This document shows, piece after piece, positions 1 through 64,000 of a stretch of 64,000 bases of DNA. The DNA lies in the NCBI RefSeq assembly GCF_030376605.1, contig NZ_JARRAE010000005.1:124001-188000 (forward strand). Reading direction: 5' to 3'. This DNA comes from Pseudochrobactrum sp. sp1633. Its GTDB lineage: Bacteria > Pseudomonadota > Alphaproteobacteria > Rhizobiales > Rhizobiaceae. Under the pieces are notes generated by a model. The model made no database searches, was not told where the DNA came from, and was given only the letters and a program-made list of their open reading frames with translations. The stretch's first letter is position 1. Each line of letters opens with the position of its first letter. Made by a program: the position numbers and the translations under genes.

Positions 1-1708
1 TGCTGAGCGGCACCGCGCCCTGTGGCAGCGAGCCAAAATCCCGTGCATTCTGACTATCAATATCTGTCCAGAAAACCGGTGCCTGCGGATTAACCGGCGC
101 TTCAAGATCATCACCAAGTGCGGCACCAAGCGCGGTTTCAAAACCTTTTTTCACCTGCATCTGCTCAACAACAGCAATGTAGGTCGTCGATTGACCGCTG
201 TTGAGAATACTCGCCAAAGTACGAGCTTCCGTCTCAATCCGGTTTAGTTCTTCACGGGATTGGTTCAACGGCTGGCGGCGGTTGGTTTCTTCTTCCCGCG
301 CCTGCTCCACCATTTCTTCGCAGGCCAGTGTCTGCTCTTCGGCAGCCATTGTAGCTTCTTCAGCCAATGCAACTCTGGCCGCTTTTTCTTCCGTACCGGC
401 AAGGGTTTTGAGCTGCGCTTCAAGAGCTGCAATATCCTGCTCAACCGTGCGCAACTGAAAGACAAGCTTTTCACGGCGCTCTGCAGTATCCCGCACCAAC
501 CGCTCAGACTGCGTGCGCTCTGCTGCGGCTTCAGCCCGCACAGAGGTTAGTTGAGCAAGCCCGGTTTCGCGCTCGCGCAACTGTTCCTGACTTTCAGCCA
601 AGCGCTCTTCAGCTTCAATCGCGCGGTCGCCGGATGCCTCATTCTGCTCATGCAAATCCTGCTCTTCATCATCCAGACGCTCCAGAACACCGGCATGTTC
701 TTGCAGCATCTGTTCTTCACGCAGAATATCAGCACTCAATTGTTCAAGCCGCTTCAAAAGCTCGGAGCGGCGTTGTGTCAGACGGGCGGCTTCCTCATCC
801 AGCTGTGAAACCGCAATAGTCAGGCGCTGCAAAGCCGCGGCAGCTGAAGCCTGCTGGCTCCGCAGCTCCGGCAGATGCTGTGCAGAAATAGCCTGTTCTT
901 TGGCAGCGATCATCTGCGCCTGCGCCATTGCGCCGACATGCGATGTGGCCGTGGCCAGTGCGCTTTGCCCCTCGCCTTCGTGGTGCTTTGCCTGCGACCA
1001 GCGCAGATGCAACAAAATTGCCTCTGCCGCACGGATATCTGCTGACAAAGCACGGAAGCGGTTCGCCTGACGGGACTGGCGCTTCAGGCTTTCGATCTGC
1101 GTTCCAAGCTCGCCTACCACATCCTCCAACCGCTCAAGATTGGTTTCAGCCGCACGCAAACGCAGTTCGGCTTCATGGCGGCGTGAATGCAGGCCGGAAA
1201 TGCCCGCCGCCTCTTCCAGAAGCGCGCGTCGTGCCTGCGGCTTGGCCTGAATTAACTCCCCGATACGGCCTTGCCCGACCATAGATGGAGAACGCGCACC
1301 GGTGGAATGATCGGCAAACAGCAACTGCACATCTTTAGCGCGCACCTCTTTGCCGTTAATGCGATAGACCGAACCGGATTCACGCTCGATACGGCGCGAA
1401 ACCTGCAATTCATCAACATCATTATAATTTGCGGGTGCCGTGCGATCACTATTATCGAGAAACAGTGTCACCTCTGCAGTATTTCGTGCAGGACGCGTGC
1501 CTGAGCCGGAAAAAATCACATCATCCATGCCGGAAGCGCGCATGTTTTTATAGGAGTTCTCTCCCATAACCCAGCGCAGCGCTTCAACCAAATTGGACTT
1601 ACCGCAGCCATTCGGCCCGACGACACCAGTCAACCCGCCCTCAATGACGAATTCCATCGGCTCGACAAAAGATTTAAATCCGAGAAGACGCAGCTTGGTA
1701 AAACGCAT
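1..1708 (-). CDS. smc: Chromosome segregation protein SMC, N-terminal part (cut by window edge)
   Basis: Structural maintenance of chromosomes ATPase, which compacts and segregates the chromosome with ScpA/ScpB. About 569 codons are present, read from the ATG at 1708 to the window edge without a stop. The N-terminus opens with MRFTKLRLLGFKSF and the Walker A motif GPNGCGKSN at residues 31-39, both typical of bacterial SMC. A long charged, Ala/Glu/Gln-rich coiled coil follows (about residues 170-500), and the hinge probably begins near the cut. The second coil and the C-terminal Walker B/signature half lie outside the window. The gene reads away from dsbA, which precedes it on the same strand. 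Confidence 0.96.
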   Translation of the reverse strand, partial: MRFTKLRLLGFKSFVEPMEFVIEGGLTGVVGPNGCGKSNLVEALRWVMGENSYKNMRASGMDDVIFSGSGTRPARNTAEVTLFLDNSDRTAPANYNDVDELQVSRRIERESGSVYRINGKEVRAKDVQLLFADHSTGARSPSMVGQGRIGELIQAKPQARRALLEEAAGISGLHSRRHEAELRLRAAETNLERLEDVVGELGTQIESLKRQSRQANRFRALSADIRAAEAILLHLRWSQAKHHEGEGQSALATATSHVGAMAQAQMIAAKEQAISAQHLPELRSQQASAAAALQRLTIAVSQLDEEAARLTQRRSELLKRLEQLSADILREEQMLQEHAGVLERLDDEEQDLHEQNEASGDRAIEAEERLAESQEQLRERETGLAQLTSVRAEAAAERTQSERLVRDTAERREKLVFQLRTVEQDIAALEAQLKTLAGTEEKAARVALAEEATMAAEEQTLACEEMVEQAREEETNRRQPLNQSREELNRIETEARTLASILNSGQSTTYIAVVEQMQVKKGFETALGAALGDDLEAPVNPQAPVFWTDIDSQNARDFGSLPQGAVPLS

Positions 1709-1796
1709 CAGCTCTCACCCCGCAAAATCTGGTGCGGGCAAAGCAGACTTTTAAAAATTCTTGTAAAATCAGACACTATTATTTTTAAATACAGAA

Positions 1797-1828
1797 ATGC
1801 AGCGGGCACAGAAAAGCGCCCGCTGCAT
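1797..1828 (-). terminator. Hairpin downstream of the dsbA-like gene
   Basis: Perfect 11-bp inverted repeat ATGCAGCGGGC / GCCCGCTGCAT with a 10-base loop, just after the stop of the DsbA-family gene. On the minus strand a T-rich but imperfect run follows, so it is a moderate factor-independent terminator. Confidence 0.6.
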
Positions 1829-1843
1829 GATAATGCATCAGGA

Positions 1844-2506
1844 TTACAGCATAGAGTCGATAACTGCCGACATCTGTTCAACTGTTAATGCCCCGGAATA
1901 TTTCTGGCCATTGATAAAGAATGTAGGCGTTGCATTCACACCGAACTCAGCGCCACGTTCACGAACAGCATTCACATCATCGAGAAGCTGCTGGTTCGTC
2001 AAGCAGGCATTGAATGTCTCCTGTGTAAAACCGGCCAGTTTGGAGATTTGCAGCAATGCAGCCTGTGCATCATCGGCTGCTGCCCACTGCATCTGCTGCT
2101 TGAACAGCACATCCACCATCGGGAAATAACGGTCATCAGGTGCACAACGTGCCAGCATGAAAGCAGCAGTTGCGCGCGGATCAAACGGAAACTCGCGGAA
2201 AATCAGACGGGCTTTACCGGTCTTGATGTATTTTTCTTCGATCACCGGAAGGGTATTCACAGCGAAAGTCGCGCAATGGGAGCACGTCATTGAAGCATAT
2301 TCAACAATCGTCACCGGTGCATCGGCCTGACCCAGAACCTTGTCTTCCAGCTTGCCTTTTTCAAGCAGCTTGGCCATGTCGACCGTGCCGTCTGATTTAG
2401 GAACACCTGTCTGTGCAAAAGCACCGCCGGCCGCAGAGACGGACAATGCCGCAGTTGCAAGTGCCGCACTACCCAGAAGCTGTCTGCGGTTCAGTTGAGA
2501 TATCAT
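1844..2506 (-). CDS. DsbA-family periplasmic thiol:disulfide oxidoreductase
   Basis: Thioredoxin-fold oxidoreductase that probably oxidises or isomerises disulfides in exported proteins. An N-terminal export signal begins MISQLNRRQLLGS and has an Ala-rich hydrophobic stretch; the twin Arg may make it a Tat substrate. The active site is CSHC at residues 75-78, within YASMTCSHCATF, and the cis-Pro loop is NATPTFFING. About 220 aa, usual for this family (BdbD/DsbG-like rather than classical DsbA). I chose the ATG at 2506 because the upstream extension begins with TTG and would bury the signal peptide. In Rhizobiales a gene like this commonly sits between smc and the DUF721 gene and mutY, as here. 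Confidence 0.9.
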   Translation of the reverse strand: MISQLNRRQLLGSAALATAALSVSAAGGAFAQTGVPKSDGTVDMAKLLEKGKLEDKVLGQADAPVTIVEYASMTCSHCATFAVNTLPVIEEKYIKTGKARLIFREFPFDPRATAAFMLARCAPDDRYFPMVDVLFKQQMQWAAADDAQAALLQISKLAGFTQETFNACLTNQQLLDDVNAVRERGAEFGVNATPTFFINGQKYSGALTVEQMSAVIDSML

Positions 2507-2684
2507 ACGAATCACCCGTTTATTCCACGTTGCTATTGTTTTCGGATAATAGAGCAAATTGCCCGAATTTTGACGGGCAGCTTAAGAGTTTTTAATAAAC
2601 AGTGTGTCACCAGACACTTAACAGGCGATCTTCCTGCAATTATCCGGTGCATTCATGTCCGCAACCAGTCACCCGAAGATGCAT

Positions 2685-3194
2685 TTATCGTGGCTTCTTG
2701 TTTGCTTTTTCAGCCAGAATATTACGCCCGAGCTGCATGAGTGAAGCGCGTAAGGCCTCATCCTCAATACCGGACGTTACCTGTGCCAGCTTCTTTTCTG
2801 CCGGTGCACTGACCGGCAAAAGCTGTTTTGGTTTTCTTTGTGCAGCCGGTGCGACCGCCTTTTGTTCAATGCGAATGCGCGCAATGGCGGCAAAGCCTAA
2901 AAAAGAATTCACACGACCAATGATCTCGCCTGTGGAGTGCTGGATACGCATGGCCGCCATACCTTCGCAACCAATGATCAGTGTTGCAGGCTGAAAGGGA
3001 TCGTCCTCATGTGCACGTCTTGGCCAGAGAATCCGCAGAGGACGAGATTGCAGGCCGATCTGCGGCCCCACAATATCCTCCCATGACTGGATGAGCGACA
3101 GATTTATCCCCGCCCGCTTTCGCAAAACAGGATCGAGCACATCGCCTGCGGTATCCGCCAGCGGCTTGAAACCCGATTTCTCCTCTTTGCTCAT
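2685..3194 (-). CDS. DUF721 / DciA-like protein
   Basis: A 169-aa protein with the DUF721 (DciA) fold, a KH-like domain that in many bacteria helps load the replicative helicase DnaB. The domain spans about residues 15-110 and includes the conserved W-E-x-I-V-G-P stretch (SWEDIVGPQI) and a later alternating hydrophobic segment. The C-terminal 55 residues are low in complexity and rich in Lys, Ala and Pro. It starts one base after the stop of the O-antigen ligase gene, so the two are probably co-transcribed. The helicase-loader role is inferred from the family; alphaproteobacterial members are less studied. Confidence 0.85.
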   Translation of the reverse strand: MSKEEKSGFKPLADTAGDVLDPVLRKRAGINLSLIQSWEDIVGPQIGLQSRPLRILWPRRAHEDDPFQPATLIIGCEGMAAMRIQHSTGEIIGRVNSFLGFAAIARIRIEQKAVAPAAQRKPKQLLPVSAPAEKKLAQVTSGIEDEALRASLMQLGRNILAEKANKKPR

Positions 3195-3195
3195 A

Positions 3196-4491
3196 TCAGC
3201 CCTTTACTCCCGCAGGAAAAGCCAATTCCCTCACAGGACGTCTGTTGTAAAAATCCAGCGCATTTTCAGCACCGCTACTTTGGCGCAACAAATTACGGCT
3301 TGTTCCCGCATAGACGGCGCTAAAGAAAAACATGGTTACGGCAATACTGGTTTCATGCAGCAATGGATTATGCAGCATAGCATAGCTGCCCCATGTGATC
3401 GTAAAATAGATCAGCACACGGCGGATGGCGCAGTCAGAGTTGTTTCTCCACAAGAAAACAAAACCGCATAAGGCAGCCGCAAGCAACAGCAGGAAGCCGA
3501 CCGCACCATTAACCAGCAGCTCATCAAGAACAGAATTATGCACATGGATGTAACCATCCAGCAATGTTGCCTGATCTCCCAGCGCTTCGCGAACAGCCGT
3601 CATTTTCTGATCGGAACCAACCCCTGTCAGAGGATGTTCACTGACTACTTTAGCAGCACCGCGCCACATTTGCTCTCGGGTATCAGCGGAGGATTTATCC
3701 GACCACTGGCTGCTGTCTCCGGTCTCATAATAATGCATCATCCCTGAGAAGCGCTGCGACAGAACCGAAGCAACAGGCCCCACAGTAAAGACAGCAGTCA
3801 GACAAGCCGCAAGCATCAGAGAGCTGCCGATTTTCACCTTATGACTGGCGATACGACCGATAAGAACAACAATTTCAAAGATTGCCAGCAAGGCCAGCGT
3901 AAGCATAACGGCACGGGTTTCTGATGCGAAGACAACCCCTGTCCCGATAATCAGATACCAAGGGCCGTTTGGCAGCAAAAATGGCGGCTTTTTTATCGGC
4001 AAGGTCGCGGCAACCGCAGTAATTGCAGCCGCATAGGCAAATACGGCAGGATTACCGCCGACGCCGATACGACCACCCAGAAATAATTCCTCACCGGCAA
4101 CGGCGGTGGCACAAATAATAAGGCCGATACGTGAGCCGAATGCGAGAATACGCACAGGATCGCGCACCAGCACCATGCCCAGACCGCCAAAGGAATAAAG
4201 CCACAGCAAAAGCACATATCCGACCTGACGATTGGCGGCATCAAGCTCGCCGCGCCATGCCATCAGGCCAAGGCTCCAGATCATATAGGCTGAAATCAGC
4301 AGATAGAAATGCGCTCCGTAAAACCGGTGAAACCGGTTTTTGCACAGTGCCAGATATACCCCGATACAACTGAAGATAAACAGGATAAGCGGGCCCAGAG
4401 GCAGACGAACAGGCATCGCAGCGGCAGCAATAAACAAAAGCCAGAGATCTACCCGGCGACGGATGAGGAAGTTCTTTTGTAGAATTCGCAT
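3196..4491 (-). CDS. O-antigen ligase family membrane protein (WaaL-like; C-terminal half of WadA)
   Basis: A 431-aa integral inner-membrane protein with 10 or more hydrophobic segments and one large periplasmic loop. That loop holds the O-antigen ligase/polymerase signature region (TGVGSDQKMT, then HVHNSVLDELLVNG around residues 310-330). The expected job is transfer of undecaprenyl-linked O-polysaccharide onto lipid A-core in the periplasm. The ATG at 4491 follows the stop of the GT25 gene directly (TGA-T-ATG), implying translational coupling. In Brucella, as I recall, the GT25 and ligase domains form a single protein, WadA; here they lie in different frames separated by one stop. The reading frame stays open upstream past the GT25 stop. 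See the finding on the A6 tract. Confidence 0.85.
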   Translation of the reverse strand: MRILQKNFLIRRRVDLWLLFIAAAAMPVRLPLGPLILFIFSCIGVYLALCKNRFHRFYGAHFYLLISAYMIWSLGLMAWRGELDAANRQVGYVLLLWLYSFGGLGMVLVRDPVRILAFGSRIGLIICATAVAGEELFLGGRIGVGGNPAVFAYAAAITAVAATLPIKKPPFLLPNGPWYLIIGTGVVFASETRAVMLTLALLAIFEIVVLIGRIASHKVKIGSSLMLAACLTAVFTVGPVASVLSQRFSGMMHYYETGDSSQWSDKSSADTREQMWRGAAKVVSEHPLTGVGSDQKMTAVREALGDQATLLDGYIHVHNSVLDELLVNGAVGFLLLLAAALCGFVFLWRNNSDCAIRRVLIYFTITWGSYAMLHNPLLHETSIAVTMFFFSAVYAGTSRNLLRQSSGAENALDFYNRRPVRELAFPAGVKG

Positions 4492-4492
4492 A

Positions 4493-5266
4493 TCACCTGT
4501 GCCGGATATCCGTTTTTTGGAAACTATAAGACAATCTGTGCAGATAGTCTTTTAGACGAAAGAATAAAGTGCTGAGTCGCTTATAGGCAGGAAGTTTGGC
4601 TCTCGAGTAGGTATGAATGTCCTCAGAGATTGTCGAGGCACTTTCATTGGCATTGCTCACCACCGCTTTGCTGGCGGTAAAAAACCGGTAAGACCCTGCC
4701 CAGCCACGTTCCAGCGCCACATCATAAGGCAGATGCATTGTCTGCAAAGCTTTAAGTAGTTTTGCAGCGCCTTCCTTTGACACAATATAGGCACCGGCAT
4801 TGCCGAGCGGCCCATGCGTCGTACGGCCGATCGCAACGTCACCTGTAAGCTGTTCAACCGGCCTGAAACCAACAAGACGGTTATGAATGAGTTTAATCAC
4901 ATCCCAGCCCTGCAAGCACATCGCCGACTCAACAGCAGGAATAAAATCATCTGAAAAACGGATATCATCTTCAATGATCACACCGGCATCATCCGCGCCT
5001 GCGGCAATCATCTCCAGCGCCTTCATATGGCTGAGATAGCAGCCGATTTCCGCTGCAGAAGCAATTTTTCCATGATCGCGGCGAAAGCCTGCATCATCAA
5101 AATTTCGTTTTTCTTCCGGCTTGAGCAGCTTTCCGTCCACAGCCGGTATGCGCTGAACCGTTAAATCATATTCCTGCGCATGCGCCTGCAAAGAATCCCA
5201 GCGGTCTTTCGACCTGTCCAGATTAAGTGCATAGACCGGAAAGGTTTGTTTCTTCTGCAATATCAA
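4493..5266 (-). CDS. Glycosyltransferase family 25 protein (LPS core; N-terminal half of WadA)
   Basis: A 257-aa cytoplasmic glycosyltransferase of family GT25 (LgtB/LpsA type), which adds a sugar to the LPS core. It begins FPVYALNLDRSKDRW, a typical GT25 N-terminus, followed by EIGCYLSHMKALE. The acidic metal/nucleotide-sugar motif VIIEDDIRF lies near residues 95-104, with GAYIVSKEGAAKLL further on. The C-terminus is a short Lys/Arg-rich amphipathic tail ending in the A6 tract region. It is followed at once by the O-antigen ligase. A one-base change in the A6 tract near its 3' end would fuse the two genes. Confidence 0.88.
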   Translation of the reverse strand: MILQKKQTFPVYALNLDRSKDRWDSLQAHAQEYDLTVQRIPAVDGKLLKPEEKRNFDDAGFRRDHGKIASAAEIGCYLSHMKALEMIAAGADDAGVIIEDDIRFSDDFIPAVESAMCLQGWDVIKLIHNRLVGFRPVEQLTGDVAIGRTTHGPLGNAGAYIVSKEGAAKLLKALQTMHLPYDVALERGWAGSYRFFTASKAVVSNANESASTISEDIHTYSRAKLPAYKRLSTLFFRLKDYLHRLSYSFQKTDIRHR

Positions 5267-5441
5267 ACCTTTCAGGCATCATTTAAAAAACAAAAAACAG
5301 ATTAATTAAAACACTGGTAGCCAGCAATTCGGCTACAGTCAATTTATTCATTACCCGTAAAAGCTACCGGCAAAATAAAGCGACTGCAAGCTCCGGGCAT
5401 TTTCCGGTGCATTCCCGCTACATATCCTTTAGTAGAAAAAT

Positions 5442-6593
5442 ATGACAAAAAAGCATCTGAATGCTCATTTAAATGCGGAACCTATCGTGCCCGCACATGC
5501 ACTATCGGGAAAATCATGCGCGCAGAACCTGCTGGCGTGGTACGATCGTCATCACCGTGTGTTGCCGTGGCGCGTTACACCGCATGACCATGCGCAAGGT
5601 ATACGGCCTGATCCGTATCGCATCTGGCTGTCTGAAGTTATGCTCCAGCAAACCACAGTTGAAGCCGTTAAAGCCTATTTCCTCAAATTCACAAATCTTT
5701 GGCCGGATGTTCAGGCGCTGGCAGATGCCACAGAGGATGATGTGCTGCGCGGCTGGGCGGGGCTTGGCTATTATTCCCGCGCCCGTAATTTGAAAAAATG
5801 CGCGGATATGGTCGCTCGTGATTTTAAAGGCGCGTTTCCGGCGGATGTGGAAGATCTCAAACAATTACCGGGCATCGGCGATTATACCTCAGCCGCCATT
5901 GCCGCAATTGCCTTTGATATTCCGGCCGCGGTGGTAGACGGCAATGTAGAGCGCGTGGTCAGCCGCCTCTTCGCCATCAAAACCGCCATGCCGCAGGCCA
6001 AGACTGAAATCCGCGCTTTCACAGAACAACTGACCCCGCAATCACGCCCCGGCGATTATGCACAAGCGATGATGGATCTCGGCGCAACCATCTGCACACC
6101 GAAAAAACCGGCCTGTATTCTCTGTCCGCTCAATGATAATTGTGCAGCCTTGATCGAAAGTGAGCCGGAGCTTTACCCTGTCAAAGCACCAAAAAAGGCA
6201 CGCCCAATCCGCTATGGCGCAGCTTTTATCCTTCTCTCTCCGCAAGGTGAAGCTTATTTACGCAAACGTGCCGACAAAGGATTGCTTGCCGGCATGAGCG
6301 AAGTGCCAAACAGCGACTGGATTGCAGCAGATGAAACTGCATCGCCTGAATATATTGCACAGTTAACCGGTATTGATCTGGCACCATTTGCAGCAGACTG
6401 GCAGGCCAGCGGTAGCATCACACATATTTTCACGCATTTTGAATTACGGTTGAGCATTTACAAAGCAGATGTTTCAACAGTCCCGCCAAGTAATAATGGC
6501 TGGTGGGTTGCAGCAAACAAACTGCATGAGGAAGCCCTGCCGACCGTGATGAAGAAAGCCATCAGCGCAGCTCTGCCTGACACTTTCAAATAA
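5442..6593 (+). CDS. mutY: A/G-specific adenine DNA glycosylase MutY
   Basis: Removes adenine paired with 8-oxoguanine, preventing G:C to T:A mutations. All marks of active MutY are visible: catalytic Glu65 in SEVMLQQT, the helix-hairpin-helix LPGIGDYTSAAIAAIAF at about 142-158, and catalytic Asp166 in VVDGNVERV. The [4Fe-4S] cluster ligands are C218, C225, C228 and C234 (C-x6-C-x2-C-x5-C). The C-terminal NUDIX-like domain, about 245-380, senses the 8-oxoG partner. The length of 383 aa is normal. The gene is transcribed away from the GT25 gene and converges with ccrM. No strong Shine-Dalgarno site is visible before the ATG. Confidence 0.97.
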   Translation: MTKKHLNAHLNAEPIVPAHALSGKSCAQNLLAWYDRHHRVLPWRVTPHDHAQGIRPDPYRIWLSEVMLQQTTVEAVKAYFLKFTNLWPDVQALADATEDDVLRGWAGLGYYSRARNLKKCADMVARDFKGAFPADVEDLKQLPGIGDYTSAAIAAIAFDIPAAVVDGNVERVVSRLFAIKTAMPQAKTEIRAFTEQLTPQSRPGDYAQAMMDLGATICTPKKPACILCPLNDNCAALIESEPELYPVKAPKKARPIRYGAAFILLSPQGEAYLRKRADKGLLAGMSEVPNSDWIAADETASPEYIAQLTGIDLAPFAADWQASGSITHIFTHFELRLSIYKADVSTVPPSNNGWWVAANKLHEEALPTVMKKAISAALPDTFK

Positions 6594-6644
6594 GCGGCAG
6601 TCACACGATCTGGTTTGCGCACCAAACGGCTTGAACCCGAAAAT

Positions 6645-6678
6645 AAAAAAAGCGCCGGTACAACACCGGCGCTTTAAG
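6645..6678 (-). terminator. Terminator between convergent mutY and ccrM
   Basis: Stem AAGCGCCGGT / ACCGGCGCTT with a 5-base loop. Read on the minus strand it is followed by seven Ts, so it is a good terminator for ccrM; the plus-strand T tract is short, so it serves mutY less well. Confidence 0.8.
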
Positions 6679-6801
6679 GATCAGACATCTCTGGAGGTCA
6701 GCCCGATTGTGTCTCGTTGTTCTCTGGTAACACAGGAAAACAACGCATACTGCTGATGAAAATATCAGCAGAAATTCTTTCCGGTTTTATGAACCGATGG
6801 T

Positions 6802-7962
<1,161 letters not shown>

Positions 7963-8001
7963 TTACTGTCCTTATGGTTACCGAACAGGGTAAACATGGG
8001 G

Positions 8002-8017
8002 TTAAGAGAAATGTTAA
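8002..8017 (-). promoter_or_regulatory. Possible CtrA-like site in the ccrM promoter region
   Basis: On the minus strand TTAAC-(7 bases)-TTAAC, i.e. TTAA-N8-TTAA; the CtrA consensus is TTAA-N7-TTAA. It lies 67-82 bases upstream of the chosen ccrM start, where a CtrA-activated promoter is expected from Caulobacter and Brucella. The extra spacer base makes this tentative. Confidence 0.35.
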
Positions 8018-8120
8018 AAACCGTTTTAAGCACTGAAAATCGTCATATTTCTTTAAAAAACCTAAAAACAAACACGCACAAACCACTGTAAATGTTTAAT
8101 TTTCTTAACACTTACCAAAA

Positions 8121-8177
8121 AGTACGGCCACAAAAATCAAAATTAGAGCCATGCAAATCACTCACTTCGGCCGTACT
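8121..8177. repeat. Inverted repeat in the ccrM-HAD intergenic gap
   Basis: Nine-base arms AGTACGGCC and GGCCGTACT separated by 39 bases, in the 395-bp gap between ccrM and the HAD gene. No T run follows, so it is not an obvious terminator. Otherwise this gap is AT-rich and I see no gene in it. Confidence 0.45.
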
Positions 8178-8330
8178 GATTTGCTCCATCCGGGAGACAG
8201 AAGAGCCCGCAATTTCTTTTAATAATTTTGACCCTTCCGCGTTTTAAGTGTACACAATGCCCGTCCTCCCTCCCCTTTGCCCAAAGCCTGCAACTGGCTT
8301 TTGCGGCTCATGAACATTTACGGATTTTTC

Positions 8331-9020
8331 ATGTCAAAACCCCAGCTGATCCTTTTCGACTGTGACGGTGTTCTGGTCGATTCCGAGTATATTGCCGCAC
8401 AGGTAGAATCCGAACTTCTGACAGATGCCGGTTATCCTATTTCGCCTGAGGAAATTGCCGAGCGCTTTGCCGGTCTGACATGGCCAAGCATTCTGATGGA
8501 AATTGAGCGTGAATCTTCACTGCCGATTTCCGCATCGCTGATTGAAAAATCGCGCAAAATCATGAAAGAGCGGATCAATAAAGAACTGCTCACCGTTGAC
8601 GGCATTGAAGATGTGGTCAGTCAACTCAAATACCCAAAAGCCATCTGCTCAAACTCCAATACGGAATCTCTGGAGCTGATGCTCAAGCGCTCAACGCTCT
8701 ATGATGCATTTGCTCCGCATATCTATGCGTCACGCGAGGTTGGCAATAAAGAGCCGAAGCCGGCGCCGAATGTCTACACTTACGCAGCGCAGCAGTTCAA
8801 TGCTGACCCTAAACGCTGTTTTGTGATTGAAGATTCAAGCCACGGCATCCACGCGGCACGCGCTGCAGGTATGCGCGTGATCGGCTTTACCGGCGGGGCG
8901 CATACCTATCCGGGACACGCAGACAAGCTAACTGAAGCCGGTGCCGAAACCGTTATCAACCGCCACCGTGATCTGCCAGCTGTGATTGAAGCTATGGCAG
9001 AATGGGACGAAGGTTTCTGA
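8331..9020 (+). CDS. HAD-superfamily phosphatase (subfamily IA)
   Basis: A 229-aa haloacid-dehalogenase-type phosphohydrolase; substrate unknown, with beta-phosphoglucomutase-like and sugar-phosphate phosphatases as closest relatives. Motif I is DCDGVLVDSE, holding the nucleophile Asp and general acid Asp about 8-10 residues in. Motif II is the Ser in ICSNSN, motif III the Lys in GNKEPKP, and motif IV VIEDSSHG, followed by a Gly-rich end. The cap domain lies between motifs I and II. I chose the ATG at 8331 because motif I normally follows the start within 10 residues; the in-frame upstream ATG at 8310 adds an unrelated tail. It stands alone, ending in a strong terminator. Confidence 0.88.
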   Translation: MSKPQLILFDCDGVLVDSEYIAAQVESELLTDAGYPISPEEIAERFAGLTWPSILMEIERESSLPISASLIEKSRKIMKERINKELLTVDGIEDVVSQLKYPKAICSNSNTESLELMLKRSTLYDAFAPHIYASREVGNKEPKPAPNVYTYAAQQFNADPKRCFVIEDSSHGIHAARAAGMRVIGFTGGAHTYPGHADKLTEAGAETVINRHRDLPAVIEAMAEWDEGF

Positions 9021-9059
9021 GCAATCAGACCTGTGTCCTGATCCCTAGAGTACACTACA

Positions 9060-9096
9060 AACAAAAAGGGCGCGCCACAGCACGCCCTTTTTGTTT
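9060..9096 (+). terminator. Strong bidirectional terminator after the HAD gene
   Basis: AACAAAAAGGGCG / CGCCCTTTTTGTT inverted repeat with a GC-rich stem and T runs on both strands. It ends the HAD transcript and can also stop leftward transcription. Confidence 0.85.
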
Positions 9097-9201
9097 AGAG
9101 CGGGTTACGTTCAAGCTGAACTGTGTAATCCGCACTATTTTTCGTCTTACGCATTATCGTGAGGTCAGACGATAATCATCTGACCACGAAATGCTCTGAA
9201 A

Positions 9202-9384
9202 TCAGGCTGCCGATTTCTTGGCGTCTTTCACGGGAGCAGTCAGCGCAGCATAGACCTGCTGTGCCTCAGTCTCGCTCAGACCAATCATCGGGCGGCCTTC
9301 GATCATAACCGGTTCTCCGGAATCCATTTCAAAAATGGCCCAGGTATCGGTCGGTTCCTGAATGAGTTCATATACTGTCATCAT
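9202..9384 (-). CDS. Small hypothetical acidic protein
   Basis: A 60-aa protein (or 59 aa from the second ATG at 9381), not recognised by family. The sequence starts MTVYELIQEPTDTWAIFEMDSGEPV and ends in a short Lys/Ala-rich tail. It has no signal peptide or membrane segment and reads as a small, folded, alternating hydrophobic/acidic protein. Its codon usage and base composition match the neighbours and differ from the AT-rich flanks, which argues it is real. No clear Shine-Dalgarno site is visible. A GGTCAGA/TCTGACC hairpin lies just downstream (9163-9185). Confidence 0.6.
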   Translation of the reverse strand: MMTVYELIQEPTDTWAIFEMDSGEPVMIEGRPMIGLSETEAQQVYAALTAPVKDAKKSAA

Positions 9385-9663
9385 GGCAGCATTCTAAGCG
9401 TTAGAGATTACAAATAGTTTCATTCTTTCATCGCTTTAACGATGAACATGCGACATTCATCTGTAAATAGGCCTTGAATCCGGCAAAATTACGTACAAAT
9501 TAGCTCTAAATATTTGATTTAAAATAGTTTTTTACAGAAAATTCTTTATTAACCGTAAAAAGCATCAGGCTTTCCGGCTGTGGAAATTCACGGTTGGATG
9601 AAGCTATAGTTAATATTCTACGCACAGTTTCACATTATGTGCAAATATACGCAAGAACAAAAC

Positions 9664-9703
9664 AAAAATGCCGTATCTGCATTTCAGCAGATACGGCATT
9701 TTT
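9664..9703 (-). terminator. Strong bidirectional terminator after the lipoprotein gene
   Basis: Perfect 17-bp inverted repeat AAAAATGCCGTATCTGC with a 6-base loop and T runs on both sides. It ends the minus-strand lipoprotein gene at 9726. The AT-rich gap to its left, 9385-9663, shows no convincing gene. Confidence 0.85.
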
Positions 9704-9725
9704 ATTGTCGGATGCTTTAAAAAGC

Positions 9726-10301
9726 TCAGCCTTTCTGCGGGCCTTCATCAAAGCCGATAAAGATCTGCACCTGACGTGCAGACGCTTCCGGTACGGACAC
9801 AGATGTGCCTGAGAACAGGAACTGCGTTGCGGACTGCGAATTATTCATCGCAACAGCCTGCTTGTGCAGATTTGAGGAAAGTATTTTGTCGCCTTGCATA
9901 ACCACAACGCGGATCGGCATCGTAATTGTACCATTGCGGAATTTCGGCCCTGGTACAACACGACCTGCAGCGGCCACATTGATGGTGATATTGCCGTTAT
10001 CCCGACGGCAATCACGCGTCACATCGCTGATTGATGCCTGATAAACTACACGATTGCTGTCGCCGTTACCGCCTTTTTCATAGGTACTGAAGAAAGAGGC
10101 TCCCTCACGCAGGCTGATACGCGGGCAAAAAGCCTGCAATTCGGCCTGCGTTACACGCTGCTCGCCGGATGTTGAAGTGGCCGCCTGCTGATTGCCGCTC
10201 GTTGAACAACCAGCCACAAGCAGACCAAGCACAGCTGCGCCACCCAGACGGGCAAACCGCATAGAGAGAGGATTTAAACGTCCGAAGGTAGATTTCTGCA
10301 T
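9726..10301 (-). CDS. Putative lipoprotein of unknown function
   Basis: A 191-aa exported lipoprotein. The lipobox LLVAGC at about residues 27-32 follows a hydrophobic signal, with CSTSGNQQ at the mature N-terminus. The rest is a beta-rich globular domain (about 60-185), with a second Cys pair (FCPRISL and TRDCRRD) that could form a disulfide. I do not recognise a named family, though similar proteins occur in Brucella-type genomes. The start at 10301 is fixed by a strong AGGAAGA site 8 bases upstream; the longer in-frame extension runs into the tandem repeats and is not used. Confidence 0.82.
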   Translation of the reverse strand: MQKSTFGRLNPLSMRFARLGGAAVLGLLVAGCSTSGNQQAATSTSGEQRVTQAELQAFCPRISLREGASFFSTYEKGGNGDSNRVVYQASISDVTRDCRRDNGNITINVAAAGRVVPGPKFRNGTITMPIRVVVMQGDKILSSNLHKQAVAMNNSQSATQFLFSGTSVSVPEASARQVQIFIGFDEGPQKG

Positions 10302-10383
10302 AAACCGGTCTTCCTGAATAATGAACCTGTCTGCGAACCGCTCCGGTTGAAACATAATCACCGCAACTGTTCTGTCTATCGTT

Positions 10384-10546
10384 TCGCGTATTTTATCCAA
10401 AACCTGTTCTCAGGTTTCGGAATGCGCAAATTCTTCACCACCGCGCACTTTGTCCAAAAACCGTTTCACACTTTTTGGAATGCGCAAATTCTTCACTACC
10501 GCGCATTTTATCCAAAAACCGTTTCACACTTTTTGGAATGCGCTCT
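10384..10546. repeat. 58-bp tandem repeats upstream of the lipoprotein gene
   Basis: Two nearly identical 58-bp units (10421-10478 and 10479-10536). They are preceded by a diverged partial copy (10384-10420) and followed by the first bases of another (10537-10546). The units differ at only a few C/T or A/G positions. They lie 85-245 bases upstream of the lipoprotein start, in the 465-bp gap before thrC, and encode nothing convincing. The rest of the gap (10547-10767) shows nothing else I can name. Confidence 0.9.
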
Positions 10547-10767
10547 ATACCAAAATCCTGCTATACCGTCGCATATCTGTATGGACGCACGGCGCTTAAC
10601 ATGCATTATGAGATAATATTTTCACGTTTTTTGTGACCAGAGCAAGCTCTATCCCCTTCGCGCTTGCATCCTGCACAAGAGATATGAACGGAAAACACCA
10701 AAGACTCGTCCAAAACCGGCTCAAAACCGGCACAGAATTGCATTGAGTAAATGAGGCCTGAGACCCT

Positions 10768-12165
10768 ATGAAATATATCAGCACCCGTGGCGAAGCGCCG
10801 GTTTTAGGCTTTTCTGATGCACTTTTAGCTGGTTTGGCACGTGACGGCGGACTCTATCTGCCGGAAACCTATCCGCAATTTTCCGCTGAAGACATTCGCA
10901 ATCTGCGTGGAAAATCCTATGTGGAAATCGCGCTCAAAGTCCTCACTCCTTTTGTGAATGGTGAGATTCCAGCCGCCGAATTTGAGAAAATGGTGCGCGA
11001 ATCTTATGGCAGTTTCCGTCACGATGCGGTCTGCCCGCTTGTACAGACCGGCGCGAATGAATATGTGCTGGAACTTTTCCACGGCCCTACGCTGGCGTTT
11101 AAAGACGTGGCCATGCAGCTGCTTGCCCGCATGATGGACTACACGCTGGCACAGCGCGGTCAGCGCGCGACCATCGTTGGTGCCACTTCCGGCGATACAG
11201 GCGGCGCGGCGATTGAAGCTTTTGCCGGTCGCGACAATACGGATATTTTCATCCTGTTCCCACATGGCCGTGTGTCTCCGGTGCAGCAACGCCAGATGAC
11301 CTCTTCCGCAGCGAGCAATGTGCATGCTCTGTCTATCGACGGTAATTTTGACGATTGTCAGAACCTCGTCAAAGGCATGTTCAATGATCTGAACTTCCGT
11401 GACACGATTTCGCTCTCCGGTGTGAATTCGATCAACTGGGCACGTATCATGCCGCAGATCGTCTATTATTTCACATCAGCTATCAGCTTAGGTGCACCGG
11501 ATCGTAAAGTTTCCTTCACCGTACCAACCGGCAATTTCGGTGATATTTTTGCAGGCTTCGTTGCCAAGAAGATGGGATTGCCGATCGACCGTCTGATCAT
11601 TGCCACCAACGACAATGATATTCTGTCACGCACTGTTGCCACCGGCTCTTATGCGATGCGCGGCGTGGAGCAGACATCCTCGCCATCTATGGACATTCAG
11701 ATTTCTTCAAATTTCGAACGTCTGCTGTTTGAATCCTATGATCGCGATGCCGCTGCTGTGCGCGGCCTGATGCGCAGTCTCGGCCAGTCCGGTGAATTCA
11801 CCATTGCCGATGCACCACTCAAAACCATTCGCGATCAGTTTGCAGCTGGCCGTTCCACCGTGCAGGAAACCGCAACAACAATCAGCACCGTTCTGAAACA
11901 GGATGGTTATCTGCTTGATCCGCATTCGGCAATCGGAGTTAAAGTTGCCCGCGAGCAGGAAAGCTCGACCTCACCAATGGTGGTGCTGGCCACTGCGCAT
12001 CCGGCCAAATTCCCTGACGCAGTGAAAGACGCCTGCGGCGTTTCTCCGGCTCTGCCTGCTTGGCTCAGCGATCTTATGGAGCGTAAAGAACATTATACGC
12101 GTCTTCAAAACGACCTGAAAGTGGTTGAAGATCACATACGCAGCCATTCAAGAGCAGCGAAATAA
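10768..12165 (+). CDS. thrC: Threonine synthase
   Basis: PLP enzyme that converts O-phosphohomoserine to threonine, the last step of threonine synthesis (thrB lies about 8 kb downstream). The N-terminus MKYISTRGEAP is typical. The PLP-binding Lys is K112 in LAFKDVAMQLL; the phosphate-binding GATSGDTGGAA follows and the FTVPTGNFGD stretch comes later. The length of 465 aa fits the bacterial long-form enzyme. It is a lone plus-strand gene followed by a repeat-like palindrome. Confidence 0.97.
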   Translation: MKYISTRGEAPVLGFSDALLAGLARDGGLYLPETYPQFSAEDIRNLRGKSYVEIALKVLTPFVNGEIPAAEFEKMVRESYGSFRHDAVCPLVQTGANEYVLELFHGPTLAFKDVAMQLLARMMDYTLAQRGQRATIVGATSGDTGGAAIEAFAGRDNTDIFILFPHGRVSPVQQRQMTSSAASNVHALSIDGNFDDCQNLVKGMFNDLNFRDTISLSGVNSINWARIMPQIVYYFTSAISLGAPDRKVSFTVPTGNFGDIFAGFVAKKMGLPIDRLIIATNDNDILSRTVATGSYAMRGVEQTSSPSMDIQISSNFERLLFESYDRDAAAVRGLMRSLGQSGEFTIADAPLKTIRDQFAAGRSTVQETATTISTVLKQDGYLLDPHSAIGVKVAREQESSTSPMVVLATAHPAKFPDAVKDACGVSPALPAWLSDLMERKEHYTRLQNDLKVVEDHIRSHSRAAK

Positions 12166-12240
12166 AGCATTTCCGGCAAAACTATGAAGCGGCTTTGCCG
12201 GAAACGCGTGAAAACAAAAAAGATAGAGCGGCATAAAAGC
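12166..12240. repeat. Rhizobiales-type intergenic palindromic repeat fragment
   Basis: Directly after thrC. Arms TTTCCGGCAAA (12170-12180) and TTTGCCGGAAA (12194-12204), then GCGTGAAAACAAAAAAGATAGAGCGG. From memory this layout (AAAGCATTTCCG, gap, CCGGAAA, AAAACAAA, TAGAGCGG) is common between genes of Brucella and relatives. No T run follows, so it is not a classical terminator. Confidence 0.5.
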
Positions 12241-12282
12241 CGCATATTGCAATATGTCTGCATAATTTGCATAGATTTCACT

Positions 12283-12319
12283 CTGCCCTTATATGCATCT
12301 CAAAAAGCATAGAGGGCAG
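12283..12319. repeat. Hairpin in the thrC-M16 peptidase gap
   Basis: Imperfect inverted repeat CTGCCCTTATATGC / GCATAGAGGGCAG around an ATCTCAAAAA loop. It may belong to the adjoining intergenic repeat. No gene is seen in this gap. Confidence 0.4.
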
Positions 12320-12430
12320 ATGGGATATTCCGGAGCGGTTTATGCTTCCGGGTTCTTTAATTTGTCGCATTGTCATACCCGTCAGGCTGGATCAAGCTGA
12401 TGGTGAAATGCTCAAGGGAGTGTGCCTAGA

Positions 12431-13738
12431 ATGGGTGTAGAAGTAAGCGTTCTGTCCAACGGACTGACAATCGCCACCGAAACAATGCCGCTGATTGAAA
12501 GCGTGGCACTGGGCATCTGGGTCAAGGCAGGCTCCCGCAATGAAGCGCATAACCGCCACGGCATTGCGCACTTTCTTGAACATATGGCTTTTAAAGGCAC
12601 CGAAAACCGTACTGCATGGCAGATTGCGGCCGATATTGAAAATGTCGGCGGTGAGATCAATGCCGCAACCAGTGTTGAAACCACCTCTTATTACGCTCGC
12701 GTGCTGCGTAATGATCTGCCGCTGGCAATTGATATTCTGGCCGACATTCTCACCAGCTCAAAATTTGACGAAGAAGAGCTGGAACGTGAGAAGAACGTCA
12801 TTATGCAGGAAATCGGGGCGGCGCATGATACGCCTGATGATATTGTGTTCGACCGTTTTTCTGAAACCGCTTATCTCAATCAACAAATCGGCCGCTCCAT
12901 TCTCGGTACACCTGAGACTGTGCAGGCTTTCACGCCGGATGATCTGCGCAATTACATCAATGAACAATATAGTGCAGACCGTATGGTTGTTGTGGCTGCA
13001 GGTGCCGTTGACCATGCCTCATTTGTACGGGAAGTTGAAAGCCGTCTTGGTGGCTTCCGTGCCAAAACAAACGCGGTTGCCCCTGTAAAAGCCAATTATT
13101 TTGGCGGAGATTACCGTGAAGAGCGCGACCTGATGGATGCGCAGGTTCTGATCGGTTTTGAAGGCCGCGCCTATCATGTTCGCGACTTCTATGCCTCACA
13201 GCTTCTGGCAACGGTTCTGGGCGGCGGCATGTCTTCCCGTCTGTTCCAGCAGGTACGTGAAAAACGCGGGCTCTGCTATTCTGTTTATGCTTTCCACTGG
13301 GGCTTCTCTGATACCGGCCTGTTCGGGATTCACGCAGCAACCGGACGCGAAAACCTTGAAGAGCTGGTGCCGGTTATTCTGAACGAGCTGCATCAGGCAT
13401 CGACAAATATTGACATTCAGGAAGTTGATCGTGCCCGCGCCCAGTATCGCGCAGGCCTGCTGATGTCGCAGGAAAGTGCGGCCAGCCGCGCAGGTCAGAT
13501 TGCACGCCAAATGCTGCTCTATGGCCGTCCGGTACCGAATGAAGAACTGCTTGAGCGTCTGAGCCTGATTACACCGGAGCGCCTGACAGATCTTTCAGGT
13601 CGCATGTTCCTCGACAGCAAGCCGACGATTGCCGCTGTCGGCCCTGTCAGCCAGATGATGCCTTATGACGGTATCAGCGGTATGCTGAACAACTACGCAT
13701 CCACGAATAAACAACCGGCGGCCAAACTGGCCATCTGA
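12431..13738 (+). CDS. M16-family zinc metallopeptidase (processing-peptidase type)
   Basis: A 435-aa insulinase/mitochondrial-processing-peptidase-like protease. The inverted zinc motif HFLEH is at residues 47-51; the distal Glu comes in the EELEREKNVIMQEI helix about 75 residues on. Both the N-terminal catalytic and the C-terminal half-domain are present, with the R-Y-type pocket loop (GGGMSSRLFQQVREKRGLCYSV). No signal peptide, so it is probably cytoplasmic. I chose the ATG at 12431: the site AAGGGAG (12414-12420) is 10 bases upstream, whereas the GTG at 12422 would sit against it. It is followed by a GNAT gene 36 bases on, a pairing common in Rhizobiales. Confidence 0.93.
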   Translation: MGVEVSVLSNGLTIATETMPLIESVALGIWVKAGSRNEAHNRHGIAHFLEHMAFKGTENRTAWQIAADIENVGGEINAATSVETTSYYARVLRNDLPLAIDILADILTSSKFDEEELEREKNVIMQEIGAAHDTPDDIVFDRFSETAYLNQQIGRSILGTPETVQAFTPDDLRNYINEQYSADRMVVVAAGAVDHASFVREVESRLGGFRAKTNAVAPVKANYFGGDYREERDLMDAQVLIGFEGRAYHVRDFYASQLLATVLGGGMSSRLFQQVREKRGLCYSVYAFHWGFSDTGLFGIHAATGRENLEELVPVILNELHQASTNIDIQEVDRARAQYRAGLLMSQESAASRAGQIARQMLLYGRPVPNEELLERLSLITPERLTDLSGRMFLDSKPTIAAVGPVSQMMPYDGISGMLNNYASTNKQPAAKLAI

Positions 13739-13774
13739 CGTTATCAACACGCTCCTTCCAAATGGCAGGGTATC

Positions 13775-14407
13775 ATGATCAGCTTTCCCTTCAGCAAAAC
13801 ACCGTCTGTGTATCTGAGGGGGGAGCGTTTATATTTGCGCGAGCCGCAATGGAGCGATTATCGCCAGTGGACAAACCTGCGTGAGAAAAGCCGCAGTTTT
13901 TTGACTCCGTGGGAGCCGACATGGCGCGATGATGAGTTGGAAAAGCCAAGTTTCCGTTTGCGTCTGCGCCATTATTCCGATGAAGCCCGCAGCGGCAATG
14001 CATGGTCTTTGTTCCTATTTCGCAAATCCGACAATGTGTTGCTGGGGGGAATCACTCTTGGCAATATCCGGCGCGGTGTCGCGCAATCGGGGCAGATCGG
14101 TTACTGGTGCGGGGCGCCACATGCCGGTCAGGGCTATATGTATGACGCCCTGAAACTGGTTATCCCCTTCGCATTCAATGAACTGCGGTTGCACAGACTT
14201 GAAGCTGCCTGTATTCCGTCTAATCTGCGTTCAGTCAGGCTTCTTGAAAAAGCCGGATTTTTACCGGAAGGCACTTTGCGCTCCTATCTCAAGATAAACG
14301 GCCTCTGGCAGGATCATCTGCTTTACAGCCTGATTGAAGGAGAAGAGCAGCGCAGAAGCTTAACGGTAAAAACAGGCAACGGTTTTCACCAGCCGTCTGA
14401 CCAATAG
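13775..14407 (+). CDS. RimJ/RimL-type GNAT acetyltransferase
   Basis: A 210-aa acetyl-CoA-dependent N-acetyltransferase, closest to RimJ, which acetylates protein N-termini (E. coli RimJ acts on ribosomal protein S5). Seen: LREPQWSDYRQW early, FLTPWEPTW, the acetyl-CoA loop region IGYWCGAPHAGQGYMYDAL, and the C-terminal LEAACIPSNLRSVRLLEKAGF. It follows the M16 peptidase by 36 bases and is probably in the same operon. The true substrate cannot be told from sequence. Confidence 0.88.
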   Translation: MISFPFSKTPSVYLRGERLYLREPQWSDYRQWTNLREKSRSFLTPWEPTWRDDELEKPSFRLRLRHYSDEARSGNAWSLFLFRKSDNVLLGGITLGNIRRGVAQSGQIGYWCGAPHAGQGYMYDALKLVIPFAFNELRLHRLEAACIPSNLRSVRLLEKAGFLPEGTLRSYLKINGLWQDHLLYSLIEGEEQRRSLTVKTGNGFHQPSDQ

Positions 14408-14498
14408 AACATTGTGCACAGGCAAAACCGTTTCCTCTTTTTGCCGAAAATGATCTAAGCATATCAAAGCTGATACCAACGACAAAAAGGTAAAACCA

Positions 14499-17387
14499 GT
14501 GACAGAAAACTTTCATAACCGCTTGAAAACGTTTTTCTGTGTGTTTGCCTTTCTCGCAGCCATTTTACAGCTCACGGTTCCTGCATCTGCGGTCGAGCCG
14601 ATCAAGATTTCCAAAGAAGACACTGCGCTCGACCTGACCCGCGCCGTACAGATTATGCATAATCAGGGTGATACTGTGCAGGTCTCCACCGCTCCTGGTG
14701 CCGATGGTATTGTCCGGCGCATTGAGGTGCAGGCCGACAAGGACAAGCGCTCAAGCGGTAACTGGGCAGCCTTTGCCATTGCCAATCCGACTGATGAGCA
14801 GATTGACCGTCTGATTGTTGCTCCGCATTACCGCCTTGTTAAATCGGGTTTTGTCTGGCCGGATCTCGGTTCGCAGCGCATTTCATCCATCACGCCAAGT
14901 GAGGGCTTTGCGCTTGATCGTCAGGTCAGCCCTGATGCGGATGTGTTTCTGATCACCATCAATCCGGGCTCAGTGGTAACTCTGGTAGCCGAAATGGCCT
15001 CCCCTAACCTGCCGCAGCTTTATCTGTGGGAGCCGGATGCCTATAAAGACACCATCAACGCCTACACACTGTATCGCGGCATTCTGCTCGGCATTTCCGG
15101 CCTGCTGGCACTGTTTCTGACCATTCTTTTTGTTGTGCGCGGGACATCGCTGTTCCCTGCTGCTGCTGCACTGGCATGGGCGGTTCTGGCCTATATCTGC
15201 GTGGATTTCGGTTTCTGGAACAAGCTGATCGCCATCACCCCCGGCAATGAGCAGATGTGGCGGGCGGGCACGGAAGTGGCGCTCGCAGCCAGTTTCCTGA
15301 TTTTCCTGTTCACCTATCTCAACCTCAACCGCTGGCATGATCATTTTTCCTATGGTGCAGTGGCATGGGTTCTCGGCCTGATGATGCTGAGCGGCGTGGC
15401 GATTTTTGATCCGCCAATTGCTGCCGGTATTGCGCGTATTTCTTTTGCGCTGACTGTTATTTGCGGCATCGTGATTATCGGCATTCTGTCACTGCGCAGT
15501 TATGACCGTGCTATTATGCTGATACCCACCTGGCTCTTGATCGCCATATGGATGACCGGTGCATGGCTTGCCGTTTCCGGTCGTCTGGACAATGATATTG
15601 TTCAGCCTGCTCTTGGCGGGGGTCTGGTACTGATCGTCTTGCTGATCGGCTTTACCGTGATGCAGCATGCATTTGCCGGTGGTGTGCTGCGCGTTGGCCT
15701 GTTCTCCGATATGGAACGTCAGGCTCTGGCGGTCATCGGCTCCGGCGATATTGTCTGGGACTGGGATGTGCCGCGCGACCGTGTGGTGACCACACCGGAT
15801 ATTTCCACCTATCTCGGCACGGCTGCTTCAAGCCTGCTCGGCCCTGTGCGCAACTGGCTCCCGGTCATGCATGGCGATGACCGCGACCGCTTCCGCACCA
15901 CGCTGGATGCTATTCTGGAAAACCGCCGCGGCCGCATTCACCAGACTTTTCGCCTGCGAGCCAATGACGGTCATTATCACTGGTATCACTTACGTGCGCG
16001 TCCGGTTATCGGCTCGGATGGTGAAATCGTGCGCTGCGTCGGCACGCTGCATAATGTGACCGAGCAGAAAAAAGCCGAAGAGCGCCTGTTGCACGATGCT
16101 GTGCATGACAATCTTACCGGTCTGCCAAACCGCGAGCTGTTCCTCGACCGTCTCGCCAATGTCATGAGCATGTCTTACAACGAAAGTAGGCTGAAGCCGA
16201 CGGTTTTCGTGATTGATATTGACCGCTTCAAACAGGTCAATGACAGCCTCGGCATGTCAGCCGGTGATACAATTCTGCTGACTGTCTCACGCCGTCTGTT
16301 CCGCCTGATGAAGCCGCAGGATACGCTCTCAAGACTGTCTTCAGACCAGTTCGGCCTGATACTGGCTTCCGAGTCCGATCCGGCCAAAGTTGCCGCTTTT
16401 GCGGAAGCGCTGCGTCAGGCTATCCGCGCGCCGATTTCCTATGCCAAGCGTGAGATTGTGCTGACCGCATCCGTTGGTCTCCTGACATGGACAGCCAATG
16501 CCGCGAATGCGGAAGATATGATCAAAGATGCCGAACTGGCCATGTATCAGGCCAAGCGCTTCGGCGGTGATCGTATTGAGCCGTTCCGTCCGTCATTCCG
16601 CGCGATCGGCAGTGATAAGCTGCAGCTGGAATCTGACCTGCGCCGCGCCATTGAGCGCAAGGAAATCACGATTGCCTACCAGCCGATTGTGAACTTGCAG
16701 GACGGCACGATTGCGGGTTTTGAAGCCCTGATGCGCTGGGAACATCCGCGTCGCGGACCGATTTCGCCGTCTGAATTTATTCCGATTGCCGAGAATTCCG
16801 GTCTGATCGTGCCGCTTGGCCTGTTTGCCATGCAGCAATCGGCCAATGACCTGTTCAACTGGCAGGAAAATCTGTCACGTCCGAACCTGTTTGTTTCCGT
16901 CAATCTCTCCAGCACCCAGCTGATCCGTCAGGATTTGCTGAGTGATGTGCGAGCCATCCTGTCGCGTACGCATGTGACCAAAGGCACGCTCAAGCTGGAA
17001 CTGACAGAATCTGTGCTGATGGAAAATCCGGAACAGTCTGCCCATATGCTCACCGAGCTGAAATCTATGGGTGTAGGATTGTCGCTGGATGATTTCGGCA
17101 CCGGCTATTCGTCGCTTGCTTATCTGACGCGCTTCCCGATTGACATGATCAAAATCGACCGCTCTTTCGTGAAAGGCGACAAACCGCAGAAAACCACACT
17201 GCTACGCTCCATCATCCGCATGGCGCAGGATCTTGAATTGAAGGTTGTGGCTGAGGGTGTGGAGAGCGAGCAAGATGCGATGCAGCTACGCGAAATGGGC
17301 TGTGAATATGTTCAGAGCTTCCTGTTCGGTCAGCCGATGACGGCTGAGAATGCAGCCCGCCTGCTCAACGGACAGACTGTGGAATAA
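14499..17387 (+). CDS. Membrane c-di-GMP phosphodiesterase (7TM-PAS-degenerate GGDEF-EAL)
   Basis: A 962-aa signalling protein. Order: signal peptide (1-31), a periplasmic 7TMR-DISM-like sensor to about 185, seven or so membrane helices (about 190-400), PAS/PAC (about 400-535), GGDEF-like (about 540-700) and EAL (about 710-955). The GGDEF motif is S614-S-D-Q-F618, and the inhibitory RxxD site upstream is KPQD, so cyclase activity is very unlikely. The EAL domain keeps E742-A-L-x-R and the metal/catalytic residues in ELTES, DDFGTGYSS, IKIDRSF and AEGVES, so it should hydrolyse c-di-GMP. The GTG start is supported by AAAAGG 8 bases upstream. It is probably the counterpart of a Brucella BpdA/BpdB-type enzyme; which one I cannot say. 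Confidence 0.92.
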   Translation: MTENFHNRLKTFFCVFAFLAAILQLTVPASAVEPIKISKEDTALDLTRAVQIMHNQGDTVQVSTAPGADGIVRRIEVQADKDKRSSGNWAAFAIANPTDEQIDRLIVAPHYRLVKSGFVWPDLGSQRISSITPSEGFALDRQVSPDADVFLITINPGSVVTLVAEMASPNLPQLYLWEPDAYKDTINAYTLYRGILLGISGLLALFLTILFVVRGTSLFPAAAALAWAVLAYICVDFGFWNKLIAITPGNEQMWRAGTEVALAASFLIFLFTYLNLNRWHDHFSYGAVAWVLGLMMLSGVAIFDPPIAAGIARISFALTVICGIVIIGILSLRSYDRAIMLIPTWLLIAIWMTGAWLAVSGRLDNDIVQPALGGGLVLIVLLIGFTVMQHAFAGGVLRVGLFSDMERQALAVIGSGDIVWDWDVPRDRVVTTPDISTYLGTAASSLLGPVRNWLPVMHGDDRDRFRTTLDAILENRRGRIHQTFRLRANDGHYHWYHLRARPVIGSDGEIVRCVGTLHNVTEQKKAEERLLHDAVHDNLTGLPNRELFLDRLANVMSMSYNESRLKPTVFVIDIDRFKQVNDSLGMSAGDTILLTVSRRLFRLMKPQDTLSRLSSDQFGLILASESDPAKVAAFAEALRQAIRAPISYAKREIVLTASVGLLTWTANAANAEDMIKDAELAMYQAKRFGGDRIEPFRPSFRAIGSDKLQLESDLRRAIERKEITIAYQPIVNLQDGTIAGFEALMRWEHPRRGPISPSEFIPIAENSGLIVPLGLFAMQQSANDLFNWQENLSRPNLFVSVNLSSTQLIRQDLLSDVRAILSRTHVTKGTLKLELTESVLMENPEQSAHMLTELKSMGVGLSLDDFGTGYSSLAYLTRFPIDMIKIDRSFVKGDKPQKTTLLRSIIRMAQDLELKVVAEGVESEQDAMQLREMGCEYVQSFLFGQPMTAENAARLLNGQTVE

Positions 17388-17406
17388 ACGAAGAGCAGAA
17401 AACAGA

Positions 17407-17449
17407 AACGCCGCTTTCCGTTGCAGGGCATAGAAAGCGGTGTTTTTTT
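17407..17449 (+). terminator. Terminator after the EAL gene
   Basis: Stem AACGCCGCTTTC / GAAAGCGGTGTT followed by a run of Ts (17442-17449), about 20 bases past the stop codon. It is a good factor-independent terminator. Confidence 0.85.
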
Positions 17450-17499
17450 ACAGACAATCAGGCTTCAAAAATCCGGTGTGATCTGTCTTTGAACAGAGG

Positions 17500-18078
17500 T
17501 CAGGCATGTCCTGCCTGGGGCACAAATCGTCCCGGATCAACACCCATCTGCACCATCACCCGATCATATTTGCCCAGAATATCGCCATCGAACAGTAAAT
17601 CATCTGTAGGCTCGCAAATCAGCCAGTCATTATTAGCAATCTCGCGCTCTATCTGCCCTGCATCCCAGCCGGCATAGCCTAGCGCCATCAGCGTTTTATC
17701 AGGGCCAATTCCGTCAGATATTGCATGGAGAATATCCATCGTTGCAGTCATGCAGATATCATCTGTGATCGGAATACTGGCACCAACCATAAAATCGTCG
17801 CTGTGCAGAACAAAACCCCGCCCCGTCTCAACGGGGCCGCCGCGGCGTACCATCAGTGATCTGGCTTTTTCAGGCAGCAGAATACTCTGCGCCTGTGTAA
17901 TGATGCCAAGGCGGACTAGCAAATCGGGAAACTCCAGCGACTGCAGCTGATTAATGACGAAACCCATCGTCCCCTGCTCGGAATGTGCACAAACATAGAT
18001 AACCGATCGGGCGAAGCGCTCATCAGTCATACCGGGCATTGCAAGCAGAAATTGTCCGTTGAGAAAACCGTTGTTCAC
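17500..18078 (-). CDS. YqgE/AlgH family protein (UPF0301)
   Basis: A 192-aa conserved protein of the YqgE/AlgH family, whose biochemical role is unclear (linked to alginate regulation in Pseudomonas). Family features: [38 protein letters not shown] at the N-terminus (shown here only to name the region, residues 6-43) and [14 protein letters not shown]-like [10 protein letters not shown] near residue 135. There are two adjacent GTG codons (18081 and 18078); GAGG sits 3 bases from the first and 6 from the second, so I prefer the second. It converges with the EAL gene. Confidence 0.87.
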
Positions 18079-18081
18079 CAC

Positions 18082-18465
18082 ACGCCTCGTTCAATGCTTT
18101 TGGACTGATCAGGGATGATATGAGCTAATTTTGCAGTTTGCTGATGATAGATGTGCATTTTATTTTTATAGGCACGGCACTGCGAAAAAACAGCATAACA
18201 CAACACTTGCCTGAGCCAAGTCACATTTGCCGGTAATTTTCTGCAACTCAAAAAACCGTCTGCAAATTCGTTTCTATTTCAGCATATTACTTAAAATTCG
18301 AAATCAATAAAATTTGCATATATTTAGAAAAAGACCGCCGGAAGCAGTAATATTTGCAGCTGTTGAAATCGGCATTTTAACAAATAGCGCTTTCGCAAAA
18401 CTCTGACTGCGGCTATGTATATTGCCAAGAACAGACATTCTAAATCTGTATGAAGGAGAACAGAT
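18082..18465. other. AT-rich intergenic region between yqgE and the peroxiredoxin gene
   Basis: About 384 bases holding the divergent promoters of yqgE (minus) and the peroxiredoxin gene (plus). It is strongly AT-rich, particularly 18290-18330. I see no ORF with coding character, no clear operator palindrome and no RNA structure. Confidence 0.5.
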
Positions 18466-18951
18466 ATGGCCATTCAGATCGGCGACAAACTGCCTGCAGC
18501 AAGCTTCAAGGTAAAAACAGCTGATGGTGTGAAAGACATCACCACTGATGAAATTTTTCAGGGCAAAAAAGTTGTTCTCTTTGCTGTTCCGGGCGCATTC
18601 ACCCCGACCTGCACGCTCAACCATCTGCCAGGTTATCTGGCCAATTATGATGCGCTGACCGCTAAGGGCGTGGATACTGTCGCTGTTGTTTCCGTCAATG
18701 ACGTGCACGTCATGGGCGCATGGGCGAAGGCAACTGAAGGCGACGGCAAGATCCTCTATCTGTCAGACGGTATCGGCGCATTCACCAAAGCAGCCGGTCT
18801 TGATATTGACCTTTCCGGCGGCGGTCTTGGTGTTCGCTCCAAGCGCTATTCAGCGCTCGTTGAAGACGGCGTTGTAAAGAGCCTCGACATTGAAGAAAAC
18901 CCGGGCGTTGCCACAGTTTCTTCCGCAGAAGCCATGCTCGAAAAGCTCTGA
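18466..18951 (+). CDS. 1-Cys peroxiredoxin of the Prx5 / type II family
   Basis: A 161-aa thiol peroxidase reducing H2O2 and alkyl hydroperoxides. The peroxidatic Cys is C49 in PGAFTPTCT, the family signature. It is the only Cys in the protein, so a 1-Cys mechanism with glutathione/glutaredoxin recycling is likely. Also typical are the downstream VVSVNDVHVMGAW and LGVRSKRYS, the latter with the conserved Arg. A strong GAAGGAGA site lies just upstream of the ATG. It is monocistronic, bounded by a 385-bp AT-rich gap in front and a terminator behind, as expected for a highly expressed stress gene. Confidence 0.95.
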   Translation: MAIQIGDKLPAASFKVKTADGVKDITTDEIFQGKKVVLFAVPGAFTPTCTLNHLPGYLANYDALTAKGVDTVAVVSVNDVHVMGAWAKATEGDGKILYLSDGIGAFTKAAGLDIDLSGGGLGVRSKRYSALVEDGVVKSLDIEENPGVATVSSAEAMLEKL

Positions 18952-18971
18952 TTTCTTTAGACTGAATAAAG

Positions 18972-19002
18972 AAAAAGCCCGCTTTAAAGCGGGCTTTTTT
19001 TT
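18972..19002 (+). terminator. Strong terminator after the peroxiredoxin gene
   Basis: Perfect stem AAAAAGCCCGCTTT / AAAGCGGGCTTTTT ending in eight Ts. It can also terminate leftward transcription of the DUF3995 gene. Confidence 0.9.
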
Positions 19003-19020
19003 ATAAACAAATGACCCTAA

Positions 19021-19422
19021 TCACAGCGAAATATACAAAATACCGGCAGCCAGCAACAGACAGAGCGGTGAATAGAACCGGCTGTCATTTCTCGCAAATA
19101 CAGATACAGACGGACGTTTAAAAAAACCGACGAGGTTAAAATCTCCGATAGCTCGCAAGAATAAAACAAACGCCAGGCCCCAGCCTAACGGGCGCAGCAT
19201 AGTGACATTCTGAATAGCTATACAGAAGACCAGAACAGCAAACAAAAACAGGGCGACAGCTACCGCCAGAGTAGCAACTTTAGACGGAGTGAATGATTGC
19301 TGCCCGTCTTCTTTTACCGGAATTGCGGCGGTTTTACCTGCCTCGCCGCCAAACGCCCAATAGACATGAATGGCAGATAAAATAAGAAAAACACCAGTCA
19401 GCAGCAATCCGATATAAAACAT
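19021..19422 (-). CDS. DUF3995 domain membrane protein
   Basis: A 133-aa protein with four predicted membrane helices (about 3-25, 47-68, 74-92 and 115-132). The DUF3995 traits are SAIHVYWAFGGE near the N-terminus and LFLRAIGDFNLVGFFKR near residues 87-103. Function unknown. It is downstream of rnhA on the same strand with a 55-base gap and may be the last gene of the ispH-thrB-rnhA transcript. Confidence 0.85.
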   Translation of the reverse strand: MFYIGLLLTGVFLILSAIHVYWAFGGEAGKTAAIPVKEDGQQSFTPSKVATLAVAVALFLFAVLVFCIAIQNVTMLRPLGWGLAFVLFLRAIGDFNLVGFFKRPSVSVFARNDSRFYSPLCLLLAAGILYISL

Positions 19423-19476
19423 AGTCTCTGCTTTCTGCGGCGCTACGGCTGCACAGATAGTCTTGTTACACGAAGA

Positions 19477-19917
19477 TCAGCGTTTTTTATACGGTGCCAT
19501 GCCTTCACGGGCGAGTTCATCGGCACGCTCGTTTTCAGGATGCCCTGCATGGCCTTTCACCCAGTGCCATGTCACCTTATGTTTTTTCCGTGCGCTATCC
19601 AGTTCCTGCCAGAGCTCTGCATTTTTAACCGGCTGTTTTGCTGCTGTTTTCCAGCCATTGCGCTTCCAGCCTTCAATCCATTTGGAAATACCGTCCCGTA
19701 CATAAACGGAGTCCGTGTAAAGCTCGACCTCGCAAGGTTCTTTCAGCGCCTGCAATGCGGAAATTGCAGCCATCAGCTCCATACGGTTATTCGTGGTATC
19801 GGCCTCGCCACCGTTCAGTTCTTTTTCATGACCGTTATATTTCAGAATAGCGCCCCAGCCTCCGGGACCCGGATTTCCGGAACAGGCACCATCCGTATAG
19901 ACCATAATCGTCTTCAA
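19477..19917 (-). CDS. rnhA: Ribonuclease HI
   Basis: Cleaves RNA in RNA:DNA hybrids. The four metal-binding carboxylates are D9 ([11 protein letters not shown]), E47 (NNRMELMA), D69 (YTDSVYV) and D133 (ADELA), and the flexible-loop His is H123 (KGHAGH); all are intact. 146 aa. I kept the TTG start because [14 protein letters not shown] matches the usual spacing before the first Asp; the internal ATG at 19905 would shorten the first strand. It follows thrB by 45 bases. Confidence 0.95.
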
Positions 19918-19962
19918 GCGATTTTCTCACATAATTGAAATGGATAATAAAATTCGTACCGG

Positions 19963-20922
19963 CTACTGGCCAAATTCACTGGCTGAAAGCACCGCACGGT
20001 GAAAGCGCATGCGGCGCAAATATTCCATCGGATCTTTCTTGGTCACAAAACTGTCTGCGGGCGTATTGATCCAGTCATAAAGCCTTGTCAGCATGAAACG
20101 AATGGCAGCGCCGCGGCAAAGAACCGGCAAAGCCTTCTGTTCCTGCGGGTTTAGCGGGCGCACAGAATTATAACCACGCAGCAGTGCTGTTCCCTTGGTC
20201 AGATTGTAGGAAAAGTCGCGCTCGAAACACCATGCATTAAGGCAGATCGCCAGATCATAAGCGAGCATATCTGTGCAGGCAAAATAGAAATCAATAATGC
20301 CGGACAGGTTCTCGCCGATGAAAAACACATTATCGGGAAACAAATCCGCATGAATGACACCGCGCGGCAGATCAGACGGCCAGTTCTGTTCCAGAAAACT
20401 GAGATCAGCCTCTGTCTGAGAGCGCAAGCCTGCTTCCACACTATCGGCATCTGCCATACATTTTTCCCAGAGCGGCCGCCAGTCTTTCATCGTCAGACTG
20501 TTTTCGCGCTGCATGGGAAAGTCCTGACCAGCCAGATGCATCTGTGCCATTGCCACACCCAGCGCATAGCAATGCTCTGCCGCAGGCTTGCGCAACCACA
20601 TGCCGTCCAAAAATGTCACGATCGCTGACGGACGCCCTGCAAGTTCGCCAATCGCTTCACCATTTTTTTGTACAACCGGTTGCGGGCATTCAATACCGTT
20701 GACAGCCAGATGCTGCATCAGCCTGAGAAAAAACGGCAGATCATCACGATCCACCCGCTTTTCATAAAGGGTCAGAATAAATGTGCCTTCGCTCGTGCGC
20801 AGCAGATAATTGGAGTTTTCAACACCCTCGGCAATACCTTTATAGGAAAGCAATGTACCGATATCATAATTTTCGAGATAGGCTGCCAGTTCAACTTCAT
20901 TAATATCTGTATAGACAGCCAT
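19963..20922 (-). CDS. thrB: Homoserine kinase (choline/aminoglycoside-kinase fold)
   Basis: Phosphorylates homoserine to O-phosphohomoserine, the substrate of ThrC. This is the ThrB type found in alphaproteobacteria and pseudomonads, not the GHMP-kinase type of E. coli. Seen: [15 protein letters not shown] for nucleotide binding, catalytic loop [14 protein letters not shown] at about 193-206, and metal-binding [13 protein letters not shown]. 319 aa is the usual length. The ATG follows a GGGGGAGAA site. It lies between ispH and rnhA, a conserved Rhizobiales order. Confidence 0.96.
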
Positions 20923-20979
20923 GCTATTCTCCCCCTGCCATCCTTCAATATGAAATTGCGGCAGATTATCTCTTTATTT

Positions 20980-21981
20980 TCAGTGATTGCCGTTGACGAA
21001 AGCCATATCCTGCGCCGTCAGTTCCACATCACGGATCTGACGGTTCACAAGGAAGTTTTCAGTTTCAACGGTGGTAATCGCCAGATCAATCGTGACATCA
21101 AAGCGCTGTGAGAATGCATCAATAATCTCATCAACTATGATTTCAGGCGCAGACGCACCCGCAGAAATTCCAACAACAGAAAGCTCGCCCAGATTATCCC
21201 AGTCAATCTCCTCAGCCCGCTGAACAAGCAGAGAATGACGGGCACCTGAGCGCTCAGCCACCTCGACCAGCCGCTTGGAGTTTGAGGAATTCGGCGCGCC
21301 GACAATCAAAAACAGATCACATCCGGGAGCAGCCTCTTTCACCGCTTCCTGACGATTGGTGGTCGCATAGCAGATTGATTCAGCTGCCGGTGCAGTCAGT
21401 TGCGGAAAGCGCTCCTGAAGCTTGGCAATAATACCGGCGGTGTCATCAACCGACAAAGTGGTCTGGGTCACAAAACCAAGGTTTTCCGCATCTTCCGGCT
21501 GGTATTTTTCCGCATCATCTACTGTCTCAATCAAGGAAACAGTGCCTTCCGGCAATTGCCCCATTGTGCCGATCACTTCCGGATGGCCGGAATGGCCGAT
21601 CAGAATGACATGACGGCCAAGGCGCTGATGGCGCATAGCCTGTTTGTGCACTTTTGACACCAGCGGACAGGTTGCGTCCAGATAGAACAGGTTTTTCGCA
21701 TCCGCATCTTCCGGCACAGATTTCGGCACACCGTGAGCGGAAAACACCACCGGCTGATCACGATGCTCCATCGGAATTTCGTCCAGCTCTTCAACGAAAA
21801 TGGCTCCGCGCGCCTGCAGCCCCTCAACCACATAGCGGTTGTGCACAATCTCATGCCGGACATAGACCGGCGCACCGTATTTCTTCAGCGCCAGCACAAC
21901 AATCTGAATTGCCCGATCAACACCGGCACAAAATCCACGTGGACCGCACAGGCGGATGGTCAGCTTTGGCTTATCAGTCAT
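20980..21981 (-). CDS. ispH: 4-hydroxy-3-methylbut-2-enyl diphosphate reductase
   Basis: Last enzyme of the non-mevalonate isoprenoid pathway, making IPP and DMAPP (dxs, the first enzyme, is at 35-37 kb). The [4Fe-4S] ligands are C18 (GFCAGV), C105 (DATCPLV) and C204 ([10 protein letters not shown]). The catalytic Glu is E135 in GHPEV, and VGAPNSSNS is conserved. 333 aa, normal. It starts the ispH-thrB-rnhA run. Confidence 0.97.
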
Positions 21982-22143
21982 CGAACTATGATTATCCTGT
22001 CTTCAGAGCAACATCACAAACATAAACCGGTAATGCGCTATAAAACAAATCTCCGGTTAGCAATTGGGCTTCACGCCATGCAATGTCAACAGGTCTCCTT
22101 CAGGCAAAGCAGTGAAAAGCATTTTTACAAACAGCAACAGCGG

Positions 22144-22905
22144 TTATACGCCGGTGCTGCGACGCTGGCGAAAGACATAAATAAAGGTCACAACCAGCAG
22201 AACGGCGGCCAGTCCGAACCATGTCCCCGCATATTGCAGATGATTGTTCGGCTGCTCCAGAATAGTTATGCCACCCACTGGCAGACCACCGGCATTTGTC
22301 GTGGCATCTGCATCAACAAAGAAGCCGACAAAATCATGGTTCTGCGAGAGGCCGTTATTCTCCATCATTGCGCCCCAGTCTTTCCAGTAATAAAGCTTTT
22401 TCGCAGGCTCATTCTCCGGCAGATAGGAAGAAGGTTTGGCCATCAGCGGATCACGCGCCAGACCAATGAGAGTGACCTCGCCTGCCGCCTGTCCCTGAAG
22501 CCTCGTCGCTGGATCTTGTTTCTCGTAGGGTACAAAACCGCGATTAACCAGAATGGCGCGACCATCCTTCAAAAGAAGCGGTGTATAAACCGCATAGCCG
22601 GAAGCGCCTTTAAAGGTCGTGAAAAAATATTGCTCATAGTCATGCTGAAAGATGCCGCTCAGGCGCACCGGCATATAATCAACCGTGTTACCTTGCGCAA
22701 ACTCTGCTTCAATTTCAGCTAAAGGTTTGGGAGCCGCTTTTGTCCGTTGTTCAATCTGCGCAATCAACTGCTCCTTCCAGAACAGCCGCTGTGTCTGCCA
22801 GATACCGAGACTGACCAGCATAATAAATGCAATCGCGCTACAGAGCAGCAAAACCCAAGGAAAGCGTTTTGCCGCCTGAGGCTCGTTATTGTGTGGCAGG
22901 TTCAT
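22144..22905 (-). CDS. SURF1 family cytochrome oxidase assembly protein
   Basis: A 253-aa SURF1/Shy1-type protein that helps insert haem a into subunit I of aa3-type oxidase. It has two membrane helices, one near the N-terminus (about 18-36) and one near the C-terminus (about 225-245), flanking a periplasmic domain with the family residues YMPVRLSGIFQHDYEQY and ILVNRGFVPY. Its ATG overlaps the stop of the DUF983 gene (ATGA), so the two are coupled. It is the last gene of the cta operon. Confidence 0.94.
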   Translation of the reverse strand: MNLPHNNEPQAAKRFPWVLLLCSAIAFIMLVSLGIWQTQRLFWKEQLIAQIEQRTKAAPKPLAEIEAEFAQGNTVDYMPVRLSGIFQHDYEQYFFTTFKGASGYAVYTPLLLKDGRAILVNRGFVPYEKQDPATRLQGQAAGEVTLIGLARDPLMAKPSSYLPENEPAKKLYYWKDWGAMMENNGLSQNHDFVGFFVDADATTNAGGLPVGGITILEQPNNHLQYAGTWFGLAAVLLVVTFIYVFRQRRSTGV

Positions 22906-23294
22906 TCACGTCCCCGTTTATCAAGCTGCCCCGAAGCCGCTTTATGCTTATATTGCAATGTAATCAGAATACCCTTCATCCAGCGGGTCATGATCAGACC
23001 GAGCACGATTGCCAAGGGTATCCAGATGATAAAATGCAGCCAGAGCGGAAACTGATAAGACACCTCAGCCCAGAGAGCCAAAGCCGTGACGATAAAACCG
23101 TCGAGCAAAAGTACAAACACAACCGGTCCGTCACCGGAATCTGCAAAGCTGTAATCCAGCTCGCAAGTGTCACAGCGCTTTGCCACTTTCAGATAACCAT
23201 TGAACAAGGCACCCTGCCCGCAACGCGGACAACGTCCTTTGATGCCGGCAGCGATTGGTTCAACAGGCGGATAAAGATTATCTTCATTGCTCAT
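22902..23294 (-). CDS. DUF983 zinc-ribbon membrane protein
   Basis: A 130-aa protein. The N-terminal zinc ribbon has two CxxC pairs (GRCPRCGQ and KRCDTCELDY), followed by two membrane helices. This family is regularly found between ctaE and surf1 in alphaproteobacteria and is presumed to aid oxidase assembly. I trimmed the start to the ATG at 23294 (MSNEDNLYPP); upstream codons are a non-conserved extension, and AGGA lies about 11 bases before the ATG. Confidence 0.88.
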   Translation of the reverse strand: MSNEDNLYPPVEPIAAGIKGRCPRCGQGALFNGYLKVAKRCDTCELDYSFADSGDGPVVFVLLLDGFIVTALALWAEVSYQFPLWLHFIIWIPLAIVLGLIMTRWMKGILITLQYKHKAASGQLDKRGRE

Positions 23295-23444
23295 CTTGCA
23301 TCTATTCCTGCTCAAGCCTCTTTGCCCTGATAGCGTTGCCAGTATAACGGGAAACAAAAAGCGCCGCAGCCTTAAAGATCCGCGACGCTTTCATTGTTAC
23401 ATCAGGCACAGAAATCCGGTACTGCGCCACAGCTCTTCAGCTGA

Positions 23445-24323
23445 TTAATGGACAGCAATTGGCGCGCCCCATGATCCCCATACATAAATGCTGAAGAACA
23501 GGAACAGCCATACAACGTCCACAAAATGCCAGTACCAAGCAGCAGCTTCCAGACCAAAGTGGTTTTTCGGTGTGAAATCACCGCGGATAGAGCGGATCAG
23601 ACAAACGGCCAAAAAGATTGTACCGACGATAACGTGGAAACCGTGAAAACCGGTAGCCATGAAGAAAGTTGCGCCATAAACGGAATCTTTGAATGCAAAC
23701 GGCGCATGGATATATTCATAAGCCTGCACGAAAGAGAACAGCACGCCAAGCACAACTGTCAGCGCCAGTCCCCACACAAGACCTTTGCGGTCATTATGCA
23801 GCAGAGCATGATGTGCCCATGTCAGGGTTGTGCCTGAAAGCAGAAGAATAACAGTGTTATACAGCGGCAGGTGCAGAGGATCGAGAACTTCCATACCCTT
23901 CGGAGGCCACTGACCACCGGTGAATTCCGCGCGCATCACCTGATGCACTTCATTCGGAAACAGGCTGGCATCAAAAAACGCCCAGAACCATGCCACGAAG
24001 AACATCACTTCGGAGGCAATGAACATGATCATGCCATAACGCAGGTGAATGGAAACCACGCGGGTATGGTGGCCTTCTTTCCCTTCACGGATCGTATCAG
24101 ACCACCAGCCATACATGCAGTACAGAATGATAGCCAGACCGATAAAGAACACCCACGGCGTTACAAAATTAATACCAAAAAGGTGCAACTCACCTGCATT
24201 GAGGTAGCGCATATAAGCGATACCGCCAATGGCAAGCACAAACGCACCAACCGAGCTCAGAAACGGCCACGGACTAGGCGCTATAATATGGTAGTCGTGG
24301 TTCTTCTGATGAGTGTCTGCCAT
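23445..24323 (-). CDS. ctaE: Cytochrome c oxidase subunit III
   Basis: A 292-aa aa3-oxidase subunit with seven membrane helices. Landmarks: HDYHIIAPSPWPF at the N-terminus, FFWAFFDASLFP-like WFWAFFDASL with the conserved acidic residue, WPPKGMEVLDP, GFHGFHVIVGT and the C-terminal AAWYWHFVDVVWLFLF. A strong AAGGGGGAA site precedes the ATG. It follows ctaG after about 200 bases that carry no gene. Confidence 0.98.
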   Translation of the reverse strand: MADTHQKNHDYHIIAPSPWPFLSSVGAFVLAIGGIAYMRYLNAGELHLFGINFVTPWVFFIGLAIILYCMYGWWSDTIREGKEGHHTRVVSIHLRYGMIMFIASEVMFFVAWFWAFFDASLFPNEVHQVMRAEFTGGQWPPKGMEVLDPLHLPLYNTVILLLSGTTLTWAHHALLHNDRKGLVWGLALTVVLGVLFSFVQAYEYIHAPFAFKDSVYGATFFMATGFHGFHVIVGTIFLAVCLIRSIRGDFTPKNHFGLEAAAWYWHFVDVVWLFLFFSIYVWGSWGAPIAVH

Positions 24324-24527
24324 GTCATTCCCCCTTAAGGTTTATGCCCCAAGGCTCCTCTGTTTACCTTCTTGATGCGGCACCCGGATAAACTCCGGCA
24401 GCATCCTGATTTTTTACTTTGCACTCCATGCGCATTCTTAATCTTGCGCCGGATGCATCGCCCCTCTTGAACATAGTCTTGATGCAGTTCGCTTTTTTAC
24501 GCACCGCAGCATGTTGTCGCGGTATAC

Positions 24528-25205
24528 TTACCCCTGTGGTTTCACCACCGTGACAGTCTCAGCTTTTCCCTGTAAGGCAAGCGGCTTGGCCGGTTCACTT
24601 ACCGGCTCCTTATCCAGCGGGAAAAATGTATAGGACAGTGTAATGGTCTTCAGACCCTTGAGGTCTTTTTCTTTCACAATATCCGGATCAACGAAGAACA
24701 TGACCGGCATTTCCATTGTTTCACCGGCAGCAAGTGTCGTGTCTGTGAAACAGAAACACTGAACCTTGTTAAAGTAAGAGCCGGTCAGATCAGGGGAAAC
24801 ATTGAATGTCGCACGTCCCGATGCCGGACGGTCTGAAATGTTCTTCGCTTCGTAATTGACGATTGTGGTTTCACCGATGCGTACAGTAACTTCACGCTGC
24901 ACCGGCTTAAACTCCCAAGGCAGCCCGCCCGAAACATTGGCATCAAAACGCACATTGATTGTCTGATCCAGAATAGTATCCGACATTTGCTCAACACGCT
25001 GCGTTGTGCCGCCATAACCGGTGACCTGACAAAACATCTGGTAGAGCGGCACAGCTGCATAGGCCATGCCGATCATTGCCACAAAGAAACTGGCACAGGA
25101 TAGAGCAACAATACGGTTGGAACGCTGATCGCGCGCAGTCTGAGCAGCCGGATCGACCGGTGCATCATGCTGAACTGTTCCTGTACTTTCCGGTTTCTCT
25201 GTCAT
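24528..25205 (-). CDS. ctaG: Cytochrome c oxidase assembly protein CtaG (Cox11 type)
   Basis: Copper chaperone that delivers CuB to subunit I. One N-terminal membrane helix (about 32-52, [20 protein letters not shown]) anchors a periplasmic Ig-like domain. The copper-binding pair is CFCF in KVQCFCFTD, as in Cox11, and [10 protein letters not shown] follows. 225 aa. It lies between the small membrane gene and ctaE, the usual order. Confidence 0.96.
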
Positions 25206-25249
25206 TGCCTGTGCCGCCTCCCCGCAGCTTTAAACACTGATGTCCGCGA

Positions 25250-25426
25250 TTACATCGGGCGAACAAGCACCTCAGGCCCGAGTTTAACCCAGGTACCAAC
25301 ATAAACAATCAACACAAAAGCCGCCAAAGCCAGTGCCAGCGCCACTGACCGGCTGCGCTGCGCTTTTTTCTGCTTTTCTGTCTGTGAGATCAGTTCAATT
25401 TCCGTATGCGGTAATTTCTCAGCCAT
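25250..25426 (-). CDS. Small single-helix membrane protein of the cta operon (CoxF-like)
   Basis: A 58-aa protein with a charged cytoplasmic N-terminus (MAEKLPHTEIELISQTEK), a Lys/Arg stretch and one membrane helix (about 27-46). Small genes like this sit between ctaB and ctaG in Rhizobiales; the exact function is unknown. The ATG at 25426 follows a GGGGATAATC site overlapping the end of ctaB (2 bases between). The upstream in-frame extension lies inside ctaB and is not used. Confidence 0.82.
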   Translation of the reverse strand: MAEKLPHTEIELISQTEKQKKAQRSRSVALALALAAFVLIVYVGTWVKLGPEVLVRPM

Positions 25427-25428
25427 GA

Positions 25429-26382
25429 TTATCCCCCTACCACAGGCAATATTTTTGCAACCAACGCCTCGGCAAGCAGCACACAAAACAGCACTGACAA
25501 ATACACCAGGGAGAACTTGAACAATGCACGGGCAGCGCGCATCTGCGCCTCATGCTCCGGTGCCATCCAGAGCTGCACCGCACGCCATACAAAAATTGCG
25601 CCCAGCATGACGGATACAACACCGTAAACATGCCCGCCGAAACCCAGAACCCAAGGCAACACACCAACAGGCGCGACAATCAGGCTGTAAATAACGATCT
25701 GCAATCGGGTTGATTTCTCTCCCCGCACATTCGGCATCATCGGAATTTTAGCCGCCTCATAGTCACCGGAAGTAAACAGTGACAGAGCCCAGAAATGCGG
25801 TGGCGTCCATAAAAAGATAATTAGGAACAGCACGACACTTTCAATGGAAATCGTACCCGTTGCTGCAGCCCAGCCGATCATCGGAGGGAAGGCACCCGCC
25901 GCGCCGCCGATCACAATATTCTGCGGTGTCGAGCGTTTCAGCCAGATCGTATAGACAACACTGTAGAAGAAAATCGTAAAGGCCAGCAATGCGCCGGCAA
26001 GCCAGTTTACCAGCAAACCCAGTGTCATCACTGAGAAAACTGACAGTGTAATGCCATAGGCCAGCACTGTTTCTTCACGGATCAGCCCTGCAGGGATCGG
26101 CCGGTTTTTCGTGCGTTTCATAATGCGGTCAATATCCGCATCATACCACATATTCAGCGCACCGGATGCGCCGCCGCCAATTGCAATACATAGAATAGCG
26201 ATCGCTGCCAAAACCGGATTCATATGTCCCGGAGCAACAATCAAGCCAACAAAACCCGTAAACACAACCAGAGACATAACGCGGGGCTTAAGCAGCGCGA
26301 TATAATCAGCAGCACTTGCTTCAGACAGCTGCATTTCCTGTCCGCTCACGCCGGTCATATTATTTTTCTCAACCAGAGACAT
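25429..26382 (-). CDS. ctaB: Protoheme IX farnesyltransferase
   Basis: Makes haem O from haem B, feeding haem A synthesis for the aa3 oxidase. UbiA-superfamily membrane enzyme with about nine helices. The prenyl-diphosphate motif [15 protein letters not shown] (N-x3-D-x3-D) is at about residues 90-105, with KNRPIPAG after it, and the second motif area is [14 protein letters not shown]. 317 aa, normal. It sits between ctaD and the CoxF-like gene. Confidence 0.97.
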
Positions 26383-26578
26383 TATCTGTATCTGCCCTTA
26401 TTCAAATTGTCCGGCAGGCACCGGATGCCATAATGGTGATGGCGTCTCTATACACCCAAAAATTGTATTACGCATCCGTCATATTTTAGGAAATTCATAG
26501 ATAGCTGAAAAGTGAACAGCACTTATAAATTTCATAAATCATGATTTTCTGTTTTTGTCTTACAGGTCATGTAGTTAT

Positions 26579-26610
26579 CACAGGCGGCGACATTTCTGAC
26601 GCCGCCTGTG
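26579..26610 (-). terminator. Hairpin between ctaD and ctaB
   Basis: Perfect 11-bp stem CACAGGCGGCG / CGCCGCCTGTG with a 10-base loop, just after the ctaD stop. There is no T run, so it is more likely an mRNA-stabilising or attenuating hairpin than a full terminator, perhaps raising ctaC-ctaD output over the assembly genes. Confidence 0.6.
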
Positions 26611-26617
26611 AATTATA

Positions 26618-28366
<1,749 letters not shown>

Positions 28367-28453
28367 CTAAAATATTGAACTACCACACAGACACAGGCTT
28401 AAATCATATTTGATTTTTAAGAGACCATGTGGTGCGCGACTTGCAGGAAATAA

Positions 28454-28488
28454 CAGCCCGACAAAAACACAATGGCGCTTGTCGGGCT
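28454..28488 (-). terminator. Hairpin between ctaC and ctaD
   Basis: AGCCCGACA / TGTCGGGCT stem just after the ctaC stop, with a mixed loop and only a short T stretch beyond. It may reduce read-through from ctaC into ctaD or protect the ctaC 3' end. Confidence 0.55.
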
Positions 28489-28493
28489 GACTA

Positions 28494-29378
28494 TTAATTT
28501 CCGGCAACAGTCACGCTTTTGTTGTCATTTTCAATTTCAGCCATCAGCGTCTTATTCGCACCGGTTATATCCGTGCGTGCCGCTGCAAGCCATGTATCGT
28601 AACGCTCCTGAGAGACAACGCGCACAGCGATCGGCATATAGGCATGATCCTTGCCACAAAGCTCAGAACACTGGCCGTAATACAAACCCTCACGGGCAGC
28701 TTTAAACCAGGTTTCGTTGTTGCGTCCCGGAACACCATCCATCTTGACGCCGAATGCAGGCATTGCCCATGAATGGATAACATCCGCAGCTGTCACCAGC
28801 AGGCGAACCGTTGTATCCACCGGCACAACAACCTCATTATCAACCGCCAGAAGACGAGGATAAGCAGCCAGATCCTGCTTGCCAGCAGCTTCGCGATCTG
28901 CGTCTTTCAGAAGCAGCGCATCAAAAGAGAGCGGCTCTTCTGTCTGATATTCATAACCCCAGTACCACTGATAACCTGTTGCTTTAACAGTCAGTTTTGG
29001 CTCATCCGGAGAATATTGCGCAGTCAGAAGCTGGAAAGACGGAATAGCCAAAAACAGCAGAATAATCACCGGCCCCAAGGTCCAGATGACTTCAATTGTC
29101 GTATTATGGCTGGTTTTCGAGGCAACCGGATTGGCGCCCTTACGAAAACGAACAATGCACCACAGCAGCAGCAACAGCACCAGCACTGTCACCGGAATAA
29201 TAAACATTAAAGAATAGCGCTCAAACCAGTGAATTTGATCTGCAATCTTTGTTGCCGCATCCTGCCAGCTCAACTGCCAGTCAACCGGCTTATCAGCCAG
29301 AGCGCCCGCTGCGGACGCTAAAAGACCGGATACAGCGCCGAAAACCACTGCACTTCCAGTCAAGATTTGTTTTTTCAT
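28494..29378 (-). CDS. ctaC: Cytochrome c oxidase subunit II
   Basis: Carries the CuA centre that takes electrons from cytochrome c. 294 aa from the ATG at 29378, supported by AAGGG 7 bases upstream. An N-terminal signal peptide (about 1-29, ending AGALA) is followed by two membrane helices. The CuA ligands are H202 (IHSW), C237, E239, C241 (CSELC), H245 and M248 (DHAYM). The aromatic path YQWYWGYEY is present. It heads the cta cluster and its upstream gap holds a FixK/Fnr-type box. The open frame upstream to 29519 is not part of the gene. Confidence 0.98.
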   Translation of the reverse strand: MKKQILTGSAVVFGAVSGLLASAAGALADKPVDWQLSWQDAATKIADQIHWFERYSLMFIIPVTVLVLLLLLWCIVRFRKGANPVASKTSHNTTIEVIWTLGPVIILLFLAIPSFQLLTAQYSPDEPKLTVKATGYQWYWGYEYQTEEPLSFDALLLKDADREAAGKQDLAAYPRLLAVDNEVVVPVDTTVRLLVTAADVIHSWAMPAFGVKMDGVPGRNNETWFKAAREGLYYGQCSELCGKDHAYMPIAVRVVSQERYDTWLAAARTDITGANKTLMAEIENDNKSVTVAGN

Positions 29379-29670
29379 TGCAGAACCCTTACCCGCAACG
29401 GCTTTATTTGTGGCAATAATCCTATCCACCAGCATCTTCTCCCGATTATAGCCTTGCCGGTTAATTGGCCGGTTATTTGCGGACATAGCTCTTCCCCAGC
29501 CGACGCCCGCTTCCCCCACCGTACTGACAACACATTATAGCACCAAACAAAGAAGGCGAAGATTTTCCCGTGCGGCATTTTTGCGCGTAAAACAACCTTA
29601 AAACGCTGAAAGTTTCCGCTGCAAAATCATTGTCACCCGCTGTAAAAACTACAATCTCAAAAAATATATT

Positions 29671-29686
29671 CTATTGAAATCAATAG
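29671..29686. promoter_or_regulatory. 16-bp palindrome upstream of ctaC
   Basis: CTATTGAAATCAATAG, a perfect 7+2+7 dyad in an AT-rich stretch about 300 bases upstream of ctaC. It looks like a protein-binding site, but it does not fit the Fnr spacing and I cannot name the regulator. Confidence 0.4.
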
Positions 29687-29857
29687 GTTGATGAGGCACT
29701 AAAAATCAAAAACCGAAAAAACAGACCTCGACTGCACAACAATTTCTCACTAACGATGTGGCATTTATCCGGCACACAGCCCGTCGCCGCCCCATCATGA
29801 GAAGCCTTATTTTCGCTTTCATCAAGAGAATCAATTCACAAAGCCGACTTAATTACA

Positions 29858-29871
29858 TTGATCCAAATCAA
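29858..29871. promoter_or_regulatory. FNR/FixK-type box
   Basis: TTGATCCAAATCAA is a perfect match to the TTGAT-N4-ATCAA consensus of the Fnr/FixK/FnrN regulators. It is 480 bases upstream of ctaC (minus) and 355 bases upstream of ialB (plus). A role in oxygen-dependent control of the aa3 oxidase is plausible; the distance to either start is long. Confidence 0.6.
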
Positions 29872-30225
29872 GTGAAGCCGAATATTAGAGAGCCGAGATA
29901 CGCCACGCAATCGCAGCGCATATTTCAACATATTCGAGCCATCTTTACCGCTCACAAAAACAACGAGCCCTGCGGGCGAGCCGTGACAACCACACGAATG
30001 TAGCCCCCAAACCTTATGAGAATGCTGTTTACAATCTGATTTATACCAAAACTTTACCTTATCAGGTTCAAATTCAGCCATTATCATGTACACAGAATGC
30101 AAAGCATCGCTTTCTGATTTGCCGGTCTCCGGAAAAAAGGAAGTTTCCCGCTTTATAACTGCTTTCAAAAGGCATTTACGGCCGCGCGCCGCGAATGTTT
30201 GCCGAGCCGCTAAAGGTATCACACT

Positions 30226-30792
30226 ATGCGCCAATTCACCTCTGTTAGCCGTAAACTTGCTGCTGCTCTGCTCGGTGCAGGCCTGATGGCCTTATCAGCG
30301 TCTGCGGCTCTTGCGCAGGCAGCCCCGCAACCTCAGAGCCAAACCCCTGGCGCAACACAAAAAAACGGTACATTGCGTTCGCAGCATGGTGCATGGTCGA
30401 TCTTGTGTGACAAGCCAGCCGGTGCAAAAACCGAGCAATGCGCGCTGATCCAGAATGTGATTGCAGCTGACCGCCCTGAACTCGGCCTCTCCGTTGTTGT
30501 GCTCAAGACCGCCGATAACAAAGCGCGCATCCTGCGTGTGCTGGCTCCGCTCGGCGTATTGCTGCCAAACGGTCTTGGCCTGAATGTTGACGGCAAAGAT
30601 ATCGGTCGCGCCTATTTCGTTCGCTGCTTTGAAGACGGCTGCTATGCGGAAGTTATCCTTGATGACGCGCTGATCGACACATTCCGCAAAGGCCAGGCGG
30701 CGACTTTCATCGTGTTCCAGACACCGGAAGAAGGCGTTGGTATTCCTGTTGAATTGCAGGGCTTCAGCGACGGCTTCAACAAGCTGCCATAA
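30226..30792 (+). CDS. Invasion-associated locus B (IalB) family exported protein
   Basis: A 188-aa protein with a clear signal peptide (about 1-31, ending ASAALAQA), then a Pro/Gln-rich linker and the IalB domain (about 50-185). Domain traits: HGAWSILCDK, QCALIQNV, RILRVLAPLGVLLPNGLGL and the Cys pair RCFEDGCYAEV. The family was named in Bartonella, where IalB aids erythrocyte invasion, but it is widespread in free-living alphaproteobacteria, so no virulence role follows. It is monocistronic with its own terminator. Confidence 0.93.
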   Translation: MRQFTSVSRKLAAALLGAGLMALSASAALAQAAPQPQSQTPGATQKNGTLRSQHGAWSILCDKPAGAKTEQCALIQNVIAADRPELGLSVVVLKTADNKARILRVLAPLGVLLPNGLGLNVDGKDIGRAYFVRCFEDGCYAEVILDDALIDTFRKGQAATFIVFQTPEEGVGIPVELQGFSDGFNKLP

Positions 30793-30810
30793 GTTTTTAA
30801 ACCTTATTAA

Positions 30811-30850
30811 AACGCCGCCGCTCATAATCTGACGGCGGCGTTTTTATTTT
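30811..30850 (+). terminator. Terminator after ialB
   Basis: AACGCCGCCG / CGGCGGCGTT stem with a 12-base loop, followed by TTTATTTTA. Strong rightward terminator. Confidence 0.9.
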
Positions 30851-30949
30851 ATCTGCCTGCTCTGCTTGCCCAGCCGTACCAAACTCGCCATATACAGAAA
30901 ATAATTATTTGTCTGACGCAGGACGCCGCCGTTATTCCGGAGTATTTTC

Positions 30950-32389
30950 ATGACCATTGCCAACGGGAACACCATCTCCAGAAGCCTGATTGATGAATTT
31001 GATATCAGTCGGGATCAGGTTGAAAAACTGGTATCCCAGTCATTGCAAAGCAGTGATGACGGCGAACTTTATCTGGAATATGCAGAATCTGAATCCTTGG
31101 CCTTTGATGATGGCCGCCTGAAAAACGGTTCCTACAATCAGGGGCAAGGTTTTGGTCTGCGCTCCGTTGCCGGTGAAGCTGTGGGCTATGCACATTCCGG
31201 CGAAATGACCCATAGCGCATTGCGTCGTGCAGCCGATGCGGCCTCTGCAATTTCCCGTGGTCATTCCGCTAGTTACAGCGCGGCACCGGCAGGCACAAAC
31301 CGCCGCCTCTACACAGATATCAACCCGCTCGGCACGCCGACATTTGACGAAAAAGTCGTATTGCTACAGCAGATTGACGGTTATCTGCGTGCCAAAGATA
31401 CCAAAGTGCGACAGGTTAGCGTGAGCATCAGCGGCTCATGGCAGCAGGTAGAGATTTTGCGTGCAGACGGTTATTTTGTGCGCGATATCCGCCCTATGGT
31501 CAGGCTCTCGGTATCCGTTATGGCCGGTCAGGGTGACAGGCAGGAATCCGGCTCCTATTCTATGGGCGCACGCACGCTGTTTGACGATTTTATTGCCACC
31601 GGAGCATGGCAGCATGCCGCCGATGAAGCGCTGCGTCAGGCACTGGTTAATCTCGAAGCCATTCCCGCGCCTGCCGGCACATTTGATATTGTGCTATCCA
31701 ATGGCTGGCCGGGCGTGATGCTGCATGAAGCGGTTGGTCACGGCCTTGAAGGTGACTTCAACCGTAAAAAGCTCTCGGCTTTTGCAGGCCTCATGGGACA
31801 GCAGGTCGCCTCCAAGGGCGTGACTGTGGTTGATGACGGCACCATTGCCGATCGCCGTGGTTCGCTGACCATTGATGATGAGGGCACGCCAACCAACTCC
31901 ACCGTTCTGATTGAGGATGGCAAGCTGGTCAATTACATGCAGGATCGCCAGAATGCACGCCTCATGGGCATGAACCCAACAGGCAATGGCCGTCGTGAAT
32001 CCTATGCCCATGCGCCGATGCCGCGCATGACCAATACGATGATGCTCTCCGGAGACAAAACACCGGAAGAAATTATCGCTTCCGTCAAGAAAGGCATCTA
32101 TGCCGTGTCTTTCGGCGGCGGTCAGGTGGATATCACCTCCGGCAAGTTCGTGTTTGGCTGCACCGAAGCCTATATGATCGAAGACGGCAAAATCGGCGCG
32201 CCGGTCAAAGGTGCGATGCTGATCGGCAATGGCCCAGATGCGATGCAGCGCGTATCGATGATCGGGAATGACAGCAAGCTGGACAATGGTTCCGGCAATT
32301 GCGGCAAAGGCGGCCAATGGGTGCCGGTCGGTGTTGGACAACCGCATCTGCGTATGGATCAGATGACTGTCGGTGGCACGGCTGTTTGA
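30950..32389 (+). CDS. tldD: Metalloprotease TldD
   Basis: A 479-aa member of the TldD/PmbA family, which works with TldE/PmbA to degrade unfolded peptides and mature modified ones. The zinc motif HEAVGH (HExxxH) is at about residues 258-263 in MLHEAVGHGLEGD, and the downstream Cys ligand region FVFGCTEAYMIEDG is present. The C-terminus has IGNGPDAMQRVSMIGND. The stop codon is 2 bases before the SDR gene, so the two are co-transcribed. Confidence 0.97.
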   Translation: MTIANGNTISRSLIDEFDISRDQVEKLVSQSLQSSDDGELYLEYAESESLAFDDGRLKNGSYNQGQGFGLRSVAGEAVGYAHSGEMTHSALRRAADAASAISRGHSASYSAAPAGTNRRLYTDINPLGTPTFDEKVVLLQQIDGYLRAKDTKVRQVSVSISGSWQQVEILRADGYFVRDIRPMVRLSVSVMAGQGDRQESGSYSMGARTLFDDFIATGAWQHAADEALRQALVNLEAIPAPAGTFDIVLSNGWPGVMLHEAVGHGLEGDFNRKKLSAFAGLMGQQVASKGVTVVDDGTIADRRGSLTIDDEGTPTNSTVLIEDGKLVNYMQDRQNARLMGMNPTGNGRRESYAHAPMPRMTNTMMLSGDKTPEEIIASVKKGIYAVSFGGGQVDITSGKFVFGCTEAYMIEDGKIGAPVKGAMLIGNGPDAMQRVSMIGNDSKLDNGSGNCGKGGQWVPVGVGQPHLRMDQMTVGGTAV

Positions 32390-32391
32390 GC

Positions 32392-33138
32392 ATGAAAAAT
32401 CTGAATGGTTTGACTGCCGTTATCACCGGTTCCGGCCGTGGTCTTGGTGCGGCATTGGCAATGACACTTGCCGATGCCGGTTGCAAAATTATCTTATGTG
32501 CCCGCAATAAGGCCGCGCTCTCGACTGTGACTAACCAGATTGAGCAACGCACAGGTGAGAGACCTGATCAGGTCGTTGTTGATCTGGCTGATAATGCGAG
32601 CATCAATCATGCTATTGCGCAGATTACCGAGCGCTATGAAGTCATTGATCTGCTGATTAATAATGGTGCGATGTGGCTGGAAGCCAGCGATGAACCGCAC
32701 AGTGAGCAGGAAGTCTTCGGCACCATCAATGCCGCGATCACCGGAAGTTTTCTGTTTACGCAAGGGCTGCTGCCACAGCTGAAATGCTCATCCAGACCGG
32801 ATATTGTGACCATCGGCTCGATCAGCGCATTACTGAACGCGCCACTGCATAGTGTGTCTGTGCCGTTTTATGCAGCCAAACATGCGCAGGCAGCGCTGGC
32901 AACAGGCTTGCAGCAAATGCTGCGCGGCACGCCTGTGCGCTCACTCTGTGTGCATCCGCCATACTTGGATGATATTTCACCAGCTGATGCGGAATGGGAT
33001 GCCATACCAGATCGCACCAAAGGTGAGCGGGCAACCAATCGTGATGTTTGTGAGGCGGTGATGTTTGCAGTCACCCGACCACGCCATATTACGCTGAATA
33101 TGACTATTGATACGGATGAAGGCGGGCTGTTCGGCTGA
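32392..33138 (+). CDS. Short-chain dehydrogenase/reductase
   Basis: A 248-aa NAD(P)-dependent oxidoreductase of the classical SDR family; substrate unknown. Cofactor motif TGSGRGLG at about 11-18, structural NNGA at about 88-91, catalytic Ser in GSISALL near 140, and catalytic YAAKH (YxxxK). The ATG at 32392 lies 2 bases after the tldD stop; the longer upstream frame overlaps tldD and is not used. The pairing with tldD gives no clear clue to function. Confidence 0.88.
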   Translation: MKNLNGLTAVITGSGRGLGAALAMTLADAGCKIILCARNKAALSTVTNQIEQRTGERPDQVVVDLADNASINHAIAQITERYEVIDLLINNGAMWLEASDEPHSEQEVFGTINAAITGSFLFTQGLLPQLKCSSRPDIVTIGSISALLNAPLHSVSVPFYAAKHAQAALATGLQQMLRGTPVRSLCVHPPYLDDISPADAEWDAIPDRTKGERATNRDVCEAVMFAVTRPRHITLNMTIDTDEGGLFG

Positions 33139-33146
33139 ACACCCGC
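33121..33146. terminator. Hairpin at the convergent SDR / RNA methyltransferase ends
   Basis: GGCGGG-CT-GTTC-GGCT-GAAC-A-CCCGCC stem-loop overlapping the SDR stop codon, 11 bases from the convergent methyltransferase stop. It lacks a T run, so it is only a possible shared terminator. Confidence 0.45.
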
Positions 33147-33156
33147 CCTCTCCTGA

Positions 33157-34386
33157 TTACTTCTTCGAGAGCAGCGCCACGGTTTCCACATGGGATGACC
33201 ACAGGAACTGATCGACAGGAATAACCTTATCGATCTTGTAACCACCCTTGACCAGAATGGCGAGATCGCGCGCCAGCGTCACCGGATTACAAGAAACTGC
33301 AGCAACTTTTGGCACCGATGATTTTGCAAGCTGCGTCACCTGCTCTTCGGCACCCGCACGTGGCGGATCGAAAACCACACCCTGATAGGCATTGAGATCC
33401 TTATAGAGGATCGGGCGGCGGAACAGATCGCGCCGCTCATGGGTGACGGGTTTAAGCCCTTGCACATAGCGGATACCGCGATCCAGTGCAGCCAGCGCCG
33501 GTGCATCATTTTCCACCGCATGAACCGCCATGGTTTCAGCCATGCGCAGCGCAAAAGTGCCAACACCACAGAACAAGTCCACAGCTTTTTTGACCTTTTT
33601 GAAATGTCCCAGCACCAGTGCAACCATTGCCTCTTCGGCCTCAATCGTTGCCTGCAAGAAACTACCGGAAGGGATATTCACCGGCACTTTACCAAAGGTA
33701 ATCAGCGGTTTTTTCGGCTCCAGAATAATCTCGCCGTCCACACTGAGACGGGCAAAGCCCAGCTCCATCATCATCGGCGTCAAAATACGGCGCGCCGCAT
33801 CACCCGGTGTCGGGCAGCCACTTGCCGCCAGATCAAGGCCTGACTCTGTGTCCGTGACTGTCAGTTTGAACGGTTTTGCGCCATCGGCCAGATGAATGGC
33901 GACTTTGCGCAGATCGTCCAGACGGGAGATAATTGCCGGAACCGTCACTGCACATTCAGAAATATTGATCAGCTCATGGCTCTGATGACGGTTAAAGCCA
34001 AGCAGCAAACCGGCTTCGGTTTTGCGAATGGCAAAGGTCGCACGGCGGCGGCTTTGTTGTGCACATGGCACCAACGGCTCAAGCTCATATTTCAGCCCGC
34101 GGCCATCAAGACTGGCTGCAACCAATGAGCGTTTCCATGCCTGATAGGCCGACATTTCCCAATGCTGTAATGCGCAACCGCCGCAATCCTCAAAATGCTT
34201 GCAAGACGGCTCAACACGCTGGGCAGACGGTTCCAGCAATGCCACCAAGCTCGCACGGTTCTTATCCCGTGCCACATTGGCAACCTCGCCCGGTAGCGTA
34301 AAAGGTACAAAAACCTGTCCATCAGGCAATTGCGCCACGCCATCGCCACCTGCACCCATTGCGTTGATTGTAACTCGCAAACTCAT
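33157..34386 (-). CDS. TrmA/RlmD-family RNA m5U methyltransferase
   Basis: A 409-aa AdoMet-dependent enzyme that makes 5-methyluridine in rRNA or tRNA. A TRAM-like N-terminal domain is followed by a [4Fe-4S] cysteine cluster C62-x5-C68-x2-C71 (SCKHFEDCGGCALQHW). The AdoMet motif is VDLFCGVGTFALRMA, and FDPPRAGAEEQ follows. The catalytic Cys is in VSCNPVTLARDL. The start is the ATG at 34386, sharing its A with the tlyA stop (TGATG), so translation is coupled to tlyA. RlmC/RlmD-type specificity cannot be decided here. Confidence 0.92.
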   Translation of the reverse strand: MSLRVTINAMGAGGDGVAQLPDGQVFVPFTLPGEVANVARDKNRASLVALLEPSAQRVEPSCKHFEDCGGCALQHWEMSAYQAWKRSLVAASLDGRGLKYELEPLVPCAQQSRRRATFAIRKTEAGLLLGFNRHQSHELINISECAVTVPAIISRLDDLRKVAIHLADGAKPFKLTVTDTESGLDLAASGCPTPGDAARRILTPMMMELGFARLSVDGEIILEPKKPLITFGKVPVNIPSGSFLQATIEAEEAMVALVLGHFKKVKKAVDLFCGVGTFALRMAETMAVHAVENDAPALAALDRGIRYVQGLKPVTHERRDLFRRPILYKDLNAYQGVVFDPPRAGAEEQVTQLAKSSVPKVAAVSCNPVTLARDLAILVKGGYKIDKVIPVDQFLWSSHVETVALLSKK

Positions 34387-35165
34387 CAAACATCGTCCTT
34401 CACGGCGGCAATCTTGTTCTTTTTGCCTGCCAAAATATATTCCTGATTGCCATCACCGCCAGTAATCGGTGAGGCACAAAATCCTAAAGCCTGCCAGCCC
34501 GACTGCTCATTGAGCCAGCCTTGCAAATCCAGTGCAATCTTTTCGCCCTGTGACGGGTCTTTGAGAATGCCGCCTTTGCCAATCGCTTCGCGCCCTGCCT
34601 CGAATTGCGGCTTGACCAGCAACAGGCACCAACCACCATCAGCACAAAGATCAAGCGCATTGGGCAATGCCAGTTTTAATGAGATAAAACTGACATCCGA
34701 AACAACAATCTCAACATCGCGTCCCTGCAAATGGCTTGCATCCAGCACGCGGGCATTCAGCCCTTCGAGATTTGTAACGCGTTTATCGCCGCGCAAGGTC
34801 TCATGCAACTGATCATGGCCAACATCAACGCAAATCACATGCTCTGCTCCGCGTTCCAGCAGCACTTGTGTGAAACCGCCGGTAGAAGCACCAATATCCA
34901 GCGCTGTTTTACCTGTCACATCAAAACCGAAATGATCAAGCGCCGCAGTCAGTTTTAGTGCCGCACGGGAGACAAAACGGCTCGCAGGATCATCCACAGC
35001 GAGCTCTGCCTGCGCCGTCACGTTCTGACCGGCTTTGGTGACCACCTGACCATTCACGCGCACGGTACCGCGTGCCACCGCATCGCGGGCACGCGAGCGC
35101 GAGGCAAACAGCCCGCGCTCCACCAGCGCCTGATCGAGGCGTATCTTATCTGTATTTTCACTCAT
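34386..35165 (-). CDS. tlyA: TlyA-family rRNA 2'-O-methyltransferase / hemolysin A-like
   Basis: A 259-aa protein with an N-terminal S4 RNA-binding domain (about 6-65: LDQALVERGLFASRSRARDAV) and a Rossmann FtsJ-like methyltransferase domain. The AdoMet motif is ALDIGASTGGFTQVL. TlyA methylates 16S and/or 23S rRNA at cytidine 2'-OH in other bacteria. It is coupled to the downstream m5U methyltransferase. In Rhizobiales this pair usually follows dxs, as here, with a palindromic element between. Confidence 0.93.
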   Translation of the reverse strand: MSENTDKIRLDQALVERGLFASRSRARDAVARGTVRVNGQVVTKAGQNVTAQAELAVDDPASRFVSRAALKLTAALDHFGFDVTGKTALDIGASTGGFTQVLLERGAEHVICVDVGHDQLHETLRGDKRVTNLEGLNARVLDASHLQGRDVEIVVSDVSFISLKLALPNALDLCADGGWCLLLVKPQFEAGREAIGKGGILKDPSQGEKIALDLQGWLNEQSGWQALGFCASPITGGDGNQEYILAGKKNKIAAVKDDV

Positions 35166-35207
35166 GCTGCCTCAATGAATGAGACAGCGCCTGAACACAA
35201 GGTGTAA

Positions 35208-35345
35208 TTAGAGCGCATCTATTCAGATGCGCTCTAATATTATTTTTTACCTTATCGCAGTTTCGAACGGATCGAAGCGGGATAAGAAATCAGTCCAGTG
35301 GACTGATTTCTCCGCGAAGGCGGTTTCCACTTTTCCTGAAACTGC
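35208..35345. repeat. Nested palindromic intergenic element between dxs and tlyA
   Basis: Three inverted repeats fill the gap. The first is TTAGAGCGCATCT / AGATGCGCTCTAA (35208-35237), with a T run on its right. The second is a perfect 27-base palindrome AGAAATCAGTCCA-G-TGGACTGATTTCT (35285-35311). The third is an outer pair GCAGTTTC / GAAACTGC (35257-35264, 35338-35345) enclosing the second. The layout resembles the RIME-type mosaic elements of rhizobia. It ends two bases before the dxs stop codon. Confidence 0.75.
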
Positions 35346-35346
35346 T

Positions 35347-37287
35347 TTATGCGCGCAGCCCACCGCCTGCTTCACCGGTCAGCACATCGCGACCAAGGGC
35401 TGCAAAGGCCGCCCGCACGATGCCTGCGCTATCCAAACCTGCACGGGCATACATTGCCTCGGGCTTGGCATGGTCCATAAATGCATCGGGCAAGGTCAGT
35501 GTGCGAACACGCAAACCATGATCCAGCGCACCTTCATTACTCAGGAAATGTAGCACATGCGCACCGAAGCCACCGGCTGCACCTTCTTCAATGGTGAGCA
35601 ATACCTGATGCTCTTTAGCCAGACGTCGGATCAGATCATGATCCAGCGGTTTGGCAAAACGCGCATCGGCAACAGTGGTAGAAAGACCGGCTGCATCCAG
35701 ATCATCGGCAGCAGCAAGACATTCCTGCAAACGCGCACCAAAGCTCAGGATCGCAATCTTGCTGCCTTCGCGGACAATACGGCCCTTACCAATTTCCAGA
35801 ATGCTACCGCGCTCCGGCAGATCAACACCCACACCATCACCGCGCGGATAACGGAACGAGATCGGCCCTTCCCCATATTCGGCAGCCGTGCGCACCATAT
35901 GTACCAGCTCCGCTTCATCCGAAGCGGCCATGACCACAAAGCCCGGCAAATTACTCAGGAAAGCTGTGTCGAAACTCCCCGCATGCGTGGCACCATCCGC
36001 ACCAACCACACCGGCACGGTCAATGGCAAAGCGTACCGGCAGATGCTGGATCGCCACATCATGCACGACCTGATCATAGGCGCGTTGCAGGAAGGTGGAG
36101 TAAATCGCTGCAAACGGCTTCAACCCTTCTGAAGCCAGACCGGCAGCAAAAGTCACCGCATGTTGCTCTGCTATGCCCACATCGAAAGTGCGCTTCGGAA
36201 ACGCCTGACCAAACAGATTAAGACCCGTGCCGTCCGGCATAGCCGCAGTCACCGCCACAACCTTTTCGTCGTGGTGCGCTTCTTCAATCAGCGCATTGGC
36301 GAAAACTTTTGTATAGCTTGGCGCATTTGCAGGTGGCTTCGACTGTTTGCCGGTAATGACATCGAATTTATTGACGCCGTGATATTTATCGGCTGCCGCT
36401 TCCGCAGGCGGATAACCCTTACCCTTCTGGGTCACCACATGCACCAGCACCGGCCCCTCAACATTATCGCGGATATTTGTCAGCACCGGCAGAAGATGAT
36501 CGAGATTATGCCCGTCTACAGGGCCGACATAATACATGCCGAGTTCTTCAAACATTGTGCCGCCAGCCCAGAACCCACGGGCAAATTCTTCCGTTTTGCG
36601 GGCTTTATCCTGAAAGAATTTCGGCAGTTTTTTGCTGATCTGCTTGGCCGCTTCACGCAAATTACGATAGGTCGGGCCGGATACCAGACGCGCCAGATAG
36701 GCGCTCATCGCGCCGGTCGGCGGTGCAATCGACATATCATTATCGTTGAGAATAACGATCAGACGCGCATCCAGCGCACCGGCATTATTCATCGCCTCAT
36801 AGGCCATACCGGCAGACATAGAGCCATCACCGATCACCGCAATCACATTGCGTTTTTCGCCTTTGAGTTCGCTGGCCACAGACATGCCAAGACCGGCGGA
36901 AATCGAGGTGGACGCATGGCCGGTGCCGAAATCGTCATATTCGCTTTCAGCACGTTTTGTGAAACCGGACAGACCACCCTCCTGACGAATGGTCGGCATA
37001 CGCTCGCGGCGTCCGGTCAGAATTTTATGCGGATAGGTTTGGTGACCTACATCCCAGATCAGACGGTCATTCGGCGTATCGAACAGATAATGCAGCGCCA
37101 CAGTGAGTTCGACCACACCAAGGCTTGAACCAAGATGACCACCCGTGCGCGACACCACATCAATCAGATCAGCGCGCAATTCATCAGCTAGTTCTGGCAA
37201 TTGCGCAGGTGTGAGTTTTCGCAAATCTTCCGGCAAATGCACCTGATCCAGCAACGGCGTGTGCAACTTGTTATCAAAACCGGTCAT
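35347..37287 (-). CDS. dxs: 1-deoxy-D-xylulose-5-phosphate synthase
   Basis: First enzyme of the non-mevalonate isoprenoid pathway; condenses pyruvate and glyceraldehyde-3-phosphate with thiamine diphosphate. Seen: [12 protein letters not shown], the TPP-binding [33 protein letters not shown] with the active-site Glu, and [18 protein letters not shown]. The C-terminal transketolase domain is complete. 646 aa, normal. Together with ispH and ubiA this window holds several isoprenoid genes. Confidence 0.98.
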
Positions 37288-37390
37288 TGGGAAAACCTTA
37301 TTATTCAGGATAGCGGATAAATGTCAGTCTGAAATTTCAACAGGTTTGAAACCCATTCGTCTGTCTTTTGCAATCAGCTATTTCAAATAT

Positions 37391-38326
37391 TTATTCAGGC
37401 AGCGGTATAAACTCTTCCGCATCGCCTGGTACAATATCAAAGCGACGGCTGCGCCATTCTTCTTTTGCCTGTTCAATACGTTCTTTTGATGATGAAACAA
37501 AGTTCCACCAGATATAGCGACGACTATCCATCGCCTCGCCACCGAAGACCATAATCTGCGCGCCTTCAGTGGCAAAATTCTGTGGCACAGCCTCAATCAC
37601 CATATCGTCGCCCTGCCGGAAGGCCAGCAACTGGTTGTCTGTGAAAACCTCTCCGGCAATGCGCACCGCACCACTGAGGATATAAATCGCCCGCTCTTCC
37701 TGCACCGCAGGCAGATGAAACTTGCCTCCAGCCTCAATAAACACATCGGCATAGAGTGTCTCGCTATAGGTTGGCACATTGGATTTCAGCCCATGCATAT
37801 CGCCGATCATCAGGCGCATGCGGAAGTCTTTTTCTTGCAACCACGGCAATTCCTGCACTGTATGGTTGCTGAATTCCGGCGCCATATTTTCAGAGCGCTC
37901 CGGCAAGGCTACCCATGTCTGTACGCCGGAAATGGCCAGCGGTGACCCGCGCATTTCTTCAGGCGTGCGCTCAGAATGAACGATCCCGCGTCCTGCTGTC
38001 ATGAGATTGACTTCACCCGGATTGATCACCTGTTCGGTGCCCAGACTATCGCGGTGACGGATATTGCCGTCCAACAAATATGTGACGGTTGAAAGCCCGA
38101 TATGCGGATGCGGTGCCACATCCAGCGCCTCTCCTGCCCGCAACAAAGCAGGTCCCATCCGATCAAAGAAAATGAAAGGCCCGACAAGACGGCGCTTCGC
38201 GGTCGGCAAGGCGCGGCGTACCTGCAAACCACCCACTTCACTGGTGCGCGGAATAATCAGCGTTTCAATTGCATCAATTGACTGATGATCGCCGGGAACC
38301 GGATCCTGACCGGGAAAGAAGCTCAC
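37391..38326 (-). CDS. Pirin-family protein
   Basis: A 311-aa bicupin protein of the pirin family; some members are quercetin dioxygenases, others act as redox-sensing regulators. The N-terminal cupin has the metal-binding set in VAPHPHIGLSTVTYLLDG and GEVNLMTAGRGIVHSER. The GTG start has AAAGGACAG 8 bases upstream. It lies between dxs and a YidB-like gene; the substrate is unknown. Confidence 0.92.
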   Translation of the reverse strand: MSFFPGQDPVPGDHQSIDAIETLIIPRTSEVGGLQVRRALPTAKRRLVGPFIFFDRMGPALLRAGEALDVAPHPHIGLSTVTYLLDGNIRHRDSLGTEQVINPGEVNLMTAGRGIVHSERTPEEMRGSPLAISGVQTWVALPERSENMAPEFSNHTVQELPWLQEKDFRMRLMIGDMHGLKSNVPTYSETLYADVFIEAGGKFHLPAVQEERAIYILSGAVRIAGEVFTDNQLLAFRQGDDMVIEAVPQNFATEGAQIMVFGGEAMDSRRYIWWNFVSSSKERIEQAKEEWRSRRFDIVPGDAEEFIPLPE

Positions 38327-38420
38327 AAATCTGTCCTTTCAGAAACAATGAAACACTCAGACCAAAGCATTTCCGCTTAACCTAAGCCATTGAAATAGTT
38401 GATCCACCGGATTTCAAACG

Positions 38421-38457
38421 CATCCCGTACCGAAATCTGCAACAGATTTTCGGGATG
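38421..38457. repeat. Hairpin in the pirin-yidB gap
   Basis: CATCCCG / CGGGATG arms, with the inner CGAAATCTG / CAGATTTTCG almost continuous with them. A nearby AAAGCATTTCCG (38364-38375) matches the element after thrC, so this is probably another short intergenic repeat. No T run follows. Confidence 0.5.
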
Positions 38458-38555
38458 TACTTTAAATAGCATATCATAAAATAAGAAATGTCCGGAATTT
38501 TACATCCGGACATTCCATCACAAATCAGTCAGACAGGAACGGATATAAACGCCTG

Positions 38556-39209
38556 TTATTTCTGGCCAAGCATTTTAAGCAGCTGCTGCATATCCGGCAC
38601 CTGACCGTTGGCTGTCAGCTTGTCGACGATGCCAGGCAGCGCCTGAGAAAGCTCTGCAAGCAAATCCTGCTCATTTACACCCGCCTGACGGGCAATATCT
38701 GAGATTGTGTTTTTGCCAATGGCATTGCCAAGCTGATCCGGCTCAATCGGAGCGTTATTGCCGGTACCGACCCAGCTGTCGACCTTGTCGGCATGACCGG
38801 CTTGTGTGAGCTGTTCAAGCAAGCCGCCCAAACCGCCACCAAGGCCACCACCGCTGCTACCGCCAGTCTGTCCGGCTTGTCCTGCGGCTGTCCCACCCAG
38901 AACACCGCCTAGCAAACCGCCAAGAACACTGCCGAGGCCACCAAGGCCACCGGCCTGCGCATCTGTCTGCGGGCTACCCGCCTGCGCATTGCCAGATTGT
39001 CCACCACCGAAAACACTGCCCAGCAGATCGCCGAGACCACCGCCCGATGCAGCCTGATCCGGAGCGTTCACCTGAGGCTGTTCCTGATCATCGGATTTAC
39101 CGCTGAACATACGCCCGACAAGCAAAGCACCAAGTGCAATCAAGACCGGCTTGGTCAGGCTGCCACCCGGAACCGGCTCATTAGAACTATCACCATTAAA
39201 AATGCCCAT
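38556..39209 (-). CDS. YidB/DUF937 family Gly-rich protein
   Basis: A 217-aa protein. A short N-terminus with one hydrophobic stretch (about 20-32) precedes a low-complexity Gly/Gln/Ser region with repeated GGLGGLG blocks (about 45-140). The C-terminal YidB-like (DUF937) helical domain includes DSWVGTGNNAPIEPDQL and the end DMQQLLKMLGQK. Function unknown. The ATG at 39209 has a perfect GGAGGAAG site 6 bases upstream; the longer frame is not used. Confidence 0.88.
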   Translation of the reverse strand: MGIFNGDSSNEPVPGGSLTKPVLIALGALLVGRMFSGKSDDQEQPQVNAPDQAASGGGLGDLLGSVFGGGQSGNAQAGSPQTDAQAGGLGGLGSVLGGLLGGVLGGTAAGQAGQTGGSSGGGLGGGLGGLLEQLTQAGHADKVDSWVGTGNNAPIEPDQLGNAIGKNTISDIARQAGVNEQDLLAELSQALPGIVDKLTANGQVPDMQQLLKMLGQK

Positions 39210-39453
39210 CGAATACTTCCTCCAAACCTGCTGAAAATGCCGGTTACTTAACAACATCGCGTAAAAATATTCAGTTGGCAAGTTTGTCACTTGCCAAGTC
39301 TGCAATGATATGGGAGCGTTTTGCACAGTTTCCAGAGCGGGCTGCGTTTAATTTTACAGGCGCTGTCCGCCCTGTTTTCGGGATTTTCGCATTATTGCAG
39401 ACATCAGGTGCTGCGCCTGATTGCATAATGCTTTGTGACACGGAGAAAATATA

Positions 39454-39714
39454 ATGTCTGTTATCAGCTGGATTATTCTCGGTCTCATTGCCGGTTTTAT
39501 CGGCAGCAAAATCGTCAATAAAAGCGGTCAGGGCATGCTGATGGATATTGTCCTCGGCATTGTCGGCGCGGTTATCGGCGGTGTTATTTTCAATTTCTTC
39601 GGAGCGGCAGGCGTTACAGGTCTGAATATTTACAGCCTAATCGTCTCTGTTATCGGTGCGGTTGTGGTGCTGTTTCTCTATCACGCAGTCAGCGGTAAAA
39701 AGCAGCTTCGCTAA
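39454..39714 (+). CDS. GlsB/YeaQ/YmgE stress-response membrane protein
   Basis: An 86-aa protein with three membrane helices (about 3-22, 28-48, 57-78) and the family motif GLIAGFIGSKIV near the start, plus a Gly-rich middle helix. Members are membrane proteins induced by general stress; biochemical function unknown. It is followed 21 bases later by dedA, so they are probably co-transcribed. Confidence 0.9.
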   Translation: MSVISWIILGLIAGFIGSKIVNKSGQGMLMDIVLGIVGAVIGGVIFNFFGAAGVTGLNIYSLIVSVIGAVVVLFLYHAVSGKKQLR

Positions 39715-39735
39715 TCATCCGCAACAGGCAGCACA

Positions 39736-40233
39736 ATGCACTGGATAGAGCCATATATTGCCGCATATGGCTCAATTGCCCTGTTCATCATTATCTATTT
39801 TGAGAGCTTCGGTGCGCCGGTACCGGGAGAAACGCTTGTTATTGCCGCTTCACTGCTGGCACAACAGGGCGAATTATCTTTACCGGCGTTGCTGTTGGCC
39901 GTTTTTCTGGGAGCTATTCTCGGGGACAGTACGGGCTATCTGATCGGTCATTTCGGCGGGCGTAAGATTTTGCTGCGCTTCGGTCCTTATATAAAACTAA
40001 CGCCCGAACGGCTGGGAAAATTTGAAACCCTGTTTGAAAAATACGGCAGCGGCATTGTCATCACTGCCCGCTTCTTTGCCATTCTCCGGCAGCTGAACGG
40101 GATCATGGCAGGTGCACTGAAAATGCACTGGCTCAAATTTGTCTCCGCCAATATTATTGGCGCTGCCCTGTGGACTCTGGTCTGGGGAGCCGGCCCCTAT
40201 TATTTCAGCGGCTTGTTTAAAAAACTGCTTTAG
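39736..40233 (+). CDS. DedA-family membrane protein
   Basis: A 165-aa inner-membrane protein of the DedA/SNARE-associated family, whose members act as undecaprenyl-phosphate or lipid transporters and support membrane potential. Traits: YFESFGAPVPGETLVIAASLLA with the conserved PGE, LGAILGDSTGYLIGHFGGRKIL with the conserved Gly and Arg, and TARFFAILRQLNGIMAGALKM. About five helices. Slightly shorter than E. coli DedA (219 aa) but complete for its family. Confidence 0.9.
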   Translation: MHWIEPYIAAYGSIALFIIIYFESFGAPVPGETLVIAASLLAQQGELSLPALLLAVFLGAILGDSTGYLIGHFGGRKILLRFGPYIKLTPERLGKFETLFEKYGSGIVITARFFAILRQLNGIMAGALKMHWLKFVSANIIGAALWTLVWGAGPYYFSGLFKKLL

Positions 40234-40263
40234 AGACAAGGCCTGAGAAGCAACGTAGCGCGA

Positions 40264-40288
40264 TAAAAAAGCCCCGACAGTGCGGGGC
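40264..40288 (-). terminator. Terminator after xseB
   Basis: GCCCCG / CGGGGC stem with a run of six Ts on the minus strand, 26 bases beyond the xseB stop. It also lies downstream of dedA on the plus strand but lacks a T run in that sense. Confidence 0.8.
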
Positions 40289-40313
40289 CTCCATTCGGTT
40301 CATTGCCTGACAA

Positions 40314-40583
40314 TCACTCAGGATCAAGCGGCTCGGTGCCTGCTGGTTGGCCGTCACGGTTGAGCTTGATTTTCTCAACTTTATCTTCTGCCGATTGCAG
40401 CAGTTTTTCACAGTGATTTTTCAGTGCTTCACCGCGTTCATAAATCAGGATAGATTTTTCCAGAGGCACATCACCGCGCTCCAGATCATCAACAATGGTT
40501 TCAAGCTGTTTGAGCGCCTGCTCAAAGCTCATCACAGCGATGTCGTCATTGGAGGTCTGTCCGGTGGTGTTCAGCTCGGTCAT
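40314..40583 (-). CDS. xseB: Exodeoxyribonuclease VII small subunit
   Basis: An 89-aa helical protein that partners XseA to degrade single-stranded DNA. Core: [27 protein letters not shown], the family signature, with [17 protein letters not shown] after it. The ATG follows the deacetylase stop by 4 bases, with AAAGGA inside that gene's end, so translation is coupled. This order (deacetylase, xseB) is usual in Rhizobiales. Confidence 0.94.
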
Positions 40584-40587
40584 GAAT

Positions 40588-41550
40588 TTATCCTTTCATC
40601 AAACGCGTAATATGCGCTGCGGCGGAAAAGGACAAGCCCTGCAAATCATATCCGCCTTCAAGAAAACTGATCAGCCGGTTATTGCAAAACCGGTCGGCCC
40701 GTTCCATCACTTGCCCTGTTGCCCAATCAAAGTCGGCCTCAGTTAAATTAAGTTGAGCCAATGGGTCAAGATAATGTCCGTCGAAACCCGCAGAAATTAA
40801 AATCAGATCCGGCCGGAAATGATCTAATGCAGGTAATACACGGGTTGAAAACGCCTCACGAAACTCCTGACTGCCGCTGCCTGCCGACAGAGGTGCATTA
40901 ACAATATTACCGACACCGGTTTCTTTTAGCAGGCCTGTGCCCGGATAAAGCTGCGCCTGATGGGTCGAGCAAAACAGAACCGACCTATCTTCAGCGAAAA
41001 TATCCTGCGTGCCATTGCCGTGATGCACATCCCAGTCAATGATCGCCACACGCTCCGCTCCAAAATGGCTTTGGGCATAACGCGCGGCAATTGCTGCCGT
41101 ATTGGCAATGCAAAAGCCCATAGCTGTGTCTGTGGTTGCATGATGACCGGGAGGGCGAGCGGCGATAAAGACATTATCCGCCTGCCCCTTGAACACATCC
41201 TCGACTGCGGCCAATGCCGCGCCGGTTGCCGTTAAAACAGCCTGCCAGCTCTGCGGGCTGACATAAGTATCCTGCCCGACATTCACAATCGGCTGTGCGA
41301 TACCGGAAGCCAGCTGATCTTCATCAAGCGGATCGGGAATGTGTGCTTTGATCCGGCGCAGATAGTCCCCCGGATGCACCAGCTCCAAAGCCTGCTCATC
41401 GGCCACAGGCGCCTCTACCTGATCCAGCGCGTAATAATCATAGCCCTCAAGCACACTAAACAAAGCACGCAGCCGATCCGGCCGTTCAGGATGACCGGCA
41501 GGCGTGAGATGCTCAAGAAAGACCGGATGCGAATAAAGCCTTGTTGCCAT
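40588..41550 (-). CDS. Histone-deacetylase-superfamily amidohydrolase
   Basis: A 320-aa zinc-dependent deacetylase of the HDAC/acetoin utilisation AcuC superfamily; it may deacetylate polyamines, proteins or other acetamides. Seen: [11 protein letters not shown] near residue 18, the active-site HH in [16 protein letters not shown], the zinc ligands DWDVHHGNG and FDGHYLDPL, and AGFDGH. Complete. Whether it acts on protein or small molecules cannot be told. Confidence 0.92.
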
Positions 41551-41591
41551 ACTATCCTGTACCTGCGTCCTGACCGGACGGCAGAATAAAA

Positions 41592-42701
41592 TTACAAGAT
41601 TTCAGTTTTAAGAATGGAAATGCCAAAGCCTTCCAGCCCTACATAATGACGCTCTTTCGAGGCCAGCAGGCGGATAGAACTGATGCCCAGATCTTTTAAG
41701 ATCTGTGCTCCCAAACCGATCTGCCGCCATTCTTCATCGCGGGCTTTCGCTTCTGTATGCTCTTCACGGGTATGTGTCGCATCGGTATGGCGGCGCGATG
41801 TATCCGTTGCCCGCACACCGACAGAGCCTTCACGCAGATAAACCAGCACGCCGCGCTTTTCAGCAGCCATGCGCTTCATCACACCATCCATGCTGCACGT
41901 CGCACCGAATGTATCCGCCAGCACATCTTCGCGATGCAACCTTACCGGCACATCTTCACCATCGCGGATATCACCGAAAACCAGCGCCACATGCTGCATC
42001 GGCTCCCAAGGCAGCTGATAGGTATAAGCGCGAGCTTTACCGGCAAGCGTTTCCACTTCAGCCTCGCCCATACGCACAATCAGCGTTTCCTTACGCTGGC
42101 GATAGGCAATCAGATCGGCCACAGTAATACGGTGCAAACCATGCTGCTCGGCAAATTCTGTCACCTGCGGGCCGCGCATGACGGAACCATCATCGTTAAC
42201 CAGTTCACAAATCACGCCAACCGGAGGCAGATTGGCGAGCTTACAGAGATCCACTGCGGCTTCTGTATGACCGGAGCGCATCAGCACCCCGCCCTCACGT
42301 GCCACCAGCGGGAAAATATGTCCCGGACGCACAAAATCTGCAGGGCCCGCATTCGGATTTGCCAGATTACGCACGGTTAGCGTGCGGTCATCTGCCGAAA
42401 TACCGGTGGTTGTGCCATGTTTGTAATCAACAGTAATGGTGAAAGCGGTCGAATGCGGCGCATCATTTTCTGCAACCATCGCCGTCAGATTAAGACGTCG
42501 CGCCTCTTCCTTCGGCATCGGTGTGCAAACGATACCGGAGGTATGGCGCACGATAAAGGCCATCTTTTCTGACGTGCAATGCACAGCAGCCACAATCAGA
42601 TCGCCTTCGTTTTCCCGCCCGTCATCGTCCATAACCACAACGATTTCACCACGCTCAAAGGCGCGAAGTGCATCAACAACCTGCTTCTGATTATAGCTCA
42701 T
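41592..42701 (-). CDS. ribB: 3,4-dihydroxy-2-butanone-4-phosphate synthase with degenerate GTP cyclohydrolase II domain
   Basis: A 369-aa riboflavin-pathway enzyme. The N-terminal half (about 1-205) is a full Rib[26 protein letters not shown], and [28 protein letters not shown]. The C-terminal half (about 210-369) is RibA-like, but its zinc site is lost: HSEC is HREDV and CDCG is CSMDG, so only one of three ligand cysteines remains. It probably makes only the RibB product, like the RibBX proteins of rhizobia. No FMN riboswitch is visible upstream; the tandem repeats over the aroC end lie there instead. Confidence 0.92.
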
Positions 42702-42752
42702 GCTTCACTCCATAATCTTACGGACGACTTTCAGGCACAGCCTGTCAAACTC

Positions 42753-42900
42753 ATGGTTATTAAACGCGACCATCTGGTCCCACGGTTATCAGACGCGGCC
42801 AGTCTAGCCCCATGGTTATCAGACGCGGCCAGTCTGGCCCCATGGTTATCAGACGCGGCCAGTCTGGCCCCATGGTTATCAGACGCGGCCAGTCTGGCCG
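42753..42900. repeat. 30-bp tandem repeats over the aroC stop codon
   Basis: Five units: 42753-42781 (diverged), 42782-42811 (two changes), then three near-identical at 42812-42841, 42842-42871 and 42872-42900. On the minus strand each good unit reads GGCCAGACTGGCC, CGCGTC, then TGATAA, CCATGG. GGCCAGACTGGCC is a perfect 13-base palindrome. The first unit forms the 3' end of aroC including its stop; the period of 30 keeps TGATAA in the aroC frame in each copy. Confidence 0.95.
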
Positions 42901-43970
42901 CGGTGACGCAAATAATGATCCGCAATCGCGCAGGCGAGCATCGCCTCGCCAATCGGCACTGCACGAATACCAACGCACGGATCGTGACGGCCTTTGGTCA
43001 TCACATCCACTTCATTCTTATCCACATCGATCGAGCGACGTGTGGTGAGAATGGATGAGGTCGGCTTCACTGCAAAACGGGCAACAATCGGTGCACCGGT
43101 TGCGATACCACCAAGAATACCACCGGCATTATTCGACAGGAAGACCGGATTACCATCGGCATCAATGCGCATTTCATCCGCATTCTGCTCACCGGTCAGC
43201 ATCGCTGCCTCAAAGCCATTGCCGATTTCAACGCCTTTAACAGCCGGAATAGACATCAGGTTAGAAGCGATATCCTGATCGAGCTTGGCATAAAGCGGCG
43301 CGCCGATACCGGCAGGCACACCTTCTGCCACAACCTCGATCACCGCGCCGATGGAAGAACCGCTTTTACGGATGCCATCGAGATAACCGGCGAACAGTTC
43401 CACAGAGCCTGCATCCGGTGTGAAAAACGGGTTATTATCAACTTCCGCCCAGTCCCAGCGGGAGCGGTCGATTTTGTGAATACCCATGCCAACCAAAGCA
43501 GCACGAATTTTCAAACCAGGCACCACTTTGCGGGCAATAGCACCGGCAGCCACGCGGGCAGCGGTTTCACGCGCAGAGGAACGGCCACCCCCGCGATAAT
43601 CGCGCAGACCGTATTTCACATCATAGGCATAATCCGCATGACCCGGACGGTACTGGCGGGCAATTTCACCATAATCTTTTGAGCGCTGATCAACATTCTC
43701 AATCATCATCGAGATTGGTGTGCCGGTCGTGGTCATCACACCGTCTTCACCGGTCAGAACACCAGACAAGACCCGCACCTGATCCGGCTCGCGGCGCTGC
43801 GTGGTATATTTTGACTGACCTGGTTTACGCTTATCGAGATAGGTCTGAATTTCAGCTTCAGTAAACCGGATGCCCGGAGGGCAGCCATCAATAATACAGC
43901 CCAGCGCCGGCCCGTGGCTCTCGCCCCAGGTGGTCACGCGGAAAAGATGGCCAAAGCTGTTATGCGACAT
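42879..43970 (-). CDS. aroC: Chorismate synthase
   Basis: Final enzyme of the shikimate pathway: makes chorismate from EPSP with reduced FMN. Seen: [16 protein letters not shown] at the N-terminus, [16 protein letters not shown] in the middle (about 130-145), and [16 protein letters not shown] near the FMN site. The last residues, RHRGQTGRV, lie in the tandem repeat. 363 aa from the ATG at 43970, with GGGG 8 bases upstream; the TTG at 43982 is not needed. Confidence 0.98.
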
Positions 43971-43995
43971 AGAAAACCCCAAGATTGAACCGACC

Positions 43996-44028
43996 TTGTA
44001 CGGTTCACTGTAATTCAGTTTCGTACAA
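43996..44028. promoter_or_regulatory. Dyad in the aroC/DUF1344 divergent promoter region
   Basis: TTGTACG / CGTACAA arms separated by 19 bases, 26-58 bases upstream of aroC. It could be an operator or the stem of a leader RNA. The rest of this 275-bp gap shows no gene. Confidence 0.35.
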
Positions 44029-44245
44029 TGTTTCTATTCAGCTTTTGGTCTGTGGTCAAACGACAGAAAAGCCGGAGTACAAAAAAGCACATCGGATAAT
44101 ATTGTTGACCACTGAGGATTATCACAGCGACAGGCCGTTCTAATGCCATAATTGCCTTGCAATTTTTGATCCGGGCACATTCAATCCGAAAACTGTTTAA
44201 GATTATCGGATTGCTCTCTGAAATTAACCCCGCGAAGGATTTCTC

Positions 44246-44503
44246 ATGCGTATTCTGGCCGTCCTCACGTTGTTACTGGCACCAATTTTTGCAGGCACAG
44301 CTCTGGCAGACGATGCCGAAGGCAAAATCACCAAGATCAATGAAGATGCAGAAACAATTACGCTTGATAACGGCAAAGACTACCGCTTGCCGGGGGAGTT
44401 TGATTACAGCGCCATCGAAAAAGGTATGAAAGTTATCGTGACCTATGATCTGGTCGATAATGTGCGCTATATCAGCAATATTGACGAAGCAGACGGCGCA
44501 TAA
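44246..44503 (+). CDS. DUF1344 exported small protein
   Basis: An 85-aa protein with a signal peptide (about 1-21, ending GTALA) and a short beta-rich DUF1344 domain: EGKITKINEDAETITLDNGKDYRLPGEF and GMKVIVTYDLVDNVRYI (regions named by their ends). The family is common in Rhizobiales, periplasmic and of unknown function. The start has CGAAGGA 8-10 bases upstream. It has its own terminator. Confidence 0.9.
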   Translation: MRILAVLTLLLAPIFAGTALADDAEGKITKINEDAETITLDNGKDYRLPGEFDYSAIEKGMKVIVTYDLVDNVRYISNIDEADGA

Positions 44504-44523
44504 GCCTTTTTAAATTCTGCAAT

Positions 44524-44550
44524 AAAAAAAGCGCCTTACGGCGCTTTTTG
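44524..44550 (+). terminator. Strong bidirectional terminator between DUF1344 and the phosphatase
   Basis: AAAAAGCGCC / GGCGCTTTTT with a TTAC loop and T runs on both strands. It serves the DUF1344 gene (plus) and the histidine phosphatase (minus, stop at 44556). Confidence 0.9.
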
Positions 44551-44555
44551 TTTAT

Positions 44556-45155
44556 TCAAACCCATTCAAGATGATTATTCTCAAGCTTTAGCAGCTTATC
44601 CTGCGGTACAGAAAGATGCGCTGCATCCTGTCCGCTCATCCCCTCAATCAGGTAAAATAAAGTGCGGATACAACCGCCGTGGGTTACACAGACAGTTTTT
44701 TCCTGAACCGTTTCAAGCCATCGGGCGATACGCTTTGAGAGAATCATATAGCTCTCGGCATGGACACCCGGCGGAACAAAATTCCACTTATCGCTCTCGC
44801 GCTGCTTCAACAGGCCGGGACTGCCAACACCGGCAGCCTCAAACTCTTCCATCATGTGGCCTTGCCAGTCGCCGAAATGCACTTCCATCAAAAGAGGGTC
44901 AGTGCGGTAGGCAAGCGGGTCAAGCCCCATACGGGTGCGAATGCGTTCCATAGTCTCGCGGGTACGGCGCAGAGGGCTTGCAACAAAATCAAACCCCTCT
45001 GCTTTACCGATCAGCGACTTCAGCATATCGCCGTTGCGATCAGCCTGTGTGCGGCCATGAGCATTGATATCAATGTCCATCTGCCCCTGCACACGCTGCG
45101 AGACATTCCAATCCGTCTCGCCATGACGCGAGAAGTAAATGATTTCCCGTGTCAT
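44556..45155 (-). CDS. Histidine phosphatase family protein (phosphoglycerate-mutase-like)
   Basis: A 199-aa phosphatase. The catalytic RHGETDWN is at residues 10-17, the second Arg in SPLRRTRETMERI at about 61-73, the Glu in EVHFGDWQG, and the catalytic His in VCVTHGGCIRTL near 160. The substrate is unknown; sequence alone does not separate a mutase from a phosphatase. I chose the ATG at 45155, with AAGG 8 bases upstream; it follows fabI by 10 bases and is probably co-transcribed. Confidence 0.9.
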   Translation of the reverse strand: MTREIIYFSRHGETDWNVSQRVQGQMDIDINAHGRTQADRNGDMLKSLIGKAEGFDFVASPLRRTRETMERIRTRMGLDPLAYRTDPLLMEVHFGDWQGHMMEEFEAAGVGSPGLLKQRESDKWNFVPPGVHAESYMILSKRIARWLETVQEKTVCVTHGGCIRTLFYLIEGMSGQDAAHLSVPQDKLLKLENNHLEWV

Positions 45156-45165
45156 CTCTGTCGCC

Positions 45166-45984
45166 TTAGTCTTTGATAACCGAAATATCCGGCGCATCCA
45201 CAGCCTTCATACCGATTGTATGATAGCCGCTGTCCACGTGGTGAACTTCACCTGTGACAGAGCGGGACAGGTCAGAAAGGAAATACAGACCGGAATCGCC
45301 AACTTCTTCAATGCTTACGGTACGGCGCAGCGGTGCGTTATACTCGTTCCATTTCAGAATATAGCGGAAATCGCCGATACCCGAGGCCGCAAGCGTCTTG
45401 ATCGGACCAGCGGAAATCGCATTAACGCGGATATTCTGCGGGCCGAGATCAACGGCCAGATATTTAACGCTGGCTTCAAGTGCCGCTTTAGCAACGCCCA
45501 TCACATTATAGTTCGGCATCACTTTTTCCGCACCATAATAGGTGAGCGTCAGCATCGAACCGCCATCTGTCATCAGTTTTTCCGCACGCTTGGCAAGCGC
45601 TGTAAAGGAATAAACCGAGATCAACATAGTGTTGGAGAAGTTAGCTGCCGATGTATCAAGATAACGGCCTGTCAGTTCATCCTTATCAGAGAAACCGATC
45701 GCATGAACCAGAAAGTCCAGCTTGCCCCATTTTTCTTCGATCAATGCAAAAACTGCATCCATAGAAGCGTCATCAGTCACATCGCAATGGCCGCATACCA
45801 GCGCGTCCAGTTCAGCCGCCAGCGGCTCGACGCGCTTCTTCATCGCTTCGCCCTGATAGGTTAAAGCAATCTCCGCGCCGGCATCCCGTGCGGACTTGGC
45901 AATACCCCAGGCGATTGAACGATTATTGGCCAGACCCAAGATCAGCCCGCGTTTTCCCTGCAACAAACCGGATTTGGTGGTCAT
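45166..45984 (-). CDS. fabI: Enoyl-[acyl-carrier-protein] reductase (NADH), FabI
   Basis: Reduces enoyl-ACP in each fatty-acid elongation cycle; the triclosan target. SDR fold with the FabI features GLANNRSIAWGIAKSARD at the N-terminus, HAIGFSD, and catalytic Tyr and Lys in MPNYNVMGVAKAALEA (Y-x6-K). 272 aa, normal. It is followed 10 bases later by the histidine phosphatase gene. Confidence 0.97.
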   Translation of the reverse strand: MTTKSGLLQGKRGLILGLANNRSIAWGIAKSARDAGAEIALTYQGEAMKKRVEPLAAELDALVCGHCDVTDDASMDAVFALIEEKWGKLDFLVHAIGFSDKDELTGRYLDTSAANFSNTMLISVYSFTALAKRAEKLMTDGGSMLTLTYYGAEKVMPNYNVMGVAKAALEASVKYLAVDLGPQNIRVNAISAGPIKTLAASGIGDFRYILKWNEYNAPLRRTVSIEEVGDSGLYFLSDLSRSVTGEVHHVDSGYHTIGMKAVDAPDISVIKD

Positions 45985-46163
45985 TCACCATACCTCATAA
46001 AAAAACATAATCTGAATAGCTGCCTATCGCACAGCACAGCAACAGCTTCAAGCAAGGACGGCAAAATAAGTCGTCCATCCCCTTGAAAGCAGGCATTTTA
46101 ATGCAGATAGCACTAGGCTGTTTCTAATATGTAACGATTTTTGCCCACTGTGCAAAGCATCGC

Positions 46164-46187
46164 TTGCAGGCGGAAAACCGCCTGCAA
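46164..46187 (-). terminator. Hairpin after the DnaJ-like gene
   Basis: Perfect TTGCAGGCGG / CCGCCTGCAA stem with a 4-base loop, 6 bases past the DnaJ-like stop. It has no T run, so it is a weak terminator or a 3'-end stabiliser. Confidence 0.6.
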
Positions 46188-46193
46188 TTCCGT

Positions 46194-47105
46194 TTAACCT
46201 GCCCTTGAGCGCAGGAATGATTCGAGTTCTTCATCACCGTTTTCCGGCAGCATTATCCGAATATGGACGAATAAATCCGCTGCATCGCCCTCTTTATTCG
46301 GCAGGCCTTTGCCCTTCAGACGCAGGATTTTATCCGAACTGGACCATGCCGGAATGCGCACGGCAACACGTCCGCTCAGTGTTTCCACTTCGGCTCGCGC
46401 GCCTAATACGGCATCACTCAGAGGCACTGGTAAATCAAGATGCAGATCGCGGCCTTCCTGACGGAAGCGGGGATGCTTCTTAAAGTTGATTGTCACCAAT
46501 GCATCGCCGTCAACAGCGCCAGGAATGCTCTCGCCCTGCCCTTTCAGGCGGATTGTCTGACCATCCTCAACGTATTTTGGCAGCTTGATCGACAGTTTCT
46601 TACCGTTCGGAAAAACCGCCTCAACTTTTTCAGCGCCTGCGGCCTGTTCAAGGGACACAGAAATAGATGCTTTCAGATCCGGCGCTTTTGACGGTGCACG
46701 GCTGCGTGCGCGGTTAGCACCTGCGCCAAAACCATTGCCGAAAATGCTGCTCAGAATATCTTCAGCGCCTTCAAATCCGCCTTGCTGAAAACCGCCGCCG
46801 CCGGATTGGCCGCCGCGACGGAAACCGGCAAACGGGTCACCCTGAAATCCGCCACCCTGACCGCCATACCCCTGAAATGCAGGCTTACCCTCGGCATCAA
46901 TTTCACCACGGTCGAACTGGCCGCGCTTGTCTTTGTCTCCGACGATTTCATAAGCCTGATTAATCTCGGCAAATTTTTCCTGTGCCTTCGGATCATCCTG
47001 ATTCTGATCAGGGTGATATTTCTTGGCCAGTTTACGAAAAGCAGATTTTATTTCCTCAGGCTTCGCCGTTTTAGCGACGCCCAATACGCTATAGGGATCG
47101 CGCAT
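46194..47105 (-). CDS. DnaJ-class co-chaperone (CbpA-like)
   Basis: A 303-aa J-domain protein that stimulates DnaK. The J domain (about 2-68) has the HPD motif in [11 protein letters not shown] Gly/Phe-rich linker (about 75-120) and the DnaJ C-terminal domain follow, including [12 protein letters not shown] and [22 protein letters not shown]. The zinc finger of true DnaJ is absent, so this is the CbpA/type II form. Confidence 0.94.
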
Positions 47106-47357
47106 AGTATTCCTTCATGGCTGCGGTGACCCGAACATGCGGGAATCACCTGTAACTCTCTGACTGTCATACCGCATTCCGCAATATTTGCCCGCTGTTA
47201 AAAGCAATACACCCGTACGCTCAGAACAAACAAGCCGCGCAAATACGGCATAAGTTTTAATTGCAATATGCGTATGGACGCGGGCATTTTCCAGAAGTCC
47301 CGCAGCATTTATAGCAATAAATCCATAAAAACAGAGGAGTTAGCTATATTCTGAGAG

Positions 47358-47792
47358 TTAAATCGGCGCGAAAGAGGTCAATGCCCAGCTGCCGCCCTGC
47401 GCCATACAGGCTTGCCCGCGATAAATCGCAGCCCCGTCAAATGCTTCGCGTGATGTTTCAAACTCACGGCACAGCACTTCATTCGTTTTTTTCTCAGCAA
47501 CCGTGGTTATGGTTCCCTGACTGCCGGTATCCGGATTTGCCCAGGGAATCGGTGTTTTGCCCCATTGGGTAAAATTCAGTGCAGACACCACGTTGCGGAT
47601 CGTATTCTGATCGGACAATTTACTCGTGTCGCTGGCTTCCGCCGCTTCAACCGGTTGCGGCTGCGCCACCGAACCGGTAATGCTATTTTTATCCGGAACG
47701 GCCTTTTCAAGATCGAAACCCGACATTGCACAGCCAGACAAGACAGAAACCGTGCAAACGACCAGCAGAAACCGGCAGAAAACACCCTGCAT
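47358..47792 (-). CDS. Putative lipoprotein with RT0821/Lpp0805-type surface-protein domain
   Basis: A 144-aa exported protein with signal and lipobox VLSGC (about residues 17-21), then a disordered Gln/Glu/Ala-rich stretch. The C-terminal domain resembles the 17-kDa surface-antigen family of Rickettsia/Legionella/Brucella (WANPDTGSQGTITTV, LCREFETSREAFDG, QACMAQGGSW). The start is uncertain: the ATG at 47792 has no strong site, while a TTG at 47804 follows AGGAAAGCCAC and a TTG at 47846 follows AGGAAGATCAT. Confidence 0.8.
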   Translation of the reverse strand: MQGVFCRFLLVVCTVSVLSGCAMSGFDLEKAVPDKNSITGSVAQPQPVEAAEASDTSKLSDQNTIRNVVSALNFTQWGKTPIPWANPDTGSQGTITTVAEKKTNEVLCREFETSREAFDGAAIYRGQACMAQGGSWALTSFAPI

Positions 47793-47923
47793 TGATTGCA
47801 GCAAGTGGCTTTCCTGATTTTGTGTAGTCGTTCTGTTGAGTAACAAATGATCTTCCTGACAGGCCTGAGGAACGTGAACCGAAACGATGCGTCCCTGATA
47901 TTAATGTGAAACAGGCATTTATT

Positions 47924-48550
47924 ATGAGCAAATCCGAGTTAACAAGCGGTGACTTTACAGCAGCAACTGAACCATTTCGGCTTTTTGCAGAGTGGCTCAA
48001 AGACGCAACCCAGTCAGAACCCAATGATCCCAATGCTCTGGCTCTGGCGCTGGCGACTGTGGACGAAACCGGCATGCCGAATGTGCGTATGGTTCTGCTA
48101 AAAGACTTCGATGAGCAAGGCTTCGTATTCTACACAAATTATGAAAGTCAGAAAGGCCGCGAGATTTTATCCTCAGAAAAAGCTGCAATGTGCTTTCACT
48201 GGAAGTCTCTGCGCCGTCAGATTCGTGTGCGCGGCCCTGTGGAAAAGGTCACGGATGCGGAAGCCGATGCCTATTATCAGTCCCGTCCGCGCGGCAGCCG
48301 TATCGGCGCATGGGCTTCCAAACAGTCCCGCCCGCTGGAAAGCCGTTTTGCACTGGAAAAAGCCGTTGCCGAATACACTGCCCGTTTTGCCATTGGTGAG
48401 ATCCCCCGCCCTGACTACTGGTCAGGTTTCCGCATCAACCCGACTTACATTGAATTCTGGCACGACCGTCCGTTCCGCTTGCACGATCGCCTGATCTTCA
48501 AGCGCGACACACCCGATGTCCCGTGGACAACGCAAAAATTCTACCCATAA
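47924..48550 (+). CDS. pdxH: Pyridoxamine 5'-phosphate oxidase
   Basis: FMN-dependent enzyme making pyridoxal 5'-phosphate from PNP or PMP. Seen: [27 protein letters not shown] in the N-terminal barrel (bounded here by its ends), [33 protein letters not shown], and the C-terminal [17 protein letters not shown] with the PLP-binding Arg. 208 aa. I chose the ATG at 47924; the GTG at 47906 is possible but has no ribosome site. Confidence 0.96.
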
Positions 48551-48551
48551 T

Positions 48552-48588
48552 AAAAAAAGCCGTGTCTGAGACACGGCTTTTATTTTTA
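48552..48588 (+). terminator. Strong terminator between convergent pdxH and ubiA
   Basis: AAAAGCCGTGTC / GACACGGCTTTT with a TGA loop and a further T run on the plus side and an A-run-derived T run on the minus. It ends both genes. Confidence 0.9.
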
Positions 48589-48596
48589 GAGCATCG

Positions 48597-49580
48597 TCAA
48601 ACCATCGGTTTAATCACGACCCATAATGCCCCGAAGATTAATCCGGCGAAGATCAGCCAGCCAACAACATTATTAGAGCGGAATAACCGCAGGCATTGCT
48701 CAGGATTATCAATATCCAGCACTGTAATCTGGCGGTAAAGATGCGCACCGGCGGCAAGCAAACCGGCTAATGCAGGCATTGGCACTTCCGCAACCGCAAA
48801 CGCACCGGCAAAGCACAACAATGCCCCGCCATAAAGCACTATGAGCGCTTGTTTCGTCTTTGAGCCGAACAGACGGGCTGTTGAACGCACACCAACAAGC
48901 GCATCATCTTCCTTATCCTGATGGGCGTAGATCGTATCATAGCCGATCGTCCACAGGATCGCGCCGATATAGAGCAGTACCGGCGATAGCGACAAAGAGC
49001 CGGTCTGTGCCGACCATGCTACCAATGCGCCCCATGAGAAGGCCATACCCAGCACCAGCTGCGGCCAGTCGGTAATGCGCTTCATGAACGGATAGGCTGC
49101 AACAATCACCAGTGATGCAAAGCTCAGAGCGACGGTAAACCAGTTGAACTGCAACACAACAGCAAGACCAACCAGACATTGCAGGCCTAAAAACACCCAT
49201 GCCTGTTTGCGCGTCACCTGACCGGACGGCAGAGGGCGGGAGCGCGTGCGCGCAACCTGATCATCAATATCCTGATCAGCCAGATCGTTGAGCGTGCAAC
49301 CGGCACCGCGCATAGCAATAGCACCGATCAGAAACAGCAGCAGATGCCACAGAGAAGGCAGTACGCTCCAGATATCATCACCGGGCTTTGCACCAGCGCT
49401 TGCAACCAGAGCCGCCGACCACAGGCACGGCCAGAGCAGCAACTGCCAGCCAATCGGCCGATCCCAGCGGGCAAGCTGCGCATAAGGCCACAGGCTTGGC
49501 GGCAATAACCGGTAGACCCAATGGCCGGACGGCGCATCCATAACCTTGCCCGTTTGCCCGCGTGCCTGAATCTGAACCAT
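48597..49580 (-). CDS. ubiA: 4-hydroxybenzoate octaprenyltransferase
   Basis: Membrane prenyltransferase that attaches the polyprenyl tail in ubiquinone synthesis. The first Asp-rich motif is in [25 protein letters not shown] and the second in [17 protein letters not shown]. About eight membrane helices. I chose the ATG at 49580 (MVQIQARGQ), giving 327 aa; the frame to 49655 has no support. It is divergent from purD with about 100 bases between. Confidence 0.95.
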
Positions 49581-49676
49581 GTTATGCAAACCTTTCGCAG
49601 TTGCATTCTCATAAATGCTTTTAAATTCTCTACCGATTTCGTAAAGGAGGAGCAAGCCTCAAGCACATATGGAGAA

Positions 49677-50990
49677 ATGCCTGTGACCACCTCCCCCTCA
49701 GACGCTCTTAAAGTTCTGCTGATCGGCTCCGGTGGCCGTGAACACGCGCTCAGCTGGAAACTGGCAGCATCTCCGCTGCTCGGCACTCTTTATTGCACAC
49801 CGGGCAATCCGGGCATTGCTGAATGTGCCACACTGATTGATCTGGATATTGATGATCATGACGCTGTGATTTCCTTCTGCCACAGCTTTGAGATTGATCT
49901 GGTGGTGGTCGGCCCTGAAGCGCCATTGGTTGCCGGTATTACCGATCCGCTGATTGCAGCAGGCATTAAAGTATTCGGCCCTTCACAGGCTGCTGCCCAG
50001 CTGGAAGGCTCTAAAGGTTTTACCAAAGATCTTTGTGCTCGTTTTGATATTCCTACCGGCAGCTATGGCCGTTTCAACAATGCGCCAAAGGCCAAAGCCT
50101 ATATTCGCGAGCAAGGTGCGCCGATTGTCGTTAAAGCCGATGGTCTGGCCGCAGGCAAAGGCGTGGTCGTTGCCATGACTTTGGAAGAAGCACTGGATGC
50201 CGTAGATGCCTGTTTTGAAGGCCATTTCGGTGATGCTGGTGCAGAAGTTGTGGTTGAGGAGTTTCTCGATGGTGAAGAAGCCAGCTTCTTCTGCATTTGC
50301 GACGGCACCACAGCTTTGCCTTTCGGCAGTGCGCAGGATCACAAACGCGTCAGTGACGGCGATACCGGTGCCAATACCGGTGGCATGGGCGCTTATTCCC
50401 CTGCACCAATTATGGATGAGGCCATGACAGAGCGCGTGATGCGCGAACTGATTGAGCCGACCATGCGTGGCATGGCCGAGATCGGCGCACCTTTCAGTGG
50501 TGTGTTGTTTGCCGGTCTGATGATCGGCAAAGACGGCCCTAAGCTGATTGAATATAATACCCGCTTCGGCGACCCTGAATGTCAGGTACTGATGACCCGT
50601 CTCAAAGACGATCTGCTGGTGATTATGCTGGCAGCGGTCAATAATATACTGGATCAGGTTTCTATCCGCTGGAGCGACGATGCCGCCCTCACCGTGGTGA
50701 TGGCAGCGGAAGGTTATCCGGCCTCCCCGCGCAAAGGCACAGTCATCAAAGGTGTTGAAGAAGCTGATGCTCTGCCGGATGTGAAAGTGTTCCATGCAGG
50801 CACTGTGCATAAAGATGGTGAGTTGCTGGCCAATGGCGGACGTGTACTCAATGTAACTGCCACCGGAAAGACAGTCTCTGAGGCACAGGCAAAAGCCTAT
50901 CAGGCTGTGTCGAAAATTGACTGGCCGGAAGGTTTCTGCCGGTCGGATATCGGCTGGCGTGCTGTCGAGCGTGAAAAATCCGCAAACTAA
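49677..50990 (+). CDS. purD: Phosphoribosylamine-glycine ligase
   Basis: Second step of purine synthesis. The N-terminal [17 protein letters not shown] and [10 protein letters not shown] bind nucleotide, and the ATP-grasp region has [29 protein letters not shown]-like [25 protein letters not shown], and [11 protein letters not shown]. 437 aa from the ATG at 49677. A GTG at 49683 is better spaced (GGAGAA 7 bases upstream), and a 5-codon ORF (49669-49686) overlaps it, so the exact start is open. Confidence 0.96.
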
Positions 50991-51011
50991 AACAGTTTAC
51001 ACCTCTTTTTA

Positions 51012-51038
51012 AAACCCGCCTCACTGGCGGGTTTTTTC
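51012..51038 (+). terminator. Terminator after purD
   Basis: ACCCGCC / GGCGGGT stem with a 5-base loop and a T run after it. Confidence 0.85.
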
Positions 51039-51152
51039 TTATTTTGCTCCTCTGAGATTTTATTGACGTTTACGTAATAAGCCGGTACCAATATTTATAA
51101 GGAGAACTACGGCTGCATTCTTTCACCGGAATGCGCCAAACGGAGGAAGCAG

Positions 51153-52919
51153 ATGTATCGCGCGCCACTTGCTGAAATCAGCCAGACACTCAATCAGGTT
51201 GCAGACCTGCCGGAACTTTTGAAAACCGAGCTGTTTTCAGAACTATCACCGGATATTGTCGAAGCCATTTTGCAGGAAGCGGCAAAATTCAGCGAAACGC
51301 GCATCACTCCTTTACGCACCAAAGGCGATCATCAGGGCGCAACCCTGAAAGATGCAAAAGTGACTACTGCAGAAGGCTGGAAAGAACTTTACAAAGACTG
51401 GACGGATGGCGGCTGGAACGCCCTGACTGGCGATCCTGCCTATGGCGGTCAAGGTCTGCCGACTTTGCTCTCGGTCGCCGTTGCAGAAATGTGGAACTCC
51501 GGTTCGCTCGGCTTTGCTATTGCTTCCACGCTGACGATGGGCGCAGTTGAAGCACTGGAGCATCACGCCAGCGATGAACTGAAAAAAACCTATCTCGAAA
51601 AGCTGATCTCCGGTGAATGGTCAGGCACCATGAACCTCACCGAACCGCAGGCAGGTTCCGATCTCGGCGCTTTACGCTGCCGTGCTGAACGGGCGAATGA
51701 CGGGACATACCGGATTTTCGGACAGAAAATCTTTATCACTTATGGCGAGCATGATCTGACCGATAATATCGTGCATCTGGTACTTGCCCGCCTGCCCGAC
51801 GCACCGGCAGGCACCAAAGGGATTTCCCTGTTTTTGGTGCCGAAATATCTGGTCAATGAAGACGGCTCACTCGGTGCACGTAATGATGTGTTCTGCGCCG
51901 GACTGGAAGAAAAGCTCGGCCTTCACGCCTCGCCGACCTGCACCATGATTTATGGTGACGGTTTTGGCGACACCGGCGACAAAGGCGCTGTCGGCTATCT
52001 GATCGGTGAAGAGCATAAAGGCCTCGTCTATATGTTCACCATGATGAACAATGCCCGCCTGCTGGTCGGCATTCAGGGTGTTGCCATTGCCGAGGCTGCC
52101 TATCAGAAAGCCCGCGCCTATGCGCTCGATCGCCGTCAGGGACGTTCCCTGAATGCGCCGAAGGGCGCGGAAATGAGCCCTATCATCGAGCATCCCGATG
52201 TCCAGCGCATGTTGCTGACCATGAAGGGACTGACACAGGCTTCCCGCGCTATTTGCTACTCCTGCGCACAGGCGCTGGACATGGCCAAAGCCGATAGTAC
52301 CAAAGCAGATTTCTGGGCAAACCGTGCCAGCCTGCTGACACCGCTTGCCAAGGCTTTCTCCACCGATAGCGGTGTGGATGTGGCATCGCTTGGTATTCAG
52401 GTGCATGGCGGCATGGGCTATATTGAAGAAACCGGTGCCGCCCAGTTGCTGCGCGATGCGCGTATCCTGCCAATTTATGAAGGCACCAACGGCATTCAGG
52501 CTATTGATCTGGTGATGCGCAAACTACCGCTGGAAAATGGCGGTCATATTCACGGATTCCTGCAGGAATTGCGAGACATTGCCGAGCAGGCAAAGACCTC
52601 AGCTACACTCAAGGCTATTGCACCGCAGCTTGAAGCCGCATTGGATACAACAGAGGAAGCCACGCGCTTCCTGCAAGATTGTCTTGTTAAAGGTGACAAC
52701 CAGACAGCGCTTTGCGGTGCCACAGCCTATCAGCGCCTGCTGTCGCTGACTGTCGGCGCGCTTTATCTGACCAAAGCCGGATTGCATGATGATAATTCAG
52801 CCGCGCTGGCGACCTTCTTTGCACAGAATACACTGCAGGAAACAGCCGGACTTAAACAGAGCATTCTCAGTGGTGCAGCCAGCCTGACAAATGCAACCAA
52901 GCTTCTGCAGGATATTTGA
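51153..52919 (+). CDS. Acyl-CoA dehydrogenase (long form, DmdC/AcdA type)
   Basis: A 588-aa flavoprotein that oxidises an acyl-CoA at alpha/beta. It belongs to the longer subgroup with an N-terminal extension and a C-terminal helical domain (as in 3-methylmercaptopropionyl-CoA dehydrogenase). Seen: MNLTEPQAGSDLGALR for FAD binding, GQKIFITYGEHDLTDNI, and the catalytic Glu443 in ILPIYEGTNGIQAIDL. The specific substrate is unknown. It sits 2 bases upstream of an enoyl-CoA hydratase, so the pair is probably a short beta-oxidation operon. Confidence 0.94.
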   Translation: MYRAPLAEISQTLNQVADLPELLKTELFSELSPDIVEAILQEAAKFSETRITPLRTKGDHQGATLKDAKVTTAEGWKELYKDWTDGGWNALTGDPAYGGQGLPTLLSVAVAEMWNSGSLGFAIASTLTMGAVEALEHHASDELKKTYLEKLISGEWSGTMNLTEPQAGSDLGALRCRAERANDGTYRIFGQKIFITYGEHDLTDNIVHLVLARLPDAPAGTKGISLFLVPKYLVNEDGSLGARNDVFCAGLEEKLGLHASPTCTMIYGDGFGDTGDKGAVGYLIGEEHKGLVYMFTMMNNARLLVGIQGVAIAEAAYQKARAYALDRRQGRSLNAPKGAEMSPIIEHPDVQRMLLTMKGLTQASRAICYSCAQALDMAKADSTKADFWANRASLLTPLAKAFSTDSGVDVASLGIQVHGGMGYIEETGAAQLLRDARILPIYEGTNGIQAIDLVMRKLPLENGGHIHGFLQELRDIAEQAKTSATLKAIAPQLEAALDTTEEATRFLQDCLVKGDNQTALCGATAYQRLLSLTVGALYLTKAGLHDDNSAALATFFAQNTLQETAGLKQSILSGAASLTNATKLLQDI

Positions 52920-52921
52920 CA

Positions 52922-53674
52922 ATGAGCGAATTTATTAAAGTAGAACGCCATGAAGCCGTACAGATCATCCGCCTCAACCGGCCGGAAAAGAAAAACGCTA
53001 TTACCCGTGATATGTATCACGGCATTGCCGAGGCGCTCAAAAATGCTGACAGCGATGACAGTATCCGCGTCAGCGTAATTTTCGGCCAGCCCGGCGCCTT
53101 TTCTGCCGGTAATGATATGCAGGATTTCATGACAGCCGCTCTATCACAAGGCAGCCTCGGCGCGGAGATTATCGACTTTCTGCACACGCTGGCGCTGACA
53201 CGCAAACCGCTGATCTCCGGCGTTGACGGACTGGCAATCGGTGTCGGCACCACGCTGAACCTGCATTGCGACCTGACCTTTGCCACGCCACGCTCTGTGT
53301 TTCACACCCCTTTTGTCGATCTCGGTCTGGTGCCGGAAGCGGGTTCAAGCCTGTTAGCCCCTAAAATCATGGGCTATCAACGCGCCTTTGCCCTACTGGC
53401 AATGGGGGAAGCCATGACCGCACAGCAAGCTCTGGAAGCTGGTATTGTCTGGCGCATCGTACCGGAAGATGAACTGGAAGCGGAAGTACTGAAAACCGCA
53501 CTTAAACTGGCCGCCCGACCACCCGTTGCCCTGCAACTGACCCGTGATTTGCTGCGCAGTGCTGCAGAACCACTCACAGAGCGGATTGACCGCGAGGCAC
53601 AAATTTTTGCTGACCGCCTGAAATCTGCCGAGACTGCACAGGCTGTCGGTGCGTTCCTCTCGCGTAAAAAGTAA
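52922..53674 (+). CDS. Enoyl-CoA hydratase/isomerase
   Basis: A 250-aa crotonase-fold enzyme. The oxyanion-hole loops are FSAGNDMQDF (about 61-70) and GVDGLAIGVGTTLNLHCDL, and the probable catalytic Glu is E139 in LVPEAGSSLLAPKIMG. The normal hydratase has two Glu; the first position here (near the second oxyanion loop) is not Glu, so an isomerase or other crotonase reaction is possible. It follows the acyl-CoA dehydrogenase by 2 bases. Confidence 0.9.
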   Translation: MSEFIKVERHEAVQIIRLNRPEKKNAITRDMYHGIAEALKNADSDDSIRVSVIFGQPGAFSAGNDMQDFMTAALSQGSLGAEIIDFLHTLALTRKPLISGVDGLAIGVGTTLNLHCDLTFATPRSVFHTPFVDLGLVPEAGSSLLAPKIMGYQRAFALLAMGEAMTAQQALEAGIVWRIVPEDELEAEVLKTALKLAARPPVALQLTRDLLRSAAEPLTERIDREAQIFADRLKSAETAQAVGAFLSRKK

Positions 53675-53687
53675 GCTCAGCCCAAAT

Positions 53688-53727
53688 GCAAAAAACCGTA
53701 TGCCCCTTCAAGCATACGGTTTTTTGC
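53688..53727 (+). terminator. Strong terminator after the enoyl-CoA hydratase gene
   Basis: Perfect 16-bp stem GCAAAAAACCGTATGC / GCATACGGTTTTTTGC with an 8-base loop and T runs on both strands. It separates the pair from the convergent DUF6101 gene. Confidence 0.9.
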
Positions 53728-53752
53728 ATGTTCTGTGACTGGAGATCACATA

Positions 53753-53810
53753 TTTCTTCTTTAAACGCGCGAGATAATCTCAGTTTCTTTTACACTCGCG
53801 AGATAATCTC
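53753..53810. repeat. 29-bp tandem duplication over the DUF6101 gene stop
   Basis: Two adjacent 29-base units, 53753-53781 and 53782-53810, share GCGAGATAATCTC and much of the T-rich flank (roughly 22 of 29 bases). The gene-side copy carries the stop TAA of DUF6101 and the palindrome CGCGAGAT-A-ATCTCGCG. The distal copy repeats this with a TAA at the same place. The period is not a multiple of three. Confidence 0.8.
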
Positions 53811-54368
53811 GCGGCCTGAAATCTTCAAACTTACGCCCAGCGAACCGGTTTTGCGGCGTGCCAGAAAACGCGGGCGGCGACGGCGCTGCTCCTGTCCCTG
53901 ACGGCGCTCAGTGCTCGCAGAAGCTGCCACACCGCCAATGCTGTCATAAAGCGGACGAGCAACACCATCGGCTTCAACCAGCAACATTGGCAGCTTGTAA
54001 GCATTCGCCCATGCATGCCAGTCGGCAGCAACATCATCCAGATCATGCGCAACCAGAAGCGGCACAGACATTTGCGCATCTTCGTGCATCAGTTCTAGCG
54101 TCACTGTAATCACACCGCTGGCATCTTCTACAGCACGCGCAGCCACGCCGAGAAACACATGGGCAGGCAACGCCACAGACATTGGCAAACCGCTGGAAGG
54201 CAATACGCGTCGCAATACTGCGCCACGCTCATTGATCGTGAAAGTCACATCTTCCTGCTCGCCGGTAGAAGCGTAAGACACGCTCTGCGGGAACTGGAAA
54301 GGATCAAGCCGGATCTCCCTGCTCGCCCAAACTGGTTTGTCCTGTTTTTCCAGCATCTGGTTCATCAT
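53790..54368 (-). CDS. DUF6101 family protein
   Basis: A 192-aa protein, widely found in Rhizobiales with no known role. Two regions: a beta-rich domain (about 20-150: QFPQSVSYASTGEQEDVTF, VLPSSGLPMSVALPAHVFLGVAARAVED) and a Gln/Arg-rich basic tail (TERRQGQEQRRRRPRFLARRK, about 152-172), which may bind nucleic acid or membrane. There is no signal peptide. The 3' end is duplicated in tandem. The function remains unknown. Confidence 0.85.
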   Translation of the reverse strand: MMNQMLEKQDKPVWASREIRLDPFQFPQSVSYASTGEQEDVTFTINERGAVLRRVLPSSGLPMSVALPAHVFLGVAARAVEDASGVITVTLELMHEDAQMSVPLLVAHDLDDVAADWHAWANAYKLPMLLVEADGVARPLYDSIGGVAASASTERRQGQEQRRRRPRFLARRKTGSLGVSLKISGREIISRV

Positions 54369-54873
54369 TATTCGCGCCCTGTTTCTTCTGAGAACCGCTG
54401 TTATTTTTATTTCGGTTCTTTTTATCTACCGAGCCTTTTTGGCTTCGTTAGACACAAGAATAGCGCAGGCAAGTCACCAATCTGCTTAAATGACACGGTT
54501 AATGCTTTAGTCTTTGCGGGAATGGTTTACAGATTCCAACCACAGTTAAGACTTCAGCAAGGCCTGTAAACACAGCTTAACCGTAAGAGACCGGTAAATA
54601 TTTATGATTTTTAACAAGAGCTAAACAAACAGAGCTAGTTATTACTTTTCAAAGCCCTTTTTCATAGTCACAGGCACTCAGTTCTGAATATTCTCTGAAA
54701 TTCACCATAAGTCAGCAACCAGTTGTTAAGGCTGAGGCTGTGGACATTAAATCCGCATTAAACACGCTCGTTGCGTATCAATCTTTTGCTAACTGCAATT
54801 TTTCGGCTCAAAATGTGGATATTTACCGGTCATTCATGATGAGCGGTGGGAAAAGCCGATGTTTTTTAACAAT
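54369..54873. other. Intergenic region without a recognisable gene
   Basis: About 505 bases, AT-rich, holding the DUF6101 promoter. A TTAACAAGAGCTAAAC stretch (54611-54626) is close to, but not, a CtrA site. ORFs here are short and lack coding character. Confidence 0.5.
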
Positions 54874-54906
54874 TGAGCCGCCGCTTCTTAACGAAACGGC
54901 GGCTCA
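54874..54906 (-). terminator. Terminator after the GlcD-like gene
   Basis: TGAGCCGCCG / CGGCGGCTCA stem with a 13-base loop; T-rich on the minus side (TTGTTAAAAAA). About 25 bases past the stop. Confidence 0.75.
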
Positions 54907-54931
54907 GCGTTTAAACTTTAACTAGAGCGGG

Positions 54932-56350
54932 TCAGAGAAGCTTGTCCGGATTCATAATATTCTTCGGATCAAAAGCCTGTTTGATCCGCTGCATCAGCTC
55001 CAATGCCAGCGGCTGTTTGAAAGCCCGCAATTCTTCACGCTTCAGCGCGCCGATGCCGTGCTCTGCCGAGATGGAGCCATTGTACCGCATAACGATAGTG
55101 TGGATGCGATGGTTCAGCTCATGCCAGCGTGCCAGAAAAGCCTGCTTATCTGCACCCACTGGCTGCGAAACATTATAATGCAGATTGCCATCACCAATAT
55201 GACCGAAACAGACCACACGCGCCGACGGGATCATTTCCTCAACCGCAAGCGCGGCTTCCGCAATGAAAGCCGGAATTGAAGCAACCGGCACGGAAATATC
55301 ATGTTTGATTGAACCGCCTTCCGGCTTCTGCGCCGGAGACATTTCCTCACGCATTTTCCAGAACAGTTTGGCCTGCGCACCATTTTGCGCAATGGCCGCA
55401 TCCTGCACCAGTCCGGCTTCAAAACCTTGGCTCAGGATGGCTTCCATCATCTCCTGGGCATCGGCTTCAGAGCGGGCAGAGGAAACCTCAATCAGCACAT
55501 ACCACGGATAGGCACTCTCCAGAGGATCACGTGCCTCGGCAATATGGCGGAGGATAAATTCCATGCCAATGCGCGGCATCAGCTCAAAACCCGTCAAGGC
55601 GTGACCAGCCTCATCATTGGCCAAGCGGAAAAATTGCACCACATCTTCCGGCGTTTGCAAACCGGCATAGGCCACCGCTTTGCCTTTCGGCTGCGGGTGC
55701 ATTTTCAGTACCGCAGCGGTGATAACACCAAGCGTACCTTCCGCGCCGATAAACAAATCGCGCAGATCATAGCCGGTATTGTCTTTTTTCACGCGGCGCA
55801 GATCATTCAGCACCTGTCCGTCCGGCATGACCACTTCAAGACCAAGACACAATTCCCGCATATTGCCATAGGCCAGCACAGCCGTGCCGCCTGCATTGGA
55901 CGAAAGATTACCACCGATCTGGCAGGACCCCTCCGCACCCAAGGACAACGGAAACAACCGCCCCGCATCCTGCACGGCTTCCTGCAGGTTTTGCAGAACC
56001 ACACCGGCTTCAACTGTGACAAGATTGCCGATCGTGTCAATGTTACGGATTTTATTGAGCCGCGACAGCGAGAGAATGATCGCCCGCCCGCTGGTATCCG
56101 GCTGCTGCGCACCGACAAGGCCAGTATTACCACCCTGTGGCACAACAGGTGTTGCCGTCTCAGTGGCCAGTTTCATAATGCTCGAGACTTCTTCCACCGT
56201 TGCCGGACGCAACACCAAAGCGGCGCGGCCATGAAACAGATCACGCGGCTCACTTAAATAAGAAATTTGATCTACAGGATTACGCAGTGCATTTTTCTCA
56301 CCGACAATTGCCGTGAACCGTGCGATCAACTCTTCTGAAATCGTCATCAT
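54932..56350 (-). CDS. FAD-binding oxidoreductase (GlcD / D-2-hydroxyacid dehydrogenase type)
   Basis: A 472-aa flavoprotein of the FAD-linked GlcD/D-lactate/D-2-hydroxyglutarate dehydrogenase family. The FAD pyrophosphate loop is PVVPQGGNTGLVGAQ (about 91-105), then SLGAEGSCQIGGNLSSNAGG. The C-terminal substrate/metal part is CFGHIGDGNLHYNVSQP, and SAEHGIGALKREEL near the end. The substrate (D-lactate, glycolate or D-2-hydroxyglutarate) is not settled. A GGCGGAAG site in the edge of the preceding repeat serves its start. Confidence 0.92.
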   Translation of the reverse strand: MMTISEELIARFTAIVGEKNALRNPVDQISYLSEPRDLFHGRAALVLRPATVEEVSSIMKLATETATPVVPQGGNTGLVGAQQPDTSGRAIILSLSRLNKIRNIDTIGNLVTVEAGVVLQNLQEAVQDAGRLFPLSLGAEGSCQIGGNLSSNAGGTAVLAYGNMRELCLGLEVVMPDGQVLNDLRRVKKDNTGYDLRDLFIGAEGTLGVITAAVLKMHPQPKGKAVAYAGLQTPEDVVQFFRLANDEAGHALTGFELMPRIGMEFILRHIAEARDPLESAYPWYVLIEVSSARSEADAQEMMEAILSQGFEAGLVQDAAIAQNGAQAKLFWKMREEMSPAQKPEGGSIKHDISVPVASIPAFIAEAALAVEEMIPSARVVCFGHIGDGNLHYNVSQPVGADKQAFLARWHELNHRIHTIVMRYNGSISAEHGIGALKREELRAFKQPLALELMQRIKQAFDPKNIMNPDKLL

Positions 56351-56358
56351 CTGCTTCC

Positions 56359-56420
56359 GCCCAAATTCAACTAATCGCGCGGCGCAGCCGCCCAGTTCCA
56401 GTTATTCGCGCGGTGCTGCC
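56359..56420. repeat. 31-bp tandem duplication over the Sua5-type gene stop
   Basis: Two adjacent 31-base units, 56359-56389 and 56390-56420, about 24 of 31 bases alike. The gene-side copy (56390-56420) carries the last codons and TAA of the Sua5-type gene; the distal copy repeats them with TAG, in another frame. The distal copy lies in the 51-bp gap before the FAD oxidoreductase gene. Confidence 0.85.
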
Positions 56421-57364
56421 GCGCGGGACAGGCGATCGTTGATTGCCTCACCCAGACCATGATGCGGTATCGGCTCTACGGCAATCGTCTTCGCCCCTGC
56501 GGCATCCAGCTTTTTCATATAATCAAACAAATGCACGGCAGCTTCATGCAAGTCACCGGAAGGGCTCAGGTTCAGCACCGCAGCCGCTTTATCCGCACCT
56601 GTTGCTCGCTGCGCGCCAAAAGCCAGCAGCGCCTCGCCTTCCCGAACTTCAGAGATATTCAACCGCATCACTGCATCTGGCGCATAGTGAGATGCCATCA
56701 TACCTGGTGCCTGAATGGCCGCACGCTGATCCAGACGATGTAAAGGCTGACCGAGGAAAGCCTCAATCTCTTCGGCTGCCAACCCACCCGGACGCAACAG
56801 AAATGCCTGACCATTTTCAATTTTAACAATGGTGGATTCCAGCCCCACCACACAGGCACCGCCATCAACAATCAGATCAAGCTTAGCGCCCAGATCATCC
56901 TGCACGGCCTGCGCAGACGTGGCGCTGATGCGCCCAGAACTATTGGCGCTTGGTGCCGCCAGCGGGCGGTCAAGCATGGCGATAATCTCACGCACCGGCC
57001 CGCGCGGCATACGAATAGCCAGTGTTGTGAGACCGGCAGTCACCAGCGGATGTATCTCCGCACCGTCACGCACCGGAAGCACAAGGGTCAGCGGCCCCGG
57101 CCAGAATTTTGTCGCGAGTTTGCGGGAGATGTCATCAAACTGCACATAGCGCTCAGCCATTGCAAGTGTCGCCATATGGGCAATCAGCGGATTGAAATGC
57201 GGGCGGCCTTTAGCAGAGAAAATACCGGCAACCGCATTGCCATTGGTGGCATCTGCCGCCAGTCCGTAGACAGTCTCGGTCGGCAATGCTGCAAGCTTGC
57301 CGCTTCTCAAAACCTCAGCAGCAATCTGCAAATCGGACGGCTCTGTGCTGATAATCTGCGCCAT
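56402..57364 (-). CDS. L-threonylcarbamoyladenylate synthase, Sua5 type
   Basis: Makes threonylcarbamoyl-AMP from Thr, bicarbonate and ATP for the t6A37 modification of tRNAs. The YrdC domain (about 10-200) shows GKLAALPTETVYGLAADATN and KGRPHFNPLIAHM, with SANSSGRISATSA later. The Sua5 C-terminal domain is present (about 230-320), so this is the long form. 320 aa from the ATG at 57364, with AGGAG 9 bases upstream. The end of the gene lies in the 31-bp duplication. Confidence 0.95.
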   Translation of the reverse strand: MAQIISTEPSDLQIAAEVLRSGKLAALPTETVYGLAADATNGNAVAGIFSAKGRPHFNPLIAHMATLAMAERYVQFDDISRKLATKFWPGPLTLVLPVRDGAEIHPLVTAGLTTLAIRMPRGPVREIIAMLDRPLAAPSANSSGRISATSAQAVQDDLGAKLDLIVDGGACVVGLESTIVKIENGQAFLLRPGGLAAEEIEAFLGQPLHRLDQRAAIQAPGMMASHYAPDAVMRLNISEVREGEALLAFGAQRATGADKAAAVLNLSPSGDLHEAAVHLFDYMKKLDAAGAKTIAVEPIPHHGLGEAINDRLSRAAAPRE

Positions 57365-57393
57365 TCCGCTCATCTCCTGCATATTTCTCAACT

Positions 57394-57436
57394 AAAAAAG
57401 CCCTGCCGAAGTATTTTCTGCGGCAGGGCTTTATTT
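57394..57436. terminator. Strong terminator between der and the Sua5 gene
   Basis: AAAGCCCTGCCG / CGGCAGGGCTTT stem, T-rich on both strands. It ends der on the minus strand and separates it from the Sua5-type gene that follows on the same strand. Confidence 0.85.
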
Positions 57437-57450
57437 TGAGTGCCATATAA

Positions 57451-58890
57451 TTAGCGCTTCTTCTTTGCCCGACCGGCAAAAGGATTTTCCGAAGTGCGCA
57501 GCGACAGACGGATCGGCACGCCCGGCATTTCGAATGTCTCACGCAGACCATTGATGAGATAGCGCACATAGGATTGTGGCATCACATCCGGACGCGAGCA
57601 GGACACCATAAAGCCCGGCGGGCGTGTCTTGACCTGCGTCATATATTTGACCTTGAGGCGACGACCGGAAACAGCCGGTGGCGGATGATGGGTGATCACA
57701 CCTTCGAGCCAGCGGTTCAGACGACCTGTAGAAATGCGCGAATTCCAGATACGATGCGTAAGCTCAACGCTTTCCATCAGCTTATCAATGCCGTGGCCGG
57801 TTTCACCCGAAATCGGCACAGCGCGGATGCCGCGTACCTGCGGCAGCAGACGTTCGGTTTTTTCACGCAGATCGGCCAGCAATGCCTGACGGTCTTCAAT
57901 CAGATCCCATTTATTGAAAGCAATAATCGGCGCACGGCCTTCACGGATAATCAGATCAATAATCTGCAAATCCTGCTTTTCAAAAGGAATGGTCGCATCG
58001 AGAACGATGATCACCACTTCCGCAAAACGAATGGCACGCAGGCCATCGGCAACGGAGAGTTTTTCTAGCTTTTCCTGCACGCGCGCTTTGCGGCGCAGGC
58101 CTGCGGTGTCAAACAATTTAACGCTGCGGCCACGCCATTCCCATTCAACGGAAATAGAATCACGCGTGATACCGGCTTCAGGTCCTGTTAGCAGGCGATC
58201 CTGACCAAGCATGGTATTTATCAGAGTTGATTTACCGGCATTCGGACGACCAACAATGGCAATCTGCAAAGGCTTGGTCGCGTCATATTCAGGGATGGTT
58301 TCTTCATCCTCATCACTGACATCTTCACCAACCAGTGCACCGATTTTTTCCGGCGTAAATTCTTCTTCGGCTTTTTCTTCAGCGAAGGCTTTTTCTTTGC
58401 CGATCGCTTCCACAATCGCATCGCGCAGATCAGGCAGACCCTGACCATGCTCGGCGGAAATCGGGCATGGCTCGCCCAGACCCAAACGATAGGCATCATA
58501 AAGACCGGCATCAGCGCCACGGGCTTCAGACTTATTGGCAACCAGAATAATCGGCTTGTTGAATTTGCGCACGAGCTGCGCGAATTCGATATCCGTTGGC
58601 GTCAAACCGGCCTTAGCATCAATCACGAACAGAACCGCATCGGCTTCGTCAATCGCGGCTTCGGTTTGCGCGCGCATGCGGCCTTCCAGCGTGCCTGCTT
58701 CAGCAATTTCAAGGCCGGCAGTATCAATCACCTGAAAATGCAGATCATAGAGCTTGCCGTCATGAATACGGCGGTCACGGGTAACACCCGGCGTATCATC
58801 GACCAGCGCCAGCTTGCGCCCGACAATGCGGTTAAACAGTGTGGACTTGCCGACATTCGGGCGTCCGATAATTGCGAGTGTAAAGCTCAT
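57451..58890 (-). CDS. der: GTPase Der (EngA)
   Basis: Essential double GTPase for 50S ribosome assembly. Two G domains: G1 GRPNVGKST at about 9-17 and a second GRPNAGKST at about 213-221, with DTPG/DTAGL and NKSE/NKWD motifs. The C-terminal KH-like domain (about 375-479) ends in a basic tail (GRAKKKR). 479 aa, normal. In E. coli der follows yfgM and bamB; here a YfgM-like gene precedes it. Confidence 0.98.
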
Positions 58891-58910
58891 TCAGCTTATT
58901 TTCCGTATTA

Positions 58911-58939
58911 TAGAGCGGTTCTTAGCAGTCCCGCTCTAA
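58911..58939. repeat. Short AGAGCGG palindrome between der and the YfgM-like gene
   Basis: TATAGAGCGG / CCGCTCTAAT inverted repeat with a 9-base spacer filling the 57-base gap. The same AGAGCGG word recurs at 9097-9103, 12228-12234 and 54925-54931, suggesting a dispersed intergenic motif. Confidence 0.55.
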
Positions 58940-58947
58940 TGAGTGTT

Positions 58948-59619
58948 TCAGCCTTTTGCTGCAGTCTCTGTGCTGCGCATCAGGTCAAGCATTGTATTCG
59001 CACGCTGGCGAAGATTGGCAGGGATTGCCGCATCATCCGCATTCTGCTGGAACAGTTTGCGGGCATCATCTGCGCGTCCGGCTTTGTAAGCCGCAAGACC
59101 CAGCACTTCACGGGCAGAGCCGCGCATCGGATTACCATCCGCGCTCAGCACTTCCGCACGTTTGGCTACATCGTCATAGGAGCCGGTATCAACCAGAATA
59201 TAGGCCGCACGCAGCTTGGCAACATCACGCAGGGCAACCGGCGCCTTGCTGTCTGCCGCAACCGCATCAAAAGCACTGACCGCACCGGCCATGTCTTTTT
59301 TCTGCTCAAGCAAAGTAGCGGAGCGAAGCTGCGCCAGAACAGGGTAAGACCCCGCGCCTTCTGCTTCCAGTGTTTTCAGCGCATTCAGTGCTTCATCGTT
59401 CTTGTTCTGTGATGCCAGATCAAGTGCCGACAGGAACTGATCGCCAGACGTTGCCGCCTTGCCTTCGCGCCAATATTCATAACCGACAAAGCCTGCGGTA
59501 CCAATGACAACGGCAACAGCGCCGCCGATCAAAATCGGGCCGAAGCGCCGCCATACAGCGCGCACTTGTTCCGAGCGGAGCTCTTCGTTGACTTCGCGGA
59601 TAAAGCTATCGTCTGTCAT
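58948..59619 (-). CDS. YfgM-like TPR membrane protein
   Basis: A 223-aa protein with one membrane helix (about 24-46) after a cytoplasmic N-terminus (MTDDSFIREVNEELRSEQ) and a periplasmic TPR-like helical domain rich in Ala (about 55-215). It corresponds to E. coli YfgM, a membrane chaperone-network protein linked to Sec. The start was trimmed to the ATG at 59619, with AGGG 7 bases upstream. It is upstream of der on the same strand, as in many bacteria. Confidence 0.88.
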   Translation of the reverse strand: MTDDSFIREVNEELRSEQVRAVWRRFGPILIGGAVAVVIGTAGFVGYEYWREGKAATSGDQFLSALDLASQNKNDEALNALKTLEAEGAGSYPVLAQLRSATLLEQKKDMAGAVSAFDAVAADSKAPVALRDVAKLRAAYILVDTGSYDDVAKRAEVLSADGNPMRGSAREVLGLAAYKAGRADDARKLFQQNADDAAIPANLRQRANTMLDLMRSTETAAKG

Positions 59620-59871
59620 GGATACCCTGTGAAACCCTGTAACCGTTATCGAACATGCATCAAGATAGCTGACAGTGTTAATCACCAGCTATTTAAAACG
59701 CCTCTCCGGCTTTTAATCGGAATCGGCGGCAGATGGTAGCCCTGAATGTGAATTCCTGCATAATTCCTTAATTTGAGTTGCTTTACGTTAAAATCAACGG
59801 GTATGCCTGCCCTTTGCCACATTTCATACCTAATCAGTCCGCTTCCGATTTAGCCACGAGCATTCGTTTTT

Positions 59872-60891
59872 ATGTATCAGCCCCTTCTTTCCGGTTTTGC
59901 ACTTTCTCTGTGTCTGACGATTGCAGCACAGGCCATGCCGGATACGGCAGCCGCACCGCAGCAACAGGAAAAAGCTGCTGACAGCCGCCCCAAGCAGGTG
60001 GTGATTATCTCCTTTGACGGCGCGCATGATAATAAGCTCTGGCAGCGTAGCCGCACTTTGGGTCAGGAAACCGGTGCGCATTTCACCTATTTCCTCTCCT
60101 GCGTCTTTTATCTGGAGCGCGCAGACCGCACGCAATATCAGCCGCCGCGCATGAAAGCAGGCCGTTCCAATGTCGGTTTTGCTCAGGATAAAGCTGAAAT
60201 TGCCACCCGCCTTGATCAGGTTTGGAAAGCCAATCTGGAAGGTCATGAAATCGCCAGCCACGGCTGCGGCCATTTTGACGGCAAGAGCTGGACTACAAAA
60301 GAATGGGCGCAGGAAATTCAGGCGTTCCGCAATATTGTCGGCAATGCGTGGAGCGCCAATAAAATTGACGGTGAACCGGAAGGCTGGAAAGATCTGGTCT
60401 ATAACAAGATCACCGGTTTTCGCGCGCCCTATCTCTCCGATGACAAGCCGGTGCAAACAGCCTTGCGCGACAGCGGTTTTGCCTATCAGGCCAGCGGCGT
60501 GACCTCAGGTCCTGAACTACCGAAGAATTTTGCAGGTCTAAAAAGCTTCGGTCTGCCGCTGATACCGGAAGGTCCTGCCCGCAAGCCGGTGATTGCTATG
60601 GACTATAATCTCTATGTGCGTCATTCGGGGGCTAAAGAAAAGCCGGAACAGGCAGCACAATTTGAGCAGCGCAGCTATGATGCCTTTATGGGCGCATTCA
60701 ACAAACAATATGACGGCCAGCGCATTCCGCTGCAAATGGGCTTCCATTTTGTGCTGATGAATAACGGCGCTTACTGGAATGCGCTAGAACGCTTCGCCCG
60801 TGATGTTTGCAAGCGTCAAGATGTGCGTTGTGTCAGCTATCAGGATTATCTGGCGGAACCGGAACTAAGTAAGCGTCATGCTGCCCTCTGA
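59872..60891 (+). CDS. Polysaccharide deacetylase family exported protein
   Basis: A 339-aa NodB-like deacetylase with a signal peptide (about 1-21, ending AAQA). Metal-binding Asp in VVIISFDGAHD, and the HxxxH pair in HEIASHGCGHFDG; FRAPYL corresponds to the conserved Arg motif. The family removes N-acetyl groups from chitin, peptidoglycan or poly-GlcNAc; the target is unknown. The C-terminal third (about 240-339) has the Cys pair DVCKRQDVRC. A hairpin terminator overlaps its stop. Confidence 0.9.
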   Translation: MYQPLLSGFALSLCLTIAAQAMPDTAAAPQQQEKAADSRPKQVVIISFDGAHDNKLWQRSRTLGQETGAHFTYFLSCVFYLERADRTQYQPPRMKAGRSNVGFAQDKAEIATRLDQVWKANLEGHEIASHGCGHFDGKSWTTKEWAQEIQAFRNIVGNAWSANKIDGEPEGWKDLVYNKITGFRAPYLSDDKPVQTALRDSGFAYQASGVTSGPELPKNFAGLKSFGLPLIPEGPARKPVIAMDYNLYVRHSGAKEKPEQAAQFEQRSYDAFMGAFNKQYDGQRIPLQMGFHFVLMNNGAYWNALERFARDVCKRQDVRCVSYQDYLAEPELSKRHAAL

Positions 60892-60912
60892 AATACAGAG
60901 AGCAGCATTTTA
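60879..60912 (+). terminator. Terminator overlapping the deacetylase stop codon
   Basis: ATGCTGCCCTCTG / CAGAGAGCAGCAT stem (one mismatched pair) with a 5-base loop, followed by a short T run. It lies between two convergent genes. Confidence 0.7.
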
Positions 60913-60916
60913 AACT

Positions 60917-61270
60917 TCAGGCAAAAAACTCTGCGTAGATTTCCGACTTGAAACCGGCCAGCAATTTGCCATCCTTTTCCAAAACCGGACGCTTGATCAT
61001 CGACAGATTACCGAGCATCAGCTCAATAGCCTTGGTTTGCGTCAAATTCTGTTTCTGTGCATCATCTAGTTTACGGAATGTCTGGCCTGCACGGTTGATT
61101 ACGGTTTCCCAGCCAAGTGTTTCGCACCAGCCCTCAAGCTTTGCACGATCCAGACCGGTTTTCTTATAATCATGAAAATCGAAAGCGATATTCTGAGCCG
61201 TCAGCCAGTCCTGAGCCTTGCGCATCGTGTCGCAATTCTTAATTCCGTAAATAGTTACAGCCACGTCCAT
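60917..61270 (-). CDS. ArsC/Spx-family reductase-like protein (YffB type)
   Basis: A 117-aa thioredoxin-fold protein. It has IYGIKNCDTMRKAQDWL with a single conserved Cys13, FHDYKKTGLDR, and LSMIKRPVLEKDGKLLAGFKSE (region around residues 88-109), all as in the ArsC-like YffB group. Despite the name, many such proteins do not reduce arsenate. It follows the MerR gene by 20 bases, with an AGAGAGGA site. Confidence 0.9.
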   Translation of the reverse strand: MDVAVTIYGIKNCDTMRKAQDWLTAQNIAFDFHDYKKTGLDRAKLEGWCETLGWETVINRAGQTFRKLDDAQKQNLTQTKAIELMLGNLSMIKRPVLEKDGKLLAGFKSEIYAEFFA

Positions 61271-61290
61271 TCCTCTCTGCTTTATAGTCT

Positions 61291-61740
61291 TTATTTCAAT
61301 GTCTGCGCCGGATGATCATGATCATGGCCACACTGGCTGTGGTCTTCGAGTATCTGGATCACCCTGCATTCACAAACACGCCCGTGATCGCACTCACTCA
61401 CCATGCGGCGCAATTCATCCCGCAAAGCGGTCAGGCGTTCAATGCGATTTTCAATATCATCCAGATGATGCCGCGCAATCGAATCTGCCTCATGACAGGA
61501 CGCATTGGGCGTCTCGGTCATGGCCAGCAATTCACGGATATCATTGATTTCAAAGCCGAGATCACGCGCATGACGGATAAAAGACAGCCGCTTGATATCC
61601 TCCGCGCCATATTCCCGCCGCTGGCTTTCGGTGCGCTCCGGCTCGCGGATCAGCCCGATCTGCTCATAAAAACGGATGGTCGGCACCTTAACGCCGCTGC
61701 GTTCAGCAACCTTACCGATCGTATAGCCCTTTTTATCCAT
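61291..61740 (-). CDS. CadR/ZntR-like MerR-family metal regulator
   Basis: A 149-aa activator. The N-terminal winged HTH (YTIGKVAERSGVKVPTIRFYEQIGLI) is followed by the coiled coil and the metal site. Cys82 and Cys117 are 35 apart, as in the CadR/ZntR pair, and C123 and C125 supply the third ligand region. A Cys/His-rich tail (CGHDHDHPAQ) suggests Zn, Cd or Pb. It is divergent from the P-type ATPase gene, whose promoter has the long spacer of MerR targets. The ORF extension upstream of 61740 is antisense to the ATPase and is not used. Confidence 0.93.
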   Translation of the reverse strand: MDKKGYTIGKVAERSGVKVPTIRFYEQIGLIREPERTESQRREYGAEDIKRLSFIRHARDLGFEINDIRELLAMTETPNASCHEADSIARHHLDDIENRIERLTALRDELRRMVSECDHGRVCECRVIQILEDHSQCGHDHDHPAQTLK

Positions 61741-61748
61741 TTTTGCGC

Positions 61749-61779
61749 TTGCTCCTATAGCCACTAGAGCATTTAGGGT
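61749..61779 (+). promoter_or_regulatory. MerR-type promoter of the metal ATPase gene
   Basis: -35 TTGCTC (61749-61754) and -10 TAGGGT (61774-61779) are 19 bases apart, the long spacer that MerR regulators untwist. The spacer contains the half-dyad CCTATAG-CCA-CTAGAG, as in CadR/PbrR operators. It lies 37-67 bases upstream of the ATPase start. Confidence 0.7.
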
Positions 61780-61815
61780 GATTTTCAAAAGATGCAAGAG
61801 AAAAGGAAATTGGAC

Positions 61816-64000
61816 ATGTCCGGTCCCGTCCGTCAGGATAAATTTCGTGTCGAAGGCATGGATTGCGCCTCCTGCGCAATGAAGATCGATACGGCTGTGC
61901 GCCGTCTCGGCAATCAGATCAGTGACGTTAATGTCTCGGTCACCAAAGGCACAATGACTGTGACCCATAATGGTGTCGAAGCCGATGCCATTACCGGCCA
62001 GTTGAAAAAGCTCGGCTATAAATCCAGCTATATGGGTGCCAATCAAGGCGCTGCTGTTGCAGAGCCGGAAACCGAAGCCCATGTCTGCTCCGGCGATCAT
62101 GACCACGATCACAGCCATCACGATCATGATCACGCAGGGCATGACCACAGCGATCACGATCATAAAGGCCATAGCCACGCTCACGCACATGAGCAGAAAC
62201 AAGTGAAGGTCAAAGAGACCTCGCCCCTGCATATGCATGATCATGGCACTAATGAAGACAACAAGCCGTGGTGGCAGCAGGGCAAGGCCAAACTGACAAT
62301 CGCCGCAGGCTCAGCGCTGGTTGCAGCCTATATTATCGGTCATTTCGTGCCGCAATATGCGCTTTATATCTTCTCCGCCGCTATGCTGGTGGGGCTGGTG
62401 CCGATTGCCCGACGTGCTGTTGCCGGCGCCCGTTTCGGCACGCCGTTTTCCATTGAAACACTGATGACCGTTGCAGCCGTTGGCGCATTGTTTATCGGCG
62501 CAGTGGAAGAAGCCGCAATGGTTGTCTTCCTGTTCCTGATCGGTGAACTGCTCGAAGGTGTTGCTGCACGGCGCGCCCGTAACTCCATTCGCGGCCTTGC
62601 CGATCTGGTACCGAAAACCGCCCGCGTGGAAAAAGACGGCCAGATCATCGAGCAGGATGCGACAAGTCTTAGCGTAGGCACCATCATTATGGTGCGTCCG
62701 GGTGACCGTATTGCCGCCGATGGTGAAGTTATCAGCGGCAACAGTGCGGTCAATGAAGCACCAGTTACCGGTGAAAGCACGCCTAAAAACAAAGAAGTCG
62801 GCGACAAGGTTTTCGCAGGCACCATCAATGCTGACGCGGTTTTGCGAGTGAAAGTGACTGCCACTGCGCAGAACAATACCATTGCCCGCATCATCGCGCA
62901 GGTTGAAGAAGCGCAGGAATCCAAAGCACCGACTGAGCGTTTTATCGACCGTTTCTCGGTCTGGTACACCCCTGCAGTGATGATCCTTGCCGCTCTGGTG
63001 GCAATTATACCGCCGCTTTTTGCCGGTGGTGACTGGAATGAATGGATCTATAAAGGTCTGGCTATTCTGCTGATCGGCTGTCCATGTGCTCTGGTTATTT
63101 CTACGCCTGCCGCGATTGCTGCCGGTCTTTCTTCCGGTGCCCGCCGTGGCCTGCTGATGAAGGGTGGCGCGGTTCTCGAAAGCGCAGGTCATGTAACAGC
63201 CGCAGCCTTTGACAAGACCGGCACGCTGACTGAAGGCAAACCGGTTGTCACAGACATTATCGCCTTTGGCAGTTCGGAAGAAGAAGTTCTCCGCTATGCA
63301 GCAGCAGTTGAACAAGGCTCAAGCCATCCGCTCGCTATTGCCATTCTCAAGGCTGCGGAAGACAAGAAACTGGCTCTGCCACAGGTACATGACGGCGCGG
63401 CTCTCGGAGGTAAAGGTGTATCCGGCACGGTTGACGGCAAGACCATTCTGCTGGCTTCACCTAAGGCTATCGCAGCAAAAACCTCGATCTCCGATGCAGA
63501 TCAAAAACGCATTGCCGATATGAATGATCAGGGCAAAACTGTCTCCCTGCTGATGATTGGCGATCAGCTTGCCGGTGGTATCGCTATGCGCGATGAGCCG
63601 CGTGAAGATGCACGTCAGGGTATTAAGGCTCTGCAGGCGCAGGGTATTCGAACCATCATGCTGACCGGTGACAACCGCCGCACAGCAGAAGCCATTGGCC
63701 GCGACCTCGGCATGGAAGTCCATGCGGAAATGATGCCGGAAGATAAACGCCGCATCGTTGGCGAACTGAAAGCCGGTAAACAGGTCGTTGCTAAAATCGG
63801 TGACGGTATCAACGATGCTCCGGCACTGGCCGCAGCCGATCTCGGCATTGCTATGGGCGGTGGCACGGATGTGGCACTGGAAACTGCCGATGCTGCGATC
63901 ATGCATGGCCGCGTGACAGATGTCGCACATATGATTGACCTGTCGAAAAGCACAATGGCGAATATCAAGCAGAATATTACGCTCGCCATTGGCCTGAAAG
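61816..64000 (+). CDS. Zn/Cd/Pb-translocating P-type ATPase (P1B-2), 3' end outside the window
   Basis: About 728 codons of a heavy-metal efflux pump. An N-terminal HMA domain has the GMDC-A-S-C pair (C17, C20). A His/Asp-rich stretch (about 92-140) probably binds metal. Membrane helices follow, then the actuator TGES, the ion-site CPC (C422-P-C424), the phosphorylated D466-K-T-G-T, the SSHPLA HP motif, and TGDN and GDGINDAP in the nucleotide domain. The ATG at 61816 follows AAAGGAAA. It is regulated by the adjacent MerR protein. CPC plus the HMA and His tract fits ZntA/CadA rather than copper pumps. Confidence 0.96.
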   Translation, partial: MSGPVRQDKFRVEGMDCASCAMKIDTAVRRLGNQISDVNVSVTKGTMTVTHNGVEADAITGQLKKLGYKSSYMGANQGAAVAEPETEAHVCSGDHDHDHSHHDHDHAGHDHSDHDHKGHSHAHAHEQKQVKVKETSPLHMHDHGTNEDNKPWWQQGKAKLTIAAGSALVAAYIIGHFVPQYALYIFSAAMLVGLVPIARRAVAGARFGTPFSIETLMTVAAVGALFIGAVEEAAMVVFLFLIGELLEGVAARRARNSIRGLADLVPKTARVEKDGQIIEQDATSLSVGTIIMVRPGDRIAADGEVISGNSAVNEAPVTGESTPKNKEVGDKVFAGTINADAVLRVKVTATAQNNTIARIIAQVEEAQESKAPTERFIDRFSVWYTPAVMILAALVAIIPPLFAGGDWNEWIYKGLAILLIGCPCALVISTPAAIAAGLSSGARRGLLMKGGAVLESAGHVTAAAFDKTGTLTEGKPVVTDIIAFGSSEEEVLRYAAAVEQGSSHPLAIAILKAAEDKKLALPQVHDGAALGGKGVSGTVDGKTILLASPKAIAAKTSISDADQKRIADMNDQGKTVSLLMIGDQLAGGIAMRDEPREDARQGIKALQAQGIRTIMLTGDNRRTAEAIGRDLGMEVHAEMMPEDKRRIVGELKAGKQVVAKIGDGINDAPALAAADLGIAMGGGTDVALETADAAIMHGRVTDVAHMIDLSKSTMANIKQNITLAIGLK

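Follow-up and report, generated by a model that had tools for sequence, protein, structure and literature searches.

Separate, closely packed GT25 glycosyltransferase and O-antigen ligase-type genes at the mutY-dciA locus of Pseudochrobactrum

The GT25 glycosyltransferase gene and the O-antigen ligase-type gene that lie between mutY and dciA in Pseudochrobactrum sp. sp1633 meet at an ordinary junction, in which two tightly packed lipopolysaccharide (LPS) genes are conserved and remain separate. We analyzed a stretch of 64 kb from this genome, hereafter the window, and found two intact, conserved genes, a conserved junction between them, and a match to a ribosome-binding site in front of the ligase gene (Table 1). 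With high confidence, we read the two as complete, separate genes that form an ordinary pair, probably coupled in translation. The initial annotation had offered four alternatives for the junction, and comparative evidence supports the first of these, a split pair coupled by TGA-T-ATG, and speaks against the others, a slippage-prone or phase-variable fusion, a frameshift mutation and a sequencing error, each of which is very unlikely. Near end-to-end packing of genes is frequent in bacteria. With this false lead removed, leaving no LPS switch and no frameshift, the locus shows that the partnership of GT25 and ligase known from the fused protein WadA also exists as conserved, separate and tightly linked genes.

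Table 1. Features of the mutY-dciA locus, in window positions.
Feature	Position	Strand	Basis or remark
dsbA-like thioredoxin gene, conserved neighbour	1844..2557	-	PF13462 E 5e-48; synteny
dciA (DUF721), conserved neighbour	2685..3194	-	PF05258 E 4e-12; synteny
Ligase/dciA junction, also TGA-T-ATG	3192..3198	-	Direct reading; internal control
O-antigen ligase-type membrane protein gene (Wzy_C), 431 aa	3196..4491	-	PF04932 E 9.6e-17
GT25/ligase junction AGGTGATATG	4489..4498	-	GT25 stop TGA overlapped by AGGTGAT, then ligase ATG
Ligase start ATG	4491-4489	-	Direct reading
Single T between stop and start	4492	-	Direct reading
GT25 stop TGA	4495-4493	-	Direct reading
Ribosome-binding site AGGTGAT	4498-4492	-	Overlaps GT25 stop; strong anti-SD duplex
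GT25 glycosyltransferase gene, 257 aa as listed	4493..5266	-	PF01755 (Glyco_transf_25) E 4.9e-19
A6 run, codons CAA AAA A.. (Gln-Lys-Thr), close to GT25 C-terminus	4513..4518	-	Direct reading
mutY, divergent conserved neighbour	5442..6593	+	TIGR01084 315 bits, over cut-off; synteny

Both proteins carry the domains expected of their families. The first contains a GT25 LPS glycosyltransferase domain (PF01755, 69.4 bits against a gathering cut-off of 24), and the second contains the Wzy_C domain of GT121-like O-antigen ligases (61.6 bits against a gathering cut-off of 31.7). In the ligase, H316-V-H318-N aligns with the catalytic motif HxHN of the solved O-antigen ligase 7tpg, a single-domain enzyme of low identity to it, which nevertheless gave a profile match with an E value of 1.2e-8 and in which the active-region arginines (TR / R..W) are aligned as well. 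Judging from these families, the GT25 enzyme would work in the cytoplasm, adding a sugar to the LPS core, and the ligase would work in the membrane, transferring a polymer that is probably O-antigen onto the completed core on the periplasmic side. GT25 had dN/dS ratios of 0.05-0.10 and the ligase of 0.07-0.09, approximate values given that dS was saturated, which indicates strong purifying selection on the two genes; neither shows a stop, a frameshift or relaxed selection. When substitutions in the last 20 GT25 codons were compared between the GT25 frame and the ligase frame, very few changes were present. A GT25 orthologue occurs in all six of the six well-sequenced genomes of the genus. A TTG at 5260, with AAAGG about 7 nt upstream, is the likelier start of this gene and gives 255 aa; the listed start at 5266 is worse placed. 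A promoter scan returned sites no more numerous than in shuffles, and plasmid searches gave zero matches with the ligase and distant matches only with GT25.

Direct reading of the minus strand bore out the geometry that had been described, with the A6 run, the TGA-T-ATG arrangement, the offset of one base, and frames that would be joined by the loss of one A. The GT25 gene ends in TTC CAA AAA ACG GAT ATC CGG CAC AGG TGA, followed by a T and the ligase ATG. The ligase frame had also been noted as open upstream of its ATG, and it is indeed free of stops for 20 codons before the start, measuring 451 aa from stop to stop. Joining the two frames takes a net loss of one base at A6 (or a gain of two), equivalent to a shift of +1 (or -2). 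A slip of -1, the common kind of translational slip at A runs, is halted by a stop about 23 codons downstream without entering the ligase frame. These features are no more than chance would give: homopolymers of at least 6 bases numbered 65 in the 64-kb window, against 59.6 expected from a first-order model whose baseline was drawn from the window itself, and by simple codon arithmetic, a stretch of 20 random codons 5' of a start would be free of stops with a probability of about 38%. Overlaps of 4 nt occur in three unrelated gene pairs of the window (acyl-CoA dehydrogenase/enoyl-CoA hydratase, FtsJ-like/tRNA-methyltransferase and DUF983/SURF1), and in the first two of these the downstream frame is open for 64-67 nt back, with an A5 run inside the open stretch of the FtsJ-like/tRNA-methyltransferase pair. 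Nothing suggests that these pairs, or the ligase and dciA, are broken fusions. Because the ligase/dciA junction also reads TGA-T-ATG, this spacing is not specific to GT25 and the ligase.

The layout of the junction suggests how the two genes may be expressed. In the arrangement that we propose, an operon would run from GT25 through the ligase to dciA, with GT25 and the ligase each translated as a complete, separate protein. Since the GT25 stop sits inside the ligase ribosome-binding site, with the start one base on, a ribosome terminating on GT25 could restart on the ligase, and termination-reinitiation would be the route of coupling from one gene to the other. The A6 run would have no role beyond that of plain Lys/Gln codons. 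Calculated with an assumed standard anti-Shine-Dalgarno sequence in place of the host's own 16S tail, the duplex energy before the window ligase ATG was -10.0 kcal/mol against a control mean of -4.3 kcal/mol, and the mean 5' of 36 ligase starts was -7.8 kcal/mol against -4.3 at control positions. A search of the draft assembly for the 16S 3' end did not find it. The ribosome-binding site falls in the last GT25 codons in most relatives, and is weak before the ligase in some Phyllobacterium-type relatives. Because a good site precedes the ligase ATG, the ligase could be translated on its own, and the persistence of GT25 in congeners that have no ligase indicates that the pair is not obligatory; both observations would fit adjacent genes translated fully independently. 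However, the spacing from stop to start is held between -4 and +1 nt in all interpretable relatives. Tightly kept spacing of this kind usually accompanies coupling, and overlap of genes may also stem from genome compaction. We consider fully independent translation unlikely, and the layout argues that GT25 and the ligase are probably coupled.

Comparison within the genus revealed the same junction in other species. P. saccharolyticum (L140/G004) and a second congener (L104/G006) both have the ligase, with TGA-T-ATG and A6 as in the window; the length of the run is thus constant across the three ligase-bearing species, and the proteins of the two congeners are about 82% identical to those of the window (ligase, 82-83%). 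The initial annotation had named separate genes with the same A6 in all relatives as the observation that would count against its reading, and among the ligase-bearing species of the genus this is what we found. Three further congeners (G001, G003 and G005; loci L023, L019 and L022) resemble the window in the placement of GT25 between mutY and dciA, and differ from it in having no ligase gene. Their GT25 proteins are about 80% identical to that of the window and end at the same residue (...LRHR-stop), with dciA following about 45-65 bp after the stop and with five As where the ligase-bearing species have A6. The dN/dS values of GT25 among these three species (0.03-0.06) indicate that purifying selection has been retained. 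In the GT25 tree, the window sequence is sister to the ligase-less clade (95/74), so that a single loss of the ligase within the genus, with GT25 kept, is the simplest reading of its history. The conservation of GT25 in several species where no ligase adjoins it argues that the sugar-adding step needs no ligase beside it.

The gene order mutY, GT25, ligase, dciA and dsbA recurs in Brucella (formerly Ochrobactrum), Falsochrobactrum, Paenochrobactrum, Phyllobacterium and others. The genes, their order and their neighbours in these four genera are as in the window, and stop and start touch in both; GT25 is 47-52% and the ligase 44-51% identical to the window proteins, and the junction is a 4-nt overlap or TAA-GTG instead of TGA-T-ATG. 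We surveyed 39 named loci, 35 of which had both genes in interpretable form. Asking whether other strains are fused, as the initial annotation had advised, gave a uniform answer, with a GT25-ligase fusion at the mutY-dciA locus in 0 of the 35 interpretable loci. The junction was a 4-nt overlap (ATGA, TTGA or GTGA) in 31 of them, TAA-GTG in two, and TGA-T-ATG in two, both of the latter in Pseudochrobactrum; genes in all interpretable relatives therefore abut or overlap, as in a coupled pair. Most genera have a frame relation of -1 from GT25 to the ligase, the B. pituitosa group has 0 and Pseudochrobactrum has +1; because of this variation between lineages, slippage at a single site cannot serve as a conserved fusion device. 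In B. pituitosa, B. pseudogrignonensis and related loci (L105, L113), the TAA-GTG junction is in frame, and a lone stop codon parts the two proteins. Copies in B. oryzae (L141/L103) and B. cytisi (L142/L102) hold several frame breaks and were set aside; sequencing error rather than biology is likely there, because the completeness estimates of the assemblies are low (69% for B. oryzae G280 and 85% for B. cytisi G275). Six long frames considered as fusions at the locus, in G299 (689 aa), G109 (1210), G229 (801), G188 (782), G271 (634) and G182 (718), were rejected, being either open by chance in G+C-rich DNA or extended upstream. Several Brucella and Falsochrobactrum loci differ from the window in having room for an extra gene between the ligase and dciA; in F. 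ovis this gene appears epimerase-like by eye. B. pseudogrignonensis (L101/L134, G284:C40) also has a second ligase copy elsewhere, which shares about 51% identity with the window ligase and is not adjoined by GT25, mutY or dciA.

These comparisons bear on the readings in which the two genes are, or recently were, one. A phase-variable or slippage-prone junction, where loss of one A from A6 would produce a WadA-like fusion and switch the type of LPS, is permitted by the frame arithmetic, and A6 is retained in all three ligase-bearing Pseudochrobactrum. The run is short, however, and of a frequency that chance predicts; neither an unusual length for the genome nor variation in length among the three ligase-bearing species, as expected of a phase-variable homopolymer, was found for it. 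The usual -1 slip misses the ligase frame, the same slip would not fuse the genes of other genera with their different offset, the ligase-less sister species retain the Lys codons despite having no fusion partner, and GT25 and the ligase each already possess a stop, a start and a ribosome-binding site. We therefore regard such a switch as exceedingly improbable. The same very low probability attaches to a recent frameshift mutation, or a homopolymer sequencing error, that split a real WadA-type fusion gene. Fused GT25-ligase genes do exist, as in WadA (PMC9938171) and at loci L199-L212, and broken copies of the locus are present in the assemblies of B. oryzae (L141) and B. cytisi (L142). Yet three independent assemblies of different species have an identical junction, every interpretable relative is split, the fused proteins belong to one distant clade (99/97) that lies apart from the window pair, and GT25 and the ligase show no stop, frameshift or relaxed selection. 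Three findings contradict the slippage, frameshift and error readings alike: two further Pseudochrobactrum species, with proteins about 82% identical, have the same junction; the other interpretable relatives keep the genes apart at different frame offsets; and GT25 ends at the same residue in the three ligase-less sister species.

The likeness to WadA drawn in the initial annotation holds for domain content only: true WadA-type fusions group in a clade of their own, and their ligase domain is a distant relative of that in the window. Brucella WadA is a single protein of 703 aa whose N-terminal part (1-266) is a glycosyltransferase and whose C-terminal part is an O-antigen ligase, with R614 and the catalytic His, H605, in a periplasmic loop (PMC9938171), and GT121 proteins with an appended GT25 have been reported from five genera, mostly in one clade (PMC10920833). 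WadA and the window pair have the GT25 and ligase domain families in the same order, and both ligase domains are Wzy_C/GT121-like, but WadA is a single reading frame and the fused clade is monophyletic and set apart, whereas the window has two genes and no polypeptide of about 700 aa, and the genes are separate across the genus and the family. A query that concatenated the two window proteins recovered WadA-type fusions from several genera (among them G405, G245, G432, G329, G231, G259, G381 and G238), a name that we assigned from length, domain order and motifs, the matches including no classical Brucella genome. They are about 700 aa long, and G405 carries two. We read nine of them in full (L199, L200, L202, L203, L205-L208 and L212), and neither mutY nor dciA lay beside the fusion in the stretches fetched for these nine loci. 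In the GT25 tree, the nine fused proteins group as one clade (99/97) to the exclusion of the mutY-locus pairs, and the window sequence falls with the Pseudochrobactrum pairs (100/100). All nine carry HNG[YF]LE..VR, which gives the WadA spacing of nine residues from H to R; the window ligase reads H318-N-S-V-L-D-E-L-L-V327, with V327 replacing the diagnostic Arg. The window and fused ligase domains aligned over 157 columns at 21% identity (hhalign E 8e-7). The separate clade, V327 and the distant ligase domain together indicate that the window pair is not a split WadA. Published wadA primers (PMC4107470), allowing up to 4 mismatches, had no match to the Brucella mutY-locus genes among the fetched loci, which is weak negative evidence.

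The GT25 parts of the WadA-type proteins and of the window pair fall in one subfamily, distinct from other Pseudochrobactrum GT25 (100/97), so that a common origin of the fused and unfused two-enzyme arrangements is possible. It is conceivable, though we hold this only tentatively and think it somewhat doubtful, that the mutY-locus pair is an unfused GT25 and ligase module that works as a functional unit and is widespread in Brucellaceae and Phyllobacteriaceae, and that WadA arose once by the joining of such a pair. If so, the mutY-dciA loci would record the stage before the fusion that produced WadA, an unusual two-sided membrane enzyme. The separate, linked pair supports the suggestion that GT25 and GT121 enzymes act together (PMC10920833).

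Beyond mutY, the window also encodes a DNA methylase (6802-7953; N6_N4_Mtase and RAMA domains) that resembles the cell-cycle methylase CcrM of Alphaproteobacteria, and a membrane protein of 962 aa (14499-17384) with 7TM-DISM, PAS, GGDEF and EAL domains (cyclic-di-GMP turnover).
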